Positions 1 through 64,000 of a DNA stretch of 64,000 nucleotides are shown piece after piece. The notes beneath the pieces are model-generated. The model was not told where the DNA came from, ran no database searches, and saw only the letters and a program-made list of their open reading frames with translations. The stretch's first letter is position 1, and each line of letters starts with the position of its first letter. This DNA comes from an uncultured Flavobacteriales bacterium (lineage in GTDB: Bacteria > Bacteroidota > Bacteroidia > Flavobacteriales_D > Crocinitomicaceae). Both the position numbers and the translations under genes were made by a program. Location of the stretch: assembly GCA_903939755.1 (NCBI GenBank), contig CAJAII010000036.1, positions 62,001 through 126,000 on the forward strand, given 5' to 3'.

Positions 1-1266
1 ACGTCTTTTATTAGAACGATTTAGTGTGAATCGTTTGCCCGAAAATAAATTGGAAAGCGCTCTATTTAATAAATTCCAACTAAAAACCCAGGCGGCGCCT
101 ATTAAAATATATAACCTCGAAAATTGCAATTCTTTGGGTAGTAGGGCATATAATCCAAGAATGATAAAAGTGCCAATGAGCACCGCTTTAATTTGTTTGA
201 TAAATTTTATGGGTTCATCGAACGCTCCCCATACTAGGTAATTTAGCGACCAAATCAAATAATACATTGGAATTAATAAATAATAGGCTTCGTTTGGAAA
301 GGTAATATCTCTCATTCTCCACTGATTGGTCAGAGCGAAGAGACCGGAAAGAATGACTGCTGCATTGAATAATTTAGGGGCAAGGAAAGTAATTATACGT
401 TTTGAAATTTCAATACTAGCTCTCAGGTAAATGGCACTATTAATAGCAACTGAGAAGAGGAACGCATTGTTGCCTCGGAAATGTTTTTTTGCAAAAATGA
501 TCATCGCTCGGTAGAATACAAAAACATAATTAACCGAACTTTTTTTAGTGCTTTCTCCTTTATAATGAATGATCGTTGTATCAGGGAAATAAAGGTTTTT
601 GTATCCTGCTTTAATTATGCGATAAGATAAATCAATGTCTTCTCCATACATAAAAAAATCCTCATCCAACAAGCCAATTTCATCCAGTACTTTTTTGCGC
701 ATGCACATAAAAGCGCCACTTAAGATCTCAATTTCATTTTCTTCAAATTCATTTAAATAGCTTAAATGATATCGCCCAAATTTCTTTGATTTTTTAAAAA
801 GAGAAGAAAGTCCAAAAATTTTATAAAATGCTACGATGGGTGTTGGTAATCCTCGCTTTGATTCCGGTAAAAAGTTTCCTTTTCCGTCCACCATTCTAAC
901 TCCGAGTCCACCGATAGTGTCATCTTTATCCATCCGAGAGACCATCTTTGTTAAGGTTTGCTCTTCGATTACGGTATCGGGATTTAACAAAAGCACATAC
1001 TTTCCTTGGCTCAATTTTATTCCTTGATTATTGGCTCTTGAGAAACCAACATTGTCTTTGTTTTCGATTAAATGAACGCCTTGAAATTTATGCTTTAACA
1101 TTTCGATCGATCCATCCGAACTATTATTGTCCACCACAATTATTTCAGTCTTTAACTGTTGACTTGCCTTAATTACTGAATTCAAGCACTGTTCTAGAAA
1201 GTACTCAACGTTGTAATTAACGATAACTATGGAAAGGTCCAAATCAGGAATTCTTTTTATACTCAT
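1..1266 (-). CDS. Family 2 glycosyltransferase, C-terminus cut by window edge
   Basis: The reading frame is open from the ATG at 1266 to the window edge (422 codons, no stop), so the gene is partial. The N-terminus SIVIVNYN, the nucleotide-binding VVDNNSSDGS, LLLNPDT with the DXD-like position, and GEDIDLSYR are the usual GT-A signatures of rhamnosyltransferase-like GT2 enzymes. The last ~130 visible residues contain three or four hydrophobic segments, so it is probably a membrane-bound enzyme transferring a nucleotide sugar to a cell-surface polysaccharide or lipid carrier. Its ATG overlaps the TGA of the upstream RidA gene (ATGA), implying translational coupling. The acceptor and sugar cannot be told from sequence. 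Confidence 0.85.
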   Translation of the reverse strand, partial: MSIKRIPDLDLSIVIVNYNVEYFLEQCLNSVIKASQQLKTEIIVVDNNSSDGSIEMLKHKFQGVHLIENKDNVGFSRANNQGIKLSQGKYVLLLNPDTVIEEQTLTKMVSRMDKDDTIGGLGVRMVDGKGNFLPESKRGLPTPIVAFYKIFGLSSLFKKSKKFGRYHLSYLNEFEENEIEILSGAFMCMRKKVLDEIGLLDEDFFMYGEDIDLSYRIIKAGYKNLYFPDTTIIHYKGESTKKSSVNYVFVFYRAMIIFAKKHFRGNNAFLFSVAINSAIYLRASIEISKRIITFLAPKLFNAAVILSGLFALTNQWRMRDITFPNEAYYLLIPMYYLIWSLNYLVWGAFDEPIKFIKQIKAVLIGTFIILGLYALLPKELQFSRLYILIGAAWVFSWNLLNRALSNLFSGKRFTLNRSNKRR

Positions 1267-1643
1267 TTTACAGCTACACAGGAAATTTCAATCATGGCAT
1301 CCAATGGAAGTCTAGCTATTTCTACTGTTTCTCGTGCTGGTGGCATCGCATCAAAATAGGTGGCATAAACTGCATTCATTTTTTGAAAATCATTGAATTC
1401 AAACATAAAAATAGTGCATTTAACCACATTTTCAAAGGTGAAACCCGCTTCTGCTAAAAGAGATTGTATGTTTTGCATTACTTGGTGGGTAGCCGCTTCA
1501 ATGTTTTCTGTTACTAATTCGCCTGAAACTGGGTTAATGGGTACTTGGCCGCTGATGTATAGGGTGTCATTCACTAGTATTGCTGGTGAATAAGGTCCGA
1601 TCGGTGGTGGCGCACCTGGAATACTGAATGATTTCTTTGTCAT
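1263..1643 (-). CDS. ridA: RidA family enamine/imine deaminase
   Basis: A 126-residue protein of normal RidA (YjgF/YER057c/UK114) length. It has the IGPYS segment near residue 15, YISGQVP, and the signature PPARETVEIARLPLDA followed by IEISCVA; the Arg of PPAR and the Glu of IEI match the catalytic-site positions of the family. RidA hydrolyses reactive enamine/imine intermediates made by PLP enzymes to 2-keto acids in the cytoplasm. It is first in a two-gene unit with the glycosyltransferase, overlapping by 4 nt. That pairing has no obvious metabolic logic and may simply reflect shared transcription. Confidence 0.93.
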   Translation of the reverse strand: MTKKSFSIPGAPPPIGPYSPAILVNDTLYISGQVPINPVSGELVTENIEAATHQVMQNIQSLLAEAGFTFENVVKCTIFMFEFNDFQKMNAVYATYFDAMPPARETVEIARLPLDAMIEISCVAVK

Positions 1644-1688
1644 GAGTTTAGAATTAAAAATAATAGGAAAGCGCTTTATTCTCTTTCG

Positions 1689-1696
1689 TATTTTTG
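1689..1696 (+). promoter_or_regulatory. -7 promoter element for the pabA-like gene
   Basis: TATTTTTG matches the Bacteroidota TAnnTTTG element exactly. It ends 23 nt before the ATG at 1720. No convincing -33 TTTG was seen. Confidence 0.5.
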
Positions 1697-1719
1697 CAAA
1701 GTAAAAACAAAAGTAGAAG

Positions 1720-2295
1720 ATGCATGTATTATTAGTTGATTTTTATGATTCATTTACCTACAATATTCAACATTATTTAGTCAATATTGGGTGTAAGGTC
1801 GATGTAATTCGCGAAGATGAGCTAGATGTTTCTGGTGTTTATGATTATGATTGTGTTGTTTTGTCGCCTGGACCTGGATTGCCATCTGAGAAAAAAAACA
1901 TGTTTTCAATAATAACATTATGTCGCAATAGCCTACCAATTCTTGGGATATGTTTAGGAATGCAAGCGATTTCTGAAGTCTTGGGAGGTGTTTTGGTAAA
2001 TCAAAACGAAGTCATGCATGGAAGAAAGGTTGAAGTTGACATTTTGAAAAAAGGGGTGATTTTTAAAGATTTCCCAGAAAAGATCAATGTGGGACTTTAT
2101 CATAGCTGGAAAGTGGAAGGGTTGGAGGAGCAATTTATAACTGCTAAGTCTGCCACTGGTGTAATTATGGCGATTGAAAGCAGTGATGAGTACTTGTTTG
2201 GCGTTCAATTTCATCCGGAATCTATTTTAACAGAGCACGGTGAGCTGGTGCTTACTAATTTTATACAATTTGTAAAAAACATTAAATCTGTTTAA
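1720..2295 (+). CDS. pabA: Anthranilate / aminodeoxychorismate synthase component II (glutamine amidotransferase)
   Basis: A 191-residue class I glutamine amidotransferase. The N-terminus VDFYDSFTYN, the oxyanion strand SPGPGLP, the nucleophile elbow ILGICLGMQ (Cys) and the FGVQFHPES segment (catalytic His and Glu) are all present. It would supply ammonia from glutamine to a chorismate-using synthase component I, for folate (PabA) or tryptophan (TrpG). No component I, trp or folate gene lies nearby, which slightly favours the PabA or dual role, but sequence alone does not separate the two. It stands alone with its own promoter, divergent from ridA. Confidence 0.88.
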   Translation: MHVLLVDFYDSFTYNIQHYLVNIGCKVDVIREDELDVSGVYDYDCVVLSPGPGLPSEKKNMFSIITLCRNSLPILGICLGMQAISEVLGGVLVNQNEVMHGRKVEVDILKKGVIFKDFPEKINVGLYHSWKVEGLEEQFITAKSATGVIMAIESSDEYLFGVQFHPESILTEHGELVLTNFIQFVKNIKSV

Positions 2296-2390
2296 TCCAC
2301 AAGTCGCTATTGCTTATCGATTTAGCGTAATTAATTTTTCGCTACTTGATTTTTGCTCGCTTTCTTTCTGTAGATAAGCGGCATATTATT

Positions 2391-2398
2391 TATTTTTG
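2391..2398 (+). promoter_or_regulatory. -7 promoter element for the TonB receptor gene at 2491
   Basis: TATTTTTG (TAnnTTTG) lies 92 nt upstream of the ATG, implying a leader of about 90 nt. The rest of 2296-2490 is AT-rich with no other structure seen. Confidence 0.4.
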
Positions 2399-2490
2399 TT
2401 CTCAATTCTCATCAAGGATTAACTAATTATTCTAAGTTGTTGTGAACAAGATAATTTGTTTTTTGTTGTAATTATTTAAATGTCAATCAC

Positions 2491-4911
2491 ATGAAATTAT
2501 TTTACTCCCTTTTTTTTCTTCTCGTAACACTAACTTCTTTTTCTCAAAATGGTTTAGTGCGTGGGCATGTATACAACGCTGCCAATAATGAAGCAGTCGC
2601 TTTAGGAAAAATTACCATTATCGAACTACAAAAAGGCGCAATAACAAAGGAAGATGGTTCGTTTGAGATAGTTGGTATTGCACCAGGTATTTATTCTTTT
2701 AAAGCTACATGTCCCGGGTTTAAAGATCAAATAATCAATGAAATTACAGTTACCAATGCTCGCTCTATCGAATTGGATTTTAATTTGGACTTCGTTGTTA
2801 ACGAACAAAAAGAAATCATTGTAAAAGGAAATAGATTTATAAGAAATGTAGAATCCCCCGTTTCATTAAAGACCTTAAATGCTACAGAAATAGAAAGGCT
2901 TCCTGGAGCAAATCGCGATGTAAGTCGTGTAATTGCGGCACTTCCTGGAGTAGCATCTCGTGCCACTTTTAGAAATGATATTATTATTCGAGGTGGTTCG
3001 CCAGGGGAGAATAAATTTTATTTAGACGGAATAGAAGTCCCTAATATCAATCACTTTGCTACGCAGGGAAGTAGTGGTGGTCCGGTAGGCTTGTTAAATG
3101 TGAATTTTATTCGCGAAGTTGATTTTTATGCGGGCGCTTTCCCAGCCAATCGAGCAAATGGGTTGAGTAGTGTGATTGCTTTCAAACAGAAGGAGGGAAA
3201 CAGTGATGGCTTGATTACTAATTTTGCTTTGGGCTCAAGTGATGCTGCTATTACGCTCGACGGACCTTTAGGAAAGAATTCAAATTTCATCTTTTCTGCC
3301 CGAAGATCTTATTTACAATTCCTTTTCGCTGCGCTTAAATTGCCCATTCTGCCTACCTATAATGACTTTCAATTTAAGTATAATTACAAGATTAACAAGA
3401 ATAGCAAAATTAGTGTGATTGGGCTTGGTGCCATCGATGATTTTAGATTAAATACAAGTGCGAATGATAATTTGACAGATTCTTCTCAAATTGAAGCAAA
3501 TAATTACATCCTTGGAAATTTACCGCTGCAACAACAATGGAATTACACGCTAGGTGTTAATTACATGCATTCTAGTAAAAACGGGATTCAAAACATTGTG
3601 GTAAGTAGAAACATGTTGAATAATACAGCATCTCGCTATAAGGATTTTGTAGAAATTCAGGCCAACAAGATATTAGATTATGCTTCTTTTGAAGCGGAAA
3701 ATAAAGTGCGAGTGGAGCATACCTACAAGAAAGATGGTTGGCGTTGGAATGTGGGAGCCGGATATGAATACGCCCGATACTTCAATTCTACTTATAATAA
3801 GATTACCGTTCAGGGTCAACCGGTAACGATTGATTATAAATCAGATCTGTTTTTAAGTAAATACAGCGCGTTTTCTCAACTAAGCAAGGGTTTGTTTAAT
3901 GAAAAATTAAATTTATCTTTTGGCTTACGAGCAGATGGCACGAATTACTCAAAAAACATGTCCAATTTATTAAAGCAATTATCACCTAGTTTCTCTGTGA
4001 ATTTTCGGGTAACTCCAAAAATTGCCATCAATGGAAATATTGCTCGTTACCACCAGCTTCCATCATATACGATACTCGGATACCGCGATCCCCAAGGCGT
4101 ATTGATCAATAAGGCAAATGACTTAAAATATATTCAAGCAGATCACCTTGTTCTTGGTGCGGAATACTTGACCGATATTAGTTCTCGATTTACGGTGGAG
4201 GGTTTCTATAAAAAATACAACTACTATCCTTTTTCTACCAAAGACTCTTTGTGTTTAGCCAACGTGGGCTCTGATTTCGGAATTGTAGGAAATGAAGCGG
4301 TTCGTTCTATATCAATGGGAAGATCTTATGGGTTTGAATTTCTGTATCAACAAAAACTATTTAAAGGGTTTTATGCTGTAATAGCTTATACATTTGTAAA
4401 GTCTGAATTTCAAGATAAAAACCTGAATTATGTCCCAACCGCGTGGGATAGCCGAAACATTGTTTCTTTGACCGGTGGAAAACGATTCAATAAAGGATGG
4501 GAAATTGGCATGCGATGGCTGTTTTCTGGAGGTTCTCCTTACACACCTTATGACGTTGCTACTTCAAGTTTAAAACAAAATTGGGATATAAATGGTATTG
4601 GTTTGTTGGATTATAATAAATTGAACACAATGCGGGAATCAAATTACCATCAATTGAATGTAAGGGTGGATAAAAAATTGTTTTTAGATAAATTCAACTT
4701 GAATTTTTACCTGGACATTCAAAATGCCTACGCTCGTAAAACGATCTTGGCCCCTACATTGATAGTAGTTACGGATGCTACTGGCGCCCCTGTAACTGAT
4801 CCAAATGATCCAACGCGCTACTTGACGAAATACATTGAAAATGCTTCGGGAATTGTTCAGCCAACCATTGGGATAATTATTGAATTTGCCGCTAAAAGAA
4901 AGGTGAATTAA
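2491..4911 (+). CDS. TonB-dependent receptor with carboxypeptidase-like regulatory domain
   Basis: An 806-residue outer-membrane protein. Residues 1-19 form a signal peptide ending in SFSQ. Residues about 22-110 are a carboxypeptidase-regulatory-like beta-sandwich (VRGHVYNAANNEAV, then IAPGIYSFKATCPGF). A plug domain follows (about 125-235, with IIIRGGSPGENKFYLDGIEVP and INHF), and the rest is a beta-barrel ending in the aromatic-rich strand IGIIIEFAAKRKVN. It is not SusC-like: it is too short and no SusD gene follows. It should import a small ligand using TonB energy; the ligand is unknown. Its stop overlaps the stop of the convergent lipoprotein gene through a shared TTAA. Confidence 0.88.
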   Translation: MKLFYSLFFLLVTLTSFSQNGLVRGHVYNAANNEAVALGKITIIELQKGAITKEDGSFEIVGIAPGIYSFKATCPGFKDQIINEITVTNARSIELDFNLDFVVNEQKEIIVKGNRFIRNVESPVSLKTLNATEIERLPGANRDVSRVIAALPGVASRATFRNDIIIRGGSPGENKFYLDGIEVPNINHFATQGSSGGPVGLLNVNFIREVDFYAGAFPANRANGLSSVIAFKQKEGNSDGLITNFALGSSDAAITLDGPLGKNSNFIFSARRSYLQFLFAALKLPILPTYNDFQFKYNYKINKNSKISVIGLGAIDDFRLNTSANDNLTDSSQIEANNYILGNLPLQQQWNYTLGVNYMHSSKNGIQNIVVSRNMLNNTASRYKDFVEIQANKILDYASFEAENKVRVEHTYKKDGWRWNVGAGYEYARYFNSTYNKITVQGQPVTIDYKSDLFLSKYSAFSQLSKGLFNEKLNLSFGLRADGTNYSKNMSNLLKQLSPSFSVNFRVTPKIAINGNIARYHQLPSYTILGYRDPQGVLINKANDLKYIQADHLVLGAEYLTDISSRFTVEGFYKKYNYYPFSTKDSLCLANVGSDFGIVGNEAVRSISMGRSYGFEFLYQQKLFKGFYAVIAYTFVKSEFQDKNLNYVPTAWDSRNIVSLTGGKRFNKGWEIGMRWLFSGGSPYTPYDVATSSLKQNWDINGIGLLDYNKLNTMRESNYHQLNVRVDKKLFLDKFNLNFYLDIQNAYARKTILAPTLIVVTDATGAPVTDPNDPTRYLTKYIENASGIVQPTIGIIIEFAAKRKVN

Positions 4912-5444
4912 TCTGGCTTTATGCGCAATTGATATTCTTTTTTGAAGGATATAAAGTCACTGTCACTTGCGAGGTGTTGCACACCAAATTCGATAAATTC
5001 CGGCGTTTGATAAAAGGCCTTTTCCATTCTACTTCGATAGGCATACAATAACTCGAATTCGCTTATTGAAGCATTGGGATTACTATCAAACTCATTTTTC
5101 CAACCGGTAATAAAGGATGTTTTACTTAAGGAATAAAGCTCCATCCATTTTTTGTTGGAAGAAAAGGTCTTTTCCCAAACCTCAGGAATTTTGTTGTCCG
5201 AAGTACTTTTTACAATGGTATCGTTAAGGTTCTTTTTTGCTGTTTTTACCTCAAGGTTTATTTTTCTTATTTTTTTTGGAGGTATTTCGTTGGTGATTTT
5301 TGTTGTGTCTGTATTCTTAATTGGGGAAATTGTATCTGTGACAGGGATAATTTGCTGGTTTACGACCTTTTTAGGCTTTGTTTCGTTGCAGCAGCTTAGA
5401 AAAGATGCTGAGATAAGAAAAAACATAAGTTTAATTGGCGTCAT
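4908..5444 (-). CDS. Hypothetical lipoprotein
   Basis: A 178-residue protein starting with a short hydrophobic signal peptide and a lipobox-like FLSCC at residues 15-19, so probably a lipoprotein. A low-complexity Lys/Thr/Pro/Ile-rich linker spans about 24-85, followed by a more ordered, charged region (VWEKTFSSNKKWMELYSLSKTS onward) ending in LRIKPD. I do not recognise a family. The stop codon is shared by overlap with the convergent TonB receptor gene and no terminator was seen between them. An internal ATG at 5429 is possible but would shorten the signal peptide. Confidence 0.6.
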   Translation of the reverse strand: MTPIKLMFFLISASFLSCCNETKPKKVVNQQIIPVTDTISPIKNTDTTKITNEIPPKKIRKINLEVKTAKKNLNDTIVKSTSDNKIPEVWEKTFSSNKKWMELYSLSKTSFITGWKNEFDSNPNASISEFELLYAYRSRMEKAFYQTPEFIEFGVQHLASDSDFISFKKEYQLRIKPD

Positions 5445-5490
5445 ACACTAAATGATTAAAGAAATAAAAGTAAACTTTTTTTTAATTACT

Positions 5491-5498
5491 TATCTTTG
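5491..5498 (+). promoter_or_regulatory. -7 promoter element for ndk
   Basis: TATCTTTG is an exact TAnnTTTG match 18 nt before the ATG at 5517. A TTG that could be read as an in-frame start at 5496 is part of this box, which argues for the downstream ATG. Confidence 0.65.
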
Positions 5499-5516
5499 CA
5501 CTCAAAATTAGAAAAA

Positions 5517-5936
5517 ATGACGACAAATAGAACTTTTACAATGTTAAAGCCCGATGCAATTGAAAATGGACATATGGGAAAAATTATTGACTTGATTATC
5601 CAATCAGGTTTTACAATAAAAGCCATGAAATACACGCAATTGACCAAGGAGCAGGCGATGAAGTTTTATGAAGTTCATTCAGAACGTCCATTTTATATGG
5701 AATTGGTAGATTACATGACTTCAGGTCCAATTGTGGCTGCCATTTTAGAAAAAGAAAATGCGGTGCTTGATTTTAGAAACTTAATTGGCGCTACTGATCC
5801 TGCGGAAGCAGCAGATGGAACAATTCGTAAGTCTTACGCTGAAAGCAAAGCTAAAAATGCCGTTCACGGATCTGACTCGGATGAAAATGCTCAAATTGAA
5901 GGAGAATTCCATTTTAATATGAACGAAATATTTTAA
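5517..5936 (+). CDS. ndk: Nucleoside diphosphate kinase
   Basis: A 139-residue protein of standard Ndk length. It has TFTMLKPDA at the N-terminus, the substrate-binding HSERPFY, and the active-site NAVHGSDS with the phospho-accepting His117. It equilibrates the gamma-phosphate between ATP and other (d)NDPs in the cytoplasm. The frame extends upstream to a TTG at 5496, but that codon sits in the promoter box, so the ATG at 5517 is taken as the start. The gene is monocistronic, with its own promoter and an intrinsic terminator directly after it. Confidence 0.97.
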
Positions 5937-5963
5937 TGTATTTTCAAGCTATAATTTTTTAAG

Positions 5964-5986
5964 AACCGCAATTTGCGGTTTTTTTT
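5964..5986 (+). terminator. Intrinsic terminator after ndk
   Basis: AACCGCA and TGCGGTT form a 7-bp stem around a 3-nt loop, followed by eight T residues. Confidence 0.85.
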
Positions 5987-6001
5987 ACCTCATAATATTG
6001 G

Positions 6002-7600
6002 ATGCGTAATCAAGTACAAATTGAGAAAAGAAGAACTTTTGGGATAATTTCCCATCCGGATGCTGGTAAAACAACCTTAACGGAGAAATTACTTCTTTTT
6101 GGTGGGGCAATCCAAACAGCTGGAGCGGTTAAGAATAATAAAATCAAAAAAACAGCTACTTCCGATTTCATGGAAATCGAAAAGCAACGCGGTATCTCTG
6201 TTGCGACATCCGTGATGGCTTTTCAATACAAAGACAAACAAATCAATATACTTGATACCCCTGGACACAAAGATTTTGCAGAAGATACCTTTCGCACATT
6301 AACAGCCGTTGATAGTGTTATTTTGGTGATTGATTGCGCGAATGGTGTTGAGGAACAGACCAAACGACTGATGGAAGTTTGTCGAATGCGCAAAACGCCT
6401 GTAATTGTTTTTGTCAATAAAATGGATCGTGATGGGAAGGAGGCTTTTGATTTATTGGACGAGCTAGAGCAAATTCTCGCTATCAAGGTGCGTCCACTTA
6501 CCTGGCCAATCGGTATGGGTGATCGTTTTCAAGGTGTGTATAATATTTATCAGCAGAGTTTGAATTTGTTTTCAGCAAACAAAACTAAAATTGAGTCAAA
6601 AGTATTGGAAATTGCTTCTCTAGATGACCAAGAATTAGATGCGTATATTGGGGATAAGGCGGCAAATGAATTACGGGAAGAATTGGATATAGTTGAAAAT
6701 GTTTATGATCCATTTCAACGATCGGATTATTTGTCGGGTGACATTGCTCCTGTGTTTTTTGGTTCTGCCGTAAATAACTTTGGGGTACAGGAACTGTTAG
6801 ATACCTTTTGTGAAATCTCACCTTCTCCGATTGGAAGAGATACCGATCTCAGAAGAGTTGAGCCAAGTGAAGATGATTTTTCGGGTTTTGTTTTTAAGAT
6901 CCATGCTAATTTAGATCCAAAACACCGTGATCGCATCGCTTTTTTACGGGTAGTTTCAGGAAAATTTGAGCGAAACACGTTTTATCACCACGTTCGCTTA
7001 GATAAAAAATTAAAGTTCTCGAATCCCACTTCTTTCTTAGCGCAAGACAAAAGTATCATTGATGAAGCATTTCCTGGTGATGTAGTAGGATTGTACGATA
7101 CGGGTAATTTTAAAATTGGCGATACATTGACGGCAGGGGAGAAGTTTAGTTATAAAGGAATCCCTAGTTTTTCCCCAGAGATTTTCCAGGAATTAGAAAA
7201 TCTGGATCCGATGAAATCTAAGCAATTAGAAAAAGGTATCCGTCAGTTAATCGATGAAGGGGTAGCGCAATTATTTATTCAACAGCCTGGTAATCGAAAA
7301 ATTGTGGGTACTGTTGGTCAACTGCAATTTGAGGTTATTAATTATCGTTTGATTCATGAATACGGTGCAAATTGTCGATTTGTGCATCGCAACTTCTTTA
7401 AGGCTTGTTGGGTGACCAGTGAAAAACCGGATAAATTACTGGCTTTTGAGCGAGCAAAATCTAATAGCATTGCTACAGACAAAGACGGTTATTTAATATT
7501 CTTAGCGGAAACACCCTTCTTACTTACGATGGCTGAGCAAGATTACCCAGATATAACCTTCCATCAAACTTCTGAATTCATGTTGTCAGCGAAGAAGTAA
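6002..7600 (+). CDS. prfC: Peptide chain release factor 3
   Basis: A 532-residue translational GTPase. It has the P-loop SHPDAGKTT (17-25), the switch region with [25 protein letters not shown] and NKMDRD. The sequence [16 protein letters not shown] and the overall length are typical of RF3 rather than EF-G or LepA. RF3-GTP promotes recycling of RF1/RF2 from the ribosome after peptide release. It begins 65 nt after ndk, beyond that gene's terminator, and faces the capA-like gene tail to tail with 1 nt between the two stops. Confidence 0.96.
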
Positions 7601-7601
7601 C

Positions 7602-8705
7602 TTACTTGAAAAAGAAATTTCCTTCGTCATCCATGGTAAAACCAATCTCGGGAAAATCGGTTTGAGTCAATTTTAGTATTTCGTTAAACACACTTTTTTT
7701 CCGATCTAACAAAGGTCCTCCCTCACCAATTTGTCTAATTGGAATTACCTTGCCAGATTTGAACGATCCGTCTCTTCTTAATTGAAGTTGGTAAATAGGA
7801 GCGATGCCACTAATTCCTTTTAGGTTAAAGCTACCATAGGTACAAAAATTACCCATTGAATAAGTGATAAACCTTCCTTTGTAATAATCTACTGCTCGTG
7901 TAACGTGCGGGCCATGGCCTAATACAACATCCGCTCCGGCATCAATTGCCATGTGAGCAAATTTATAGACATCGCCTCTGTTTTCACCCAAGAAAATTTC
8001 TTCCATTCTTGGCACATGACTTTTACTACTTCCTTCGGCGCCGCCGTGAAAGGAAACAATCACAATATCACACATTTTATCCAGCATTTTTACGGTAGAT
8101 TTCAGTAAATCGTAATTGGATAATTTTTGGCAATGCGAATTTGGAGAGAAGCCTGTAAATCCGATTTTTAATCCTTTTACTGTCATGGTGTCCCATGGCG
8201 CAATTTCTAGTCCTCCATGGGCAATATTATTCTTGTTAAGAATAGAACATGTCGCCTTACGCCCTTCTTCACCAAAATCGCCCATGTGATTATTAGCAAC
8301 CGACATTAGATTAAAATGAGCATCTACTAGATGGTCTACTACGTAGGTCGGTTGTCTAAATGCATAACAAACAGAAGGGTCATTACAATTTTTTGGAATA
8401 CCACCCGAATTAAGTACTGTGCCTTCCAGGTTCCCAAAGGTAATGTCACCAAATCTTAAATAATTTTTTACCGAATCCAATAAATTAACGCCTTGAGGTG
8501 GTAATTTAGAATTATTGGGATAATTCGTCCCCATCATAATATCTCCCACGGCGATGAGCGTAATTAGCGAATCATCTTGAAGGTTGGTTCTTTCAAGATT
8601 CACTTTTTTTTCTACAATACTTGGCGTTTTCTTTGTGTTTAATAGAAAATACGCTGCTAGTATTGGGATTAGAGCGATTGAGCCATAGACTACTTTTTTT
8701 TTCAT
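7602..8705 (-). CDS. CapA family (PGA_cap) metallophosphatase-like protein
   Basis: A 367-residue protein with an N-terminal membrane anchor or uncleaved signal (about 7-25) facing the periplasm. Motifs of the CapA/PgsA family are visible: LIAVGDIMMG, the NLEGTV segment, SVANNHMGDFG, VSFHGGAEGSS, VLGHGPHVTRAVDYYKG and YSMGNF. These provide the Asp, Asn and His metal-ligand positions of the calcineurin-like fold. The family includes poly-gamma-glutamate capsule proteins, but no pgsB/C genes are nearby, so its true substrate is unknown. It lies downstream of the terminator of the T9SS gene at 8770, so it should have its own promoter, which was not identified with confidence. Confidence 0.85.
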   Translation of the reverse strand: MKKKVVYGSIALIPILAAYFLLNTKKTPSIVEKKVNLERTNLQDDSLITLIAVGDIMMGTNYPNNSKLPPQGVNLLDSVKNYLRFGDITFGNLEGTVLNSGGIPKNCNDPSVCYAFRQPTYVVDHLVDAHFNLMSVANNHMGDFGEEGRKATCSILNKNNIAHGGLEIAPWDTMTVKGLKIGFTGFSPNSHCQKLSNYDLLKSTVKMLDKMCDIVIVSFHGGAEGSSKSHVPRMEEIFLGENRGDVYKFAHMAIDAGADVVLGHGPHVTRAVDYYKGRFITYSMGNFCTYGSFNLKGISGIAPIYQLQLRRDGSFKSGKVIPIRQIGEGGPLLDRKKSVFNEILKLTQTDFPEIGFTMDDEGNFFFK

Positions 8706-8723
8706 TTGGTGCGATTTTTTTTC

Positions 8724-8752
8724 AAAAAAAAAGCGAGAATTCTCTCGCTTTT
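8724..8752 (-). terminator. Intrinsic terminator of the T9SS cargo gene at 8770
   Basis: GCGAGA (8733-8738) and TCTCGC (8743-8748) pair around ATTC, extended by AAAA/TTTT. On the minus strand the hairpin is followed by a run of nine T residues (8724-8732). Confidence 0.85.
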
Positions 8753-8769
8753 AAAATGTTTTAATTTTT

Positions 8770-9642
8770 TTATTTCACGTATACTCGCTTAGAAACTTTT
8801 CCAGCTTCAAATTGTGCGGATATTGTATAAATTCCTGTATTGATTCCTTCAAATTCGATAGTCGTGTTAATATCAGAAATGTTGATTGATTTAACTACTT
8901 GACCATTGATAGAAACAACTTGCAATAGACCACCAATTAAATCAGGTGTTACATTGATCGTTGCATTATTTAAGGTAGTTTTGATGCTAACTTTATCTTC
9001 TACGTTTACATTTTCTAATCCTACCATTTGACCAGCATTCAGCGCTCCAGAAGGAGTCCCATTAAAAGCAAAATCGTGAATGGTTAATTGGCTAGCAGTT
9101 CCATTGGCAGATAATTGCACCCATCCGTAGTGGGTATTTGCTCCAACTACAAACTTAGCTCCTAAGAATTTATTAGATGCAGCTAAGAATGCGCCTTGTG
9201 AAATAGGAAATGTTCCAGCTCCAGGAGCAGTAATTAATGCATTTATTGCAAGTGCTGAAGAACTAGAACCGCCAAAATTCTGCGCTGCAGATATTGGGTC
9301 ACCTGCGTTAAGAGCAGAAACAGCAAAAGATGAACTGGAAACAGCTCCAATCACTTGATTACCTGCTGGAAAACCAACTGCGCAAGCATCACCAACATAG
9401 GTAAATTGAATACCACTTGTTGATCCAGCGCCAACTAGGTGTTGTACTGAAAATACTAGGTCTGGATTAGCATCGTTGTTAAAATCTAGCATGTACGGAG
9501 CACTTAAACTATCAAGTACAGCGTCAGGGCTAACATCAGTGTATACAATTTGTGCATTTACATTACTACCAGCAATAAGAGCACCAGCAACTGCTGTGTA
9601 TTGCGCTAATTTCGACTGTTTAGATGGTGTAGAAGTTTTCAT
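8770..9642 (-). CDS. Secreted protein with T9SS type A sorting domain
   Basis: About 290 residues starting at the ATG at 9642 (MKTSTPSKQSKLAQY). The Ala/Gly-rich hydrophobic stretch AVAGALIAGSNVNAQ is a signal peptide. The middle (DVSPDAVLDSLSAPYMLDFNNDANPDLVF) resembles the opening of repeat-like surface proteins in this phylum. The last ~75 residues (NVNVEDKVSIKTTLNNAT, then INGQVVKSI, GINTGIYTISAQ and the basic KVSKRVYVK) are a T9SS type A C-terminal signal, so the protein is exported across the outer membrane and the tail removed. No enzymatic motif was seen. A near-consensus -7 box (TATCCTTG, 9646-9653) lies 3 nt from the ATG. Confidence 0.75.
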   Translation of the reverse strand: MKTSTPSKQSKLAQYTAVAGALIAGSNVNAQIVYTDVSPDAVLDSLSAPYMLDFNNDANPDLVFSVQHLVGAGSTSGIQFTYVGDACAVGFPAGNQVIGAVSSSSFAVSALNAGDPISAAQNFGGSSSSALAINALITAPGAGTFPISQGAFLAASNKFLGAKFVVGANTHYGWVQLSANGTASQLTIHDFAFNGTPSGALNAGQMVGLENVNVEDKVSIKTTLNNATINVTPDLIGGLLQVVSINGQVVKSINISDINTTIEFEGINTGIYTISAQFEAGKVSKRVYVK

Positions 9643-9718
9643 AAGCAAGGATATAAGTTGGTTTGTTGTGTGAAATTACTATTTTTTTTTTAAAGTTCTA
9701 ATTTATTGATCATTATTT

Positions 9719-9893
9719 TTCTCCGCCCCGGCGGAAAAAATCGGCCTTTATATTCTTTGTCCTTTTGTCTTGATACTACGGCAAGCTCAGCACAAGTACA
9801 AAAGAACGAAAAAATCAAGTCTCGATTGACTTGTGTACCGTGCCTCTCGGCTCCGCTCGTTGCACTTTAAGTGAATCGAGCGGAGCCGAGAGC
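9719..9893 (+). repeat. Dispersed palindromic repeat, copy 1
   Basis: This repeat fills most of the 300-nt gap between two genes. In order: a small hairpin CCGCC-cc-GGCGG (9723-9734); a 74-nt block (9753-9826) that differs by one base from 52591-52664 and can itself fold imperfectly (9760-9772 with 9793-9806); then a perfect 16-bp stem, CTCTCGGCTCCGCTCG (9844-9859) with its complement at 9877-9892. No reading frame or transposase is present. Bases 9894-9953 hold nothing else recognised. Confidence 0.85.
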
Positions 9894-9953
9894 ACTTAAA
9901 TAAAACTACCGAAACGCACAGACATATCGGTGATTTTTATCGGACACTAATTT

Positions 9954-12461
9954 TTATTGATCAAAATTAATAAAGTTCATTAGGATTTCTGATTGCTCTT
10001 CCGCTTCGGTATTTACACTTTCACTATGAAGAATTAACACGGGTAATGTGGCTTGTGAAGCTATCCAAGTATCAATTTTATCTTGATCGTTTTTTGATTT
10101 GTTTAGTAATTCAAGTGGGAATTCTTTTTCTTTAAAATCACGCTTGTGTAGCCTTTTTAGAGCTTCAATTACCTGGGCATTATCTTCCTCGAGTACAATT
10201 AATTTATAATTTAAATCTACTGGTAATAAAGACAAGCAATGGCAAGGAATATAAATTATCTGATTTCTTTTCGTTTTCAACCAACTTGTGTCTGATGCTA
10301 ATTTCTTTGCATCATCTATCGATTTATTATCATATTCGGAAAGAATTTCAAGTGCCTTGAACCACTTAAACATTTCTTCCATGTTTACGCCGTCAATACT
10401 TGTACAAATTGTGATTTCACCTTGAATGTTATGCTTAAGAAAATTTGATGTTTTTGATGCTAACGCTTCATTTGGCGACCATTTTGTATAAATTTCGTGC
10501 AACCATTTATGCGCTTTTGTTAAGCCCGGTGACAAGCGAATGGCTACTTCAAAAGCATAAGCGGCATCATCGTATTGTTCTTTTTTCATCAATGATTCCC
10601 CCAAATGGTAATGCGCATTCGGCAAATAAAAATCATTGGTAATGGCCAATAAGAATTCTTCGATGGCTTGGTCAATTAAATTCCTCCTAAGGAATGATAC
10701 GCCTAATCCATGATGTGCTTTCCCATTTCCCTCGTCAATGGCAAGTGCACAAATAAATTGCTGTTCTGCCGAAGCATAATTTTTACGTTGGTTATGAATT
10801 TGTGCGATATTGAATGCGACATGGAAATTCGCAGGGTTCTTTTTTTGAACACTTTCTAGTATGGGCAATGCTAGGCGTGGCCGATTAATGGCTAATAAAA
10901 TTAACCCTTCTAAGTATTGCAGGTACATCGGTTCCTCCATATCATTACTACCAAAAGGATCATCGGATTTGAGCTTTTTTTCCTTTTTCTGCTTAAGGTG
11001 TAATTCTTTTAGTTCTTCTAATAAATCTCTTGCTTTTTGGTAGTGTCTTAACGCTAAATAGGTAAATGCTAGCCGTTGGCCATATCGAATAATTTTTGAC
11101 TCCTGAAATATTTTTTCCAATATTTTCAGGGCTTCAACGATGCGACCACCATTGATCATGTTTCTTGATAGGTAGTATAAATTTTCGCGTTTAGATTTTT
11201 CAACTTCCAATAATTTATCGTCGTCAGGCGCATCAATATATCCCATTTCAACAAGTTGCTGAAGGGCTTCAATGGCATCCCAAGGATTTTCTTGTCTGTT
11301 TTTATCGTGCATCCCGGAATCACCGTCAACACTTTCCCAGCTAGGTATTAATTGGGTATTTTTAGTTTCTTCAAAACAGGCGTGTAGCACCTTTCCTTCC
11401 ATATCTTCTCCGATGGGTAGGTTTAAATAATGCAGTAAAGTGGGGGTGATATCGAGGATGCTGGCACCGCTAACTTCAACACCTCCTTTTTTTATTCCTG
11501 GCCCTGCCATGGCAAAAATTCCATAAGGGCTGTGTTCTACCGCCGGACCTGAAGGTTCTCGAGGGATGTATAAAGGCCGCTGATGATCCGAATGAAATCC
11601 ATGGTCTGATACAATCAGAAGTGTTGTTTGCTCATCCATCAATTCTAGTATTCTTCCTAGCATTAGATCGTGAAAACGGTAAGCAGCTTCTACCACTAAA
11701 TTATAGTCGTCAAATTCTTTTTGTTCGATTTCAGGTCTTTTCGGGGGATGGTATCGCATGGCAATATGCGAAAAATGATCAATGGCATCGTGGTAGATGG
11801 CCATGAAATCCCAAGTGGTTTCCTCATGTAAATAAGTAGAAATAGCGTGAACCGTAGCGGCATTTGCCAAGGTTTTTAAAACACTTAAGGTTCTTTGTTC
11901 TTTTCTTAATTCTTTATCAGTATTCAAATTTGGAATAAAAGGCAGTGCCATGCTCAAGGTAATTTCATGCGGATGCACCCGAAATTTTTCGAGAGTTTCT
12001 TCCATTTCTTTAGGATGAACCGATTCTGGAGGAGAAATCCATGGTTCTTCTATTGATTTACTTGCTATCTGAAATAAGTTGGAAACCATTACGCCGTTTA
12101 TCGGTTCAACGGGATTCGTGGGCCACCAAGCGACCACGTTACTTTTATACCCTTCTTGGTTTAATATATTCCAAATTGCTTTTACTCTTCTTGAGGTGGA
12201 AGTAACGGGACGAAGTCTTTCACCATCTGGTGTAGGTTCAATAAATCCTGAAATTCCGTGCTTGTCTGCTCGAACACCCGTTGCAATACTCGTCCACAAC
12301 ATCGGAGAAAGCGGTGGGTCTAGCGTTTTAATTTTTCCATGTACCCCTTTTTCGAGGAAGATCTTCATATTGGGCATTTTCCCTTGTTCTATTAAAGGGA
12401 AAATTACTTTCCAATCTGCGGCATCCCATCCTAAAACTATGACCTTTTGTTTACTTTGCAT
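9954..12461 (-). CDS. Alkaline-phosphatase-superfamily phosphodiesterase fused to TPR repeats
   Basis: An 835-residue predicted cytoplasmic protein with no signal peptide. Residues 1 to about 360 are a type I phosphodiesterase/nucleotide pyrophosphatase-like domain with all metal positions visible: Asp13 (GWDAADW), nucleophile Thr57 (MLWTSIATG), Asp225-x3-His229, Asp286-His287 (VSDHGFHSD) and His310 (EHSPYG). Residues about 420-690 are tetratricopeptide repeats (NPANFHVAFNIAQIH, GNGKAHHGLGVSFLRR, LPNAHYHLGESL). The C-terminal ~140 residues are unassigned. It is the last gene of an overlapping three-gene operon with a 50-residue protein and a sulfotransferase-like protein. The substrate is unknown; a phosphate or sulfate ester is plausible. 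Confidence 0.82.
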   Translation of the reverse strand: MQSKQKVIVLGWDAADWKVIFPLIEQGKMPNMKIFLEKGVHGKIKTLDPPLSPMLWTSIATGVRADKHGISGFIEPTPDGERLRPVTSTSRRVKAIWNILNQEGYKSNVVAWWPTNPVEPINGVMVSNLFQIASKSIEEPWISPPESVHPKEMEETLEKFRVHPHEITLSMALPFIPNLNTDKELRKEQRTLSVLKTLANAATVHAISTYLHEETTWDFMAIYHDAIDHFSHIAMRYHPPKRPEIEQKEFDDYNLVVEAAYRFHDLMLGRILELMDEQTTLLIVSDHGFHSDHQRPLYIPREPSGPAVEHSPYGIFAMAGPGIKKGGVEVSGASILDITPTLLHYLNLPIGEDMEGKVLHACFEETKNTQLIPSWESVDGDSGMHDKNRQENPWDAIEALQQLVEMGYIDAPDDDKLLEVEKSKRENLYYLSRNMINGGRIVEALKILEKIFQESKIIRYGQRLAFTYLALRHYQKARDLLEELKELHLKQKKEKKLKSDDPFGSNDMEEPMYLQYLEGLILLAINRPRLALPILESVQKKNPANFHVAFNIAQIHNQRKNYASAEQQFICALAIDEGNGKAHHGLGVSFLRRNLIDQAIEEFLLAITNDFYLPNAHYHLGESLMKKEQYDDAAYAFEVAIRLSPGLTKAHKWLHEIYTKWSPNEALASKTSNFLKHNIQGEITICTSIDGVNMEEMFKWFKALEILSEYDNKSIDDAKKLASDTSWLKTKRNQIIYIPCHCLSLLPVDLNYKLIVLEEDNAQVIEALKRLHKRDFKEKEFPLELLNKSKNDQDKIDTWIASQATLPVLILHSESVNTEAEEQSEILMNFINFDQ

Positions 12462-12603
12462 TTTTAGGATTTTTCTTCGTGCTTTTCGAATTTTCTATTG
12501 CTTCCCGCCATTTGATTAGTCCAATATGACCAAGGGCAAGAAGTCCCAGACTTCCTTGTGGTGTAGCAATGTATATTTTTTCTTTATCTTTTTTAATTTT
12601 CAT
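12451..12603 (-). CDS. 50-residue conserved-looking small protein in the sulfotransferase operon
   Basis: Starting at the ATG at 12603, this encodes 50 residues with a basic N-terminus (MKIKKDKEK), a central Gly/Leu-rich segment IATPQGSLGLLALGHIGLIKW and a Lys/Asn-rich tail. It overlaps the sulfotransferase-like gene upstream by 11 nt and the phosphodiesterase-TPR gene downstream by 11 nt. Such double overlap is a strong sign that it is really translated. The central stretch is too short and Gly-rich to be a clear membrane span. No family is recognised; it may be an accessory subunit of one neighbour. Confidence 0.65.
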   Translation of the reverse strand: MKIKKDKEKIYIATPQGSLGLLALGHIGLIKWREAIENSKSTKKNPKNAK

Positions 12604-13153
12604 TTTTATTTCTATAAAGTGCTGGATTAATCGAAGGCAGTAAGTCATCTAAATTACAAGGTAAAGATAGAAATTCGATTAGTTTCGTTAATTCAACCGT
12701 AGGTTGATTCATTAAATTGTTATAATCAATGGTAATGAATGGGATGGAGTTACTTGCTAAAAAAGCTTTTGTTTTTTCAATGTGCATGAGGTATATGTTC
12801 TTGAATTTTTCTCGTTCGTCCACTTGGTTTTTTTGAACCATTTTCTCTTGTGATTGCAATACTTCGTTTAAGTCTCTAATCATAAATACAAATCGATACT
12901 TTTCTGATAAATCAATAAAAGTAGGAAGAGGAGCAACAATTTTAACGACTTTATTTCTTGCTTCACGAAGAAATGAATTATTTTTCACGATGCCTTTTAC
13001 GGCCTCCAATTCGAAATATCCTTGCGGATTATTATCATCTTCTTTTCGATTATAATCCGAATGGATGTCTAATCCTGCCCTTTTTAATACTTGCATCATT
13101 AAAGAGGTCCCGGACCTAGGAATACCGGTAACGATCGTAATAACCTGATTCAT
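12593..13153 (-). CDS. Sulfotransferase family protein
   Basis: A 186-residue P-loop protein. GIPRSGTS (10-17) is the 5'-phosphosulfate-binding loop of PAPS-dependent sulfotransferases, followed by MMQVLKRAGLDI and a later RDLNEVLQSQEKM that matches the 3'-phosphate-binding region. It is shorter than typical sulfotransferases and lacks much of the acceptor region, as in the compact bacterial sulfotransferase-like group. It is the promoter-proximal gene of the three-gene operon. Whether it transfers sulfate is inferred from the family; no PAPS-synthesis gene is in the window. Confidence 0.78.
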   Translation of the reverse strand: MNQVITIVTGIPRSGTSLMMQVLKRAGLDIHSDYNRKEDDNNPQGYFELEAVKGIVKNNSFLREARNKVVKIVAPLPTFIDLSEKYRFVFMIRDLNEVLQSQEKMVQKNQVDEREKFKNIYLMHIEKTKAFLASNSIPFITIDYNNLMNQPTVELTKLIEFLSLPCNLDDLLPSINPALYRNKNEN

Positions 13154-13157
13154 TTTA

Positions 13158-13165
13158 CAAATGTA
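13158..13165 (-). promoter_or_regulatory. -7 promoter element 4 nt from the sulfotransferase ATG
   Basis: On the minus strand TACATTTG matches TAnnTTTG and is separated from the ATG (13153) by only TAAA, which predicts a leaderless or near-leaderless mRNA. Confidence 0.5.
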
Positions 13166-13191
13166 AAATTAAAGTTGACTTATTTACGCCC

Positions 13192-13590
13192 CTAAATTTT
13201 CGATTTTATATAATTTGATTTTGCATTGGCATCAAATTTCATAAAAATATTGGCATATATTATTTTAGACAATGAAAACAACAAGGGGCTGAGAAAAATG
13301 ATTAAAAATGAGAATATACCGATTTGTGACCAAGCACCGATGGATGTGAAAAACAGATTGCAACTGGCCCAGATACTCACAAACAATAAAACTCCTAGAC
13401 CATAAGAAACATACATTGCTCCTTGATAAAATCCAGGTTCTAGCATGTATTTTTTTCCACAAACAGTGCAGTTCTCATAAATATCACCCGTAAATTTAAA
13501 GTTATAAGGATGAGAAATAAAAAAATCACCTTCATGACAGCATGGACATTTAAAGGTAATAATGCTGTAAATTTTTGTTCCTTTTATCAT
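13192..13590 (-). CDS. DUF983 family zinc-ribbon membrane protein
   Basis: Starting at the ATG at 13590, 132 residues. Two Cys pairs, CPCC near residues 15-18 and CTVC at 41-44, form a zinc-ribbon like those of DUF983 proteins, followed by LEPGFYQGAMYVSYG and two hydrophobic helices (about 65-90 and 95-115). The combination is diagnostic of DUF983, whose function is unknown. A GTG six bases upstream overlaps the promoter box, so the ATG is preferred. It lies upstream of the sulfotransferase operon on the same strand but is separated by that operon's own promoter box. Confidence 0.85.
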   Translation of the reverse strand: MIKGTKIYSIITFKCPCCHEGDFFISHPYNFKFTGDIYENCTVCGKKYMLEPGFYQGAMYVSYGLGVLLFVSIWASCNLFFTSIGAWSQIGIFSFLIIFLSPLLFSLSKIIYANIFMKFDANAKSNYIKSKI

Positions 13591-13595
13591 GGGCA

Positions 13596-13603
13596 CAAAG
13601 ATA
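13596..13603 (-). promoter_or_regulatory. -7 promoter element 5 nt from the DUF983 ATG
   Basis: TATCTTTG on the minus strand is an exact TAnnTTTG match. TGCCC separates it from the ATG, again predicting a leaderless transcript. Confidence 0.55.
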
Positions 13604-13707
13604 GCTTGTATTTAACATTCTAAATGTTAACTTCGATTATAATTTATTAATAAAGGTGTCTTAAAACCATAAATTTTTTCTAACTTTAAAGTATATAAAT
13701 AATAATT

Positions 13708-16035
13708 ATGGTAAAATTTTACATTCTCTCCGTCTTTTTGTGTTTTGTGTTTTTTGCTAAAAGTCAATGCACAACCACGAATGCTACTTCATGTGTTTGC
13801 GCTGATGGTTCTCAAAATTGCTTGTTACTTCCAGATATAACTGCTTCGTGGAAAGGCATTATTAATAATGGTTGGATAGAATATCCCCAAAGTGGTGCAG
13901 GTACCAATTATGCCGGACAAGGACCTGATGATGGTCGTATTCGAGTTACGGGTTCTACCCCCAATATTGGTCACGGAAGTTTTACGGTTCGTGGACAAGA
14001 TGTCAATGGGAAACGCGCTTTTTTATGTGGTAATGATACAATATTTAACGTTCCCGGCACAGGGACTTTTACCTGTCCAAATGGGGCGCAAAATCCAAAT
14101 CAATTATTGATTCAACGTGTTTACAAAAAGGATCTAGGGGTGATGAGTTTTGTGGATACTTGGACTGGAAGTATGACCTATCATCCTTCCCATGGTCATA
14201 ATCATGTCAATGATTGGGCGGTCATGACGCTCCGTATTCAAACGCTTGATCCCAACCCATTAAATTGGCCCATAGTAGGGGAAGGAGCAAAAATTGGATT
14301 TTGTTTAATGGATTATGGTCAATGTGGGACACCTGGATCTACGTATGATGGACATTGTCGTGATGACAATACCGTTTATTTGGGTGGTAACAATCTTTTA
14401 AATGTGAACTTCCCAAATTGGAATTTAGGAGGAGGGAATTATGATTGTTCTGTTGTTGAGCAAGGAATTTCATCTGGTTGGACGGATGTTTACGGAAAAC
14501 ATTTGGACGGAATGTGGATCAATGTTCCGCCAAATACCTGTAATGGAAATTACTACATTGTAATGCAGGTGGATAAAAATAATAATTTTCAAGAAGAAAA
14601 TGAGAATAATAATTACACCGCTGTTCCTGTAACACTGAGTATGCAAAGTCCTGCCAATTCAAATCTTTTACCAACGATTACTTCTAATGGATCGAGTAAT
14701 TTGTGCGCAGGAGGATCTATTAACTTAACTGCAACAGGAGGATCTAGTTTTCTTTGGTCAACTGGAGCAACTACTCAATCTATTGTAGTAAATCAATCTG
14801 GTTCTTATATTTGTACAGTTACCAACTATTGTGGAACGAATTCTTCGTTACCATTTATTGTAAATTCAGTTACGCCTTCCATGGCGAGTGGCCAAGGACT
14901 TACTATTTGTGCAGAGAATGTGGCTAACCTAAGCGCTAGTGGTTCCGGTCAATTAACATGGTATGATGCGCAGGGAATCCAAGTGGCTGTTGGGGGAACA
15001 TACACTACGCCTGTATTAACAACTTCACAAACTTATTATGTCACCAATACACAGTCTTATTCAGATTCGGTGAATGCGGAGCCGCATACAAATGGTATTG
15101 GTGGAGGTGGTTATTCTACGGTTAACCAATACGAGATTTTTAATAGTTATGAATCTTTTACATTGAAATCTGCGAAAGTGTATGCCCTCAATGCGGGTAA
15201 TATTTCGATTGAATTACAAGCTTCTGATGGGTCTATTTTGCAGAGTACAACTGTTAGCGTTCCTTCTGGCGCAAGCCGTGTAAATCTAAATTTTGCTGTT
15301 CCTTTGGATAGCAATTTAAGATTAAAAGCAACCAGTATGCCTAGTGGAGGTTTGTACCGCAACAATAATTCGGCTGTCTATCCTTATGAAATTCCTGGAT
15401 TAGTTTCTATTACAGGATGTTCTGCGGGAGCTTCTTTCTATTGTTATTTCTACGATTGGGAGATTTTTACACCGAATGGAACGTGTGAGAGTGCTTCTTC
15501 TCCAGTTGATGTCATTGTAAATGGCCCATTAAATCCTATGGTTGTTGGGGATACTATTTGCGATGCTGGTTCATTGACACTCAGTGCAAGTGGTTCAGGA
15601 ACAATTAATTGGTACGATTCTAATGGTCTACTTGTCGGTACTGGTAATACTTTTATCACCCCGATTTTGACTAGTTCCCAAATTTATTATGCTCAGGCAG
15701 TTGATGGATCTTGCACCAGTGATACGGTGGCTGTAAATGCTGTCGTTAATCCGTGTGCAGGAATTGTTGACCCACTTATTTTCTTGAACTCCTTTTATGT
15801 GTTCCCAAATCCTACGGAGGGTCATTTTCAACTTCAAATTAATCCTTTCGTTAAAGGTCGCTTGTCATTTACGCTCACTGATATAAATGGCAAATTACTT
15901 TACCGTGAAGCCATTAATGAAATATACGGTCAATCACTAGTGGATGTTGATGCCTCTAATTTGAAAACAGGTTTGTACTTTGTGAACCTAACTTTTGATA
16001 ATAACACGTACACCAAGCGAATAAGTATTGAATAA
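13708..16035 (+). CDS. Secreted lysyl oxidase with Ig-like domains and T9SS type A sorting domain
   Basis: A 775-residue protein: signal peptide (1-19), lysyl oxidase domain (about 40-305), Ig-like repeats (about 325-700) and a type A sorting tail (VFPNPTEGHFQL to YTKRISIE). The oxidase domain keeps the copper-site pattern H-x2-H-x-H-x-H (His159, 162, 164, 166 in YHPSHGHNH), a Lys195 in AKIGFCLMD matching the LTQ-cofactor lysine of animal LOX, and Tyr262 in SGWTDVYG matching its LTQ tyrosine. Such enzymes oxidise peptidyl lysine or amines to aldehydes and H2O2. It would act outside the cell or on its surface. The propeller gene follows through a TAATG overlap. Confidence 0.82.
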   Translation: MVKFYILSVFLCFVFFAKSQCTTTNATSCVCADGSQNCLLLPDITASWKGIINNGWIEYPQSGAGTNYAGQGPDDGRIRVTGSTPNIGHGSFTVRGQDVNGKRAFLCGNDTIFNVPGTGTFTCPNGAQNPNQLLIQRVYKKDLGVMSFVDTWTGSMTYHPSHGHNHVNDWAVMTLRIQTLDPNPLNWPIVGEGAKIGFCLMDYGQCGTPGSTYDGHCRDDNTVYLGGNNLLNVNFPNWNLGGGNYDCSVVEQGISSGWTDVYGKHLDGMWINVPPNTCNGNYYIVMQVDKNNNFQEENENNNYTAVPVTLSMQSPANSNLLPTITSNGSSNLCAGGSINLTATGGSSFLWSTGATTQSIVVNQSGSYICTVTNYCGTNSSLPFIVNSVTPSMASGQGLTICAENVANLSASGSGQLTWYDAQGIQVAVGGTYTTPVLTTSQTYYVTNTQSYSDSVNAEPHTNGIGGGGYSTVNQYEIFNSYESFTLKSAKVYALNAGNISIELQASDGSILQSTTVSVPSGASRVNLNFAVPLDSNLRLKATSMPSGGLYRNNNSAVYPYEIPGLVSITGCSAGASFYCYFYDWEIFTPNGTCESASSPVDVIVNGPLNPMVVGDTICDAGSLTLSASGSGTINWYDSNGLLVGTGNTFITPILTSSQIYYAQAVDGSCTSDTVAVNAVVNPCAGIVDPLIFLNSFYVFPNPTEGHFQLQINPFVKGRLSFTLTDINGKLLYREAINEIYGQSLVDVDASNLKTGLYFVNLTFDNNTYTKRISIE

Positions 16036-17273
16036 TGGTGTTTCCTGTAAGGCTTGCTCTTTCGTTTGTTTTATCTCTAGTAAGTGTTCTTTGTTATTCG
16101 CAATTGTCCTTTCAAGTGTACAACACATCAAATTCTGCTTTGCCATTCAATACGGTTCGTTGTTTGAAAATGGACACTATTCAACAACTCATTTGGGCAG
16201 GGACTGATAACGGCTTGGCAAGTTTTGATGGAACAACCTGGACAGTCTACAATTCTAGTAATTCTGCCATGACGGACAATGCTATTCGCTCGCTTCAATT
16301 AGATGGCTTGGGTAAGCTTTGGGTAGGAACGACTTACGGAGGCTTGTTTTCTTTTGACGGCTCAAATTGGGTAAATTACACCAATTTTAATAGTGGATTA
16401 CAAGATAATTATATTCGCGCGATTGAATTCGACACAGAAGCTAATATGTGGTTAGCAACTACCGAAGGTATCAGCTTATTTAATGGGATTTCTTGGCAGC
16501 AATGGAACACTTCGAATAGCAGTATGATGACCAATAATGTAACGTCAATTGCCATGGGAAAAGATGGGGAAAAATACTTCGGTACTATAAATGGAGGAGT
16601 CGTATATTTCGACCAAGCGAATAATTTAAGCGTGTTTACGATTGCTAATGCTGGCCTTCCTGATAATTCTTCACGTTCCATCGCAGTGGATTCGTTGGGA
16701 AATCCATGGTTTGCTTCCCCAGCAGGTGGACTTTTTTTAGACAATGCCTTCGGAGGACCTTGGACTAATTTTAATGTCTCTAATTCAATGTTGCCAAGTA
16801 ACGGACTGACTTCTGTCGCAATTAGTCAAGATCAAACGATATTTATAGGATCCGAACAAAATGGCTTGATCATTAAATATGAGAATGATTGGTTCAATTT
16901 TGACCTTGGAAATTCCGGGTTGCCAGAGTCTCATTTATTATCCTTGGCGGTTGAGGATAATACTACTTTATGGTTAGGGACTTACAACCAAGGCTTAGTG
17001 AAAATGGTGGGTAATTATGCCGAAATTACTAATCAAATTATGTCGAATAAACTCATTGTTTATCCGAATCCAAGCCAAGGAGTTTTACACGTCGATATGG
17101 GCGAATTAAATGCTGTAGATTACCAGTTATTCGATTCTTTTGGGAGAGAAATCGGTAATGGAAGTGGCATCGATAGTGAATTTTCTATCTCCATTGAACA
17201 TCTTGAAAACGGGTACTATTTTATCCATTTTTCTAGTGAAATCGCCCCAATAAAATTTGAAAAGATAAACTAA
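16035..17273 (+). CDS. Secreted two-component-regulator-type propeller protein with T9SS type A domain
   Basis: A 412-residue protein with a signal peptide (about 1-22) and six to eight repeats of the form WxGTxxGLxxFDGxxWTxYxxxNS, each ~40 residues. These are the two-component-regulator propeller repeats, here without any kinase part, so it is a stand-alone secreted beta-propeller. The C-terminus (LIVYPNPSQGVLHV, then LENGYYFIHF) is a T9SS type A signal. Its ATG overlaps the TAA of the lysyl oxidase gene (TAATG), implying coupled translation and possibly related surface function. No catalytic motif was seen. Confidence 0.85.
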   Translation: MVFPVRLALSFVLSLVSVLCYSQLSFQVYNTSNSALPFNTVRCLKMDTIQQLIWAGTDNGLASFDGTTWTVYNSSNSAMTDNAIRSLQLDGLGKLWVGTTYGGLFSFDGSNWVNYTNFNSGLQDNYIRAIEFDTEANMWLATTEGISLFNGISWQQWNTSNSSMMTNNVTSIAMGKDGEKYFGTINGGVVYFDQANNLSVFTIANAGLPDNSSRSIAVDSLGNPWFASPAGGLFLDNAFGGPWTNFNVSNSMLPSNGLTSVAISQDQTIFIGSEQNGLIIKYENDWFNFDLGNSGLPESHLLSLAVEDNTTLWLGTYNQGLVKMVGNYAEITNQIMSNKLIVYPNPSQGVLHVDMGELNAVDYQLFDSFGREIGNGSGIDSEFSISIEHLENGYYFIHFSSEIAPIKFEKIN

Positions 17274-17300
17274 TAAAATGCGAGTTGCGTAATCATTTGT

Positions 17301-18008
17301 CTAAGGAGTAAATTCCTTGAAATGATAATCCGCTGTTAAGGTGCAATAATCATTGGTATACGAATTATCGTCGTTGCGAATGATAAAAGTTTCTTCTTCC
17401 AACCTGTTTTTCTTGTTACTACTGAAACATAGAATAGTTCTCGATAACTTGTTTGCTTTACTATATAGGTCTATCTTTTTTGAGACAAAAAGTTTGTTGT
17501 TGGAGGCAATTTCGATTACTTGATCACACGTTTCACTAGGCCAAATCACCCAAAACTCTCCTTTTGTTGTCAGCAGCCCCGTTATTTTATTTAACCAAGT
17601 TAGAAGCGAATCAGGTGTAATATGCTTGGTTCTTTCATTGGATTCGTTGGAGGAATTATCTGTAAAATAATAAGGTGGATTGGTGAAAATAAGGTCGAAT
17701 TTTTGGTGAAAATCATGCAGCGTAAAGTCGGCGTGAATGGTGTTTATTCGATTAAACCATGGAGACGAATTACTATTTTTACTGCATTCCTCCGCACTTT
17801 TTTGATCTATTTCGATGCAAGTAATTTGAATACTTGGATTTCTTTGTGCTAGCATCAGTGCCAAAACGCCTGTGCCTGCACCGATATCCAAGGCTGTTTT
17901 ATGATTGGTTGTATTGATAGTTGCGCCCAATAACATAGCGTCGGTACCAACTTTGTGTGTATTTGCGAATTGGTTTAAAGAAAACTCCTTGAAATGAAAC
18001 GTGGACAA
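17301..18008 (-). CDS. trmN6: tRNA1(Val) adenine(37)-N6-methyltransferase
   Basis: A 235-residue Rossmann-fold SAM methyltransferase. It has the N-terminal FHFKEFSLNQ, the motif I glycine-rich loop DIGAGTGVLALMLAQ, the acidic CIEID after strand 2, and the catalytic NPPY (IFTNPPYYF) typical of N6-adenine methyltransferases. Length and N-terminus fit the TrmN6/YfiC group, which methylates A37 of tRNA1(Val). It follows proS with a 3-nt gap and is probably cotranscribed with it. Confidence 0.85.
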   Translation of the reverse strand: MSTFHFKEFSLNQFANTHKVGTDAMLLGATINTTNHKTALDIGAGTGVLALMLAQRNPSIQITCIEIDQKSAEECSKNSNSSPWFNRINTIHADFTLHDFHQKFDLIFTNPPYYFTDNSSNESNERTKHITPDSLLTWLNKITGLLTTKGEFWVIWPSETCDQVIEIASNNKLFVSKKIDLYSKANKLSRTILCFSSNKKNRLEEETFIIRNDDNSYTNDYCTLTADYHFKEFTP

Positions 18009-18011
18009 TTG

Positions 18012-19484
18012 TTAATAAGCTTTAGCAAAAACAACCCTACCTTTCGAAGGGGCACCAGTTACCATGCATTTTCCTTCTTCCTTAACAAAATCCAATGGAA
18101 TACATCGTATGGTCGCTTGGGTTTCGTTTTTTATTTTTTCTTCGGTTTCATTTGTGCCATCCCAATGTGCCATAAAGAAGCCGCCCGCATCAATTTTTTC
18201 TTTGAATTCTTCGTAGGTGTCTACGATGAAGGTGTTATTTGTCCGAAAATCTTTTGATCGCTGTAATAAGTTTTGTTGAATGGCAGTTAATACTTGCTGA
18301 ATCATACTTTCAATTCCATTAAAAGCCACAATTTCTTTTGTTTTCAAATCGCGCCTCGCTAATTCCACGTTGCCATTTTCTAAATCTCTTGGACCCATAG
18401 CCAGTCTAATTGGAACACCCTTCGACTCATATTCTGCAAACTTCCATCCTGGTCTTCTGTTGTCGTCATTGTCGTATTTGAAGGAAATACCCAGCGCTTT
18501 CAGTGATTTTCCTAGTGTGATAAATTTATCAGAAATAGCATTTAATTCGTCATCATTTCTATAAATCGGAATACCAACCACTTGAATAGGTGCTAGGGAA
18601 GGAGGGAGAACGAGTCCTTCATCATCCGAATGCGTCATTATTAAGGCGCCCATCAACCGTGTGGAAACACCCCAAGAAGTAGCCCAAACGTGATCTAGTT
18701 TTCCTTCTTTATCTGCAAATTTTACTTCAAAGGCTTTTGCAAAATTTTGACCTAAAAAATGGGAAGTTCCAGCTTGTAGTGCTTTTCCATCTTGCATTAA
18801 AGCCTCAATACAAAGTGTGTCTTCTGCTCCAGCAAATCGTTCACTTTCCGTTTTACGACCTAATAAAACGGGCATTGCCATATAGTTTTCTGCGAAATCC
18901 GCGTAAACGTGCAACATTTGATCCGCTTCATCCATCGCTTCTTGTTTGGTAGCATGCGCCGTATGCCCTTCTTGCCATAGGAATTCAGTGGTTCTTAGGA
19001 ACAAGCGTGTTCTCATTTCCCAGCGCACTACATTGGCCCATTGGTTAATTAAGATGGGTAAATCACGGTACGATTGAATCCAATTTTTATACGAATTCCA
19101 AATGATCGTTTCAGATGTTGGTCTAATAATTAGTTCTTCCTCTAATTTTGCACTTGGGTCAACAATAACCCCGCTGCCATCTGGAGCGTTCATTAATCGG
19201 TAGTGGGTTACAACGGCACATTCTTTGGCGAATCCTTCAACATGACTTGCTTCTTTGCTGAGGTAAGATTTAGGAATAAATAATGGGAAATAAGCATTTT
19301 GGTGGCCCGTCTCTTTGAATTTAACATCTAAAATATCCCGCATTTTCTCCCAAATGGCATAACCATAAGGTTTAATGATCATGCAACCTCTTACATCTGA
19401 ATGTTCTGCTAAGTCGGCTTTATTTACTAATTCGTTGTACCACTTGGAATAATCTTCCGAACGGCTCGTTAATTTTTGTGACAT
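18012..19484 (-). CDS. proS: Proline--tRNA ligase
   Basis: A 490-residue class II aminoacyl-tRNA synthetase of the shorter, archaeal/eukaryotic-like ProRS type without the bacterial editing insertion. Class II motif 2 ([26 protein letters not shown]) and motif 3 region ([10 protein letters not shown] and [15 protein letters not shown] of the anticodon-binding domain) are clear, and the C-terminus contains [17 protein letters not shown]. It charges tRNA-Pro in the cytoplasm. It is first in a proS-trmN6 unit, with a -7 box 19 nt upstream. Confidence 0.96.
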
Positions 19485-19503
19485 CTTTGTAAAATAGGTA
19501 TGG

Positions 19504-19511
19504 CAAAGTTA
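19504..19511 (-). promoter_or_regulatory. -7 promoter element for proS
   Basis: TAACTTTG on the minus strand matches TAnnTTTG, 19 nt before the ATG at 19484. Confidence 0.5.
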
Positions 19512-19543
19512 TGTGAAACGCTTTTTCTTTAAGTAAGCGTTAC

Positions 19544-19909
19544 TTAAAATTTAAAATCTGTTTTGTTTGTCTTAAAGCCTTCAATAAACACCGTTTTAAC
19601 TGTATCTACCGGGCCAAACTTTAGCAGGTGAACATAGCAATCTACGGTTAAACCACCAGAAGATCCATTTTTGATATAATCTTTTAAATTGAATTCTGCC
19701 AAGCCATTGGCATCGGTATATTCGGTTAAATCAATTGCGGGTGGATTAACAGCGTTTACCCCATAAATACGAACTTTTGAATTAACCTTTGGTTGGCCAT
19801 TTAGGGAAACATAAACACGATATATCGTATCATCTTGTTTATTGCATCCTAATGTAATTGTTAGAATAACTAATAAGGATAAAATTAGAGCACTTTTCAT
19901 ACTAATCAT
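19544..19909 (-). CDS. Small putative lipoprotein
   Basis: 121 residues from the ATG at 19909, or 118 from the ATG at 19900. A hydrophobic signal ends in the lipobox TLGC, giving a lipoprotein of about 95 residues. The mature part (IYRVYVSLNGQPKVNSKVRIYGVN, TDANGLAEFNLKDYI, GGLTVDCYV) reads like a carboxypeptidase-regulatory or transthyretin-like beta-sandwich, as in many phylum lipoproteins. No specific family is recognised. It is monocistronic, divergent from the ZIP transporter gene. Confidence 0.7.
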   Translation of the reverse strand: MISMKSALILSLLVILTITLGCNKQDDTIYRVYVSLNGQPKVNSKVRIYGVNAVNPPAIDLTEYTDANGLAEFNLKDYIKNGSSGGLTVDCYVHLLKFGPVDTVKTVFIEGFKTNKTDFKF

Positions 19910-19923
19910 TGTTAATTCGATTC

Positions 19924-19931
19924 AAATATAC
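19924..19931 (-). promoter_or_regulatory. -7 promoter element for the lipoprotein gene at 19544
   Basis: TATATTTG on the minus strand matches TAnnTTTG, 14 nt before the ATG at 19909 and 23 nt before the one at 19900. Confidence 0.5.
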
Positions 19932-19941
19932 GGAATTGAAT

Positions 19942-19949
19942 TACTTTTG
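19942..19949 (+). promoter_or_regulatory. -7 promoter element for the ZIP transporter gene
   Basis: TACTTTTG matches TAnnTTTG, 39 nt before the ATG at 19989, facing away from the lipoprotein promoter. Confidence 0.45.
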
Positions 19950-19988
19950 AGAAATTAGCACTATTATTTTTTAACTAATAAATAAAGT

Positions 19989-20810
19989 ATGGATCATATT
20001 ATTCATTGGTTTTCAACGATACATCCTGTTCTCGCCGCGCTTTTAGCAACTACTTTTACCTGGTTAGTAACCGCTGCAGGAGCGGCAATGGTATTTGGGA
20101 TTAAGTCAATGCATCGCGGCATGTTAGACGGTATGCTTGGATTTACTGGTGGAATTATGGTTGCGGCAAGTTTTTGGAGTTTATTAGCCCCATCAATAGA
20201 AATGAGTCCAGGAGAGGGGTTTGTGAAAGTTTTTCCCGCGGCATTTGGTTTTGGTCTTGGCGCTATTTTTATTTTTGGTTTAGATAAATTACTCCCCCAT
20301 CTACACATCAATTTTAATGATAATGAAACCGAAGGTGTAAAAACACAATTACATAAAACTACCTTGTTAGTTTTAGCTATTACACTTCATAACATACCAG
20401 AAGGTTTGGCAATTGGTGTTTTGTTTGGTGCTGCTGCGAATGGCATGGAAGGAGCAACCTATGCAGGAGCGATTGCCCTAACAATTGGTATTGCGATTCA
20501 AAATTTCCCCGAAGGATTTGCTGTGGCTATGCCTTTGCGTAGGGCGGGGGCAAGTCGCCTTAAGAGTTTTTGGTACGGACAACTTTCTGCGATCGTTGAA
20601 CCAATTGCGGGAGTGATAGGTGCTGTCTCCGTTATTTACATGCAGTCTATTTTGCCCTATGCCTTGGCATTTGCTGCAGGCGCTATGATTTTTGTGGTTG
20701 TGGAGGAAGTTATTCCAGAAACGCAGCGTGATAAATATACGGATGTAGCCGTAATGGGATTTATTGGAGGCTTTTTAGTGATGATGATCCTGGATGTTGG
20801 TTTAGGATAA
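19989..20810 (+). CDS. ZIP family divalent metal transporter
   Basis: A 273-residue polytopic inner-membrane protein with about eight hydrophobic helices. The two ZIP metal-site helices are intact: HNIPEGLAIGVLFG and NFPEGFAVAMPLRRAG, with the H-N-x-P-E-G and N-x-P-E-G binding motifs, and a later EEVIPE. Length and motifs fit the ZupT/GufA-type subgroup, which imports Zn2+ and other divalent metals. The loop between the third and fourth helices contains the acidic/His-bearing HLHINFNDNETEG. No Fur-like palindrome like that at 63049 was seen upstream. Confidence 0.9.
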   Translation: MDHIIHWFSTIHPVLAALLATTFTWLVTAAGAAMVFGIKSMHRGMLDGMLGFTGGIMVAASFWSLLAPSIEMSPGEGFVKVFPAAFGFGLGAIFIFGLDKLLPHLHINFNDNETEGVKTQLHKTTLLVLAITLHNIPEGLAIGVLFGAAANGMEGATYAGAIALTIGIAIQNFPEGFAVAMPLRRAGASRLKSFWYGQLSAIVEPIAGVIGAVSVIYMQSILPYALAFAAGAMIFVVVEEVIPETQRDKYTDVAVMGFIGGFLVMMILDVGLG

Positions 20811-20908
20811 AAAACCAATTACATATTTCTCATATCCATTACTAGTTGAGTAGCTAATTCCTCCCAACTAATTGCTTTCGAATCCCTAATTAATTTTAAC
20901 TTTATTAT

Positions 20909-22186
20909 ATGAAAGAAATTAAATGCCCCAAATGCAAGGAAGTTTTTAAAGTGGATGAAGCTGGTTTTGCAGATATTCTTAAACAAGTTAGAGACGACAA
21001 GTTTGAAGAAGAATTACAAAGTAGGTTAGGTCTTGCCGAAAAAGAAAAGGAAAATGCCATAAAGTTAGCCGAGGCAAATCTTAGAAATTCCTTACAAGAG
21101 AACCTTGCGAAAAAGGATAAGGAAATTATCGAGTTACAAGCTAAAAATGAACGCGAACAAGCGGAACAGTTGGCGAAAAAAGCAGCTGAAATAGCTGATA
21201 TGAAAGCAAAACTTGAAAATGCGGAACTAGTAATGAAGCTTTCTGTTGCGGAAGCCATCCAAAAAGTGGAAAAAGAAAGGGATGATTTTGCCAATAGTGT
21301 ACAACTTAAAGAAGCAGAAAATCAATTAAAACAACTGGCATTAAGTGAAAAGTTTGCGGCAGAATTAAAGACCAAAGATGACATCATAAAGATGAAAGAA
21401 GAAGAACTTGATTATCGTAAGGATATGAAGCTCAAACTTTCAACTAAAATGGTAGGTGAATCATTGGAACAACATTGTGAAAATGAATTCAATAAAATTC
21501 GTGCTACAGGATTCCAGAACGCACATTTTGAAAAGGACAACAATATTAAACCAGGAAGCAAGGGGGATTATATTTACAGAGAAAACGACGAGCATGGAAA
21601 CGAAATCATTTCAATCATGTTTGAAATGAAAAATGAAGCGGATGGCACGGCAACCAAAAAGAAAAATGAAGAATTTTTCAAAGATTTAGATAAAAATAGA
21701 GCGGCAAAGCATTGTGAATACGCTATTCTTGTGTCACTCCTAGAAGCTGATAACGAGTTATATAACGGAGGGATTGTAGATGTTTCATACAGACACGAAA
21801 AAATGTATGTGATTAGACCTCAATTTTTTATTCCAATTATTACATTGCTTCGAAATGCGGCAAAGAATTCTATGGTATATAAATCAGAACTAGCTTTAGT
21901 AAAAAGTCAAAATGTTGACATTACTAATTTTGAGAATACCATGAACGATTTTAAGGTGGGTTTTGCAAAAAAATATGACCTTGCTAGTAGACAATTTACC
22001 ACAGCTATTAATGGGATTGACAAGTCGATTGACTCGCTCCAAAAAACAAAAGAAGCCCTATTAGCATCCGTTAACAATCTTCGTCTTGCCAACGATAAAA
22101 CCGAGGAGTTAACAATTAAAAAATTGACAAAAGGAAACCCAACAATGAAAGCGAAGTTTGACGAGTTAAATAATAAAAAGGAGTAG
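20909..22186 (+). CDS. DUF2130 domain protein, coiled-coil with nuclease-like C-terminal part
   Basis: A 425-residue cytoplasmic protein. It begins with CPKCKEVF and [17 protein letters not shown], the usual DUF2130 opening. Residues about 40-185 are a long charged coiled coil ([14 protein letters not shown] to [13 protein letters not shown]). The C-terminal half contains [10 protein letters not shown] and [21 protein letters not shown], an Asp followed by a beta-strand Glu-x-Lys pattern that resembles a PD-(D/E)XK nuclease core. That last point is inference. Family function is unknown. The gene sits between a transporter and a SIMPL protein, with no defence genes nearby. Confidence 0.85.
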
Positions 22187-22240
22187 AAAAGCACATCTAT
22201 TTTTACCCAACCCAACTTAAACATAAAAAACAGCTAAAAT

Positions 22241-22972
22241 ATGAATAATCTAAAACTACTTTTAACAGGCACGTTACTATTAACAACAATGCTGACCTTT
22301 GGACAAACTACCACCACAATCACAAATGAAGATCCGTATATTGAAGTGACTGGTACAGCAGAAAAAGAAGTTATTCCAGATGAAATTTACATCGGAATAA
22401 TTATTCGAGAAAAGTATCTAAACAAAGTGAAAGTTACCATTGGAGAACAAGAAGAAAAACTTAAAAATACAATTCAGTTGCTTGGAATTGATATGGCTAA
22501 CTTGACGCTTACTGACGCAAACGCTGATTATGTAAAAATTCATTGGAAGAATAAAGACGTGCTGACCAAAAAAGATTATACATTAAAAGTGTCAAATGCC
22601 ACAACCGTTGGACTGGTATTTCAGGAACTCGATAAATTAGAAATTACCGATGCTTTTATTTCAAGCGTAAACCACTCAAAAATGGATAGCTTAAGAAAAG
22701 AAATAAAAATAGCAGCTATTAAAGCTGCGAAAAACAAGGCTGATTATTTATTGACGGCAATTGGAGAACTGACCGGTAAACCTTTGATAATAAAAGAGAC
22801 AGTAGAAAATAATATATCATCAAATGTGAATGTAAATTTTCGTGGATCACGTTCAAACGAAACCTACTATTATATTGATGGGATAAAAGTTAAAGACAGT
22901 GACGAAAATGAAATTCAATTTCAAAAAATAAAAATTCAGTCAAGTATTTATGTAAAGTTCTCTATTAAGTAA
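22241..22972 (+). CDS. SIMPL (DUF541) domain secreted protein
   Basis: A 243-residue protein with a signal peptide (about 1-21, ending LTFGQ) and the SIMPL domain opening DPYIEVTGTAEKEVIPDEIYIGI. A later KAAKNKADYLLTAIGELTGKPLIIKE is the usual helix and strand of this family. SIMPL proteins are periplasmic, often oligomeric, with poorly defined roles in envelope stress. It starts 54 nt after the DUF2130 gene on the same strand and may share its transcript. Confidence 0.85.
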   Translation: MNNLKLLLTGTLLLTTMLTFGQTTTTITNEDPYIEVTGTAEKEVIPDEIYIGIIIREKYLNKVKVTIGEQEEKLKNTIQLLGIDMANLTLTDANADYVKIHWKNKDVLTKKDYTLKVSNATTVGLVFQELDKLEITDAFISSVNHSKMDSLRKEIKIAAIKAAKNKADYLLTAIGELTGKPLIIKETVENNISSNVNVNFRGSRSNETYYYIDGIKVKDSDENEIQFQKIKIQSSIYVKFSIK

Positions 22973-22997
22973 AAAGGCACCTAACGTGATTTTAGAA

Positions 22998-23558
22998 TTA
23001 GTTCCCTAGCAGGCCGCTTTTGAGCGTTGCATCGGCAGGGATTTTTCCTAGCCAAATGGAGAACAATGCTTTTTTAAATTCTAAGCCAGCAATTACTTTT
23101 AATTGTGTCCCATTCTTTTCAATAGCTACTCCTTTTCCTGGTGTGTATTTCAAATTAATTTGATCTCCTTTTTTAAAGGCATTGGTAAAAGCTCCTGTGA
23201 ATTTATTAATTTCTTCTTTTGTCGCTTTACCATGGCTTGCATTTTTGAATCCTTCGATAACTGACTCGGTGAATTTTTCGCGTGTAACACTATTGGAAAC
23301 AAGTTTGATCGAAATGGCCATTGGCTCATCTCCATTGATTATTTTTCCGGCATCTTTTGTTTTTGCTTTGATGTAGAGTCCTGCGACGTATAAATCAATG
23401 TAATATTTTTCTCTAAGGCCACCACCATTCAGGGTTAATTTTTCTCCCCCAAGATACATGTCAGATAAGAAGCTTACCCCAGCGAAAACTTTTTGTGCTT
23501 GAGCATTTGGTGATGCAAAAAGGAGTGCAATAAACGGCAATATGAATAAAATACGCAT
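22998..23558 (-). CDS. Secreted chalcone-isomerase-like protein
   Basis: A 186-residue protein with an N-terminal signal peptide (ending ASPNAQA) and the chalcone isomerase-like fold signature: LNGGGLREKYYIDLYVAGLYIKAKT, AISIKLVSN and GLEFKKALFSIWLGKIPADATLKSGLLG. These bacterial members normally do not act on flavonoids; a fatty-acid-binding or envelope role is usually assumed. It is monocistronic, convergent with the SIMPL gene. Confidence 0.85.
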   Translation of the reverse strand: MRILFILPFIALLFASPNAQAQKVFAGVSFLSDMYLGGEKLTLNGGGLREKYYIDLYVAGLYIKAKTKDAGKIINGDEPMAISIKLVSNSVTREKFTESVIEGFKNASHGKATKEEINKFTGAFTNAFKKGDQINLKYTPGKGVAIEKNGTQLKVIAGLEFKKALFSIWLGKIPADATLKSGLLGN

Positions 23559-23619
23559 AGTTAAATTAGTTAATTGTTAATAATTAAAGATAAATATAAT
23601 GAATTATTACTAATCGCAA

Positions 23620-25029
23620 TTACTTGCAAATCGTTTCTTCTGTTGCTTTAAGGATTTCCCTTACCTCTGCTAATGTGGGTGCTTCAGCGTAGGTTCGAAG
23701 CACTGGCTCGGTTCCGGAAGGTCTAATCATCACCCATCTTTCGTCGTCGAAGAAGTACTTGAATCCATCTGTGGTTTTTAAATCGCGCACCGAGTATTTT
23801 CCGAAAGATTTATAATTATTCGATTTACAATTAGCTATGATCTTTTGTTTAAGTTCTTCTGTTATATGCAAATCACTTCGTTCGAATTTAAAGGCGCCTA
23901 CAATTGCATAAACTTCATTAATTAATTCGTCTAAGGTTTTGCCAGAAAGGGCCATGAATTCCCAAATGATTAAGCCCATCCAGATGCCATCACGTTCTGG
24001 AATATGACCTTTGACAGCGATCCCGCCAGATTCTTCTCCGCCTAGTAGCACGTCTTCTCGAATCATTATAGATGCAATTTCCTTGAAGCCTATTTTGGTT
24101 ATTTCTACCTCAAGTCCATAATGTTCGCAAAGTTTTTCTACACGAGGCGTAACACTAAAAGCGATAGCTACTTTACCCGTTAATTTTTTATAATTAACCA
24201 AGTAATGAATTAACAATAAGATGATATGGTGCGAATCAATAAATTCACCGCTTCCATTATATAATCCAATGCGATCAGCATCACCATCTGTAGCTAAAGC
24301 GCAATGAATTCCTGGGTTTAGCGCAATATATTCTTCTAGTCCTTTTAAGTTTTTCGCGATAGGTTCGGGCGCTTGTCCCATGAAGGTTGGGTTGTATTCG
24401 CAATGCAGGAGCTTAACATTTGGTAAAATCCTTGGCATTACACGCTGCCCAGCGCCATACATTGCATCATATACTAAGTTTAGACCAGAACGATTGATGG
24501 CATCCAAATCAAAATTCTTCTTTACATGTTCGACATAGCGCGTCTCGATATCGACGATTTCTAGTTGGCCTGAATGTATAGCATTCTCAATTGAAACTTT
24601 GCTATAATCATGGCTGCATGATTCAGGAATAATATCTTCTACTTCTTGCACATTTTCGGGTGATAGTGGTCCTCCAAAAAAGGCTTTCAATTTAAATCCG
24701 TTATAGCTCGGGGGGTTATGACTTGCGGTAATAATCACACCGATTTCACATTCAAGTTGAAAAGCGGCTAATGAAATCATTGGAGTAGAAACAAAACCTC
24801 GTGCCATTTTCACAGGAATACCTTGTGTTAAAAACACTTTTGCTACCGTTTCAGTAAACAATTCACCTGCAAAACGACAATCGTGACCAATCACCACTTT
24901 TGGGGAGGAATAATTCTTTAATAACCATAAACCCGTAGCTTCAGCGACACGAGCCACATTTTCTACTGTAAATTGATCCGCGATTATTGCACGCCATCCA
25001 TCTGTTCCGAATTTGATTTTCTCTGCCAA
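23620..25029 (-). CDS. Phosphoglucomutase/phosphomannomutase family protein
   Basis: A 469-residue alpha-D-phosphohexomutase. It has FGTDGWRAIIADQF at the N-terminus, the active-site phosphoserine loop TASHNPP (Ser103), the metal loop TDGDADRIGLY, the sugar-recognition GGEESGGI and the phosphate-binding RPSGTEPVLRTYAEA. It interconverts hexose 1- and 6-phosphates; glucose, mannose or glucosamine specificity cannot be decided by eye. It follows rocD by 5 nt on the same strand, so the two are probably cotranscribed, an odd metabolic pairing. Confidence 0.92.
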   Translation of the reverse strand: MAEKIKFGTDGWRAIIADQFTVENVARVAEATGLWLLKNYSSPKVVIGHDCRFAGELFTETVAKVFLTQGIPVKMARGFVSTPMISLAAFQLECEIGVIITASHNPPSYNGFKLKAFFGGPLSPENVQEVEDIIPESCSHDYSKVSIENAIHSGQLEIVDIETRYVEHVKKNFDLDAINRSGLNLVYDAMYGAGQRVMPRILPNVKLLHCEYNPTFMGQAPEPIAKNLKGLEEYIALNPGIHCALATDGDADRIGLYNGSGEFIDSHHIILLLIHYLVNYKKLTGKVAIAFSVTPRVEKLCEHYGLEVEITKIGFKEIASIMIREDVLLGGEESGGIAVKGHIPERDGIWMGLIIWEFMALSGKTLDELINEVYAIVGAFKFERSDLHITEELKQKIIANCKSNNYKSFGKYSVRDLKTTDGFKYFFDDERWVMIRPSGTEPVLRTYAEAPTLAEVREILKATEETICK

Positions 25030-25034
25030 AATAG

Positions 25035-26318
25035 TTATTTTTTTGTGAAGTTAAGAACCGTTTTTTCAATAATTGCAATGCATTCCATCAATTGTGCTTC
25101 TGTTATGGTAAGGGGTGGAGCAAAGCGTATAATATTCCCGTGTGTTGGTTTTGCTAATAAACCATTATGCATTAATGCGACACAAATATCCCATGCAGTC
25201 GAGCTTTCGGTTGAGTCATTTACTACAATTGCATTGAGTAAGCCTTTTCCTCTGACGAGTACCAACAAATCGTTTTTATCAATAATTCGCTGTATTTCCC
25301 GTCGGAATAATTCGCCTAATACGCGTGCATTTTGAATTAGCTGTTCCTCTTTTACCACCTCTAATGCAGCAATTGCGACCTTGGCTGCAATTGGGTTTCC
25401 CCCAAATGTGGAACCATGTTGACCTGGTTGTATCACCATCATGATTTCATCATCTGCTAACACAGCAGAAACGGGATAGACGCCACCAGAAAGCGCTTTT
25501 CCTAAAATTAAGAGGTCAGGTTTTACATAGCTTGCTTGTCTTTCACATTGACTTTCACAGGTACAATTCCCACATACAGCCAAAAGACTTCCTGTTCGAG
25601 CGATGCCTGTTTGAATTTCATCCGCAATAAATAATACACCATTTTCTTTACATAATTGATGTGCTTTGGAGATGTAATCAGTTGCCGGAGTATAAACACC
25701 CGCCTCACCTTGGATTGGTTCAACCAGAAATCCAGCAATATTTGGTAATGATAGCACCTGTTCGAGTGCTTCAAGATCGTCATAAGGTATGGAAATAAAA
25801 CCGGGCGCATATGGCCCGAAATTTTTATTCGAGTCTGGGTCACTAGAAAATGAAATGATGGTAGTGGTGCGGCCATGAAAATTACCGTCACAAACCACTA
25901 TTATCGCTTTATTTTCCTCAATGTTATTTTTCTCGTAGGCCCATTTTCTACAAATTTTGATAGCTGTTTCTACCGCTTCCGCACCAGTATTCATGGGTAG
26001 CATTTTGTCAAAGCCGAATAATTGGTGCATGTATTCTTCGTACGGTCCAAGGGAATCATTATAAAAAGCTCGGGATGTTAACGTCAATTCTTGCGCTTGT
26101 GAAATTAATGCTTCCACAATCTTTGGGTGACAATGACCTTGATTAACCGCTGAGTAAGCAGATAGAAAATCGAAGTATTTTTTCCCTTCCACATCCCAAA
26201 CAAAGACACCTTCTCCTTTTGCCAGTACGACAGGAAGTGGATGATAATTATGAGCGCCATATTTATCTTCTAATTCAATATAATTTTCGACAGTTTTCGA
26301 CTTTAGCATTTCATTCAT
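25035..26318 (-). CDS. rocD: Ornithine--oxo-acid transaminase with a Cys-rich insertion
   Basis: A 427-residue class III aminotransferase. It has the N-terminal [43 protein letters not shown], the PLP-contacting Asp233 (IADEIQTG) and the Schiff-base Lys274 (ILGKALSGG). These match RocD, which converts ornithine and 2-oxoglutarate to glutamate semialdehyde and glutamate. Between [10 protein letters not shown] and KPDLLILGK it carries [10 protein letters not shown] (Cys249, 252, 254, 258), absent from the well-known bacterial and animal enzymes and suggestive of a metal site. The -7 box is 4 nt from the ATG. Confidence 0.9.
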
Positions 26319-26322
26319 GGGA

Positions 26323-26330
26323 CAAAGATA
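26323..26330 (-). promoter_or_regulatory. -7 promoter element 4 nt from the rocD ATG
   Basis: TATCTTTG on the minus strand, exact TAnnTTTG, separated from the ATG by TCCC. Confidence 0.6.
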
Positions 26331-26382
26331 AAGAATTAAGTACTTTTTATTATTGTGGTCTCATTTTATTCTAATTAAAATA

Positions 26383-26390
26383 TATTTTTG
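26383..26390 (+). promoter_or_regulatory. -7 promoter element 6 nt from the DUF2490 ATG
   Basis: TATTTTTG matches TAnnTTTG; TTTTCG separates it from the ATG at 26397. An in-frame TTG at 26388 lies inside the box and is not a credible start. Confidence 0.55.
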
Positions 26391-26396
26391 TTTTCG

Positions 26397-27197
26397 ATGA
26401 AAAATATGGAAATTAGAAATAGCTTGCTTTTTGTTTTATTTATTCAGTGCATTTCCTTTTTGGGAGTGTCCCAAAAAATAATTTCAAATCAAAATAATGC
26501 CTGGGTTTTGTATACTGGAAATCATAAGATCAGCAAGAAATTGGGCGTCCATACGGAGTACCAATGGCGTAGAGCTGATTTCTTCAACGATTGGCAACAA
26601 TCTTTAGTTAGGGTTGGTTTAGATTATTATCATAATCCAACTATCACTTTCACAGCTGGCTATGCTTCTATTATTTCTTATCAATACGGTGAACAGCCTA
26701 TCAGTCATCAAACACATGAAAATCGTATTTGGGAACAGGTTAATTTGAAATCCAAGTATGGCCGTTTTGATTTGCAACATCGCTACCGGATGGAACAACG
26801 ATTAATTGATAATTGGAGTAATTCTACTGGATCTTTTATTCAGGGAAAAGATAATTATCGAAATCGTGTAAGGTATCGCATGATGGTGAATGTCCCTTTG
26901 AGTCGAAAGGAAATGGCAAATAACACCCTGTTTTTAAATGTCAATGATGAGGTTTTCTTAGGTTTTGGAAAGGGTATCGCAAAAAATGTATTAGATCAAA
27001 ATCGATTTATTGCAGCCTTAGGTTGGCGATTTAGTCCAAATTTTAATATCCAATTGGGTTATTTAAATCAGATGGTACTAAAATCAGATGGCATTAAAGT
27101 GGAGCGCAATCATACGCTTTGGCTTTCTACTACTTACAACATAGATTTTACAAAACTTAAGATAAGATGTCATTCATGGCCAACAAAAAAGCCCTAA
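26397..27197 (+). CDS. DUF2490 outer-membrane beta-barrel-like protein
   Basis: About 266 residues from the ATG at 26397 (an ATG at 26406 is also possible). After a signal peptide ending FLGVSQ come the DUF2490 features: NNAWVLYTGNHKISKKLGVHTEYQWRR, RVGLDYY, NRIWEQV, RYRMEQR and a final barrel strand TLWLSTTYNI. The family is predicted to be a small outer-membrane barrel of unknown function. The last 74 nt of the gene and its terminator are duplicated exactly at 28968-29061, so the extreme C-terminus (FTKLKIRCHSWPTKKP) lies in a recombination boundary and could differ from the ancestral one. Confidence 0.82.
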   Translation: MKNMEIRNSLLFVLFIQCISFLGVSQKIISNQNNAWVLYTGNHKISKKLGVHTEYQWRRADFFNDWQQSLVRVGLDYYHNPTITFTAGYASIISYQYGEQPISHQTHENRIWEQVNLKSKYGRFDLQHRYRMEQRLIDNWSNSTGSFIQGKDNYRNRVRYRMMVNVPLSRKEMANNTLFLNVNDEVFLGFGKGIAKNVLDQNRFIAALGWRFSPNFNIQLGYLNQMVLKSDGIKVERNHTLWLSTTYNIDFTKLKIRCHSWPTKKP

Positions 27198-27217
27198 AGA
27201 TTTCTTTAGGGCTTTTT
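27124..27217 (+). repeat. 94-bp direct repeat, left copy
   Basis: Identical over 94 nt to 28968-29061, same orientation, offset 1,844 nt. It comprises the 3' end of the DUF2490 gene plus the bidirectional terminator. Confidence 0.95.
27185..27217. terminator. Bidirectional intrinsic terminator, left copy
   Basis: GCCCTAAAGA (27191-27200) and TCTTTAGGGC (27203-27212) form a strong stem with six A before and five T after, so it can stop transcription from either side. Confidence 0.85.
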
Positions 27218-27245
27218 ATAAGCTTTTAAACATGTTTTTGTATAG

Positions 27246-27508
27246 TATTTGCAATTGTACCTGTATGATAATTTGATGGCGATGATCAATGCAGCGGAAG
27301 GGTTAGAGAAAGCGCAACAATGTTGTTGATGCATCAGATGGAGTTGCTTTACCACATTTGGCGGGCCGTAGACCAGGAGACAGACAGTTTTGAATGGTTG
27401 GCAAAACACGCAACCCCAGACTTAATCATCTTCGCCAAAAGCATGTAATTTGTGAAAGACCGAATCGAAGAAAACCACAACGACATTCACTTCTTCGGGA
27501 AAGATTAG
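27246..27508 (+). pseudogene. Degraded coding remnant at the left end of the insertion
   Basis: Coding-like sequence broken into pieces. One frame reads YLQLYLYDNLMAMINAAEG and stops at a TGA (27327-27329). Another frame, from about 27326, reads MELLYHIWRAVDQETDSFEW and stops in frame at a TAA (27446-27448), continuing FVKDRIEENHNDIHFFGKD to a TAG at 27506. The composition looks like a real protein that has suffered one frameshift and one nonsense change. The family is not recognised. Its 5' end could be the fragment at 28873. Confidence 0.35.
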
Positions 27509-27525
27509 GGGGGAGGGGGTTAGTG

Positions 27526-28102
27526 CTATTTACGGTGTTTCAGGTCCTTTCTTAGCTCCTTCTTAGTGCAATAACCCATTCCGCATCCGCAGTCTTCGTA
27601 GCCCTCTGATGTCCAGTTATTCGGGTAAATTATCATATCATCTTTTGGATTTTGATAAGTTAACAAGGGTTCGATTTTCATTTTGAAAAAGGTCATATCA
27701 AAATTTACTTTGCCTTCATTTGAATTCGGTTTACCCAAGTTAATGCAGATTGCGTTTTTTGCTATTATTTCTTGGGCTAGTTCATTCGAAACTATATATC
27801 TCAGTTTGCAGAATTCTGGGGAATCATCTCTGTGAATTTCTACCAATTCAAAATATAAATTATTCAAGAGGGAGCGGTTGGGTAGATACATTTGATTTGT
27901 TTCTTCTTCTTCTAGGATTGTGTCCAAGCTATCTCTATATCGATGATAATCGGCAAATTCTGAATCGATTTGTCCTACAGTGATTACAAATCCTGAAGGT
28001 TGTTTGCCAAATGCTCTGTCATAAAGCGTAGTGTATCGTTTTTTGCAATTTTTTTTCAGATTCCTCGTTTCTCTTTTGTTGTGCAGAATTTGCTCGGTAC
28101 AT
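27526..28102 (-). pseudogene. Frameshifted paralogue of the 28128 lipoprotein
   Basis: The 133-residue intact part (from 27927) contains ELAQEIIAKNAICINLGKPN, FFKMKIEPLL and CGCGMG, all matched in the neighbouring lipoprotein (ELAQEIISKNLIYINLGKPN, FFQEKIEPAL, CGCGMG). The homologous N-terminal part (ANSAQQKRNEESEK, matching LNSENQKEYEESEK) lies in another frame upstream. The two are joined by a run of eight A on the coding strand (28049-28056) where seven would restore the frame. No signal peptide or lipobox is present; an ATG at 28131 overlapping the upstream TGA runs only six codons. A sequencing indel is an alternative explanation for the frameshift. Confidence 0.65.
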
Positions 28103-28127
28103 TTTTTTTTTCAGCCCTTTTGGATTT

Positions 28128-28781
28128 TCATTTTTTTTCTTGGCCAGTTTTGTAATAATTATCGTTTATTAGCTTTAGCTCACTTGCCGTTAATTTAATT
28201 GTTGTAAAATTACCCATCCCACATCCACACACTTCTAAGGGCATTTCTTGCAAATTCATATCCGGTGTTTCGATAAACCAACCATTATTCGATTTTTGAT
28301 TTTTTAATGCGGGTTCGATTTTCTCTTGAAAGAATGTAGAGTCAAAATTTACATGGTCTTTATTTGAGTTTGGTTTTCCTAAATTAATGTATATTAGATT
28401 TTTAGAAATTATTTCTTGGGCAAGTTCTTTCGTTACAATATTATCAAGTGCGCAAAGATTAGGATCTGAGTTTCTAGAAATTTCTACCAATTCGTAATAG
28501 AAGTCATAAAATAATGGCTTTGGAGGATATCTAACATCATTGATAGCTTCAATTGAATCGTGAAAACCTATCATTATCGTAAATACTGACGATTGTTGGC
28601 CAACGATTCTGTCATAAAGTCTTGTGTATAGTTCTTTGCAATTTTTTTCTGATTCCTCATATTCCTTTTGATTTTCACTATTCAATTTCTCTTCAGTATC
28701 TAGATGTGGTTTGGTAAATACATTTATGCCACATGATTGAACAGAAACAATAATAAAAGTGTAAAGAATGAATTTTTTCAT
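28128..28781 (-). CDS. Putative lipoprotein with C-terminal CGCGMG motif
   Basis: 217 residues from the ATG at 28781. The signal peptide ends in the lipobox VQSC, so the protein should be lipidated. The mature part has a charged helical stretch (EEKLNSENQKEYEESEKNCKEL), a central region with YYELVEISRNSDPNLCALDNI, then ELAQEIISKNLIYINLGKPN and a C-terminal VCGCGMGN. The family is not recognised. It is the intact upstream member of a tandem pair, its TGA overlapping an ATG of the decayed copy, and it lies wholly within the insertion flanked by the 94-bp repeats. Confidence 0.65.
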   Translation of the reverse strand: MKKFILYTFIIVSVQSCGINVFTKPHLDTEEKLNSENQKEYEESEKNCKELYTRLYDRIVGQQSSVFTIMIGFHDSIEAINDVRYPPKPLFYDFYYELVEISRNSDPNLCALDNIVTKELAQEIISKNLIYINLGKPNSNKDHVNFDSTFFQEKIEPALKNQKSNNGWFIETPDMNLQEMPLEVCGCGMGNFTTIKLTASELKLINDNYYKTGQEKK

Positions 28782-28787
28782 AAGAAT

Positions 28788-28795
28788 CAAAAATA
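28788..28795 (-). promoter_or_regulatory. -7 promoter element 6 nt from the lipoprotein ATG
   Basis: TATTTTTG on the minus strand matches TAnnTTTG; ATTCTT separates it from the ATG at 28781. Confidence 0.5.
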
Positions 28796-28872
28796 TAGCA
28801 AATGAGGCTTAAATGCCTTAACAAATATATCTAATTTTCATTAAACAATAATTAAATCATTATCTTGTCGGT

Positions 28873-29004
28873 ATGGGTAAACCGAAATTGAACGATAAGG
28901 ATTTATTCGTGAGGATCGTTCTTGTTTTGAAGGCCTTAAGTACGCAAAGAAAAGTTAAACAGGTAGATTTCTACTACTTACAACATAGATTTTACAAAAC
29001 TTAA
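28873..29004 (+). pseudogene. 5' gene fragment cut by the right 94-bp repeat
   Basis: An ATG opens a frame reading MGKPKLNDKDLFVRIVLVLK then ALSTQRKVKQV. From codon 32 it enters the right copy of the direct repeat and stops after 43 codons. The first 31 residues look like a genuine basic/hydrophobic protein start, whereas the tail is repeat sequence read out of its natural frame. It is probably the 5' end of a gene truncated when the repeat was placed here, possibly the partner of the remnant at 27246. Family not recognised. Confidence 0.35.
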
Positions 29005-29061
29005 GATAAGATGTCATTCATGGCCAACAAAAAAGCCCTAAAGATTTCTTTAGGGCTTTTT
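28968..29061 (+). repeat. 94-bp direct repeat, right copy
   Basis: Exact duplicate of 27124-27217 (end of DUF2490 gene plus terminator). Together the two copies bracket 1,750 nt that separate the convergent DUF2490 and fabI genes. Confidence 0.95.
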
Positions 29062-29062
29062 T
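29029..29062. terminator. Bidirectional intrinsic terminator, right copy (serves fabI)
   Basis: Same 10-bp stem as at 27191-27212, with six A before and six T after. It lies 20 nt beyond the fabI stop and can terminate fabI transcription. Confidence 0.85.
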
Positions 29063-29081
29063 ATATCTAGACAATTTTTTC

Positions 29082-29897
29082 TTATTCTTCTCCAAATCGT
29101 TCAATAACACCTTGAGTTACGCCAGTATTTGAAAATCCTCCATCGTGAAATAGATTTTGCATGGTTACATAGCGAGTTAAGTCAGAGAACATAGAAACAC
29201 AATAGTCAGCACATGCAATAGCGGATGCGTTTCCTAAAGGTGACATTTGTTCCGAAAAATTAATGAACTCCTTAAAGCCTTTGATTCCTTGTCCTGCTGT
29301 AGTTACAGTTGGAGATTGCGAAATGGTATTAACACGGACTTTCTTTTTGATACCATAATGGTAACCAAAAGATCGAGCGATGGATTCCAGTAAGGACTTA
29401 GCATCCGCCATGTCATTGTAATCAGGGAAAATACGTTGTGCGGCAATGTAACTTAATGCTACAACAGAACCCCATTCATTCATCGCATCCTGTTTGTATA
29501 AAGAAGCGAGGGTTTTATGAAGCGACATAGCCGAAACATCCATTGTTTGGTTGTAATATTGATAATTACTTTCTGTATAGTGCTTGCCTTTTCTAACATT
29601 GGGTGACATTCCAATAGAATGTAAGACAAAATCAATTTTACCACCTAATATCTCCATTGATTGAGCAACTAAGTGATCGATTTCTTCCACATTTGTCGCA
29701 TCAGCGGGAATAACTTGGCTGTTTGTCTTTGTGGCTAAATTGTTAATTTCGCCCATTCTCATGGCAATTGGTGCATTTGTTAAAACAAATACAGCACCTT
29801 CTTCATGCGCACGTTCAGCTACTTTCCAAGCAATAGATTGATCGTTTAATGCACCAAAAATAATTCCTCTTTTTCCTTTTAATAAATTATTAGCCAT
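29082..29897 (-). CDS. fabI: Enoyl-ACP reductase (NADH)
   Basis: 271 residues from the ATG at 29897. A short-chain dehydrogenase of the FabI type: nucleotide-binding KRGIIFGALNDQSIAWKVAE, DVLH-equivalent FVLHSIGMSPN, Tyr150 in ALSYIAAQ, and the catalytic Tyr160-x6-Lys167 (YNDMADAK). It performs the last reductive step of each fatty-acid elongation cycle, the target of triclosan and isoniazid-class inhibitors. An upstream in-frame TTG falls inside the promoter box, so the ATG is taken. It is monocistronic and convergent with the 94-bp repeat insertion. Confidence 0.94.
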   Translation of the reverse strand: MANNLLKGKRGIIFGALNDQSIAWKVAERAHEEGAVFVLTNAPIAMRMGEINNLATKTNSQVIPADATNVEEIDHLVAQSMEILGGKIDFVLHSIGMSPNVRKGKHYTESNYQYYNQTMDVSAMSLHKTLASLYKQDAMNEWGSVVALSYIAAQRIFPDYNDMADAKSLLESIARSFGYHYGIKKKVRVNTISQSPTVTTAGQGIKGFKEFINFSEQMSPLGNASAIACADYCVSMFSDLTRYVTMQNLFHDGGFSNTGVTQGVIERFGEE

Positions 29898-29912
29898 GGT
29901 CTTTTTTTTTGT

Positions 29913-29920
29913 CAAAAGTA
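29913..29920 (-). promoter_or_regulatory. -7 promoter element for fabI
   Basis: TACTTTTG on the minus strand matches TAnnTTTG, 15 nt before the ATG at 29897. Confidence 0.5.
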
Positions 29921-30033
29921 ATAAAAATATTAAGGTGACTTTTGTTTCTATTGATTTATCCTCTTTTCAATAGCGTATGAATTGAACGATAAAAAATAAA
30001 TAATTCCAATAACTTAATTTCAAAAATCTTATT

Positions 30034-30041
30034 TACCTTTG
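30034..30041 (+). promoter_or_regulatory. -7 promoter element for the small lipoprotein at 30064
   Basis: TACCTTTG matches TAnnTTTG, 22 nt before the ATG. Confidence 0.5.
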
Positions 30042-30063
30042 ATTAAACATAAAAAAATAGAGT

Positions 30064-30276
30064 ATGAAAAAAGTATTGTTTATTGTAGGAATTGCTGTTG
30101 TTAGTTTGTCTTCTTGTGTAAAAGATTACACGTGTAAGTGCACTGCAACGGATGCGTCAGGAGCTCAGTCGTCGTCTTCTTCAACCCTCAATGGAAAAAA
30201 GAATGATGTTACAGCTGCTTGTGATGAAGGTGATGCTTCAATTGCTGGAATTACTGTTGATTGTGAAATTCAGTAA
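30064..30276 (+). CDS. Small Cys- and Ser-rich lipoprotein
   Basis: 70 residues: a signal peptide with lipobox SLSSC (Cys18) and a mature peptide of about 50 residues with YTCKCTATD, a serine-rich patch, then AACDEGD and VDCEIQ. Counting only the mature chain, the lipid-attached Cys18 is followed by Cys24, Cys26 and two more Cys, which could form disulfides. The family is not recognised, though short single-domain lipoproteins with a CKC start are common in this phylum. A strong terminator follows, then a thioredoxin-like gene. Confidence 0.75.
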   Translation: MKKVLFIVGIAVVSLSSCVKDYTCKCTATDASGAQSSSSSTLNGKKNDVTAACDEGDASIAGITVDCEIQ

Positions 30277-30298
30277 TCAAATTGAATTGTTTAATTTT

Positions 30299-30322
30299 AA
30301 GGGGCGAATAGCCCCTTTTTTT
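30299..30322 (+). terminator. Intrinsic terminator after the small lipoprotein gene
   Basis: GGGGC (30301-30305) pairs with GCCCC (30311-30315) around GAATA, followed by seven T. Confidence 0.85.
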
Positions 30323-30329
30323 GTATGTT

Positions 30330-30950
30330 ATGAATTTATTTGAAATCTCCCTCTCTTCCCTTGGCTTAACTTGGACATTGTCTAAGCTGTTGCCTTATAT
30401 TCTATTCCTTATAATTGGGATTTCCTTTTCTGTTATTTTTTATAAGAAATTTAAACTTTTAAAGCCTTTAAAGATTATTGTTTCATTGGCAATACTCGTT
30501 TTGCCATTCTTACTTTATTTTGTATTTTCTCCCATCTACCAAGGTGACTTTTCAAATGTTGGGTACACTGTGTCAAGTGAGAATCGATTTCCGGAGAAGA
30601 AACAGTTTACTGTTTACGTATTGCCAAATTGTAAGTATTGTGTTTCTTCAACTGCGGTCCTTACATCCATGGTTCGCAAAAACAAGCGGATCAATTTAGT
30701 GATAAGGGTGATGGGACATACTGTTAAGGATAGTCTCAAGTATGTTAAATTAATGGACAATTTAGTCCCTGTTACTATGAATTCTTCGCATAACTCCCTA
30801 GAGAGAGTCCAGATAAAAGAAGTAATTAGCATCACCAAAGGTGAATTCCCCACTTTTGTTCTCTCGAAAAATGGGAAGGCCATAAAAGCATGGCATAACG
30901 ATCGTTTTGGCGTTAGGGCGATGGATGAAGTGGATCACTATTTTAACTAA
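30330..30950 (+). CDS. Membrane-anchored thioredoxin-like protein
   Basis: 206 residues from the ATG at 30330; an upstream TTG lies in the terminator T-run and is rejected. Two hydrophobic helices (about 18-38 and 48-68) are followed by a periplasm-facing domain with VYVLPNCKYC (Cys101-x2-Cys104) and a GEFPTFVLS segment whose Pro fits the thioredoxin cis-Pro. This suggests a thiol-disulfide exchange protein held at the membrane. The CKYC dipeptide is not that of a known DsbA or ResA subgroup. It begins 7 nt after the upstream terminator and its own promoter was not seen. Confidence 0.7.
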   Translation: MNLFEISLSSLGLTWTLSKLLPYILFLIIGISFSVIFYKKFKLLKPLKIIVSLAILVLPFLLYFVFSPIYQGDFSNVGYTVSSENRFPEKKQFTVYVLPNCKYCVSSTAVLTSMVRKNKRINLVIRVMGHTVKDSLKYVKLMDNLVPVTMNSSHNSLERVQIKEVISITKGEFPTFVLSKNGKAIKAWHNDRFGVRAMDEVDHYFN

Positions 30951-30960
30951 TTTTTGAGCA

Positions 30961-30990
30961 TAAAAAAAGCCCCTCGAAATTTCGAGAGGC
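30961..30990 (-). terminator. Intrinsic terminator of the rpsF-rpsR-rplI operon
   Basis: The 14-nt palindrome CTCGAAATTTCGAG (30973-30986) extended by GCC/GGC forms the hairpin, followed on the minus strand by seven T. Confidence 0.8.
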
Positions 30991-31011
30991 TTGATAATTA
31001 TTTTTTTAAGC

Positions 31012-31458
31012 TTATTCGCTTACTACCTCAAATTTGAAGGTTTGTTTAACTCCTTTGAACAAAATTGCTTCTGCTTCATAAGATCCTATTTCTTTGATAG
31101 GCTCATCTTTTATTTTCAATGATTTACGGTCAATATCAAAACCTTCTTTTTTCAATGCTTCAGCTAACTGTACTGTATTGATTGAACCGAAAATTTTTCC
31201 GTTTTCTCCAGCTTTTGTTAAAATAGTTACAGTTAATTCAGCAATTTTTGAGGCGATTACTTCTGCTTCCGCCACTAATTTAGTCTCTTTGTGAGACTTT
31301 TGCTTCATCATATCTTCGTGTGCTTTTTTTGCACTCGCTGTGGCTAAAACCGCATATCCTTGTGGGATTAAAAAATTTCGGCCGTATCCTGGTTTTACAC
31401 TAACAACATCGTTCGCGTATCCAAGTTTATCTACATTTTTCTTTAGAATTACTTCCAT
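31012..31458 (-). CDS. rplI: Large ribosomal subunit protein bL9
   Basis: 148 residues, normal bL9 length. The N-terminal domain MEVILKKNVDKLGYANDVVSVKPGYGRNFLIPQGYA is the conserved rRNA-binding end, followed by the long helix (residues about 40-80) and the C-terminal domain with GKIFGSI. It is the last gene of the rpsF-rpsR-rplI operon, 29 nt after rpsR, with the terminator directly downstream. Confidence 0.97.
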   Translation of the reverse strand: MEVILKKNVDKLGYANDVVSVKPGYGRNFLIPQGYAVLATASAKKAHEDMMKQKSHKETKLVAEAEVIASKIAELTVTILTKAGENGKIFGSINTVQLAEALKKEGFDIDRKSLKIKDEPIKEIGSYEAEAILFKGVKQTFKFEVVSE

Positions 31459-31487
31459 GATTCAAAATATTTTTTGTTTACAATCAA

Positions 31488-31748
31488 TTATTTTAACATG
31501 TCACCAACATATGGCAAAATGGCCAAGTGACGTGCGCGCTTAATCGCTTTGTTCACTCTTGTTTGATACTTCTGAGAAGTTCCAGTGATACGACGAGGTA
31601 AGATTTTACCTTGTTCATTGATCAATTTCAACAAAAAGTTCGGATCCTTATAATCGATGAACTTGATGCCGCTCTTTTTGAATCGGCAATATTTATCCTT
31701 CTTAATATCTATATTAATCGGGGTAAGGTAACGGATATCGTTTGACAT
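31488..31748 (-). CDS. rpsR: Small ribosomal subunit protein bS18
   Basis: 86 residues. [19 protein letters not shown] and [14 protein letters not shown] are the conserved bS18 core that binds 16S rRNA and pairs with bS6. The N-terminus ([20 protein letters not shown]) is the form seen in this phylum. It lies between rpsF and rplI with gaps of 27 and 29 nt; no ssb/priB gene interrupts the operon as in E. coli. Confidence 0.97.
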
Positions 31749-31775
31749 TTTAAGTTTTTTACTGGGTTAGTACTA

Positions 31776-32123
31776 TTATTGTGCAGTGGCTGATTGACCA
31801 GATTTTGCTCTTCTTCGTTCAGCATAAGTAACATGGTCTACATCCATTCTCACTGTCAAAAATCGCAACACTCTTTCGTCGCGTTTCATCATCAGTTCGT
31901 AATTTGCAACCACCGTACCTTCAGCTTCAAATTCTACTAAATAGTAGAAGCCAGTCGATTTTTTCTGGATTGGGTACGCCAACTTGCGCAAACCCCAGTT
32001 TTCGGTATGCTTGATCTTTCCTCCAAAGGTCTTGATCTCGCTTTCGAATTTCTGCACTGCTTCCTTTGCCTGATCATCAGACAAAACGGGAGTTAAAATG
32101 AAAACAGTTTCGTAAGAATTCAT
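31776..32123 (-). CDS. rpsF: Small ribosomal subunit protein bS6
   Basis: 115 residues from the ATG at 32123 ([15 protein letters not shown]). It has the bS6 pattern: [37 protein letters not shown] and RFLTVRMD, and a C-terminal basic tail. bS6 binds the 16S rRNA platform with bS18. An upstream in-frame TTG at 32135 would add four residues and is not needed. It is first in the operon; a -7 box lies 37 nt upstream. No obvious S6:S18 leader motif was recognised in that short leader. Confidence 0.96.
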
Positions 32124-32160
32124 AACGTTTAACAATTAATTGGTTAATAATTTAGGGGTG

Positions 32161-32168
32161 CAAAGATA
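32161..32168 (-). promoter_or_regulatory. -7 promoter element for rpsF operon
   Basis: TATCTTTG on the minus strand matches TAnnTTTG, 37 nt before the rpsF ATG. Confidence 0.55.
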
Positions 32169-32219
32169 CTCATTTATTTCTTTGAAGCAAATTAAAGCTT
32201 TATTTTTCTGCTATTTTAG

Positions 32220-32227
32220 TAAGTTTG
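32220..32227 (+). promoter_or_regulatory. -7 promoter element for the DUF2461 gene
   Basis: TAAGTTTG matches TAnnTTTG, 16 nt before the ATG at 32244. Confidence 0.5.
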
Positions 32228-32243
32228 CTCTTAAATAGCATTC

Positions 32244-32909
32244 ATGGCCTTCTTCAATTCAGATTACTTGCTTTTTTTTCAGGAGCTAGCTCAAAATAAT
32301 CATAAAGAATGGTTCGACCTTAATCGTCCTCGTTATGAAAAGAATGTAAAGGTACCTTTTCGTGACTTTACGCAAGTGGCAATTGATACTATTGCTAAGT
32401 CTGACCCACTTTTTAAGGACCTACTTGCGAAAGATTGTGTGTTTCGAATTAACCGTGACATTCGGTTTTCAAAAGAAAAAATTCCTTATAAAACCATGTG
32501 TTCAGCCTTGATTTCACCGAATGGCAAAAAATCAAAGGCTATCAATGGGATTTATTTCGAATTTACACCAGAGCATGTCCGATTTTATGGTGGAATTTAT
32601 TCCATAGAAAAAGAAGATTTATATGCAGTTCGAGCTGGTATAGTGGCCAACTTAAAAGAGTTTACTGCTTTATTGGAGGATGCTGAATTCAAAAAAGTGT
32701 ATGGTCATATACGGGGTGAGAAAAACAAAATTATTCCACCTGAATTTAGAGAAGCGGCCAATGATCAAGCCTTAATTTACAATAAACAATGGTACTTTTT
32801 TGTACAATATCCGGCTGACGAGATCCTAAAAGAGGATGTGTTGAATAAATTAATTCATGCCTATAACGTGGCGATCCCAATTAAACAATTTTTAAATCAA
32901 TTTATATAA
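32244..32909 (+). CDS. DUF2461 family protein
   Basis: 221 residues. The N-terminal FFQELAQNNHKEWFDLNRPRYE, the FRINRDIRFSKEKIPYKT segment and GIYSIEKEDL match the DUF2461 (TIGR02453) family, whose function is unknown. It is cytoplasmic with no membrane segment. It starts the divergent unit opposite the ribosomal operon and ends 2 nt before the peptidase gene, so the two are probably cotranscribed. Confidence 0.9.
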   Translation: MAFFNSDYLLFFQELAQNNHKEWFDLNRPRYEKNVKVPFRDFTQVAIDTIAKSDPLFKDLLAKDCVFRINRDIRFSKEKIPYKTMCSALISPNGKKSKAINGIYFEFTPEHVRFYGGIYSIEKEDLYAVRAGIVANLKEFTALLEDAEFKKVYGHIRGEKNKIIPPEFREAANDQALIYNKQWYFFVQYPADEILKEDVLNKLIHAYNVAIPIKQFLNQFI

Positions 32910-32911
32910 TT

Positions 32912-35056
32912 ATGAAAGTCTACCACTCTATTTTATTCTTATTAGTGAACGCTGCGATTTGTTTTGGTCAAGCTAAAGAATTAACACTCAAGGATGCCGT
33001 TATGCAACAATACAGAACATATGGCCCAGATCGGATAACATCTTTTCAATGGCTACCCAATTCTAGTTCCTATTCCTTTCTGAGTAAAAACATGCAAACC
33101 TTATACAAATCCAATGTAACGGAAGCATCTTCTGCTAATCCGCCTTTAGCATGGATGACAATTGCTGAGGTGAATAAAATCCTTTCCACGGAATTGACTT
33201 ATTTCTCTGGTTTACAATGGATCGATGAATCTCACTGTTATATAAATGATGGTCAAAAATATTATTATTTAGATCTAAAATTAAAAACAGGTAAAGAGCT
33301 CCTGCGCTTAGATGATGGAGCTGAAAACATGGATTTTCATGCCAATTCGCAACAAATGGCGTATACCATTGGGAATAATCTTTACATAAAGAAAGGGACA
33401 AATGGAGCGCTCGCCATTACGAGTAGTACGGATAAAAATATTGTTTCGGGTCAAAGTATTGCTCGAAATGAGTTCGGTATTTCAGGTGGCATTTTTTGGT
33501 CACATAATGGAAAATTAGTCGCTTTTTATCAAAAAGATGAAAGTAAAGTACACGATTATCCACTTTTAAATATCAATGACACACCCGGTTCTTTGATGTC
33601 TATTAAATACCCGATGGCAGGACAAGCGTCGGAACAAGCGAAAGTTGGGATTTATAATATTTCTAAAAACACCACTGTTTATATTTCTCCTAGAGGTGAT
33701 GTGGATGATTATTTAACAAATGTGTGTTTTACACCTGACGATAACTATTTGTTAGTTGCTGAAGTAAATCGTGCCCAAAATCACATGCACTTGAATCTTT
33801 ACGATGCAAATACCGGGAATTTTATTAGGACTTTATTTGAGGAGCAAAGCAACACTTGGACGGAACCAGAAAATCCTGCTTTTTTTCCGAATGAGTTATC
33901 TTCTAATTTTATTTGGATTTCCGAAAGAGATGGGTATAATAACCTATATTATTATGACTTGTCAGGGAAATTAATCAAGCAATTGACAAATAATAAATTT
34001 GTTATCAAAAATATTATCAGTGCTAGCAAAGATGGTAACACAATTTATTATTCAGCTACAGGGGAGAATCCATTAAACACCATGGCGTATTCCTATGACA
34101 TGAAAACAGGAAAAACGGCACTTGTAACAAAGGAAGAAGGAACGCATTCGATTGCTATCTCAACGGATGGGAAGTACATTTATGATGCATTTAGTAGTGG
34201 CACTGTACCGCATAAAGCATTAATTTGGACGTGTAATGGGAAAATGGCAAAATTACTTGTTGCTAGTTCGGAAAAATTAAATGAATTACAAATAGGAAAG
34301 GCTGAAATTGGCGTATTGTCCGCAAAAGACGGTTCCAACTTGCATTATCGTATGATAAAACCAAGTAATTTCGATCCCAATAAAAAGTATCCGGTTCTTG
34401 TCTATGTTTATGGTGGGCCGCATGCTCAAATGGTTACTAACTCCTGGTTGTATGGTGCCAATCTTTGGATGTTTTGGATGGCAGAACAAGGCTATATCGT
34501 TTATACCTTAGACAATCGAGGTTCTGCGGAAAGAGGCGTCGCCTTTGAATCCCAAATACATCGACAGTTAGGAGAAGTAGAAATGCAGGACCAATTGACA
34601 GGTGTTTCTTTTTTAAAGTCCTTGCCTTATGTCGACACTAATCGTTTGGCAGTTCATGGTTGGTCATTTGGTGGATTTATGACGACTTCACTTATGTTGC
34701 GACAACCTGGAACATTTAAAGTTGGTGTGGCAGGCGGCCCAGTAACAGATTGGAAGTATTATGAAATAATGTATGGAGAACGCTACATGGATCGTCCGAG
34801 TGAGAATGAAAAAGGGTATGAAAAAGCTTCGCTTTTAAATTATGCAGGTAACCTGAAAGGTGATTTATTACTCATTCATGGAACGGTAGATGATGTTGTT
34901 TTGATGCAACATAATTATGCTTTAATTAAGAAATTCGTGGACTTAGGAATACAAATGGATTTCTTTCCCTATCCAATGCACAAGCATAATGTAATTGGAA
35001 AAGACAGAGTACATTTGATGGAAAAGGTGTTAAATTATATTATTGAAAAGAATTAA
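32912..35056 (+). CDS. Dipeptidyl-peptidase IV-like S9 family serine peptidase
   Basis: 714 residues with a signal peptide (about 1-20). Residues about 40-470 are an N-terminal beta-propeller (SFQWLPNSSSYSFLSK, GISGGIFWSHNGKLVAFY). The C-terminal hydrolase domain (about 480-714) has the nucleophile GWSFGG (Ser585), Asp about 660 (HGTVDDVV) and His about 692 (MHKHNV). It matches the S9B dipeptidyl-peptidase group of this phylum, which removes N-terminal dipeptides ending in Pro or Ala in the periplasm. It follows the DUF2461 gene by 2 nt. Confidence 0.9.
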   Translation: MKVYHSILFLLVNAAICFGQAKELTLKDAVMQQYRTYGPDRITSFQWLPNSSSYSFLSKNMQTLYKSNVTEASSANPPLAWMTIAEVNKILSTELTYFSGLQWIDESHCYINDGQKYYYLDLKLKTGKELLRLDDGAENMDFHANSQQMAYTIGNNLYIKKGTNGALAITSSTDKNIVSGQSIARNEFGISGGIFWSHNGKLVAFYQKDESKVHDYPLLNINDTPGSLMSIKYPMAGQASEQAKVGIYNISKNTTVYISPRGDVDDYLTNVCFTPDDNYLLVAEVNRAQNHMHLNLYDANTGNFIRTLFEEQSNTWTEPENPAFFPNELSSNFIWISERDGYNNLYYYDLSGKLIKQLTNNKFVIKNIISASKDGNTIYYSATGENPLNTMAYSYDMKTGKTALVTKEEGTHSIAISTDGKYIYDAFSSGTVPHKALIWTCNGKMAKLLVASSEKLNELQIGKAEIGVLSAKDGSNLHYRMIKPSNFDPNKKYPVLVYVYGGPHAQMVTNSWLYGANLWMFWMAEQGYIVYTLDNRGSAERGVAFESQIHRQLGEVEMQDQLTGVSFLKSLPYVDTNRLAVHGWSFGGFMTTSLMLRQPGTFKVGVAGGPVTDWKYYEIMYGERYMDRPSENEKGYEKASLLNYAGNLKGDLLLIHGTVDDVVLMQHNYALIKKFVDLGIQMDFFPYPMHKHNVIGKDRVHLMEKVLNYIIEKN

Positions 35057-35150
35057 TTTTCTGATTAATTGGTAAATAATTAATTACTCTTCATTATTTC
35101 GTTTACTTTTAAGCTAAACAAAACTTCTATACTTTACTAATTTTTCCCTT

Positions 35151-35729
35151 ATGACATTTGTATCACCAACTAAATTGCTAGCCTTCTTGCTGATTCTATC
35201 AAATGGTTATTATGCGCAAAACACGACCCCTTCCAACCCTCATTTTATTGGTGAATTGTATGGTGGTGGAATCGTTTTTCATACCTACCAAGAGAAAGAT
35301 GGCTCTACTCATGGATTAATTTTAAGCTTAAATGACCTACAGGCGGAAGTAAAATGGGGACCTATCGATATTGATGTTGAAAGTTCTGAAAACTCATGGG
35401 ATGGGCAAGCGAATACTTCGGCTATCATGATGTCTATTCGAGATACAAATTTTGCAGCGGGTATTTGTGATGTATATAAAACACAAGAATTTGAAGATTG
35501 GTATTTACCATCTATCTTGGAATTGAATACATTATGGGGAAACCTATATGATATAAATCGTGTTTTAAGTGAAACAAAAGATGCTGCGGTCTTATATCCT
35601 GGTTTATATTGGTCATCAACTGAATCGAACGATAAAAGCGCATGGTTTTTTAGTTATTTTGATGGCAAACCAAGTAATTATTATGATAAATCAAGTTTAC
35701 TGTCAGTAAGGGCCATTCGTGTATTTTAA
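35151..35729 (+). CDS. Secreted DUF1566/Lcl-domain protein
   Basis: 192 residues with a signal peptide ending YYAQ. The domain begins GELYGGGIVFHTYQE, has WYLPSILELNTL and closes YWSSTESNDKSAWFF and SVRAIRVF: the Lcl (DUF1566) C-type-lectin-like fold. These domains occur in surface proteins with adhesive or unknown roles. It lacks a T9SS tail, so it is probably periplasmic. It is followed 21 nt later by a T9SS cargo gene on the same strand. Confidence 0.82.
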   Translation: MTFVSPTKLLAFLLILSNGYYAQNTTPSNPHFIGELYGGGIVFHTYQEKDGSTHGLILSLNDLQAEVKWGPIDIDVESSENSWDGQANTSAIMMSIRDTNFAAGICDVYKTQEFEDWYLPSILELNTLWGNLYDINRVLSETKDAAVLYPGLYWSSTESNDKSAWFFSYFDGKPSNYYDKSSLLSVRAIRVF

Positions 35730-35750
35730 ATTGAACCTAAATTATAGCGT

Positions 35751-37337
35751 ATGAAATATTTCTTCCTTTTTTTAGCAACTTGTTTAGTTAAACTTTCTTC
35801 ATTTGGACAACTAACAGGTATCTATGGTTCTGATACCACAACATCCTTAGCGGCAAGAGATTATTTCAATGATTTTGCCTTTGATGCAAATGAAAATTGT
35901 TATGCCGTTGGTGGAACAGATAGAACACTAAGCATGGCTGGTGGAACGATTTATTATTATGGATTATGGATGAAAATAGATCCTTCGGGCAATGTGTTGC
36001 AGGCAATGAAATTGAACTTTGAGGAGATAAATAAGATAATTCCAACAAGCGATAATAATTTTATCATTATCGGAAGTGGTACAGGATTATTGTGCAATGG
36101 GGTTTGTAAAAAGGACATGTACATTGCTAAAATTTCTCCAAGTGGAACCATAATTTGGGGGCGCTCCTTTGGAAATGCTATAAATGATGGAAATGATATT
36201 GCGTTTGATATTCAACCTGATAATTTAGGCTTTTATATTGTTGCTGGGGAAGTGTATAATACCCAGTATAATCTAAAATCATTCATCTGTAAGTTGAATT
36301 TAAATGGAGACACCTTATGGACAAGGAGTTTTGGTTCAACAAGCGGCCAACAATTGATTCAAACATTAAGTGTACGGACCAATGGCGAAATTTATGTTGG
36401 TGGGACGGCATCGAATGGAAGCGGAATGATACTATCAAAATTAACAAGTAATGGGGATCTTTTATGGTCGAAATCGTATGCAAATTATGGTAGAATTTAT
36501 GGAATGTACGAGCAAGCCGATCAATCCTTAACGCTTGTAGCGAATAATCCGGTCAATAATTATTATGTATTGACGCTATTAAATGTAGATGGGGTAGGCG
36601 CAGTAAATTGGTCAAAACAACTAACCTTGGACCTTCCCGCGAGTGAAATATATGTGCGCTCTACCTATCAAGATGCTCAAAAAAATCTATATATCACAGG
36701 ATATCATTACAATAAAACTTCTTATACAGGAGATTGGCCCTTTCTTTTAAAAACAAACAACCTTGGAACAGTTTTATGGGCTAAATCATACGATGAGCAT
36801 TTTGGTACTGGGAAGAGTATCAAGGAACATCCAAGTTTGGGAATTGTTTGGGCCGGAGAACACATTAAGGCATATGGCAATGCGACTCAACCAGACGCTT
36901 GGCTTGTTCAAACAGGCACTGATGGATATTCGGATTGTTTTCAAACGATAGGCACCCTTTCACAAAATGTGGCACTTGTTCCGCTTACAAAATTTTATAC
37001 GCGAATGAGCAGCTATATCACGGCAACTCCAATGCCGAGTACAAGTCCTTTAATCGTGTATTCAGTTGATAAATGCATGCAAAACTCCTTGGAGATAACA
37101 GAACATACCACCTTTCAATTTATAAATTCGAATGCATCTTTGATTTTTAAAATTCAAGATGAAGAACTATTTGTTCGAGTTACAGATGGTCAAGGAAGGG
37201 AATTGGCAAATGTTGTATTGAACAATATTGAAAATACAATAAGTACTCAAAATTGGCATACAGGTGTTTATTTTTTAAGTATCTCATCTGCAACTAAAAG
37301 CACAACACAAGCAATCTATGTGCAAAGTTTTGATTAA
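35751..37337 (+). CDS. Secreted SBBP-like beta-propeller protein with T9SS-like C-terminus
   Basis: 528 residues with a signal peptide (ending SSFGQ) and repeats of the type GxxxLWSKSxxNxG and DGGF-like turns (NGDTLWTRSFGS, NGDLLWSKSYAN, LGTVLWAKSYDE), spaced about 50 residues, forming a beta-propeller. The C-terminal ~75 residues (VRVTDGQGREL, then WHTGVYFLSIS) resemble a T9SS type A signal, though the YPNP element is replaced by QFINSNAS and so is weaker. No enzyme motif was seen. It may share a transcript with the Lcl protein. Confidence 0.75.
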   Translation: MKYFFLFLATCLVKLSSFGQLTGIYGSDTTTSLAARDYFNDFAFDANENCYAVGGTDRTLSMAGGTIYYYGLWMKIDPSGNVLQAMKLNFEEINKIIPTSDNNFIIIGSGTGLLCNGVCKKDMYIAKISPSGTIIWGRSFGNAINDGNDIAFDIQPDNLGFYIVAGEVYNTQYNLKSFICKLNLNGDTLWTRSFGSTSGQQLIQTLSVRTNGEIYVGGTASNGSGMILSKLTSNGDLLWSKSYANYGRIYGMYEQADQSLTLVANNPVNNYYVLTLLNVDGVGAVNWSKQLTLDLPASEIYVRSTYQDAQKNLYITGYHYNKTSYTGDWPFLLKTNNLGTVLWAKSYDEHFGTGKSIKEHPSLGIVWAGEHIKAYGNATQPDAWLVQTGTDGYSDCFQTIGTLSQNVALVPLTKFYTRMSSYITATPMPSTSPLIVYSVDKCMQNSLEITEHTTFQFINSNASLIFKIQDEELFVRVTDGQGRELANVVLNNIENTISTQNWHTGVYFLSISSATKSTTQAIYVQSFD

Positions 37338-37518
37338 TTAGTGTTTTAAGCGTATGTCCTCTCTTCACTCCTGCACTTGCTCTGCTGCGGATATTTAGTT
37401 GATCGCCTAATCTTGATAATTGCTGCAAAAATCCAACATTTCAATTTTTTATTATCTTCACAAAAGTATTACAGAAGGTAAGTTGGATCTGCCACTTATT
37501 AATTTAAATTCTAGGTTT

Positions 37519-39393
37519 ATGAAATCACTGATTTTATCAATAATTGTATTTACTTACTTACCCGTATTTTGCCAATTTACTATTCCATCACCCATAATAA
37601 ATGTTGGGAATTATATAATCACTGATACCGTTTATATGGATCCTCAAGGCAGTGATGCTAACCTTGGGACATTTTCTTCTCCTTTACAAACATTTGCAGC
37701 CGCTGTTCAAATGTTGCCATGGGGAACGGCAGGAATTAATGGGGGGCATGCGTATGGCGTAATTATGTTGAAGCCAGGGTTTTATCAGACCACATCAGGA
37801 TTTCAGCAATATGCTAATAACTGGCAAAATAATGGGGTCTATAAAGATATTAGCGTCGAAGGAATAGGTAGCGTTATCATTGGTGGCACAGCGGCCAATT
37901 TGTCAACTGGGCACTTACTGCAGTTAAGCGGTGACCATATTTTTGTAAAAAATATCACATTACAATATTCTTCAGGAACTGGGCTTTTAATTTCAAGAGT
38001 AAATCCTCGTCAACGAAATATATTAATCGATAATGTGACGGTAGACCATGTTGGCTCCTTTTCCATGCTAAGCAAAGCAGTCGATACGATATCCATCATT
38101 AATTCAAAGTCCCTATATGCAAGTAGAATTGGGTTTGAAAACTCGACTTCTCCTTGCCAGTGGCCTAGTGGAATTAAATTGTTAGATAATTCAAATTGCA
38201 TTGTAAACAATTGTGAAGTAGCGTATACCCGTGGGGAAGGATTAAACTTTCAAAATAGCACCCTTTGCAATGCATACAACAATCAATTACATGATAATAG
38301 TTTGAATTTCTATGATGAAAATTCATCTAAAATAATGTTTCATAAAAATATGATCTATAATACCCCTAACATCGGATCGCAATATTGGCGTGGCTGTCTG
38401 GCTGATACATCTGCTATTTGGTCGGGAGATGGAATCTTAATTGCAAATGAAGGGTCATGTTCAACGGGATCAAATCCAGTATTTGAAAATTGTAGTACAA
38501 AATGTAGCTTACCAACTGCTTATTTCCCTAATGTCGATAGTATATTTATCTATAATAACATCGTACAGAAAGTAGGTTCAGGGGTTTCTTTTTGGGAGGG
38601 GGTAACAAATATTGTCGGATTTAATTGTATCAAAAATGTCTTTGTTTTTAACAACACGTTCATAGAAACAATGGGAATGCCTGGAGCTGGTAATATTGGA
38701 CATGTAAATTTTTACTTTCCAAGTTATAACCTTATTTCTAATAGCTTTTATGGAAGTATGGAAAACATACAAATTTTTAATAATATTTTCACCTTTGACA
38801 CATTGGCTTACGCTACTATGCAGCCATTAAAAAAAACGCTTAATGCCTTCCACCCAACACCTAATGCTATTTTCAGTTCCAATAATTTATGGATTAAATC
38901 TCATAGTTCATTGGGACTTGGGGATGAGGTGAGATCAACGATGCCCGTATCAACTTATTCATTATTGGACTCTGTCTATTCGATTACTCCGTGTTCTGAT
39001 CATATGTATTGGGTAAAGTCAGTTCCCGCATCATTCCCTTTTTTAACTATTGATTATTTAGGGCAACCTAGAACTAGTCCAACAACCAATGTTGGTGCTA
39101 TTGAATATAAGCTTAATTGCTCCAATCTTGGACTCAACGATTTTGCTACGACCATTGAGAAACCGCTCTTATTTCCTAATCCTTGCGTTAGTTGTAGTAG
39201 CGTTAGGATTTCTAATTTACCAGAAGATAAAGTTGTATCGTATGTCGTATATAATTCCTTGGGCTTGGAGATTTTGACCGGCGTACTAAAATACAATTCA
39301 ATAGAAACAAATCTATTGCCCTCAGGTATTTATTATGTGCAATTGAGGGGAGAAAGTAAATCGCCCTTTCAAAAGTTAATTATTCAAAAATAA
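37519..39393 (+). CDS. Secreted right-handed beta-helix protein with T9SS type A domain
   Basis: 624 residues from the ATG at 37519 (MKSLILSIIVFTYL), which gives a proper signal peptide; an earlier in-frame ATG at 37420 would place 33 polar residues before it. DUF1565-like opening YMDPQGSDANLGTFSSPLQTF, then repeated short strands (VKNITLQYSS, ILIDNVTVDH, IFIYNNIVQKV, VFNNTFIETM) of a parallel beta-helix as in pectate-lyase-like folds. The C-terminus LFPNPCVSCSSVRI and PSGIYYVQL is a type A signal. Substrate unknown; probably a surface polysaccharide-binding protein or lyase. Confidence 0.8.
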   Translation: MKSLILSIIVFTYLPVFCQFTIPSPIINVGNYIITDTVYMDPQGSDANLGTFSSPLQTFAAAVQMLPWGTAGINGGHAYGVIMLKPGFYQTTSGFQQYANNWQNNGVYKDISVEGIGSVIIGGTAANLSTGHLLQLSGDHIFVKNITLQYSSGTGLLISRVNPRQRNILIDNVTVDHVGSFSMLSKAVDTISIINSKSLYASRIGFENSTSPCQWPSGIKLLDNSNCIVNNCEVAYTRGEGLNFQNSTLCNAYNNQLHDNSLNFYDENSSKIMFHKNMIYNTPNIGSQYWRGCLADTSAIWSGDGILIANEGSCSTGSNPVFENCSTKCSLPTAYFPNVDSIFIYNNIVQKVGSGVSFWEGVTNIVGFNCIKNVFVFNNTFIETMGMPGAGNIGHVNFYFPSYNLISNSFYGSMENIQIFNNIFTFDTLAYATMQPLKKTLNAFHPTPNAIFSSNNLWIKSHSSLGLGDEVRSTMPVSTYSLLDSVYSITPCSDHMYWVKSVPASFPFLTIDYLGQPRTSPTTNVGAIEYKLNCSNLGLNDFATTIEKPLLFPNPCVSCSSVRISNLPEDKVVSYVVYNSLGLEILTGVLKYNSIETNLLPSGIYYVQLRGESKSPFQKLIIQK

Positions 39394-39463
39394 TTTTGTG
39401 TTTGTTTACTGGTAGTGGCTCCACATTATTGGTTATGTTGCGGAACAGAGAATAATATTCCTT

Positions 39464-40030
39464 TTAATAAGTACTAAACAACATCATTACTCCTTCTAAA
39501 AGATCAAGTGAGGCTTTTAAGATAAATAGGTAATAAATCGGAAGCATTTCTTTTCTAAGGTAGAGATAGATTACCAAAACGCTGAAGGGTAGGTATGCTA
39601 GAAAAGCAATCATTGGAATTTGACTGGCAACTAGCAGTCCTAAAAGAAGGGAAAAGATAATCCATTCCTGCATTTTTTTCGGACGAATCAGCGCACCAAA
39701 AAAGACGATTAATAGGAGAAGTTGTACTAACTTAAATACATCTGGCCAAATGGAAGCTTGGAAAATTTCTAAGTCTTGACCATTAATGAATATTTCCAAC
39801 ACGAATGGTTTTGAGGCAATAGCAAAAAGTAGAGCGCTGAGAAACAATCCTAAAACAAGGCGTTTTTTTCGGTTGTCAGCCCAGAAAAGAAAGCGTAAAC
39901 CGACGATAAAAACAATGGAATCAAATAAGGGGAATGGCAGCACAAGGAAGCCTTTTTCTATCAAGATGATTATGCCATACAAAAGTATCGTAAGTAAACT
40001 TAGAAATACAATTCTGGCTTCTCGTCCCAT
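39464..40030 (-). CDS. Polytopic membrane protein of unknown function
   Basis: 188 residues with about six hydrophobic segments (ARIVFLSLLTILLYGIIIL, FPLFDSIVFIVGLRFLF, LVLGLFLSALLFAIA, FKLVQLLLLIVFFGALI, WIIFSLLLGLLVAS, FLAYLPFSVLVIYLYL). No family was recognised. The TAA of map abuts its ATG with no intervening base, so it is coupled to map. No charged binding motifs in the membrane spans suggest a substrate. Confidence 0.65.
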   Translation of the reverse strand: MGREARIVFLSLLTILLYGIIILIEKGFLVLPFPLFDSIVFIVGLRFLFWADNRKKRLVLGLFLSALLFAIASKPFVLEIFINGQDLEIFQASIWPDVFKLVQLLLLIVFFGALIRPKKMQEWIIFSLLLGLLVASQIPMIAFLAYLPFSVLVIYLYLRKEMLPIYYLFILKASLDLLEGVMMLFSTY

Positions 40031-40825
40031 TTATTTACCTAATTGTTCGTAGATAAAATCAAAAGTGGATAGTATGATTGGTTGACCTTCAACCACAGCA
40101 ATATTATGTTCAAAATGTGCACTTGGCTTCCCATCAGCTGTAACAATGGTCCATTGATCCTCTAATGTTTTCACCTTTTCTGTACCCATATTAATCATTG
40201 GTTCAATGGCAATGGTTAATCCATTTTGAATACGCTTTCCTCTTCCACGTCTTCCATAATTAGGAACTTGTGGCTCTTCATGTAATGCCTTGCCAAGTCC
40301 ATGGCCAACTAGATCGCGCACCACGCCATAACCATGTGCTTCCGCGTGCTGTTGAATGGCAAAACCAATATCTTCCATTCTATTTGCTGTTGTACACTGC
40401 TCAATTCCTAAATACAAGCATTCTTTTGTTACGTCAAGTAATTTCTTTATTTCTGGCGCGACTTCTCCTATTTCAAAGGTGTAAGCGTGATCTCCATAAT
40501 ATCCTTTGTATATTGATCCACAATCAACCGAAACTACATCGCCGTCTTCAAAAGGACGGTCAGTAGGTAATCCGTGCACTACTTGTTCATTTACAGAAAT
40601 TAGTAAAGTACTTGGACATCCATATAAACCTAAAAATCCCGGGATGGCATTTTGCGATCGAATGTAAGCTTCCGCCATTTTATCTAAACTCCTTGGAGTG
40701 GTTCCCGCATGCATGTGCTTGGTAATAAGCCCTAAAGTTCTGCTCACAATCTGTGCTGCTTCACGCATGATGTTTATCTCATCAAGGGTCTTGTATTTGA
40801 TCGAATTATTAGCTAAAAATGACAT
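40031..40825 (-). CDS. map: Methionine aminopeptidase, type I
   Basis: 264 residues. The pita-bread metal site is complete: Asp101 (VDCGS), Asp112 (GDHAYTF), His175 (VGHGLGK), Glu208 (IEPMINMG) and Glu239 (HFEHNIAV), plus substrate His84 (VVHGLP). It removes the initiator methionine from nascent proteins in the cytoplasm and is usually essential. The -7 box is 5 nt from its ATG. It heads a two-gene unit with the membrane protein that starts directly after its stop. Confidence 0.96.
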   Translation of the reverse strand: MSFLANNSIKYKTLDEINIMREAAQIVSRTLGLITKHMHAGTTPRSLDKMAEAYIRSQNAIPGFLGLYGCPSTLLISVNEQVVHGLPTDRPFEDGDVVSVDCGSIYKGYYGDHAYTFEIGEVAPEIKKLLDVTKECLYLGIEQCTTANRMEDIGFAIQQHAEAHGYGVVRDLVGHGLGKALHEEPQVPNYGRRGRGKRIQNGLTIAIEPMINMGTEKVKTLEDQWTIVTADGKPSAHFEHNIAVVEGQPIILSTFDFIYEQLGK

Positions 40826-40830
40826 AGTTG

Positions 40831-40838
40831 CAAAGGTA
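40831..40838 (-). promoter_or_regulatory. -7 promoter element 5 nt from the map ATG
   Basis: TACCTTTG on the minus strand matches TAnnTTTG; CAACT separates it from the ATG at 40825. Confidence 0.55.
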
Positions 40839-40844
40839 ATGAAA

Positions 40845-41894
40845 CTAATCGTATCCTAGATTATGTAGCCAATCCATCGTGTTCAAGTTGTCTGCATAAT
40901 CATCGATTTGAGGTTGTTGAGAACTCCCGAAAGGTTGATAATCATTTCCTATGATGCATTGGATTTCTTCCTTATGAATTTCGAGGTAGCTTGTTATTTC
41001 TACAGGATCTTCGTAATAATGATAATAAATCATGCCGATAGGTGCATGCAGCGCTTCACTTTCTTTTAATAATACAAAATTGTTGTCAAGAAAAACTTCT
41101 AAATTCATTAAATGAATCGTTTTATGATAGTCGTAATTGTTTCCGTATTTTTTGTTGTTTATCACATCTGAATAGGAAATAATTTGTTCAAAGAAGGTAG
41201 TTAATAAAAAACCTTTTGGGAGTAGTAAATGACTTACATTCCTGCAACCTCGTCCGAAATATAAAAATATATCTTCACCGAGTGCGCATAGTTCTTCGTT
41301 TGTTTCTTTACCAGTAAGTATGGCGACGGAACTTCTATTTCCTCTAAAAATGTGTGGAACTTTTGAAAAGTAAGACTGAAAATGTAGGAGGGATGCACTT
41401 CCTCCGGTAGCAATTACAGCGTCAAAGGAAGCTAATTTACCATCGGCTAATTGGATTTTATTTTCAAATCGTGGATCAATATCAAGCAATGCATCACGGA
41501 TAAAATGAAAAAGCCGATTGTCCTCAGAACTTAATTTTACCTGGATTTGAAAACCTGCAAAAAGCACACAGAGAAAATCATGAAATCCAACCAATGGGAT
41601 GTTTCCTGCCATTATTACAGCAATGGTTTTATCCCTTTCAGCACTAGGGTAGTTGCTTAGCCATTGCTCCAGCTTTTTTTCGTTTAGCCAACTCGCTAGG
41701 TTGCGGAGAGAAAGACGTACTAACTCTTCTGAATACCATCCGTTATGAAAAATTTCTCTTTGAATGGCCAAATTAAAGCGCTCGTAACTTGTCTGATCAC
41801 AGGGCAGGCTTGCTAAATGCGGCTTATTTTCCCCTAACGCTGTCATCAATTCACCCAATCGGGTAAAACTCTTAATCAATTCATATTGGTTCAT
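40845..41894 (-). CDS. Acyl-CoA reductase (LuxC-like)
   Basis: 349 residues. AVIMAGNIPLVGFHDFLCVL and VIATGGSASLLHFQSYF and GRGCRNVSHLLLPKGF (with the candidate catalytic Cys) match the LuxC acyl-CoA/fatty-acid reductase family, related to aldehyde dehydrogenases. LuxC reduces an acyl thioester to an aldehyde with NADPH. No luxD or luxE partner is present, so the role is not bioluminescence; fatty-acid or alkane-related metabolism is possible. It is divergent from the ferredoxin gene, with which similar reductases are often neighbours in this phylum. Confidence 0.85.
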   Translation of the reverse strand: MNQYELIKSFTRLGELMTALGENKPHLASLPCDQTSYERFNLAIQREIFHNGWYSEELVRLSLRNLASWLNEKKLEQWLSNYPSAERDKTIAVIMAGNIPLVGFHDFLCVLFAGFQIQVKLSSEDNRLFHFIRDALLDIDPRFENKIQLADGKLASFDAVIATGGSASLLHFQSYFSKVPHIFRGNRSSVAILTGKETNEELCALGEDIFLYFGRGCRNVSHLLLPKGFLLTTFFEQIISYSDVINNKKYGNNYDYHKTIHLMNLEVFLDNNFVLLKESEALHAPIGMIYYHYYEDPVEITSYLEIHKEEIQCIIGNDYQPFGSSQQPQIDDYADNLNTMDWLHNLGYD

Positions 41895-41953
41895 GTGGTA
41901 AAGTTAATCTCTTTTTTCCATGTACTTCAAACGGCAGTTTCGTATAAGCTCCT

Positions 41954-41961
41954 TATATTTG
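41954..41961 (+). promoter_or_regulatory. -7 promoter element for the ferredoxin gene
   Basis: TATATTTG matches TAnnTTTG, 15 nt before the ATG at 41977. Confidence 0.55.
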
Positions 41962-41976
41962 TAAAAAAAAGTAAAA

Positions 41977-42324
41977 ATGGCAATTACGATTACAGATGAG
42001 TGCATAAATTGCGGGGCTTGTGAACCAGAATGCCCAAACAATGCAATTTATGAAGGAGGAGCCGAGTGGAAATATGCTGATGGTACTTCTCTTAAAGGAA
42101 TACTTACTACTTTAGATGGAAATACTGTTGACGCTGATACGGCATTTGCGCCAGTTAATATGGATGTATATTATATTACGCATGACAAGTGTACAGAATG
42201 TGTTGGATTTCATGATGAACCTCAATGTGCTGCTGTTTGTCCTGTTGATTGTTGTGTGGATGATCCAGACTATCGTGAGTCAGAAGATGAATTGTTGGCC
42301 AAAAAGAATTTCATGCATGTTTAA
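41977..42324 (+). CDS. 4Fe-4S dicluster ferredoxin
   Basis: 115 residues. The first cluster motif is C9-x2-C12-x2-C15-x3-C19 ([12 protein letters not shown]); the second is C72-x2-C75 with C84, C88 and further Cys92 and Cys93 ([22 protein letters not shown]), with the longer spacing typical of the bacterial-type ferredoxin of this phylum. It is a small soluble electron carrier. It could serve the divergent LuxC-like reductase or other enzymes; that link is inferred from position only. It precedes the membrane hydrolase by 11 nt. Confidence 0.93.
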
Positions 42325-42334
42325 ATTCTTCTAG

Positions 42335-44596
42335 ATGAAATTTTTACTAACCTTTTGTTTAGTTCTTTTTTCATTTTTAGGAAGTTTTCTATTTGGTCAA
42401 GATCCTGATTCCATCTTATTTTCGAATAGTAATTTTAAACGAGTTACGGTAAATATTCATTTTGTCTCCACGCTAAAAAATCAATTGGTTTCCAATCAAG
42501 TTGCCAAAGAAGTATCGGAAGTTTTTAAGAATGCCAAGATTGATATTCGCTTCTTAAGGTACAATTTCGCTGACAAAAACACCCCTGAAATATTTACTTC
42601 CCCGCTTGCAAACTCTTACAGTTATACACGTCAGATGCGTACTTGTCGAGACCTCTTTTTTAAGGATAAGCACGAGAAAAATGACAATGATTATTATATT
42701 TTTCTTGTCGGGGACTTTTCGGATAAAAGCACACTTGGATTTGCTATTCCCAACAAACATGTTTCCTTTATTAAATATAGCGAATTACCAAATTTCAGCA
42801 AATCCATTTCCTCTTGTCTAATGAAAGCTAGAGGCGTTTCTATTTTATCGGATTCATCAGCATTAGCGGTCCAAAATATAAATAAATTATTGACGTGGAA
42901 AGAATGCTTAGAATTGAGACAATCAACCTCATTTTTTAAAATTTTGGATGATTATGAATTTGTGAATTCCAATAATGGACTTGTCGCCTATTATTTATGG
43001 AATGAAGATAGAAATGGGAACATCATATTAGCGAAAGATGGCGATTATATTACTAGTATTACAAGGCCATTTAAACGTAATTATACGATCGTTCATCTTA
43101 AAATTGTCAATCCACTTTTCTGGCAATTATACAGCAATTCCTATTTTGTGATAAGTCCAATGCATCTATTAGTGCTAATCCTTGTCTTGATTTTATTGCT
43201 TTATTTGAGAAAAAAAGTGAATGCTCGGATCCTAAAAAGTAGCTGGTATAAAAGATGGCTTTTTAGAATTTTTAAATTCATAATGGTTTTTGTATCCATT
43301 GCGATTATTGGTAGTGCTTTCTATTTCGTGAATAAGTATTATACGTATCATTTCCTTGAAAATCATCAATTTGACATGTTTAAGAATTATTCATCTAAAA
43401 AGGTGCTTCTTGGCTTAGGCTCTCATCCAGATTTAATCAAAAAGAATCAAGGTAAAAATGTCTCGGAAATACTTATTTGTAAAAAAGGTAATTGGGCCTC
43501 TCGAAAAGTGAAAGCTGTTTTGTATTTTGATATACAAGAAAACAAGAAAGGAAAGGCCTCTATGGTATTCAAGAAATCTACCAATCAACTAATCATAAAA
43601 GGCAGGAATTATCCTACATTTAATCATTATTTTGTCTTTACACGTAGGTCCGTTGCTGGTTCAATCATTTCTCAGACGATTTATGATTTTAAGGGTAAAG
43701 TCATTGAGCCAACATTTTTTGCTAAGAATCCCAGTAAACGGATTCTGTTGTTTGTTAATGGTTACCGGCCTGTATCTACTTCGAGTGATCTAGAGAAAAC
43801 GTTTAGTGCCATCCAAGCGAAAGGACTAGAAATACCAGCATCTAGCCATTATATTTATGACAATGACCGTTTTGCGTATTGGTCACCATGGAAAAATTTT
43901 AATGTTTTATTTGAAAATAGAATCCAAGCGGACAATGTTTATTATGCGGATGGGCACCATTCGATTTCCACGTCAAATTACGGTACACTAATTAACTTTT
44001 CGAATGCAATGGCTTTTTATCCGAAGCCTTGTAAGAATTTAAGCGCGCATCATTGTTACCAGGCTGCGAATTTCAGCAATACTATGGTGAATAGTTTAAA
44101 TATGTTGCCTACGATCCCTAATATTGAAGGGTTTAACATTCGTCGGAAAAACGGGCGAATGGCTGGAGTAAATTTATTGCAGTTGTTAAATGATATTCCG
44201 AACAGATCGAATAATGATACAATTTATATAGTGGCTCATAGTATGGGATATGCCTATGCATTGGGGATAATAGAGGTGCTGAGTAAAAATATTAAATTTG
44301 GCGGCTTTTATATTTTCGCGCCCGAAAATGCTTCATCAGGAAGGGTAGACAGTAAGCAATGGGATGAAGTTTGGCAATACGGATCCAACCTCACAAATCT
44401 GCCAAAAGATGCTCCATGTTTACAGGATGGTATTGCTCCTCAATTTAACGTGAAAGGGCTTTCTCCAACTAATATCATTCATTTCCCTAGTGAATTAGAT
44501 AAATTCAGGGGATTTTCAGCGAGTCATTTTATTGGAAACTTTACATGGATCTTTGATATTCCTCGTGGTCAATCTGGTGCAGTAAAAGGAAACTAG
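42335..44596 (+). CDS. Membrane protein with degenerate N-terminal domain and C-terminal alpha/beta hydrolase
   Basis: 753 residues. Signal peptide 1-20, an extracytoplasmic N-terminal part (about 30-260), two membrane helices (about 276-291 and 313-332), then a C-terminal domain of about 400 residues. The latter has RILLFVNGYRPVS (oxyanion-hole-like), the nucleophile elbow VAHSMGYA (Ser636) and a late His731 (FSASHFIG), a lipase-like alpha/beta hydrolase. The N-terminal part (VNIHFVST, NDNDYYIFLVGD, AIPNKHVSFI) vaguely resembles a metalloprotease but has no HExxH. Domain pairing not recognised. It follows ferredoxin by 11 nt; shared transcription is likely. Confidence 0.65.
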   Translation: MKFLLTFCLVLFSFLGSFLFGQDPDSILFSNSNFKRVTVNIHFVSTLKNQLVSNQVAKEVSEVFKNAKIDIRFLRYNFADKNTPEIFTSPLANSYSYTRQMRTCRDLFFKDKHEKNDNDYYIFLVGDFSDKSTLGFAIPNKHVSFIKYSELPNFSKSISSCLMKARGVSILSDSSALAVQNINKLLTWKECLELRQSTSFFKILDDYEFVNSNNGLVAYYLWNEDRNGNIILAKDGDYITSITRPFKRNYTIVHLKIVNPLFWQLYSNSYFVISPMHLLVLILVLILLLYLRKKVNARILKSSWYKRWLFRIFKFIMVFVSIAIIGSAFYFVNKYYTYHFLENHQFDMFKNYSSKKVLLGLGSHPDLIKKNQGKNVSEILICKKGNWASRKVKAVLYFDIQENKKGKASMVFKKSTNQLIIKGRNYPTFNHYFVFTRRSVAGSIISQTIYDFKGKVIEPTFFAKNPSKRILLFVNGYRPVSTSSDLEKTFSAIQAKGLEIPASSHYIYDNDRFAYWSPWKNFNVLFENRIQADNVYYADGHHSISTSNYGTLINFSNAMAFYPKPCKNLSAHHCYQAANFSNTMVNSLNMLPTIPNIEGFNIRRKNGRMAGVNLLQLLNDIPNRSNNDTIYIVAHSMGYAYALGIIEVLSKNIKFGGFYIFAPENASSGRVDSKQWDEVWQYGSNLTNLPKDAPCLQDGIAPQFNVKGLSPTNIIHFPSELDKFRGFSASHFIGNFTWIFDIPRGQSGAVKGN

Positions 44597-44601
44597 CTGG
44601 T

Positions 44602-45123
44602 TTAAAATGGAGTAGCTTTTGATAATTGTATTTCGATAAAAGAGGCACCAACTCCTCGAGGCGAATAGTTGGCATCGTGAAGACTAAAGCCTTCTTTTGA
44701 TTGAATGAGGAATCTTATTTCTTGAATTAATTTACCTTCTCCAACCCCATGAATAACGATAAACCGATTGGTCTTTTTTTGAATCATTTGGTTGGTAAAG
44801 CGTTTGAAGGTGTCTATTTGCAACAAAAATTTATCATGAGCACTTAACAAGGAATCTGTTTCAATAAGATGTTCAATGTGTAAATCAATTTGAGGCAGTT
44901 GACCCTTATTATCTTTAACTGTTTTTTGCTGAAGATCAAACTCTTTTTTAGGAATATTTCCATGCAAAGGAATCTCTTGTCTTTTGACCAATTCACTTCT
45001 TAGGACCTTGCGTTCAAATGAAAATTCATCGCGAACAATAGCTATATTCGTTTGAATTTCAAGAATAATGAAGATCCCGCTTTCTTTTAATAGAGATACT
45101 TTTTCGCCAATTTCGAATAACAT
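44602..45123 (-). CDS. DUF2027/Smr domain protein
   Basis: 173 residues from the ATG at 45123 (MLFEIGEKVSLL). The N-terminal ~70 residues form a small beta-domain as in DUF2027, followed by a linker. The C-terminal Smr domain has IDLHIEHLIE and FIVIHGVGEGKLIQEIRFLI, with the DxH and HGxG motifs of MutS2-like Smr nuclease domains. Smr domains cut branched DNA or RNA, including stalled mRNAs. Its -7 box is 3 nt from the ATG, and the ATG begins where an upstream TTG inside the box would be misread. Confidence 0.82.
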   Translation of the reverse strand: MLFEIGEKVSLLKESGIFIILEIQTNIAIVRDEFSFERKVLRSELVKRQEIPLHGNIPKKEFDLQQKTVKDNKGQLPQIDLHIEHLIETDSLLSAHDKFLLQIDTFKRFTNQMIQKKTNRFIVIHGVGEGKLIQEIRFLIQSKEGFSLHDANYSPRGVGASFIEIQLSKATPF

Positions 45124-45126
45124 AGG

Positions 45127-45134
45127 CAAATTTA
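45127..45134 (-). promoter_or_regulatory. -7 promoter element 3 nt from the DUF2027/Smr ATG
   Basis: TAAATTTG on the minus strand matches TAnnTTTG; CCT separates it from the ATG at 45123. Confidence 0.5.
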
Positions 45135-45164
45135 ACGAATGAATTTATTCGGTGGGAGTTTTTC

Positions 45165-45464
45165 TTATTCTTCTTCCTTCATTTCCACTTTAAACATGCG
45201 TGGATCATATCCTAGATTATCCACTAATTCAAGGATGCGTGCTTCACTTAAGACATTGCTCTGCTCACAATAAAATAGTAAGGTCAGCTCTTTGGTTTTT
45301 ACCACTGATTTCCCGCCATTTTTTTCAATTAAAGCGATTAATTTCGGCGATAAAAAGGGGCACATTAACGCATTTGACTGAGCTGAAACAACATAGTTAG
45401 TATGTTTTTGTGAATAGCCAGTTAATGCACATAAAAACAAAATGGTTATAAGAATGATTTTCAT
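45165..45464 (-). CDS. Small secreted protein with HMA-like pattern
   Basis: 99 residues with a signal peptide (ending TGYSQ). The mature part (NYVVSAQSNALMCPFLSPKLIALIEKNGGKSVV, LTLLFYC, ARILELVDNLGYDPRMFKVEM) follows the beta-alpha-beta-beta-alpha-beta order of heavy-metal-associated domains, with CPFL where CxxC would be expected, so metal binding is unlikely or altered. That fold call is inference. It follows the T9SS type B gene by 8 nt and precedes the Smr gene by 35 nt; both neighbours are on its strand. Confidence 0.6.
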   Translation of the reverse strand: MKIILITILFLCALTGYSQKHTNYVVSAQSNALMCPFLSPKLIALIEKNGGKSVVKTKELTLLFYCEQSNVLSEARILELVDNLGYDPRMFKVEMKEEE

Positions 45465-45472
45465 AGGGTTTT

Positions 45473-48400
45473 CTATTTTATGATGGTAATATTTCCAACT
45501 CTTTCTTGAGAGTCTGCTCGAATAATATAAAAATATACCCCTTCCGATAAGAGTTCTCCGCCGAGATCGAATCCTTTAAAGGTTGGTCCAAATTGACTTG
45601 TTTCGAAGACTTTGTTTCCCCATCTATTTAGAATAACTATTTCATACTCCAAACAAATATCAATAATGCCATCCAGTAAAAATTCATCATTTACGTTATC
45701 TCCATTGGCCGTAATTACATTGGGGATATCTTGATCATCAAGCAATTCATTATTAAAAATTTCTAGTGGTAGGAAGAAGGAATACGTACAATTATTTACA
45801 TCAATAAAATTAAAACTCGCATTAAATACACCTGAATTTAAGTAATTGTATGTCGTGCTTAGATTGGCAGATGTTAGTGAATTCCCATCACCAAAATCCC
45901 AATTAATGTAATTCAATGGCGTGTTTATTGGATTGACACTACCCGTAAAATCGGCACGCCTATCACATCCAAGGATAACTGTACTCGTTACGGAAGGAAT
46001 AATTGGGATATTTACAACCTGAGTTACGGAATCGTTGCATCCACCTTCTGATGAATTGGTATAAAGTGTCACATTGTAATTTCCAATTGTGCCATAAAGG
46101 TGTTGTGGATTTGTTACGTTATTCGCGAATTGACCATCTCCAAATGTCCAATTACTAACTAAGTTAGCAGTAGGATTTAAGTTACTACTATTTAAGGTGG
46201 TGTTTGTAAAAGTAACGTTGTGCGAGTAACAGTCTACCACATAGGTAAAGGTAGGGACAGGAACGTTGTAAACAGTCGCTAAAAGTGAATCAGCATTCAT
46301 GCAGCCATTTTGATCTGTACCGATAACCACAAAATTATTGATACCGCTTGGTGGAGCAAAAGGTGTGTTGTTCGTTTGGCCATTGTTCCAAGTGAAATTG
46401 GGCGCTCCAGTAGCTTGGAAAGTTAGCAGGTTTCCTGCGCATAGAATGGTATCGTTTCCAGCAGAAATTATTGGTAACAAATTCATCAATACGGTCAAAG
46501 AATCACTATTAATACAATTATAACTGTTCTCTCCAATAACGGTATAAGTTACACTATTTGAATTTTGATTAAATGGCGTATTGTTGATTACGCCATTATT
46601 CCAAGTATAAGAAACTCCTCCTGTTCCATTAAGGGTAATCGGGTCAAATTGACAAATTGAAATGTCTGGACCGGCACCAATAGTTGGCAAAGGATTAATG
46701 GCTACCATCATGGTATCTGTATTGTCGCAAGCTATGCCATTTAATGTTTCTGTCCCGGTTAGGATATATGACACATTCAAAGGAGTGGAATTGCTTAAAT
46801 TGGTAAGGTTCAAGGTAGGATTAGAAACGTTAATCGCACTTAGGCCATTGGCATTATTCCATGTATAACTTATGGCATTATTGGTGGGTATTCCAATTAT
46901 ACTATCCACCGAAAAGCACACACTTATATTAGGTCCGGCATCAATAATTGGTAATGAGTTGATGATTATGGTGTCTAACACAATACACAATTGGGGAATT
47001 GTATAAGTAATTATTTGCGTACCTGCTCCAATCATTGGATTAAAACTGCCAAAAATTGGGTTGGTAATGCCATTTCCAGACCACGTTCCACCGGGAATAT
47101 TTGAACTAAGTTGAATACTGCCTCCATCGATGCATAGTGCTGGTGGAGCATTAATGATAGGTTCAAAAACATGGATATTTAGGGTGTGTGTATCTGAGAG
47201 GGCACCGCAAGTGGAGTATAAGTAAATAGTGTAGTCGCCTGGCGAGTTAAAAACATAACCCGGATTTGAACTGCCACTAAAATTTTGATTTTCTATTTCC
47301 CATTCTTGAAAACAGGTTAATCCAACTGTAGTTGTATTGGTAAAAAAAACAGAATCGCCAGTACAAACCATCGTATCGCTTGGTGTGAAAATAGGGATTG
47401 TACTACATGATTGACATAAATAACTATCGCTCGGGGTGAAATTAATAACACCAAAGGCCGGAATAGAGGCTGTAATATTTCCATTTGCAACGCTGCCTGT
47501 ATTTGTTGCTGTTAATGCAATATTGACGATACCAAGTGGCGGGCTCGACATTTGGCAAGAAACAATACCCACGCTGTCCGTTTTTATAAATAAAGGATCC
47601 ATACTGGTATCCAAGTTTCCAAAAAATGGTGATGTGGTAAATGCCGACATGGTGAAGCCATTGTCTAAATTAAAGCGTACACCAACTCCTTTGTCTCGGT
47701 CGTTTCCCCCATACGTTCTTGCCCATTGGAGGTTTCCAGCATCTGTCAATGAAAATAAAAGAATGTCTTTTTCAGCCATCGCTTCTGTAACTCCTGGTTG
47801 AGAGTTGGCGGCAACTGGGTAAGAGTCGGAGTGTCCTAAAATAGCGTATCCATTAGGATATTTTACAATATCCCTCGATTGATCTCGATTTGCACCACCT
47901 AATGCTTTCGCCCAAATAACATTGCCATTATTGAGATTTAATTTTGCTGCTAAAATATTCTCACCTCCTAATCCACCAAGTAGAGTGGGGGAGGTAACTA
48001 CTATTTCACCAGCAACTTCATTTATTGCCGCTTTACACGACCATGTGGTATGGTCTGAATCAGGATAGCCTGTTCCTCCATAACTTTTGATCCAGATGGA
48101 ATTCCCTAAACCGTCAAAGCGTCCGACAACGATATCAGTTCCTAAATTTGCTCTAATGCTGGTTACTATAATATCTCCATTAGTTAAGTTTTTCAGATAC
48201 AAGCCCATGTCGCCCATGTTTGATAATGCTTTGCTCCAAACTAAATTCCCTAAATTATCCACCTTCATAAGGTATAATACATTCGTATTCCGACCGATGC
48301 AGGTAAAACCACCAGTGGGGGATTCTTCCGCATACATCATCCATTCACAGGTATATTTTTTTAGCCATTGCACATTTCCATTGGCGTCAATTTTCATGTT

Positions 48401-48754
48401 AAAGGCACGATTTGTACCTGCGCCATCATAAAGTCCAGATACTAAAAAACCGCCATCACTTGTTTGGATAATACTTTTTCCACCTTCTTGACCAGGTGTC
48501 CCATATAATTTAAACCAAAGGATGTTTCCACAAACATCCAAACGATATACATAAATATCACAATCTCCATGTCCACTTCCTTGGGCACTACTTTCATGTT
48601 GCCCTGTTGCAGCAAAGCCTCCATCTAGGGTTGCCGCAATTTGCAAAGCACCTTGCATGCCAGGGAGATTGTATTTTCTGTAAAATGTATTGTTTTGGGC
48701 AGAAATAGATGAACAAACAAAGAAAAATACTGCAACTAGCTGATAAACTTTCAT
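45473..48754 (-). CDS. Large secreted protein with PKD repeats and T9SS type B sorting domain
   Basis: 1093 residues. After a signal peptide come SBBP/propeller-type repeats (DGGFAATGQHES, DGGFLVSGLYD, WARTYGGNDRDKG) to about residue 420, then multiple Ig/PKD-like repeats including WTFGDGQFANNVTNPQHLYGTIGNYNVTL. The C-terminal ~85 residues (IPNVITANGDNVNDEFLL, then ILNRWGNKVFETSQFGP and EGVYFYIIRA) are the gliding-motility-associated type B signal. Such proteins are surface adhesins or filaments. It is first in a minus-strand run followed by the 99-residue protein and probably the Smr gene region. Confidence 0.9.
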   Translation of the reverse strand: MKVYQLVAVFFFVCSSISAQNNTFYRKYNLPGMQGALQIAATLDGGFAATGQHESSAQGSGHGDCDIYVYRLDVCGNILWFKLYGTPGQEGGKSIIQTSDGGFLVSGLYDGAGTNRAFNMKIDANGNVQWLKKYTCEWMMYAEESPTGGFTCIGRNTNVLYLMKVDNLGNLVWSKALSNMGDMGLYLKNLTNGDIIVTSIRANLGTDIVVGRFDGLGNSIWIKSYGGTGYPDSDHTTWSCKAAINEVAGEIVVTSPTLLGGLGGENILAAKLNLNNGNVIWAKALGGANRDQSRDIVKYPNGYAILGHSDSYPVAANSQPGVTEAMAEKDILLFSLTDAGNLQWARTYGGNDRDKGVGVRFNLDNGFTMSAFTTSPFFGNLDTSMDPLFIKTDSVGIVSCQMSSPPLGIVNIALTATNTGSVANGNITASIPAFGVINFTPSDSYLCQSCSTIPIFTPSDTMVCTGDSVFFTNTTTVGLTCFQEWEIENQNFSGSSNPGYVFNSPGDYTIYLYSTCGALSDTHTLNIHVFEPIINAPPALCIDGGSIQLSSNIPGGTWSGNGITNPIFGSFNPMIGAGTQIITYTIPQLCIVLDTIIINSLPIIDAGPNISVCFSVDSIIGIPTNNAISYTWNNANGLSAINVSNPTLNLTNLSNSTPLNVSYILTGTETLNGIACDNTDTMMVAINPLPTIGAGPDISICQFDPITLNGTGGVSYTWNNGVINNTPFNQNSNSVTYTVIGENSYNCINSDSLTVLMNLLPIISAGNDTILCAGNLLTFQATGAPNFTWNNGQTNNTPFAPPSGINNFVVIGTDQNGCMNADSLLATVYNVPVPTFTYVVDCYSHNVTFTNTTLNSSNLNPTANLVSNWTFGDGQFANNVTNPQHLYGTIGNYNVTLYTNSSEGGCNDSVTQVVNIPIIPSVTSTVILGCDRRADFTGSVNPINTPLNYINWDFGDGNSLTSANLSTTYNYLNSGVFNASFNFIDVNNCTYSFFLPLEIFNNELLDDQDIPNVITANGDNVNDEFLLDGIIDICLEYEIVILNRWGNKVFETSQFGPTFKGFDLGGELLSEGVYFYIIRADSQERVGNITIIK

Positions 48755-48772
48755 TTACTATGAATTTTATTA

Positions 48773-48780
48773 CAAAAATA
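48773..48780 (-). promoter_or_regulatory. -7 promoter element for the T9SS type B gene
   Basis: TATTTTTG on the minus strand matches TAnnTTTG, 18 nt before the ATG at 48754. Confidence 0.45.
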
Positions 48781-48842
48781 GGACTTTTTTAAGCCAACAT
48801 TTTTGAATTTTACATTAAATAATTATTTTCAATTAGATTAAT

Positions 48843-51800
48843 TTACATATTCCTTCGATATTGACCTCCGACGGCAAATAAGCAATCGGTAATTTGACCT
48901 AGCGAGGCATATTTTGCTGTTTCCATTAATTCTTCGAAGATATTCTTGTTATTAATAGCTGCATCTTGAATTTTCTCAATGTTTTTAGCAAATTCAATTT
49001 TGTTGAATGCTTTTAAATTGTGAAGCATGGTTATTTGATAGGCCTTTTCTTCCTCCGTTGCTCTGATAATTTCTTTCGGAAGAACCGTTGGAGATCCTTT
49101 TGAACTCAAGAAGGTATTCACTCCAATGATTGGAAATTCACCCGTGTGTTTTAGTGTTTCATAATACAAGGACTCTTCTTGAATCTTGGATCGTTGGTAC
49201 ATAGTTTCCATTGCTCCCAACACACCGCCACGTTCTGTAATCCGATCGAATTCAGTTAAAACTGCTTCTTCAACGAGATCAGTTAACTCTTCGATTATGA
49301 AGGATCCTTGCAATGGATTTTCATTTTTCGCTAATCCAAGTTCTTTATTTATTATCAACTGAATCGCCATTGCTCTCCGAACAGACTCTTCTGTTGGAGT
49401 CGTAATTGCTTCATCATACGCATTCGTGTGTAATGAATTGCAATTGTCGTAAATCGCATAAAGCGCTTGCAAGGAGGTGCGAATATCATTAAAATCTATT
49501 TCTTGCGCATGCAACGATCGCCCTGAAGTTTGAATATGGTATTTCAACATTTGTGCACGAGGGTTCGCATGGTATTTATTCGCTAATGCTTTGGCCCAAA
49601 TTCTTCTTGCAACGCGTCCTATTACGGCATATTCTGGATCGATTCCATTGGAGAAAAAGAAAGAAAGGTTGGGGCCGAAATCATTGATATCCATTCCTCG
49701 ACTCAAGTAATACTCCACATAGGTGAAGCCATTTGCTAAGGTAAATGCCAGTTGCGTGATAGGATTGGCACCTGCTTCAGCAATGTGGTAACCTGAAATT
49801 GAAACAGAATAGAAATTACGAATTTGATTGTCAATAAAATATTGCTGCACATCGCCCATCAATCGCAGCGCAAATTCAGTTGAAAAGATACAGGTGTTTT
49901 GAGCTTGGTCTTCCTTCAGAATGTCTGCTTGAACGGTACCTCTTACTTGGGCGAGGGTTTCTTTTTTTATTTGATTATAAACCGCTGATGGAAGAACTTG
50001 ATCTCCAGTAATTCCTAATAATAAAAGTCCTAATCCATTATTGCCTTCCGGTAATTCGCCGTTATATCTCGGACGATCAAGTCCCTTCTTTTTATAAATA
50101 CCTTCAATCTTTTGCTCAATTTCTTTTTCAAGACCTTGTACCTTAATGTATTTCTCACAATTTTGATCAATTGCCGCATTCATAAAAAAGGCCAATAGCA
50201 TCGGTGCTGGTCCATTAATGGTCATGGAAACTGATGTGGCAGGATGGCTTAAATCAAAACCAGAATAGAGTTTTTTCGCATCATCTAAACAGCAGATCGA
50301 GACACCGGAATTACCTATTTTACCGTAAATGTCAGGTCGAATTGCAGGATCATTTCCATATAATGTAACTGAATCAAATGCAGTAGAAAGACGCTTAGCT
50401 GGAAGTCCTAAACTTACGTAATGAAAACGCTTATTCGTTCTTTCTGGCCCTCCTTCTCCGGCAAACATTCGGGTAGGATCTTCACCTTCTCGTTTGAAAG
50501 GAAATAATCCTGCCGTGTAGGGAAATTCACCTGGAAAATTTTCTTGTAAGCCCCATCTTAATACATCTCCCCAGCTGCTGTATTTTGGGCTAGCTACTTT
50601 GGGTAGTTGAGAATGAGAAAGGGAGGTCGTATGTGTTTGTATGCTTAGTTCTTTGTCTCGTACTTTAAATTTAAAAATGGGATCTTTAAATGTTTGTTTT
50701 TTTGCCTCCCAATGCTGCAAAAACGCCCAATTTTTTGGGTCAAAATTTAATTTTTCTATTTCAAAGGCTTCTTGTAAACTTTTTATCAATCGATCTTTAT
50801 CCTCCATTGCGGAATTTTTAATCGAATGAATGGATAAGTTAAGTCCGTATAAATTTTCAGCTACTACCACTTGCTTGTTCACCCAATTATCATATGAACG
50901 ATTGTTTTCTGAAATTTCAGATAAATAACGCGTTCTCTCTGGTGGAATTACAAAGATCTTTTCAGACATTTCGTTTGTAATTTCAAATTGAGAGGCAAGG
51001 GGAGCGCCGGTCATGGAAACTATTTTATCCATTATTACCTTGTAAATGGAATTCATCCCAGGGTCATTAAATTGTGAGGCGATGGTGCCATAAACTGGCA
51101 TATCATCCACACTTTCGTCCCACAAATTATGATTCCGTTGGTATTGCTTCCTAACATCTCTTAAGGCATCTAGTGCTCCTCTTTTGTCGAATTTGTTTAA
51201 AGCGATGACATTGGCAAAATCCAACATGTCAATTTTTTCTAACTGTGTTGCTGCGCCATATTCAGGTGTCATCACATATAAAGAAACATCCGAATGTTCT
51301 AGGATTTCTGTGTCTGATTGCCCGATACCAGATGTTTCAATGATTATTAAGTCATACTTCGCCACTTTTAAGATACTAATCGCTTCCGCTACATGTTTCG
51401 AGAGCGCTAAGTTAGATTGACGAGTAGCCAGTGATCGCATGTAAACGCGGCTGTTTTTGATGGAGTTCATACGAATACGATCACCTAATAGTGCTCCTCC
51501 AGTTTTTCGCTTAGAAGGATCAACGGATACAACCGCTATTTTTTTATCAGAAAAATCAACGAGAAAGCGACGGACTAATTCATCGACTAAGGATGATTTT
51601 CCTGCACCACCTGTCCCTGTAATTCCCAACACTGGAATTTTTGAGGCCTTGGCAATCGTATCAATCTCATTTAATTCTGAAGTGTAAGCTGCGGGATAAT
51701 TTTCAGCAGCAGAAATCGCACGTGCAATGGAAGGAATGTGTTGCTCCTTAATTTTTTCAAATTCGTCGCTTATTTTGTCGCCTAGTGGAAAATCACATTG

Positions 51801-52223
51801 TTTCACTAAATCGTTAATCATACCTTGCAACCCCATTTTTCTCCCATCATCTGGGTGGTAAATTTTGGTAATCCCATAATCCATGAGTTCCTTGATTTCA
51901 GAGGGTAAAATCGTTCCACCTCCACCACCAAATATTTTGATGTGAGGAGCCCCTTTCTCTTTGAGTAAATCGTGCATAAATTTGAAGTACTCCAAGTGTC
52001 CTCCTTGGTACGATGTCATTGCAATTGCTTGCACATCTTCTTGAATGGCGCAATCTACTACTTCTTCAACAGATCGATCGTGGCCAAGGTGAATTACTTC
52101 ACAACCAGTTGCTTGAATGATTCGGCGCATGATATTGATAGCAGCATCGTGTCCATCAAAGAGGGACGCGGCGGTTACAATTCGGATTTTATGGAGTGGT
52201 TGATAAGGGCTTTCTTGTTTCAT
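48843..52223 (-). CDS. icmF: Fused isobutyryl-CoA mutase (IcmF)
   Basis: 1126 residues in the order B12-binding domain, G-protein chaperone, mutase. The cobalamin motif is FDGHDAAIN (Asp23, His25). The chaperone has the P-loop [12 protein letters not shown] (200-211), VSVDPS and NKFD (343-346), equivalent to MeaB. In the mutase part, Phe587 (TRMFAGEG) and Gln775 ([10 protein letters not shown]) occupy the positions that are Tyr and Arg in methylmalonyl-CoA mutase, which indicates isobutyryl-/n-butyryl-CoA rearrangement rather than methylmalonyl-CoA. It is monocistronic, with a -7 box 26 nt upstream. Confidence 0.93.
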
Positions 52224-52249
52224 AGGATAAGTAAAATAATACTTGGAAA

Positions 52250-52257
52250 CAAATTTA
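52250..52257 (-). promoter_or_regulatory. -7 promoter element for icmF
   Basis: TAAATTTG on the minus strand matches TAnnTTTG, 26 nt before the ATG at 52223. Confidence 0.45.
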
Positions 52258-52268
52258 CAAAAAGCCGA

Positions 52269-52517
52269 TCATTCTATGCGATCAATTTTTTCCTTTTCTG
52301 CTAGAAATGTTGATTGCTCTATTTTTTCAAAGGAAATTTCGTCTGTTATAATCTCCTTAACACGGATTTTTTCAAAGTAGGAAATGGCTCGGATATGGAA
52401 CATAAATCGATGTTCATTCATTAGTTGAATTTCATAGAATTCATTTTCAGAAACTATTTCGTAAATTGATTTTCCGTTTTTTAGTTTTCTGTAGGTAGGA
52501 AAAGTTTCTTTATTCAT
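52269..52517 (-). CDS. Hypothetical 82-residue protein
   Basis: From the ATG at 52517, 82 residues rich in Glu, Lys and Phe (FPTYRKLKNGKSIYEIVSEN, FYEIQLMNEHRFMFHIRAI, VKEIITDEISFEKIEQ), resembling a small beta/alpha cytoplasmic protein. No family is recognised. The reading frame continues upstream to 52631, but that part runs into the dispersed repeat and looks non-coding, so the ATG at 52517 is chosen. Its promoter was not identified; the icmF promoter lies just after its stop. Confidence 0.5.
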   Translation of the reverse strand: MNKETFPTYRKLKNGKSIYEIVSENEFYEIQLMNEHRFMFHIRAISYFEKIRVKEIITDEISFEKIEQSTFLAEKEKIDRIE

Positions 52518-52557
52518 AAGGTTTAAGACGATTTTGAAAGTTATAAAATATTCTTGT

Positions 52558-52725
52558 CCTCCGCCCCGGCGGAAAAAATAGGACGCTGTTTTCTTTGTCC
52601 TTTTGTCTTGATAATACGGCAAGCTCAGCACAAGTACAAAAGAACGAAAAAATCAAGTCTCGATGGAAGCCGGGCCTCTCGACTCCGCTCGATGCCTTTT
52701 AAGTGAATCGAGCGGAGCCGAGAGA
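52558..52725 (+). repeat. Dispersed palindromic repeat, copy 2
   Basis: Same order and orientation as copy 1: hairpin CCGCC-cc-GGCGG (52561-52572), the 74-nt block (52591-52664, one difference from 9753-9826), then a 17-nt arm CTCTCGACTCCGCTCGA (52676-52692) and its complement (52708-52724) with one mismatch. It sits between the 82-residue protein gene and selD and has no reading frame of its own. Confidence 0.85.
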
Positions 52726-52755
52726 CACTTCAATCGACCGATACATGAAAAGACT

Positions 52756-52820
52756 GATAAGCTTTGCTTATCAAACGACATACCGAAACGTCGGTACTTT
52801 TCGGTATCGCTTACGTTTCG
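52756..52820 (+). repeat. Additional stem-loops beyond repeat copy 2
   Basis: GATAAGC (52756-52762) pairs with GCTTATC (52766-52772) around TTT. TACCGAAA (52781-52788) can pair with TTTCGGTA (52799-52806), competing with CGAAACG (52784-52790)/CGTTTCG (52814-52820). The gap 52518-52895 otherwise holds no gene. Confidence 0.5.
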
Positions 52821-52895
52821 ATCCACCTTGACGGATCTTCATCCTATCTTTGCCAATCGAGACAGCGAAAAAAACGCATCTGTTTGTTTATCCAT

Positions 52896-53930
52896 TTATT
52901 CGATAATAATCGCCATATCCTTTGCTTCAGTGAACTGACCAATTTCGAATAATGGAATTTTCTCCATTTCAAAAAGGGCGATAATCTCGTTTTTTTTCGT
53001 TGGGTCTACTGAAAAAAGCAGTCCTCCATTGGTTTGAGGATCACACATTGTTAGTAATGTAGCGCCTTCTATGCCACTGACGTTTTCGCCATACATTTTC
53101 CAATTTCGCATCGTGTTGTCTGGATATACCCATGCTTCTGAGAGTTCTTTCACTCCTTTTAACAATGGCACATTTTTGTAATTAATTGTGGCGCTAATTC
53201 TTCCTTTGTCTGTCATTTCAATTAAATGCCCTAACAAACCAAATCCGGTTACATCCGTCATGGCTGAAACGGCTTCTATTCCGCCTAATTTTTCTCCAAT
53301 AATGTTTAAAGCACAGCTGCTAGTAATAAAATCATCCATGAAATGTGCGCTATCTAGTCCGCGTTTTAGGGCCGTTGCCAAAATGCCTGACCCTATGGGT
53401 TTTGTTAGAAATATAAGGTCATTTTCGTGCGCCGTATTATTCCGTTTTATTTTATTTTTGTCAACAATTCCATTTACCGCTAGTCCAAAAATGGGTTCTT
53501 TATTTTCTATAGAATGTCCACCTGCGAGTGTAATTCCAGCTAATTTACAGATTTCTGTGGCTCCTTTTAACACTTCAGAAGCAATATGTATTGGTAATAC
53601 GGAGGTTGGCCAAGCAAGAATACTTAGCGCAAGAATAGGTTTCCCGCCCATCGCATAGACATCGCTGATAGCGTTTGCTGCAGCTATTCGTCCGAAATCA
53701 TAAGGAGAATCTACGATAGGTGTAAAAAAATCGCAGGTGCTAATCAAGCAAAGGGAATCATTTAGCGTGTAAACTGCGGCATCGTCTGTTTTGGAATTCC
53801 CAACTAGAAGAAGTTCAGAATCCATAACGACCACATCTTTCAGTAATTCTTTTAATTCTCCCGGCGGAATCTTACATCCACAGCCACCTCCTTTAGTGAA
53901 TTCTGTTAATTTTATTTCGTTATTTTCCAT
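52896..53930 (-). CDS. selD: Selenide, water dikinase
   Basis: 344 residues. The catalytic N-terminal loop FTKGGGCGCKIPPGEL has Cys17 and Lys20 in the E. coli positions, so the enzyme uses Cys rather than Sec. Further motifs VGNSKTDDAAVY, DFFTPIVDSPYDFGRIAAANAISDVYAMGG and AMTDVTGFGLLGH are typical of SelD. It makes selenophosphate from selenide and ATP. It is the last gene of the hydrolase-selU-selD unit and overlaps selU by 11 nt. No selA, selB or tRNA-Sec gene is in the window. Confidence 0.96.
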   Translation of the reverse strand: MENNEIKLTEFTKGGGCGCKIPPGELKELLKDVVVMDSELLLVGNSKTDDAAVYTLNDSLCLISTCDFFTPIVDSPYDFGRIAAANAISDVYAMGGKPILALSILAWPTSVLPIHIASEVLKGATEICKLAGITLAGGHSIENKEPIFGLAVNGIVDKNKIKRNNTAHENDLIFLTKPIGSGILATALKRGLDSAHFMDDFITSSCALNIIGEKLGGIEAVSAMTDVTGFGLLGHLIEMTDKGRISATINYKNVPLLKGVKELSEAWVYPDNTMRNWKMYGENVSGIEGATLLTMCDPQTNGGLLFSVDPTKKNEIIALFEMEKIPLFEIGQFTEAKDMAIIIE

Positions 53931-54936
53931 TTTTAATATTGACTAAAAAATTGGCGATTTCCGTATAGTTTTTTGCAGGGCATTCAATTTTTATTTTATC
54001 TCCAAGGGGATTGATTTCTTTATGATAGGAATAGGCTTTGTCGTAATAGCTAAGTGCAATCGAAAATGCATTTCTCACTTCATTATTGTCAAGATATTCT
54101 ATTGCTTTCTTGGCATGTTGCGGACCGAGTCGTTTGGCAATTCGAAGGGTACAAACCTTTAGCTCTTCAATCGAAAAAACGCCGTAATCTACCATGATTT
54201 GATCGAGCCGCTCCTCAAAGGATCTGTCTAGAAAATAATGGGGTGCTTTCCTCATTTGATTCCAAATTCCTTCAGGGATAATTCTTGCACCAATTGTTCT
54301 ACTTTCATCTTCTAGCCAAACAGTATTCATTCCTGTTGTGATAAGTTGCTGGGCTAATTCGTTTTCAAATTGTTCTTGGCTAGGTTGGTCTTCCATTCCT
54401 AATGCGCCATACGAGGAGCCTCTGTGATGAGCTAATTTCTCCAAATCGATGCAAAATGCACTTGTTTTTACTAGTTCGTCAAGAATATGCGTTTTTCCAC
54501 TCCCTGTCATACCGCCAAGGATAGAAAAATTATAATTTAACTCAAATGTTTTCCGGACATGTTGTCGGTACGATTTATACCCTCCAATTAGCACGGAAAC
54601 TTTAATCCCAAAAAACTCCATTAGGTAGGTGAAGAAGCCGCTTCTCATGCCTCCGCGCCAACAGTGAATTATGATTTCATCGTGTTTCTCCACTAATTTC
54701 AGGGCCGTCTTAATTCGCGTGTATAAATGAGGCCCTGTTAATTCTAAGCCTTTAAGTATGGCCTGTTTTTGCCCATGATTTTTATAGATTGTACCTACTA
54801 TTTTGCGTTCTTCCGAGTTCAGTATGGGGATGTTTATTGCACCTGGAATGTGCCCCATGTTATATTCTAGTTCACTGCGAACATCTATGATCAAACTTTT
54901 AGCAATTAATTCCCAAGAAAATAGAATCTTGCCCAT
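53920..54936 (-). CDS. selU: tRNA 2-selenouridine synthase
   Basis: 338 residues. The N-terminal rhodanese domain has SELEYNMGHIPGAINIP and the active-site loop HCWRGGMRSG (Cys92), as in MnmH/SelU. The second half has a P-loop GGMTGSGKT (141-149). SelU uses selenophosphate to replace sulfur by selenium at the wobble 2-thiouridine of some tRNAs. Its tight overlap with selD supports a shared selenium function. The upstream hydrolase ends 12 nt before its start. Confidence 0.95.
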   Translation of the reverse strand: MGKILFSWELIAKSLIIDVRSELEYNMGHIPGAINIPILNSEERKIVGTIYKNHGQKQAILKGLELTGPHLYTRIKTALKLVEKHDEIIIHCWRGGMRSGFFTYLMEFFGIKVSVLIGGYKSYRQHVRKTFELNYNFSILGGMTGSGKTHILDELVKTSAFCIDLEKLAHHRGSSYGALGMEDQPSQEQFENELAQQLITTGMNTVWLEDESRTIGARIIPEGIWNQMRKAPHYFLDRSFEERLDQIMVDYGVFSIEELKVCTLRIAKRLGPQHAKKAIEYLDNNEVRNAFSIALSYYDKAYSYHKEINPLGDKIKIECPAKNYTEIANFLVNIKNGK

Positions 54937-54948
54937 TATAGGTAAATA

Positions 54949-55722
54949 TTAGGCTAATTTTCGGATAAAATTGAGTGATATCTCATTAAAAATTTCGGCT
55001 TGTTCAATATTTACTACATGTCCGCAATTGGGTACAATGTTTAAAAGAATTCTTGGATTTGATTCAACGATCGATTTCACAGGTTCTAAAAACATGTGGT
55101 CTTCACTCCCCATTATATAAAGAGTTGGTTTATCATTGTTCTGGTGTTCCACTCTATTTAGGTAGGCAGTTAATCGTGCTGTTAATTTAAACCAACGATT
55201 AAATTCCTTGGCCATTACTTTTTTTGCTTCGTTAATAAATAGTAGCCGCGAAGTTTTGTGATTTTTTTTCGGCATAATTATCCTGGCTAGCAAGGCATAC
55301 AAGGTCATGTAAGGAAGGAGTGGATTTAGTACCCGTCCAATTCTTAAAAGTACACGCGACTTGATGTTTAGTCGTGTTATAGCACCGGAAAAAATCATTG
55401 ATTTTACAATACTTGGTTTCAGCGCAAAGATTTGATAGATGATTATTGTCCCGAGGGAAACGCCGATAAAATGGGCTTCTTGTATTTTATTGAATTCTAC
55501 GACTTCAATTACATCTTCAGCGATCATTTGAAAGCTATAGTTTTTTGTTGTTTTTAGCTGTTTTGATTTGCCGTGGCCTCTTAGGTCAATTAAAAGAACG
55601 TTGCAATTTGCTGAATAAGCTTTAACCTGCTTATGCCAAATAGCAGAGCTTCCACCAGCACCGTGGATGAACACACACCATTCTTCGCTATTTGCATTAA
55701 GTATATTTTTATAATAAAGCAT
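54949..55722 (-). CDS. Alpha/beta hydrolase
   Basis: 257 residues. HGAGGSSAIWHKQVKAY gives the oxyanion-hole HG, FIGVSLGTII is the nucleophile elbow (Ser of GVSLG), and MGSEDHMF plus NCGHVVNIEQ give the Asp and His of the triad. It is a cytoplasmic esterase/lipase-like enzyme of unknown substrate. It lies first in the selU-selD unit; whether it has a selenium role is unknown. dnaK's terminator lies just upstream, so this unit must start from its own promoter. Confidence 0.82.
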   Translation of the reverse strand: MLYYKNILNANSEEWCVFIHGAGGSSAIWHKQVKAYSANCNVLLIDLRGHGKSKQLKTTKNYSFQMIAEDVIEVVEFNKIQEAHFIGVSLGTIIIYQIFALKPSIVKSMIFSGAITRLNIKSRVLLRIGRVLNPLLPYMTLYALLARIIMPKKNHKTSRLLFINEAKKVMAKEFNRWFKLTARLTAYLNRVEHQNNDKPTLYIMGSEDHMFLEPVKSIVESNPRILLNIVPNCGHVVNIEQAEIFNEISLNFIRKLA

Positions 55723-55734
55723 CTACAATGATAA

Positions 55735-55765
55735 TAAAAAAAAGGACACGAATTCCGTGTCCTTT
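55735..55765 (-). terminator. Intrinsic terminator after dnaK
   Basis: GGACACG (55744-55750) pairs with CGTGTCC (55756-55762) around AATTC; on the minus strand the hairpin is followed by a run of eight T. Confidence 0.85.
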
Positions 55766-55787
55766 CCTTGTAAGATTTGTTTACTTA

Positions 55788-57701
55788 CTATTTTTTGTCA
55801 TTTACTTCTTCAAAATCAACATCGGTAACTTCATCTTGTGGATTAGAGTCATCCGATGATGTTGCTCCTTGGCCTTCTCCTCCTTCAGATCCACCTCCAT
55901 TCGCTGCACTATACATTTCTTGAGATGCTGCTTGAAAAACAGTGTTTAGTTTTTCCATAGCTGGTTCTAAATTTTCAACGTTTTTAGCTTCGTATTCTTT
56001 CTTTAGTTCAGCTAATGCATCTTCAATCGGTTGTTTTTTATCTGCTGGAATTTTATCTCCGTATTCTTTCAATTGACGTTCCGTTTGAAAAATAGTAGAG
56101 TCTGCTTTATTTACAATCTCTACTTCCTCTCTTTTTTTCTTGTCATCTTCTGCATTAGCCTCTGCTTCTGCTTTCATGCGTTGAATTTCTTCATCCGACA
56201 AACCAGAAGCTGATTCTATTTTAATAGATTGTTGCTTGCCTGTCCCTTTGTCTTTCGCAGAAATGTTCATGATTCCGTTCGCATCAATATCAAAAGTAAC
56301 TTCAATTTGAGGAACTCCTCTTTGTGCAGATGGAATGTCTGTCAATTGAAATCTACCTAAAGTTTTGTTATCGTTTGCCATTGAGCGTTCCCCTTGCAAT
56401 ACATGAATATCAACGGATGGTTGATTGTCAGATGCTGTTGAAAAAACCTCTGATTTTTTTGTTGGGATAGTTGTGTTGGCATCAATTAATTTAGTAAAAA
56501 CACCACCCATTGTTTCAATTCCTAATGATAATGGAATAACATCTAATAACAATACATCTTTAACTTCTCCAGATAATACACCACCTTGAATAGCCGCTCC
56601 TAGCGCAACTACTTCATCTGGATTAACTCCTTTTGAAGGCACCTTGCCAAAGAAATGCTCCACAGCAGCTTGTATTATTGGAATTCTTGTTGATCCTCCA
56701 ACTAAAATTACTTCATTTATATCTTTAACTGTTAAACCTGCATTTTTCAATGCTTTTTTACAAGGTGCAATGGTACGTTCAACTATGGAAGAAATTAATT
56801 GTTCGAATTTAGCTTTTGTTAAGGTCCTAACTAAGTGTTTTGGAATACCATTAACAGGCATGATGTAAGGCAAATTAATTTCTGAAGAGTTCGTAGAAGA
56901 GAGTTCGATTTTCGCTTTCTCTGCTGCTTCCTTCAATCGTTGTAATGCCATTGGATCTTGACGTAAATCTAATCCTTCTTCCGTTTTAAATTCTTCTGCC
57001 AACCAAACAATAATTGCCTCATCCACATCATCACCACCTAGGTGGGTGTCACCGTCTGTTGCTAATACTTCGAATACACCGTCTCCTAATTCTAGAATTG
57101 AAACGTCATGTGTTCCACCGCCAAAATCGAAAACAACTATCTTTTGATCAATTCCTTTTTTGTCTAAACCATAAGCAAGTGCTGCCGCTGTAGGCTCATT
57201 TATAATTCTTTTGATGGATAATCCTGCGATTTCGCCTGCTTCTTTAGTGGCTTGACGTTGTGCATCATTAAAGTATGCTGGAACAGTAACTACCGCTTCT
57301 GTTATTTCTTGTCCTAAATAATCTTCCGCTGTTTTCTTCATTTTTTGAAGAATCATTGCAGATATTTCTTGAGGAGAATATTTGCGATCATCTATTTCTA
57401 CACGAGGTGTGTTATTGTCACCTTTTACGACCTTATAAGGTACACGTGCAATTTCTTTTTTTACTTCGTCGAAACTTGAACCCATGAATCTCTTTATAGA
57501 AGAGATTGTTTTTGTTGGATTTGTAATCGCTTGTCTCTTTGCTGGATCCCCAACTTTTCTCTCGCCACCTTCTACGAAACCTACTACTGAAGGTGTTGTT
57601 CTTTTACCTTCTGAATTAGGTATGATTACTGGTTCACTTCCTTCCATAACTGCAACACATGAATTTGTTGTGCCTAAGTCAATTCCAATTATTTTTCCCA
57701 T
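55788..57701 (-). CDS. dnaK: Chaperone DnaK (Hsp70)
   Basis: 637 residues. The ATPase domain opens [20 protein letters not shown], with [31 protein letters not shown] and the [12 protein letters not shown] segment; the substrate-binding domain (about 390-510) and helical lid follow, ending in an acidic tail [15 protein letters not shown]. It refolds proteins in the cytoplasm with DnaJ and GrpE, neither of which is in the window. The gene is monocistronic with a strong terminator. No CIRCE element was seen upstream; a different inverted repeat lies at 57819-57835. Confidence 0.98.
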
Positions 57702-57818
57702 TTTATTTTAAATTTTATATTATTGAACATCACCCCAAAGTCAATTAATATGCCATGAGAATTTTTAGGTTTGTAAATGACAAATTATTAGTGATCAGGT
57801 AATCAAAGGGTGACTATT

Positions 57819-57835
57819 TGTCATAAATTATGACA
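57819..57835. promoter_or_regulatory. Perfect inverted repeat between the CotH-like gene and dnaK
   Basis: TGTCATAA-A-TTATGACA is an 8+1+8 palindrome located 117 nt upstream of the dnaK ATG and 4 nt beyond the stop of the CotH-like gene. It could be an operator for dnaK or a weak hairpin ending the CotH-like transcript; it has no T-run. Confidence 0.4.
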
Positions 57836-57838
57836 TTT

Positions 57839-60800
57839 CTATTGTTTTACAAAGCGTAATGTTTCGAGAATATCACTGTCGTTTGTAATTCGTATTAAAT
57901 ACATGGCCGCATTTAAGGTAGAAATATTTATGGCTGTTTTCTTACTTGATTGATCTAAATTCCCTTGACTTAGAACTCTTCCATTCAAATCATAGATTTG
58001 AAAATGCACATTTTTCGCTAAGGTTGAATTGGTATGTTCAATTGTAATTGAATTCGAGCTGGGTGAAGGATATAAGACAAAGCTAATGGTTGGTCCATCG
58101 GGTGGTGGAGGAATCAACTTAAATACCGCCGTAAAGAGCGTGGAATCAAGATTTACATTACTTTCAAAAGTGGGATTCAGTGTATCGCTAATAAATGAAT
58201 TCGGTAGCCATTTTACAAAGGAGTAACCGGGTTCAGCTATTGCTGTGAGTTGTATTGGAACTCCATCAAAATACAAGCCTTGCCATGGGTAGTTTTTCGG
58301 TTGAATACTATTTAATTTTATGGTGCCTGCGCTATCCGGAAATATGGCTAATTCAACTTTAACTTCTTTAGTTAGCTGAAATTCATTCCGTAAATTTTCC
58401 ATTACTATTTCATTTCTGCAAGCTAATTGCTGCCTAAAGATTAAATGGTTGTTGATGTAGTTGTCCATTTGTCCGGCTATATTATTCGGGTCTCCCCAAC
58501 GCTGGTATTCTTTTGGCATCTCAAGCACCATTTTATTGAAAAAGGATTGCTCTGTTGCGAGTAAAGTATCTGTTAGGTAACTTGTATTCATTAAATCAGC
58601 ATATCGATTGATAAATGAATTTCTATACGTTAAATTTTGAATGCTTTGCAGCCAAATATTGATATATGGATTGTCTGTACTTTGGTCTAGCATATAGCGT
58701 ATGCCATTATCCGTACAAGAGGTCCAGCCATTTGGTTGCATGGATAACTCTAAATCTATCAGTGCGAATCGCCAACGGTAATTGCTTTTATTGGATCGGT
58801 ATATCTTTATATTATTTCCTGGCCAATCTACATTTCCCATCCATGATTCGCCAATAATATAATCGGAATAATGTGCTAGGTCAAAGTATTGATCTGCTTC
58901 TGTTAGGTAAGTTGGAGAAGTTGGATCCAAGGCATTAAATAAGGTGTAGTCGTTTGTAAAATCTTCTACTTTCCCTTCAACGGCTCTTAAAACTAAATTG
59001 TAAAAATAAGACATGGACAAAATGTCTATAGAGTCTTTTTTGATGTTTTCTCGTTCGTCAAAGTATTCGGTATTAAATTTTTCCCTCAGTTCATAAAGAC
59101 CAAAATACTGTCCATTGATATACACGGAAACGGGCTCCATGGCTGAATAATAATTATTGGTCCCTTTACTCATCATACTGACTTGGCAGGCATCTTTTTG
59201 CGGAAAATTTAACCATTGATTACTGCCATTTCTCAAATAAACATCGCTGTACTTGTTTCGAAATGGGATGGCTGGAATTAAGGGTAAGTTCACTGTTTTT
59301 TCTCCGAGAGCAGCGTGATCAAAAGATAAGCGGAAAGACCGTTGTGGATTTCCTCGACTTCCACCAGCGCCACCGTCCATTCGAATGGCCGTTCTCGTTT
59401 GAAATAAAGCGGGATGGTCACCCTCTTTGTCTAACCAAGTAACATGAGCCGCTCTTAACCAGTCTGAATTAGGGTTATCAAAAATCCCTTGTCCACCATA
59501 GAGATTGGAGTTTTGTGTGGTAATTAATAATATAGGTGTGGAATGATCAATATTGAATAAGTAGGTTCCATAAGTATCATGACTTGCTAAATAATTGTTC
59601 ATTGATAATGGAAAAGCTTTTGCTCGAACGACGCTTGCTTGAAAAATAAAAATGGAATCACCAATATATTCCGTGGAGTTTAGGGTAGGTTCACTTCCGT
59701 CTAAGGTATAAACAACTTTAGTTGGAATTGAATCGGCATTTGGATTGGTAATTTTTAAATAGATCACATTGTTTAGAATGCCAGTAGGAACAGATAAAAC
59801 AGGCGCTTTCAATGAATCGGTATAAACAATTGCGGCATTATTACTCGAACCTGGGCTTGGTTCCATCCACTGATTATTCGTGGAGGCATCGGGGGAACTT
59901 CCTATGCTCACATCAGTTTGAGGAGAATTAATATATAAGGAACTAATTGTTGTCAAACTTGGGTCAGATAAAAACACAGATTCTCCGTTAGATTCAAGTT
60001 TAAAATTACTGTGGTTGCCATAGCCATTCAGCGGAATAAAACTGTCGGACAACTCATTTAGTATGGTGGAGCTGATGGATACGTCAATATAGGTATAGGT
60101 AATAGCGTTTGTAGAAACCACTTCAAATCCTATCGAATTAATTGGTCCAGCAGTAAGTCCTGCTGCTATTAGCTCAGCTCCATGCACCAATATTTGATGT
60201 CTAGCGCTCCAATACCAATTTCCATAAGGAGCCGGGTAATCGGTGGTAGAATTTTGTATCGTTCCAACATCAAGTGTAATCCCATTAATTTTTAAATTAG
60301 GCCTTCTGTTGTAGGTTCCTCCAAGTAAAGCCGAACAAGATGCGTCACTTCCGTCATTATAGGCGACCATTGTAGAAGCATAAGGTGTTTCCGTTTGTTT
60401 GAAAATTGAATTTTCAGTATACCCGTTGTTTTCATAGGAACAAATGTTTAACAGGATGTTGCTTTGGCCGTCCCAGTTAAATGTATTGGTAAAATTATGG
60501 GTGTTCCACCCGACAAAAGGGGTATAACTTAGGTCATTTACAGCCGGTGAAAAGGGGCTTGACTCATATCTATCTTTTCCACTGCAATAGACCAACTTAA
60601 ACTCATTGGGTGCTAAACTTAGTCCTGCCAAGGACCATTGGAGTGGCTGCAATAAATTGTCACTCAAATAATAACCTGTGAGATCAACAAGACTGTTACC
60701 GGCATTATAAAGTTCTATCCAATCCGGCTTATCCCCATCTTCATCAGTTGCGGAAATATAATTTCTGTTACATCCCTCGTTGATTACGACCTGCGTAAAA

Positions 60801-60856
60801 GCAAGCTGAAAAGAACCAATAAATAGAAACAGAATTACTACTAGCCGTATCCTCAT
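57839..60856 (-). CDS. Secreted CotH kinase-like protein with lamin-tail domain and T9SS type A domain
   Basis: 1005 residues: signal peptide (1-21), a lamin-tail domain (DEDGDKPDWIELYNAGN, LTGYYLSDN), a chitobiase-type beta-domain (VYTLDGSEPTLNSTEYIGD), a CotH domain (AIRMDGGAGGSRGNPQRSFR, NKYSDVYLRNG, YINGQYFGLYELREK, WRFALIDLELSM) and a type A C-terminus (VLYPSPSSNSITIEHTN to LRFVKQ). CotH proteins are protein kinases related to spore-coat CotH; in this phylum they are often fused to lamin-tail domains and exported. It starts 4 nt after the lpdA stop and is probably cotranscribed. Confidence 0.86.
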   Translation of the reverse strand: MRIRLVVILFLFIGSFQLAFTQVVINEGCNRNYISATDEDGDKPDWIELYNAGNSLVDLTGYYLSDNLLQPLQWSLAGLSLAPNEFKLVYCSGKDRYESSPFSPAVNDLSYTPFVGWNTHNFTNTFNWDGQSNILLNICSYENNGYTENSIFKQTETPYASTMVAYNDGSDASCSALLGGTYNRRPNLKINGITLDVGTIQNSTTDYPAPYGNWYWSARHQILVHGAELIAAGLTAGPINSIGFEVVSTNAITYTYIDVSISSTILNELSDSFIPLNGYGNHSNFKLESNGESVFLSDPSLTTISSLYINSPQTDVSIGSSPDASTNNQWMEPSPGSSNNAAIVYTDSLKAPVLSVPTGILNNVIYLKITNPNADSIPTKVVYTLDGSEPTLNSTEYIGDSIFIFQASVVRAKAFPLSMNNYLASHDTYGTYLFNIDHSTPILLITTQNSNLYGGQGIFDNPNSDWLRAAHVTWLDKEGDHPALFQTRTAIRMDGGAGGSRGNPQRSFRLSFDHAALGEKTVNLPLIPAIPFRNKYSDVYLRNGSNQWLNFPQKDACQVSMMSKGTNNYYSAMEPVSVYINGQYFGLYELREKFNTEYFDERENIKKDSIDILSMSYFYNLVLRAVEGKVEDFTNDYTLFNALDPTSPTYLTEADQYFDLAHYSDYIIGESWMGNVDWPGNNIKIYRSNKSNYRWRFALIDLELSMQPNGWTSCTDNGIRYMLDQSTDNPYINIWLQSIQNLTYRNSFINRYADLMNTSYLTDTLLATEQSFFNKMVLEMPKEYQRWGDPNNIAGQMDNYINNHLIFRQQLACRNEIVMENLRNEFQLTKEVKVELAIFPDSAGTIKLNSIQPKNYPWQGLYFDGVPIQLTAIAEPGYSFVKWLPNSFISDTLNPTFESNVNLDSTLFTAVFKLIPPPPDGPTISFVLYPSPSSNSITIEHTNSTLAKNVHFQIYDLNGRVLSQGNLDQSSKKTAINISTLNAAMYLIRITNDSDILETLRFVKQ

Positions 60857-60860
60857 ATTC

Positions 60861-62252
60861 TTAAAGGTGAATTACTTCGCCGTAAGCGGCTGCTGCTGCC
60901 TCCATAATGGCTTCAGACATAGTAGGGTGGGGGTGAACGGTTTTAATTAATTCTTCGCCAGTAGTTTCTAATTTACGAACAGCCACTAATTCGGCTACCA
61001 TTTCAGTAACATTCGCTCCAATCATGTGACCACCTAATAATTCACCGTATTTAGCATCGAAAATTAATTTCACAAAGCCATCCTTTGCTCCAGAAGCGCT
61101 TGCTTTTCCAGATGCAGAGAAAGGAAATTTTCCTATTTTTACTTCAAATCCAGCTTCCTTTGCCGCTTTTTCTGTCATTCCTACGGATGCCACTTCTGGC
61201 GAACAATAGGTACATCCTGGAATATTCCCATAATTCAATGGGGCTGGATGATGACCGGCAATTTTTTCAACACAAATGATTCCTTCTGCTGAAGCTACGT
61301 GCGCCAATGCTGGACCTGGCACGATATCTCCAATGGCATAGTAGCCAGGAATATTCGTTTGGTAATATTCGTTGACGATTACCCTTCCTTTATCCACCAC
61401 TATACCAACGCTTTCTAATCCAATGTTTTCTATGTTGGCTTGAATTCCTACAGCTGACAAGACGACATCACAAGCAATCTTTTCTTCTCCTTTTTCTGTT
61501 TTTATCGTCACAATGCACTCATTCCCGCTTGTATCTACCTGCTCAACAGAAGAATTAGTCATAATTTTAATTCCTGCTTTTTTGAAGGATTTCTCCAATT
61601 GTTTTGAAACGTCCACGTCCTCAACAGGAACAATGGTTGGTAAATATTCAACAATCGTCACTTCTGTTCCAATCGCATTATAAAAATAGGCAAATTCAAC
61701 ACCAATAGCCCCTGAACCTACAACAAGAAGTCGCTTCGGTTGAGTAGCTAAGGTCATCGCTTGACGATAACCAATTATTTTTGTGCCATCTTGAGGCAAA
61801 TTGGGTAATTCACGTGAACGAGAACCGGTAGCAATAATTACTCCTTTTCCTGCAACATACGTTGTTGAAACGCCCGCTTCATCTGTCACAATAACTGATT
61901 TTCCTGCTGCGATTTTCCCAGTTCCTTTTAAGACGTCAATTTTATTTTTTTTCATCAAGAATTGGATACCGTTACTCATTCCATCGGCCACATCCCGGCT
62001 TCGTTTTACCATAGCGGTAAAATCCGCTTTCACGTCTTTTACGGATATTCCATAGTCACTTGCATGGTTTAGGTATTCGAATACATTAGCGCTTTTTATC
62101 AAGGCTTTGGTTGGGATGCATCCCCAATTCAAGCATACTCCACCAAGCGATTCGCGTTCAACAATGGCAGTTTTAAGCCCTAACTGAGAAGCTCGAATAG
62201 CCGTAACGTATCCACCTGGTCCACTTCCAACTACAATGATATCATAATTCAT
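60861..62252 (-). CDS. lpdA: Dihydrolipoyl dehydrogenase
   Basis: 463 residues. FAD-binding VVGSGPGGYVTAIRASQLG, the redox pair GGVCLNWGC (Cys40, Cys45), NAD-binding VVGSGAIGVEFAYFYNAIG, and the C-terminal His-Glu pair in HPHPTMSEAI. It reoxidises lipoamide in 2-oxoacid dehydrogenase or glycine-cleavage complexes; the partner subunits are not in the window. A -7 box lies 20 nt upstream, and the secreted CotH gene follows 4 nt after its stop. Confidence 0.96.
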   Translation of the reverse strand: MNYDIIVVGSGPGGYVTAIRASQLGLKTAIVERESLGGVCLNWGCIPTKALIKSANVFEYLNHASDYGISVKDVKADFTAMVKRSRDVADGMSNGIQFLMKKNKIDVLKGTGKIAAGKSVIVTDEAGVSTTYVAGKGVIIATGSRSRELPNLPQDGTKIIGYRQAMTLATQPKRLLVVGSGAIGVEFAYFYNAIGTEVTIVEYLPTIVPVEDVDVSKQLEKSFKKAGIKIMTNSSVEQVDTSGNECIVTIKTEKGEEKIACDVVLSAVGIQANIENIGLESVGIVVDKGRVIVNEYYQTNIPGYYAIGDIVPGPALAHVASAEGIICVEKIAGHHPAPLNYGNIPGCTYCSPEVASVGMTEKAAKEAGFEVKIGKFPFSASGKASASGAKDGFVKLIFDAKYGELLGGHMIGANVTEMVAELVAVRKLETTGEELIKTVHPHPTMSEAIMEAAAAAYGEVIHL

Positions 62253-62272
62253 ATTGCTTTGTTTTAAAGAAA

Positions 62273-62280
62273 CAAATTTA
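62273..62280 (-). promoter_or_regulatory. -7 promoter element for lpdA
   Basis: TAAATTTG on the minus strand matches TAnnTTTG, 20 nt before the ATG at 62252. Confidence 0.5.
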
Positions 62281-62345
62281 ATTAAAAAAGATGAAGGTGC
62301 AATTGATAAGTAGGAATCACTTTCAAAATCGTTTTCGCTAGCTTC

Positions 62346-62475
62346 GTCCGCCTAGGCGGACATTCCTCCTCCGCACATGCGGAGCGGAACGCTCGGCTAG
62401 CTTTCATTTAGCTTATCGAGCGCATCTCGACTCCGCTCGATGTGCTCTTGTTAGTGAATCGAGCGGAGTCGAGAG
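62346..62475 (+). repeat. Dispersed palindromic repeat, copy 3 (composite)
   Basis: Three palindromes in the same orientation as the other copies: TCCGCCTAGGCGGA (62347-62360), CTCCGC-ACAT-GCGGAG (62369-62384) and a perfect 16-bp stem TCTCGACTCCGCTCGA (62425-62440) with its complement at 62459-62474. The 74-nt block of copies 1 and 2 is absent. It lies in the 387-nt gap between lpdA and the Fur-family gene. Confidence 0.8.
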
Positions 62476-62552
62476 ACACGGTAAATCGAGAGAAATAGTA
62501 AAGCGAGAAAAGCTGTCTGCGTATAAACAAGTCGTAGCGTCATCCCCCTTTG

Positions 62553-62570
62553 TCCCCCTTCGAAGGGGGA
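62553..62570. repeat. 18-bp perfect palindrome in the lpdA-fur gap
   Basis: TCCCCCTTCGAAGGGGGA is fully self-complementary. It is part of a larger CCCCCTTTGTCCCCC direct pattern (62543-62558). No T-run follows on either strand. The rest of 62253-62639 outside repeat copy 3 holds nothing else recognised. Confidence 0.6.
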
Positions 62571-62639
62571 AAAATGTCTGTCAGTGCTTTCCTAACTGAT
62601 ATTAAATAAAATGTATTGATTTGAGAATTCAGGAATTCC

Positions 62640-63032
62640 TTACGCCATAATTATACAGTCTGGACAAATTCCAGAAACTGTTAAAAAAACTTCAGCTACT
62701 TGATAGTTTGAAGGGATATTTAGCTCGATGTGATTATCTGCAATACAAGTGAGTTTTTTGCAAGTGGTGCAGCTAAAATGCAGATGGTCATGGTGCAAGT
62801 GCTGCTCGTGAGAGCAAGAGTTGCAAGGAGCATAGTTTATTACACCGTTGATGTTGACAATTTTATGAATTTTTACTTCTTTTACTAAACGCTCTAAAAT
62901 TCGATACACTGTTACTCGGTCACATATGTTATTTACCTTGGCAAAAATTTCAGTTTGACTCATGGCCGTTTTATTGAGCTGAATAATTTCAAAAACTGCC
63001 TTTTTTGCTATTGTATTTCTAATTATTGCCAT
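62640..63032 (-). CDS. Fur-family metal-responsive regulator
   Basis: 130 residues. A winged-helix N-terminal half (RVTVYRILERLVKE recognition region) and a metal-binding C-terminal half with HHDHLHF, CTTC (Cys88, Cys91) and CPDC (Cys123, Cys126), the structural-zinc pattern of Fur/Zur/PerR. An additional Cys70/Cys73 pair and many His precede it. It represses metal-uptake genes when loaded with metal. Given the two palindromes between it and the divergent TonB receptor, a Zur-like role is most likely, but Fur or PerR cannot be excluded. Confidence 0.86.
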   Translation of the reverse strand: MAIIRNTIAKKAVFEIIQLNKTAMSQTEIFAKVNNICDRVTVYRILERLVKEVKIHKIVNINGVINYAPCNSCSHEQHLHHDHLHFSCTTCKKLTCIADNHIELNIPSNYQVAEVFLTVSGICPDCIIMA

Positions 63033-63048
63033 TATTTTTTTTATAAAC

Positions 63049-63061
63049 GCAACAATGTTGC
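63049..63061. promoter_or_regulatory. Palindromic operator candidate 1 for the Fur-family regulator
   Basis: GCAACAATGTTGC, a 6+1+6 palindrome, 17 nt upstream of the regulator ATG and 10 nt before the -7 box of the TonB receptor. Confidence 0.6.
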
Positions 63062-63071
63062 ATAATTGTAG

Positions 63072-63079
63072 TATATTTG
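63072..63079 (+). promoter_or_regulatory. -7 promoter element for the TonB receptor at 63120
   Basis: TATATTTG matches TAnnTTTG, 40 nt before the ATG, flanked on both sides by the candidate operators. Confidence 0.55.
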
Positions 63080-63084
63080 TAATC

Positions 63085-63097
63085 GCATCAAAGTTGC
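63085..63097. promoter_or_regulatory. Palindromic operator candidate 2 for the Fur-family regulator
   Basis: GCATCAAAGTTGC matches box 1 at 11 of 13 positions and keeps the GTTGC half-site, 36 bp from box 1 centre to centre. Confidence 0.5.
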
Positions 63098-63119
63098 AAA
63101 TAAAAATTAGTAGAAAAAA

Positions 63120-64000
63120 ATGAAATTTATATTCTTGCTTTTTTTAAGTTTAGTGTCCTGTTTATCTTTCGCTCAAAGGGTAGAAATTACCTTATTGGAT
63201 GAAAAGACGAAAGAACCGATAATAGGCGCTCAACTTTTTATTTTGGAGACCGATCAAAGTTTCAAAACCAATGATTTTGGTAAAATAACCATTTTTGAAA
63301 ATGACATGAAATCGTGTCAAATTCGAATTTTAGCCACAGGGTATAAAAGTGTTTTACAAAAAATAGTGCTTACGCCTTCTCTTATTATTACGTTAAGCCC
63401 TATGCATTTAGATTTGCAGGAAGTTACGGTATCAAGTGGTTCCACTGTAACTCAAAACAAAAATCCTTTTCACATTGAATCGCGAAAAATCAACGATTTA
63501 AATCAAATTCCGGCCCTAAACTTGGGGGAATTGATTGGTCGAATTCCAGGTGTTTATTCCTCATCATTAGGCAATGGTATCTCCAAGCCTGTTGTGAGAG
63601 GAATGCAAGGTATGCGTGTAATTACCTTAGTTAATGGACTTCGTTTAGAGGGACAGCAATGGGGAGGTGATCATGGCATGGGTTTGTCAGAATTAGGTAT
63701 TGGTACAGCAGAGGTAATTAAAGGTCCGGCTAGTTTAATATACGGTGCAGATGCCTTAGGCGGTGTCGTTTCCCTTTTGGATGTTCCATTTGCCGCTGTA
63801 AATACCGCTGAGGTACAATTTCAAACAAGCCTCAATCAAAACACCATGGGAGCAGAATCTCGTCTTTTAATTAAACAGTCTTATAGAAACTGGAGGTGGT
63901 TATTAGGAGGTAGTTACGCCAACCATGCCGATTTTCAAATTCCCAGCGGCCGATTCGCAAAGAATTCTCGTTTTAATTCCCTCGCCATGAAGGGGAGTAT
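63120..64000 (+). CDS. TonB-dependent receptor, truncated by window edge
   Basis: The frame from the ATG at 63120 is open to the edge (293 codons). Signal peptide ending LSFAQ, a carboxypeptidase-like regulatory domain (VEITLLDEKTKEPIIGAQLF), then the plug domain with IPGVYSSSLGNGISKPVVRGMQG, GLRLEGQQWGGDHGMGL and GPASLIYGADALGGVV. The metal-box promoter and the His-containing plug loop suggest a metal or metallophore importer, perhaps zinc, similar to ZnuD-type receptors. The C-terminal barrel lies outside the window, so function is inferred from context. Confidence 0.85.
   Translation, partial: MKFIFLLFLSLVSCLSFAQRVEITLLDEKTKEPIIGAQLFILETDQSFKTNDFGKITIFENDMKSCQIRILATGYKSVLQKIVLTPSLIITLSPMHLDLQEVTVSSGSTVTQNKNPFHIESRKINDLNQIPALNLGELIGRIPGVYSSSLGNGISKPVVRGMQGMRVITLVNGLRLEGQQWGGDHGMGLSELGIGTAEVIKGPASLIYGADALGGVVSLLDVPFAAVNTAEVQFQTSLNQNTMGAESRLLIKQSYRNWRWLLGGSYANHADFQIPSGRFAKNSRFNSLAMKGS

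Follow-up and report, generated by a model that had tools for sequence, protein, structure and literature searches.

To our knowledge, protein sulfation has been documented in bacteria in very few cases. Among the closest described systems is RaxST–RaxX, encoded by raxX-raxSTAB in Xanthomonas, in which the gene of a PAPS-dependent sulfotransferase lies beside that of an exported client with an N-terminal leader. The RaxX precursor is sulfated ahead of leader removal and secretion (PMC6637879). This precursor has 60 residues and a double-glycine leader, and RaxX leaves the cell by type I secretion. Its counterparts at the locus described here are longer, at about 290 residues or above, combine a Sec-type leader with a probable T9SS-type tail, and, unlike RaxST and RaxX, they are accompanied by a phosphodiesterase-TPR scaffold and a small protein. 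Three further groups of proteins offer partial likenesses. In O-GlcNAc transferase and SPINDLY, a TPR superhelix is joined to a protein-modifying catalytic domain; the TPR fold matches, but the catalytic domains at this locus (AlkP and sulfotransferase) are unrelated. The ENPP or type I phosphodiesterases (PF01663) resemble the phosphodiesterase domain in fold, in the position of the Ser/Thr nucleophile and in the presumed metal ligands; the protein described here differs from them in having no visible signal peptide, in carrying Ser instead of Thr, and in its fusion to TPRs and a sulfotransferase domain. The small protein weakly resembles the C-terminal sorting signals of the exosortase/PEP-CTERM type, but is encoded by a stand-alone ORF.

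The window, the whole stretch of 64,000 nucleotides that was analysed, carries three overlapping genes on its minus strand. They encode a standalone sulfotransferase (ST; P0003, 186 aa, 12593–13153), a small protein (P0002, 50 aa, 12451–12603) and an AlkP/ENPP-like phosphodiesterase-TPR-pseudo-sulfotransferase (PDE-TPR; P0001, 835 aa, 9954–12461). A first-pass annotation had described them as a single unit overlapping twice by 11 nt, free of signal peptides and not recognisable as a named system. Both overlaps are present (12593–12603 and 12451–12461), reading the N-termini by eye agrees as to the signal peptides, and no description of the module was found in the open-access literature. Overlooked at that stage was a fourth gene of the unit, at 8770–9642 on the minus strand. 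It encodes the secreted beta-protein P0004, the proposed client, which has a C-terminal domain probably of the T9SS-cargo type and an unusual signal peptide of 31 residues as its leader (KLAQYTAVAGALIAG...NAQ; 9550–9642, minus strand). This leader contains no double-glycine site and ends in NAQ, and none of the four annotated window neighbours is a raxA- or raxB-type secretion gene.

The co-travelling of the four genes hints at a so far undescribed system by which selected proteins are modified ahead of their export. Our main reading, to which we assign a probability of about 0.5, is that the genes specify a cytoplasmic complex dedicated to protein modification, together with its client, and that this complex sulfates leader-tagged proteins before export. 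One feature of the window counts against it. The region between the PDE and client genes (9816–9892) contains a terminator-like hairpin (9816–9833, minus strand) and a 24-nt inverted repeat (9844–9892), and transcription of the client may therefore start from a separate promoter.

The sulfotransferase P0003 matches PF13469 at 40.7 bits (Pfam cut-off 27). According to PMC6637879, PAPS sulfotransferases have a 5'-phosphosulfate P-loop with a positively charged residue, a 3'-phosphate motif with an invariant Ser and, in the stretch separating these motifs, a His or Glu that serves as the base. P0003 has the P-loop GIPRSGTS and the 3'-phosphate motif R93-x7-S101, which upholds its earlier classification as a PAPS-type P-loop protein. 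Among the standalone homologues, the P-loop is kept in 46 of 47, the 47th being truncated, while the Arg of the second motif is found in 47/47 and its Ser, or Thr, likewise in 47/47. E48, located in NNPxGYxE (GYFE in the window), is invariant in 17 aligned rows, two of which are the same protein, and may be the catalytic base. The solved structures nearest to the ST profile include SULT1 enzymes as well as TPSTs.

The C-terminal domain of P0001 (residues 668–835; 9957–10460, minus strand) had been left unassigned. Judged by profile comparison, it is a degenerate sulfotransferase that has lost the P-loop and R-x7-S: the degenerate domains match the fused ST domains with E=3.9e-36, which rules out a novel fold. 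The ST domain is absent among the listed whole-model fold-search matches, all of which are AlkP or TPR structures, and this says nothing on its fold. In some lineages of the window's order, PDE, TPR and ST are joined in one ORF, and the ST motifs are intact in all 12 fused copies. A separate ST gene is present at the locus in 48/48 cases with a degenerate C-terminal domain, and none is in view at the 12 loci with an intact fused ST, two of which (L095 and L101) have their upstream side cut by a contig end. These lineages represent a natural experiment in which the catalytic domain decayed in the fusion where a separate copy exists. The retention of the motifs, together with the separate ST in every decayed case, points to required catalysis. 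The fused/split tree, which took the 10 of 12 fused proteins that were long enough, requires three changes, two of them forced by well supported branches.

The catalytic domain of P0001 (residues 1–400; 11262–12461, minus strand) matches PF01663 at 96.1 bits (cut-off 23) and is followed by a TPR region (about residues 410–665; 10467–11234, minus strand), which is also found by Pfam and matches secretion chaperone models, but under their cut-offs. The alkaline-phosphatase-superfamily active site is complete, as previously claimed. D13, S52, D225, D286, H287 and H310 are invariant in 28 aligned rows, window included, and H229 nearly so; we take several of these residues to be metal ligands. The invariant Ser sits in S-P-M-L-W and is aligned to the nucleophile position of phosphonoacetate hydrolase, where S52 corresponds to a Thr in 3szy, a residue replaced by Ala in 3t02. 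CxPxR is the sulfatase motif of the AlkP superfamily. The domain has S-P-M-L-W in place of the formylglycine motif C/S-x-P-x-R and therefore looks like an ENPP-type phosphodiesterase rather than a sulfatase. As this motif is absent, we reject a sulfatase that removes the ST product, and the earlier suggestion that a sulfate ester may be both made and removed here is not supported. In a fold search, the structure model of a relative (L087) matches ENPP3 (6c01) with Z 27.7 and an rmsd of 2.6 over 279 residues; its top matches are ENPP1/3 and other ENPP entries, several in nucleotide complexes.

The 50-residue protein is a real family with the core GSLGLLALGxxGxxxWR, although P0002 itself has no Pfam match up to E=1. 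Among 64 PDE genes that encode at least 700 aa and have 120 nt or more of sequence in front of them, the window's own being one, 52 are directly preceded by an ORF of this family or fused to it, and in 50 of the 52 measured pairs its stop falls inside the PDE start region. Across nine pairs of relatives, some of which are not independent of each other, its dN/dS is 0 to 0.18 at dS 0.22 to 1.73. The three nearest relatives of the window are too close for this test, since two are identical in DNA and the third has one non-synonymous and no synonymous change. Family conservation, dN/dS and the overlap with the PDE start rule out a chance ORF and agree with the first-pass annotation, which had listed the ORF as a protein. 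The protein is absent at 12 of the 64 PDE genes, ten of them in one clade, which counts against the main reading. L087 is a natural fusion of the small protein to the PDE, and its model gave the small protein no confident position (block-mean pLDDT 41–72). Of 51 members, 14 resemble PFE_CTERM, with a best E of 3e-4, and 4 resemble PEP-CTERM; in one case with the score shown, it reaches 15.6 against a cut-off of 24, and the window's own protein has no CTERM-type match. An exosortase link is rejected: exosortase matches occur in 6/16 module genomes and 3/10 others, among which G287 is counted, and PF09721 has no match in the window's genome (G000).

The module and its link to the client are well supported. 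Of 67 PDE genes or long pieces, 57 are followed immediately by a client gene; the 10 exceptions include 3 contig ends and 6 loci with a client nearby. Across 399 genomes of the window's order, a full-length client match is found in 53 of the 56 that have an ST match and in none of the 343 that lack one, at a cut-off of ~148 bits that was set after seeing the match list. Client signal peptides are unusual in being weakly hydrophobic and in carrying LxxYxAxA; where the enzymes are missing from the genome, the signal peptides of the homologues examined are ordinary. Comparing 48 module-associated clients with 29 other homologues, the most divergent positions are Y15, A17 and A19 of the leader, followed only by L12 of the leader and by L52, V218, G281 and K285. 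The leader Tyr has a frequency of 0.92 in the former and 0.14 in the latter, and leader hydrophobicity is 1.58 versus 2.33 (p=5e-13); 3 of the 48 (L173, L177 and L178) are not located beside a PDE, and their leaders were already known when they were assigned to this group. Phe replaces the Tyr in some clients. A loose form of the leader pattern matches 83 of 131 family ORFs, but also caught ordinary-looking signal peptides in module-free genomes (L150, L151, L166 and L196) and a module-linked one (L093), and missed L101. The leader-profile test is partly in-sample because the profile was built from module genomes, and its 14 module-free comparison genomes were hand-picked. Counting against the main reading, ordinary signal peptides also occur on some family members beside the module (the middle genes of L093 and L100) and elsewhere in module genomes (e.g., L148, L172 and L182). 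PDE and client distances are correlated (r 0.907, 54 pairs), which may reflect species history, and a paralogue test gave agreement in only 4 of 6.

The client is probably a T9SS cargo. Its C-terminal part matches the T9SS cargo domains 8glk_D (TMt 0.79) and 8qb1_A (0.71) in a fold search, both with E 0.04–0.05. The window client scores under both cut-offs for the type A C-terminal sorting domain (21.3 vs 27; 19 vs 23), and three of four second-order relatives scanned exceed the NCBIfam cut-off of 23 (28.1, 25.7 and 30.2).

The module occurs beyond close relatives, as expected of a single conserved unit. The ST matches 56/399 genomes of the window's order, 47 of them in one family, and kinship inflates these counts. 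In a second order, 35/198 genomes have module matches, mostly to a fused PDE-TPR-ST protein, found with models derived nearly entirely from the first order (the small-protein and PDE models hold one second-order row, L107). There, 17 of 36 PDE genes have no client above 50 bits at the locus, some of them through contig ends. One genome (G064) has no recognised client; both gaps count against the main reading. In another (G298), the ST, the small ORF with the PDE, and the client are located on three separate contigs, and all are retained.

We infer that these proteins form a complex, for which PDE-TPR, with its TPRs and ENPP-like phosphodiesterase, would be the scaffold. The ST would use PAPS. 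Some lineages of the window's order, and most second-order copies read, have it fused to the scaffold; in the window's lineage, where it is a separate gene, the fused copy has decayed and would now play a structural part. The small protein, which is translationally coupled, would be an accessory subunit. The complex would recognise the weakly hydrophobic LxxYxAxA signal peptide of the adjacent beta-protein and sulfate the precursor ahead of its export, the acceptor probably being an O-acceptor residue (for instance Tyr, Ser or Thr), while the phosphodiesterase domain would most likely clear or turn over a nucleotide product. The beta-protein would then probably be exported by the T9SS. It also counts against this main reading that no modification has been seen, that the leader Tyr would go with signal-peptide removal, and that no acceptor residue of the mature client stands out in the position comparison. 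It is possible, though less probable than the main reading itself, that the module represents a new class of pre-export modification, in which LxxYxAxA-marked surface proteins of Bacteroidota are sulfated in the cytoplasm by a TPR-scaffolded phosphodiesterase-sulfotransferase with a 50-residue subunit before type IX secretion. If so, this widespread module, in which an ST is combined with a phosphodiesterase scaffold, a micro-protein that is conserved and a specific motif in the signal peptide, would show that bacteria label certain exported proteins while these are still in the cytoplasm, and that a signal peptide can serve as a recognition tag for modification.

The enzymes may instead make a small molecule, lipid or glycan bearing a sulfate or phosphate group, which is attached to or carried by the leader-type protein, which would itself not be acted on. 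ST and ENPP-type enzymes often have small-molecule substrates, and the SULT1 relatives of the ST and the nucleotide-bound ENPP matches of the PDE fit such a role. However, the strongest module-specific client positions lie in the leader, a feature of the cytoplasmic precursor, and no glycosyltransferase, ligase or transporter was recognised among the listed neighbour clusters, named from their sequences; we regard this explanation as unlikely. In a slightly less likely alternative, the complex acts chiefly as a chaperone or gate in the export of proteins whose leaders are slow and weakly hydrophobic, the TPRs and small protein holding the precursor and the catalytic domains acting as nucleotide sensors or regulators. 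The low hydrophobicity relative to the homologues' ordinary signal peptides and the sub-threshold chaperone matches of the TPRs favour it, as does the small protein remaining with the PDE even after ST and client have moved off. Against this stand the ST motifs, which are kept in standalone and fused copies alike, and the small protein being dispensable in one clade.

The leader itself could also be the substrate: sulfation, or another cytoplasmic modification, of its conserved Tyr would set the timing or the route of export, and the Tyr would then be removed. This Tyr is among the most module-specific positions, but its replacement by Phe in some clients, and the fact that recognition without modification would explain the conservation equally well, make this improbable. 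Already disfavoured, and very improbable, is a vertically inherited accident in which ST, PDE and client have unrelated roles. The concentration of first-order genomes in one family would suit it; patchy presence with joint absence of parts, the unlinked yet co-retained genes of G298, recurrence of the module in another order, and the two to three changes between fused and split forms, each accompanied by the corresponding ST state, speak against it.

A search of genome contigs with P0003 found three near relatives. P0003 has no match in plasmids, and viral contigs gave no match. By tblastn against plasmids, P0001 matches 54 records and P0006 matches 58, none of which covers 80% of the query; the matches listed (the best 40 of 54 and the best 15 of 58, respectively) are all from haloarchaea. 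P0004 has one weak plasmid match, in Hymenobacter.

The overlapping trio lies on the minus strand of the window exactly as the first-pass annotation described it, and both 11-nt overlaps were borne out. It comprises a sulfotransferase (ST) gene (12593-13153), a gene for a 50-residue protein (12451-12603), and one for a phosphodiesterase (PDE) with TPRs and a C-terminal domain (PDE-TPR, 9954-12461). Next to this module is a fourth gene, overlooked in that annotation, which encodes a secreted protein (8770-9642), here called the client. Pfam assigned the first ORF of the trio to Sulfotransfer_3 (40.7 bits) and the last to Phosphodiest plus TPRs, with no assignment for the 50-residue protein; NCBIfam gave sub-threshold matches only, mostly to TPR models. 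The window stems from a 2.9-Mb draft genome, and its nearest named relatives are MAGs labelled Flavobacteriia, Crocinitomicaceae, and Chryseobacterium gleum.

The C-terminal domain of PDE-TPR, previously left unassigned, can be assigned. An ST search led to G064, a genome of a second order that encodes PDE, TPR, and ST as a single protein of 853 residues. In the window's own (first) order, ST matched in 56 of 399 genomes, including one spurious, weak match to a different ORF (G400, E 1.3e-4). The 60 fetched loci and the window fall into two states. In one, found at 12 loci, the C-terminus of PDE-TPR is an ST whose P-loop and R-x7-S motifs are both intact; no other ST gene was seen at these loci, two of which (L095, L101) are cut on the upstream side by the end of the contig. 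In the other, the P-loop pattern has been lost; this applies to 48 cases, and all 48 loci carry a separate ST gene (Fisher p 7e-13, inflated by related loci). Of R-x7-S, seven of these 48 domains still have the R, four the S/T, and a single one (L099) both. A further locus, L083, has a nearly intact domain beside a separate ST, and intermediate P-loop sequences are found at L083 (GLPKTGS), L089 (GLPKSGA), and L099 (GPARSGM). A profile of the 45 most degenerate domains, which left out L083, L089, and both L099 domains, matched the 12 fused STs at E=3.9e-36 and the standalone STs at E=1.7e-21. These matches identify residues 668-835 of the window's PDE-TPR as a decayed sulfotransferase. When 61 PDE-TPR parts were placed on a tree, the fused/split label had to change three times, and well-supported branches force two of those changes; splitting and decay of the ST have therefore probably occurred more than once.

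How widely the genes co-occur had been raised as a check, and the parts are also found together in the second order, where the fused protein has matches (E<=1e-20) in 35 of 198 genomes, including a few partial ones. Among the 36 complete PDE genes at the 38 loci read there, 31 have the P-loop by a strict pattern and 23 a small ORF upstream. Of the five lacking a strict P-loop, four adjoin a copy with an intact ST, and the genome of the fifth (L258) has one on another contig; the rule seen in the first order thus holds here too. Both copies of a tandem PDE pair (L294) keep the P-loop. Across 296 genomes drawn broadly from the phylum, with three candidates scored in each, PDE-TPR was found in just two, the window's genome (G000) and G064, and no others had the module ST; two further ST matches are different genes.

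The 50-residue ORF represents a real protein family with the core GSLGLLALGxxGxxxWR; its members have about 45 to 60 residues in first-order genomes and are often larger in those of the second order. Of 64 PDE genes, 52 have the small-protein gene either as their immediate upstream neighbour or as a fusion; ten of the 12 exceptions belong to one clade, the others being L104 and one of the two PDEs of L099. The small-protein gene ends within the start region of the PDE gene in 50 of 52 measured pairs, with overlaps of 4 to 89 nt, and L087:3-2624 (-) is a natural fusion with the small protein at the PDE N-terminus. The small protein also precedes fused PDE-TPR-ST proteins; it is thus a companion of the PDE and no by-product of the ST split. 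Nine of 14 pairs compared gave dN/dS 0 to 0.18 at dS 0.22 to 1.73; one had zero non-synonymous changes at dS 0.08, and four, window versus L052 included, had zero synonymous changes and one non-synonymous change. The family (A7) weakly resembles exosortase-type C-terminal sorting signals (PFE-CTERM in 14/51 members, PEP-CTERM in 4/51), and exosortases do not track the module.

The predicted structure of the window's client is that of a beta-protein with a C-terminal domain resembling T9SS cargo domains. Neighbour clustering placed this secreted family at 54 of 61 loci. Of 67 PDE genes or gene pieces at least 300 aa long, 57 are followed directly by the client on their own strand. Three of the ten exceptions are contig ends (L087, L076, L068); L071 has one ORF between PDE and client, L092 and L094 have the client upstream, at L097, L098, and L103 a longer version adjoins the PDE in divergent orientation, and L107 lacks a client. 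In genome G298, the ST, the small ORF with the PDE, and the client have all been kept, spread over three contigs. A search of 19 genomes recovered PDE-TPR (E<=1e-10) in the 4 that have the module and in none of the 15 others. PDE and client distances correlate (r 0.907, 54 pairs), possibly much of it explained by species history, and a paralogue test showed agreement in just 4 of 6.

The beta-protein family is wider than the module, with a match in 129 of the 399 first-order genomes. At a cut-off of 148 bits, chosen after the list had been seen and applied with a profile that includes the leader, full-length matches occur in 53 of 56 ST-positive versus 0 of 343 ST-negative genomes; the remaining three are the spurious G400, G629, whose leader-bearing copy is cut by a contig end, and G676, whose contig ends after the PDE. 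Across positions with at least 75% in the module-associated group, those differing most between 48 module-associated clients and 29 other homologues are Y15, A17, and A19 of the leader (LxxYxAxA), with smaller differences at V218, G281, L12, L52, and K285. Among the 48, L173, L177, and L178 lie away from any PDE and were grouped after their leaders were seen; some of the 29 are paralogues whose genomes carry the module but whose signal peptides are ordinary (e.g. L148, L182). Leader hydrophobicity is lower than that of the others' signal peptides (median best 12-residue score 1.58 versus 2.33, p=5e-13). Searches with a leader profile gave matches at E<=1e-3 in all but one (G064) of 14 module genomes, a partly in-sample result; in 14 module-free genomes nothing scored below E 0.05, the best value being 0.069. 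Matches at E<=1e-3 coincide with client-family matches. The module's client is marked by its signal peptide.

For 19 of the 36 second-order PDE genes, the locus includes a client-family gene scoring above 50 bits; this gene has a leader match in 17 cases and is the next gene downstream of the PDE in 14. Some of the contigs end too early to show it. A strict leader pattern is present in 33 of 45 client-family ORFs versus 14 of 200 others, and a looser one, which is little informative, in 38 of 45 versus 63 of 200. Diverged leader-bearing proteins occur at L258, L262, L292, and L293; that of L293 (486 aa), one of the 14, is probably a true client. A 212-aa client ORF at L263 has the leader motif followed by a lipobox-like Cys (KKMTKYSVLAGAAITMIAAC), a sequence which suggests that the leader is used by lipoproteins as well.

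Both catalytic domains look active from their conserved residues, in agreement with the active site and PAPS-type P-loop initially noticed. The P-loop is kept in 46 of 47 standalone STs, the remaining one being truncated, and R...S in all 47; among PDB entries, the ST profile matched both SULT1 enzymes and tyrosylprotein sulfotransferases (E about 2e-4 to 3e-3). In the AlkP domain, D13, S52, D225, D286, H287, and H310 are invariant across all 28 aligned rows, S52 aligning with the phosphonoacetate hydrolase residue that is Thr in 3szy and Ala in 3t02. The predicted fold of a relative, L087, is ENPP-like (Z 27.7, rmsd 2.6, 279 residues), and the domain lacks the sulfatase motif. The TPR part resembles the TPRs of OGT and SPINDLY.

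General knowledge of these families points to a PAPS-dependent ST and an ENPP-like PDE on a TPR scaffold, and the module may act as such a cytoplasmic assembly, with the sulfotransferase held on the scaffold. Because the module is so closely tied to a feature of an exported protein's precursor, the client is the likely substrate; its weakly hydrophobic signal peptide would keep the precursor in the cytoplasm long enough for modification. A working precedent is RaxST, by which the RaxX precursor is sulfated before its leader is removed and it is secreted (PMC6637879). The module differs in leader type and secretion route and is therefore not a member of that system. No description of this gene set was found in the open-access papers searched. 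The module combines a micro-protein family and a signal-peptide motif, both of them new, with a tripartite enzyme that has clients of its own; each enzyme domain comes from a known superfamily, and the chemistry is putative.

Divergently beside the module (13708-17273) are a lysyl-oxidase-like and a Reg_prop propeller T9SS protein, clusters of which recur at 16 and 18 of 61 loci, respectively; they are possible functional neighbours. A PGA_cap-type capsule synthesis protein lies downstream of the client (7602-8705), its cluster occurring at 4 of 61 loci. A putative Crp-like regulator is a neighbour at 29 of the 61 loci read in the first order, in many cases directly before the ST, and is absent beside the window's copy. 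A palindromic element, CTCTCGGCTCCGCTCG plus its reverse complement, occurs with at most two mismatches at 9844-9892, 52676-52724, and 62424-62475, with zero matches in 100 shuffles. In the second order, the same ST type also occurs with a C-terminally fused domain in proteins of about 375-390 aa, as at L260 (about 292-1464, +), L292 (about 3339-4490, +), and in ORFs of L268 and L269; the extra domain resembles a methyltransferase. In another lineage, G051 has a lone, partly degenerate ST-like gene (L020 8475-9041, +) with no PDE nearby, adjoined by a lipoyl synthase-like gene.
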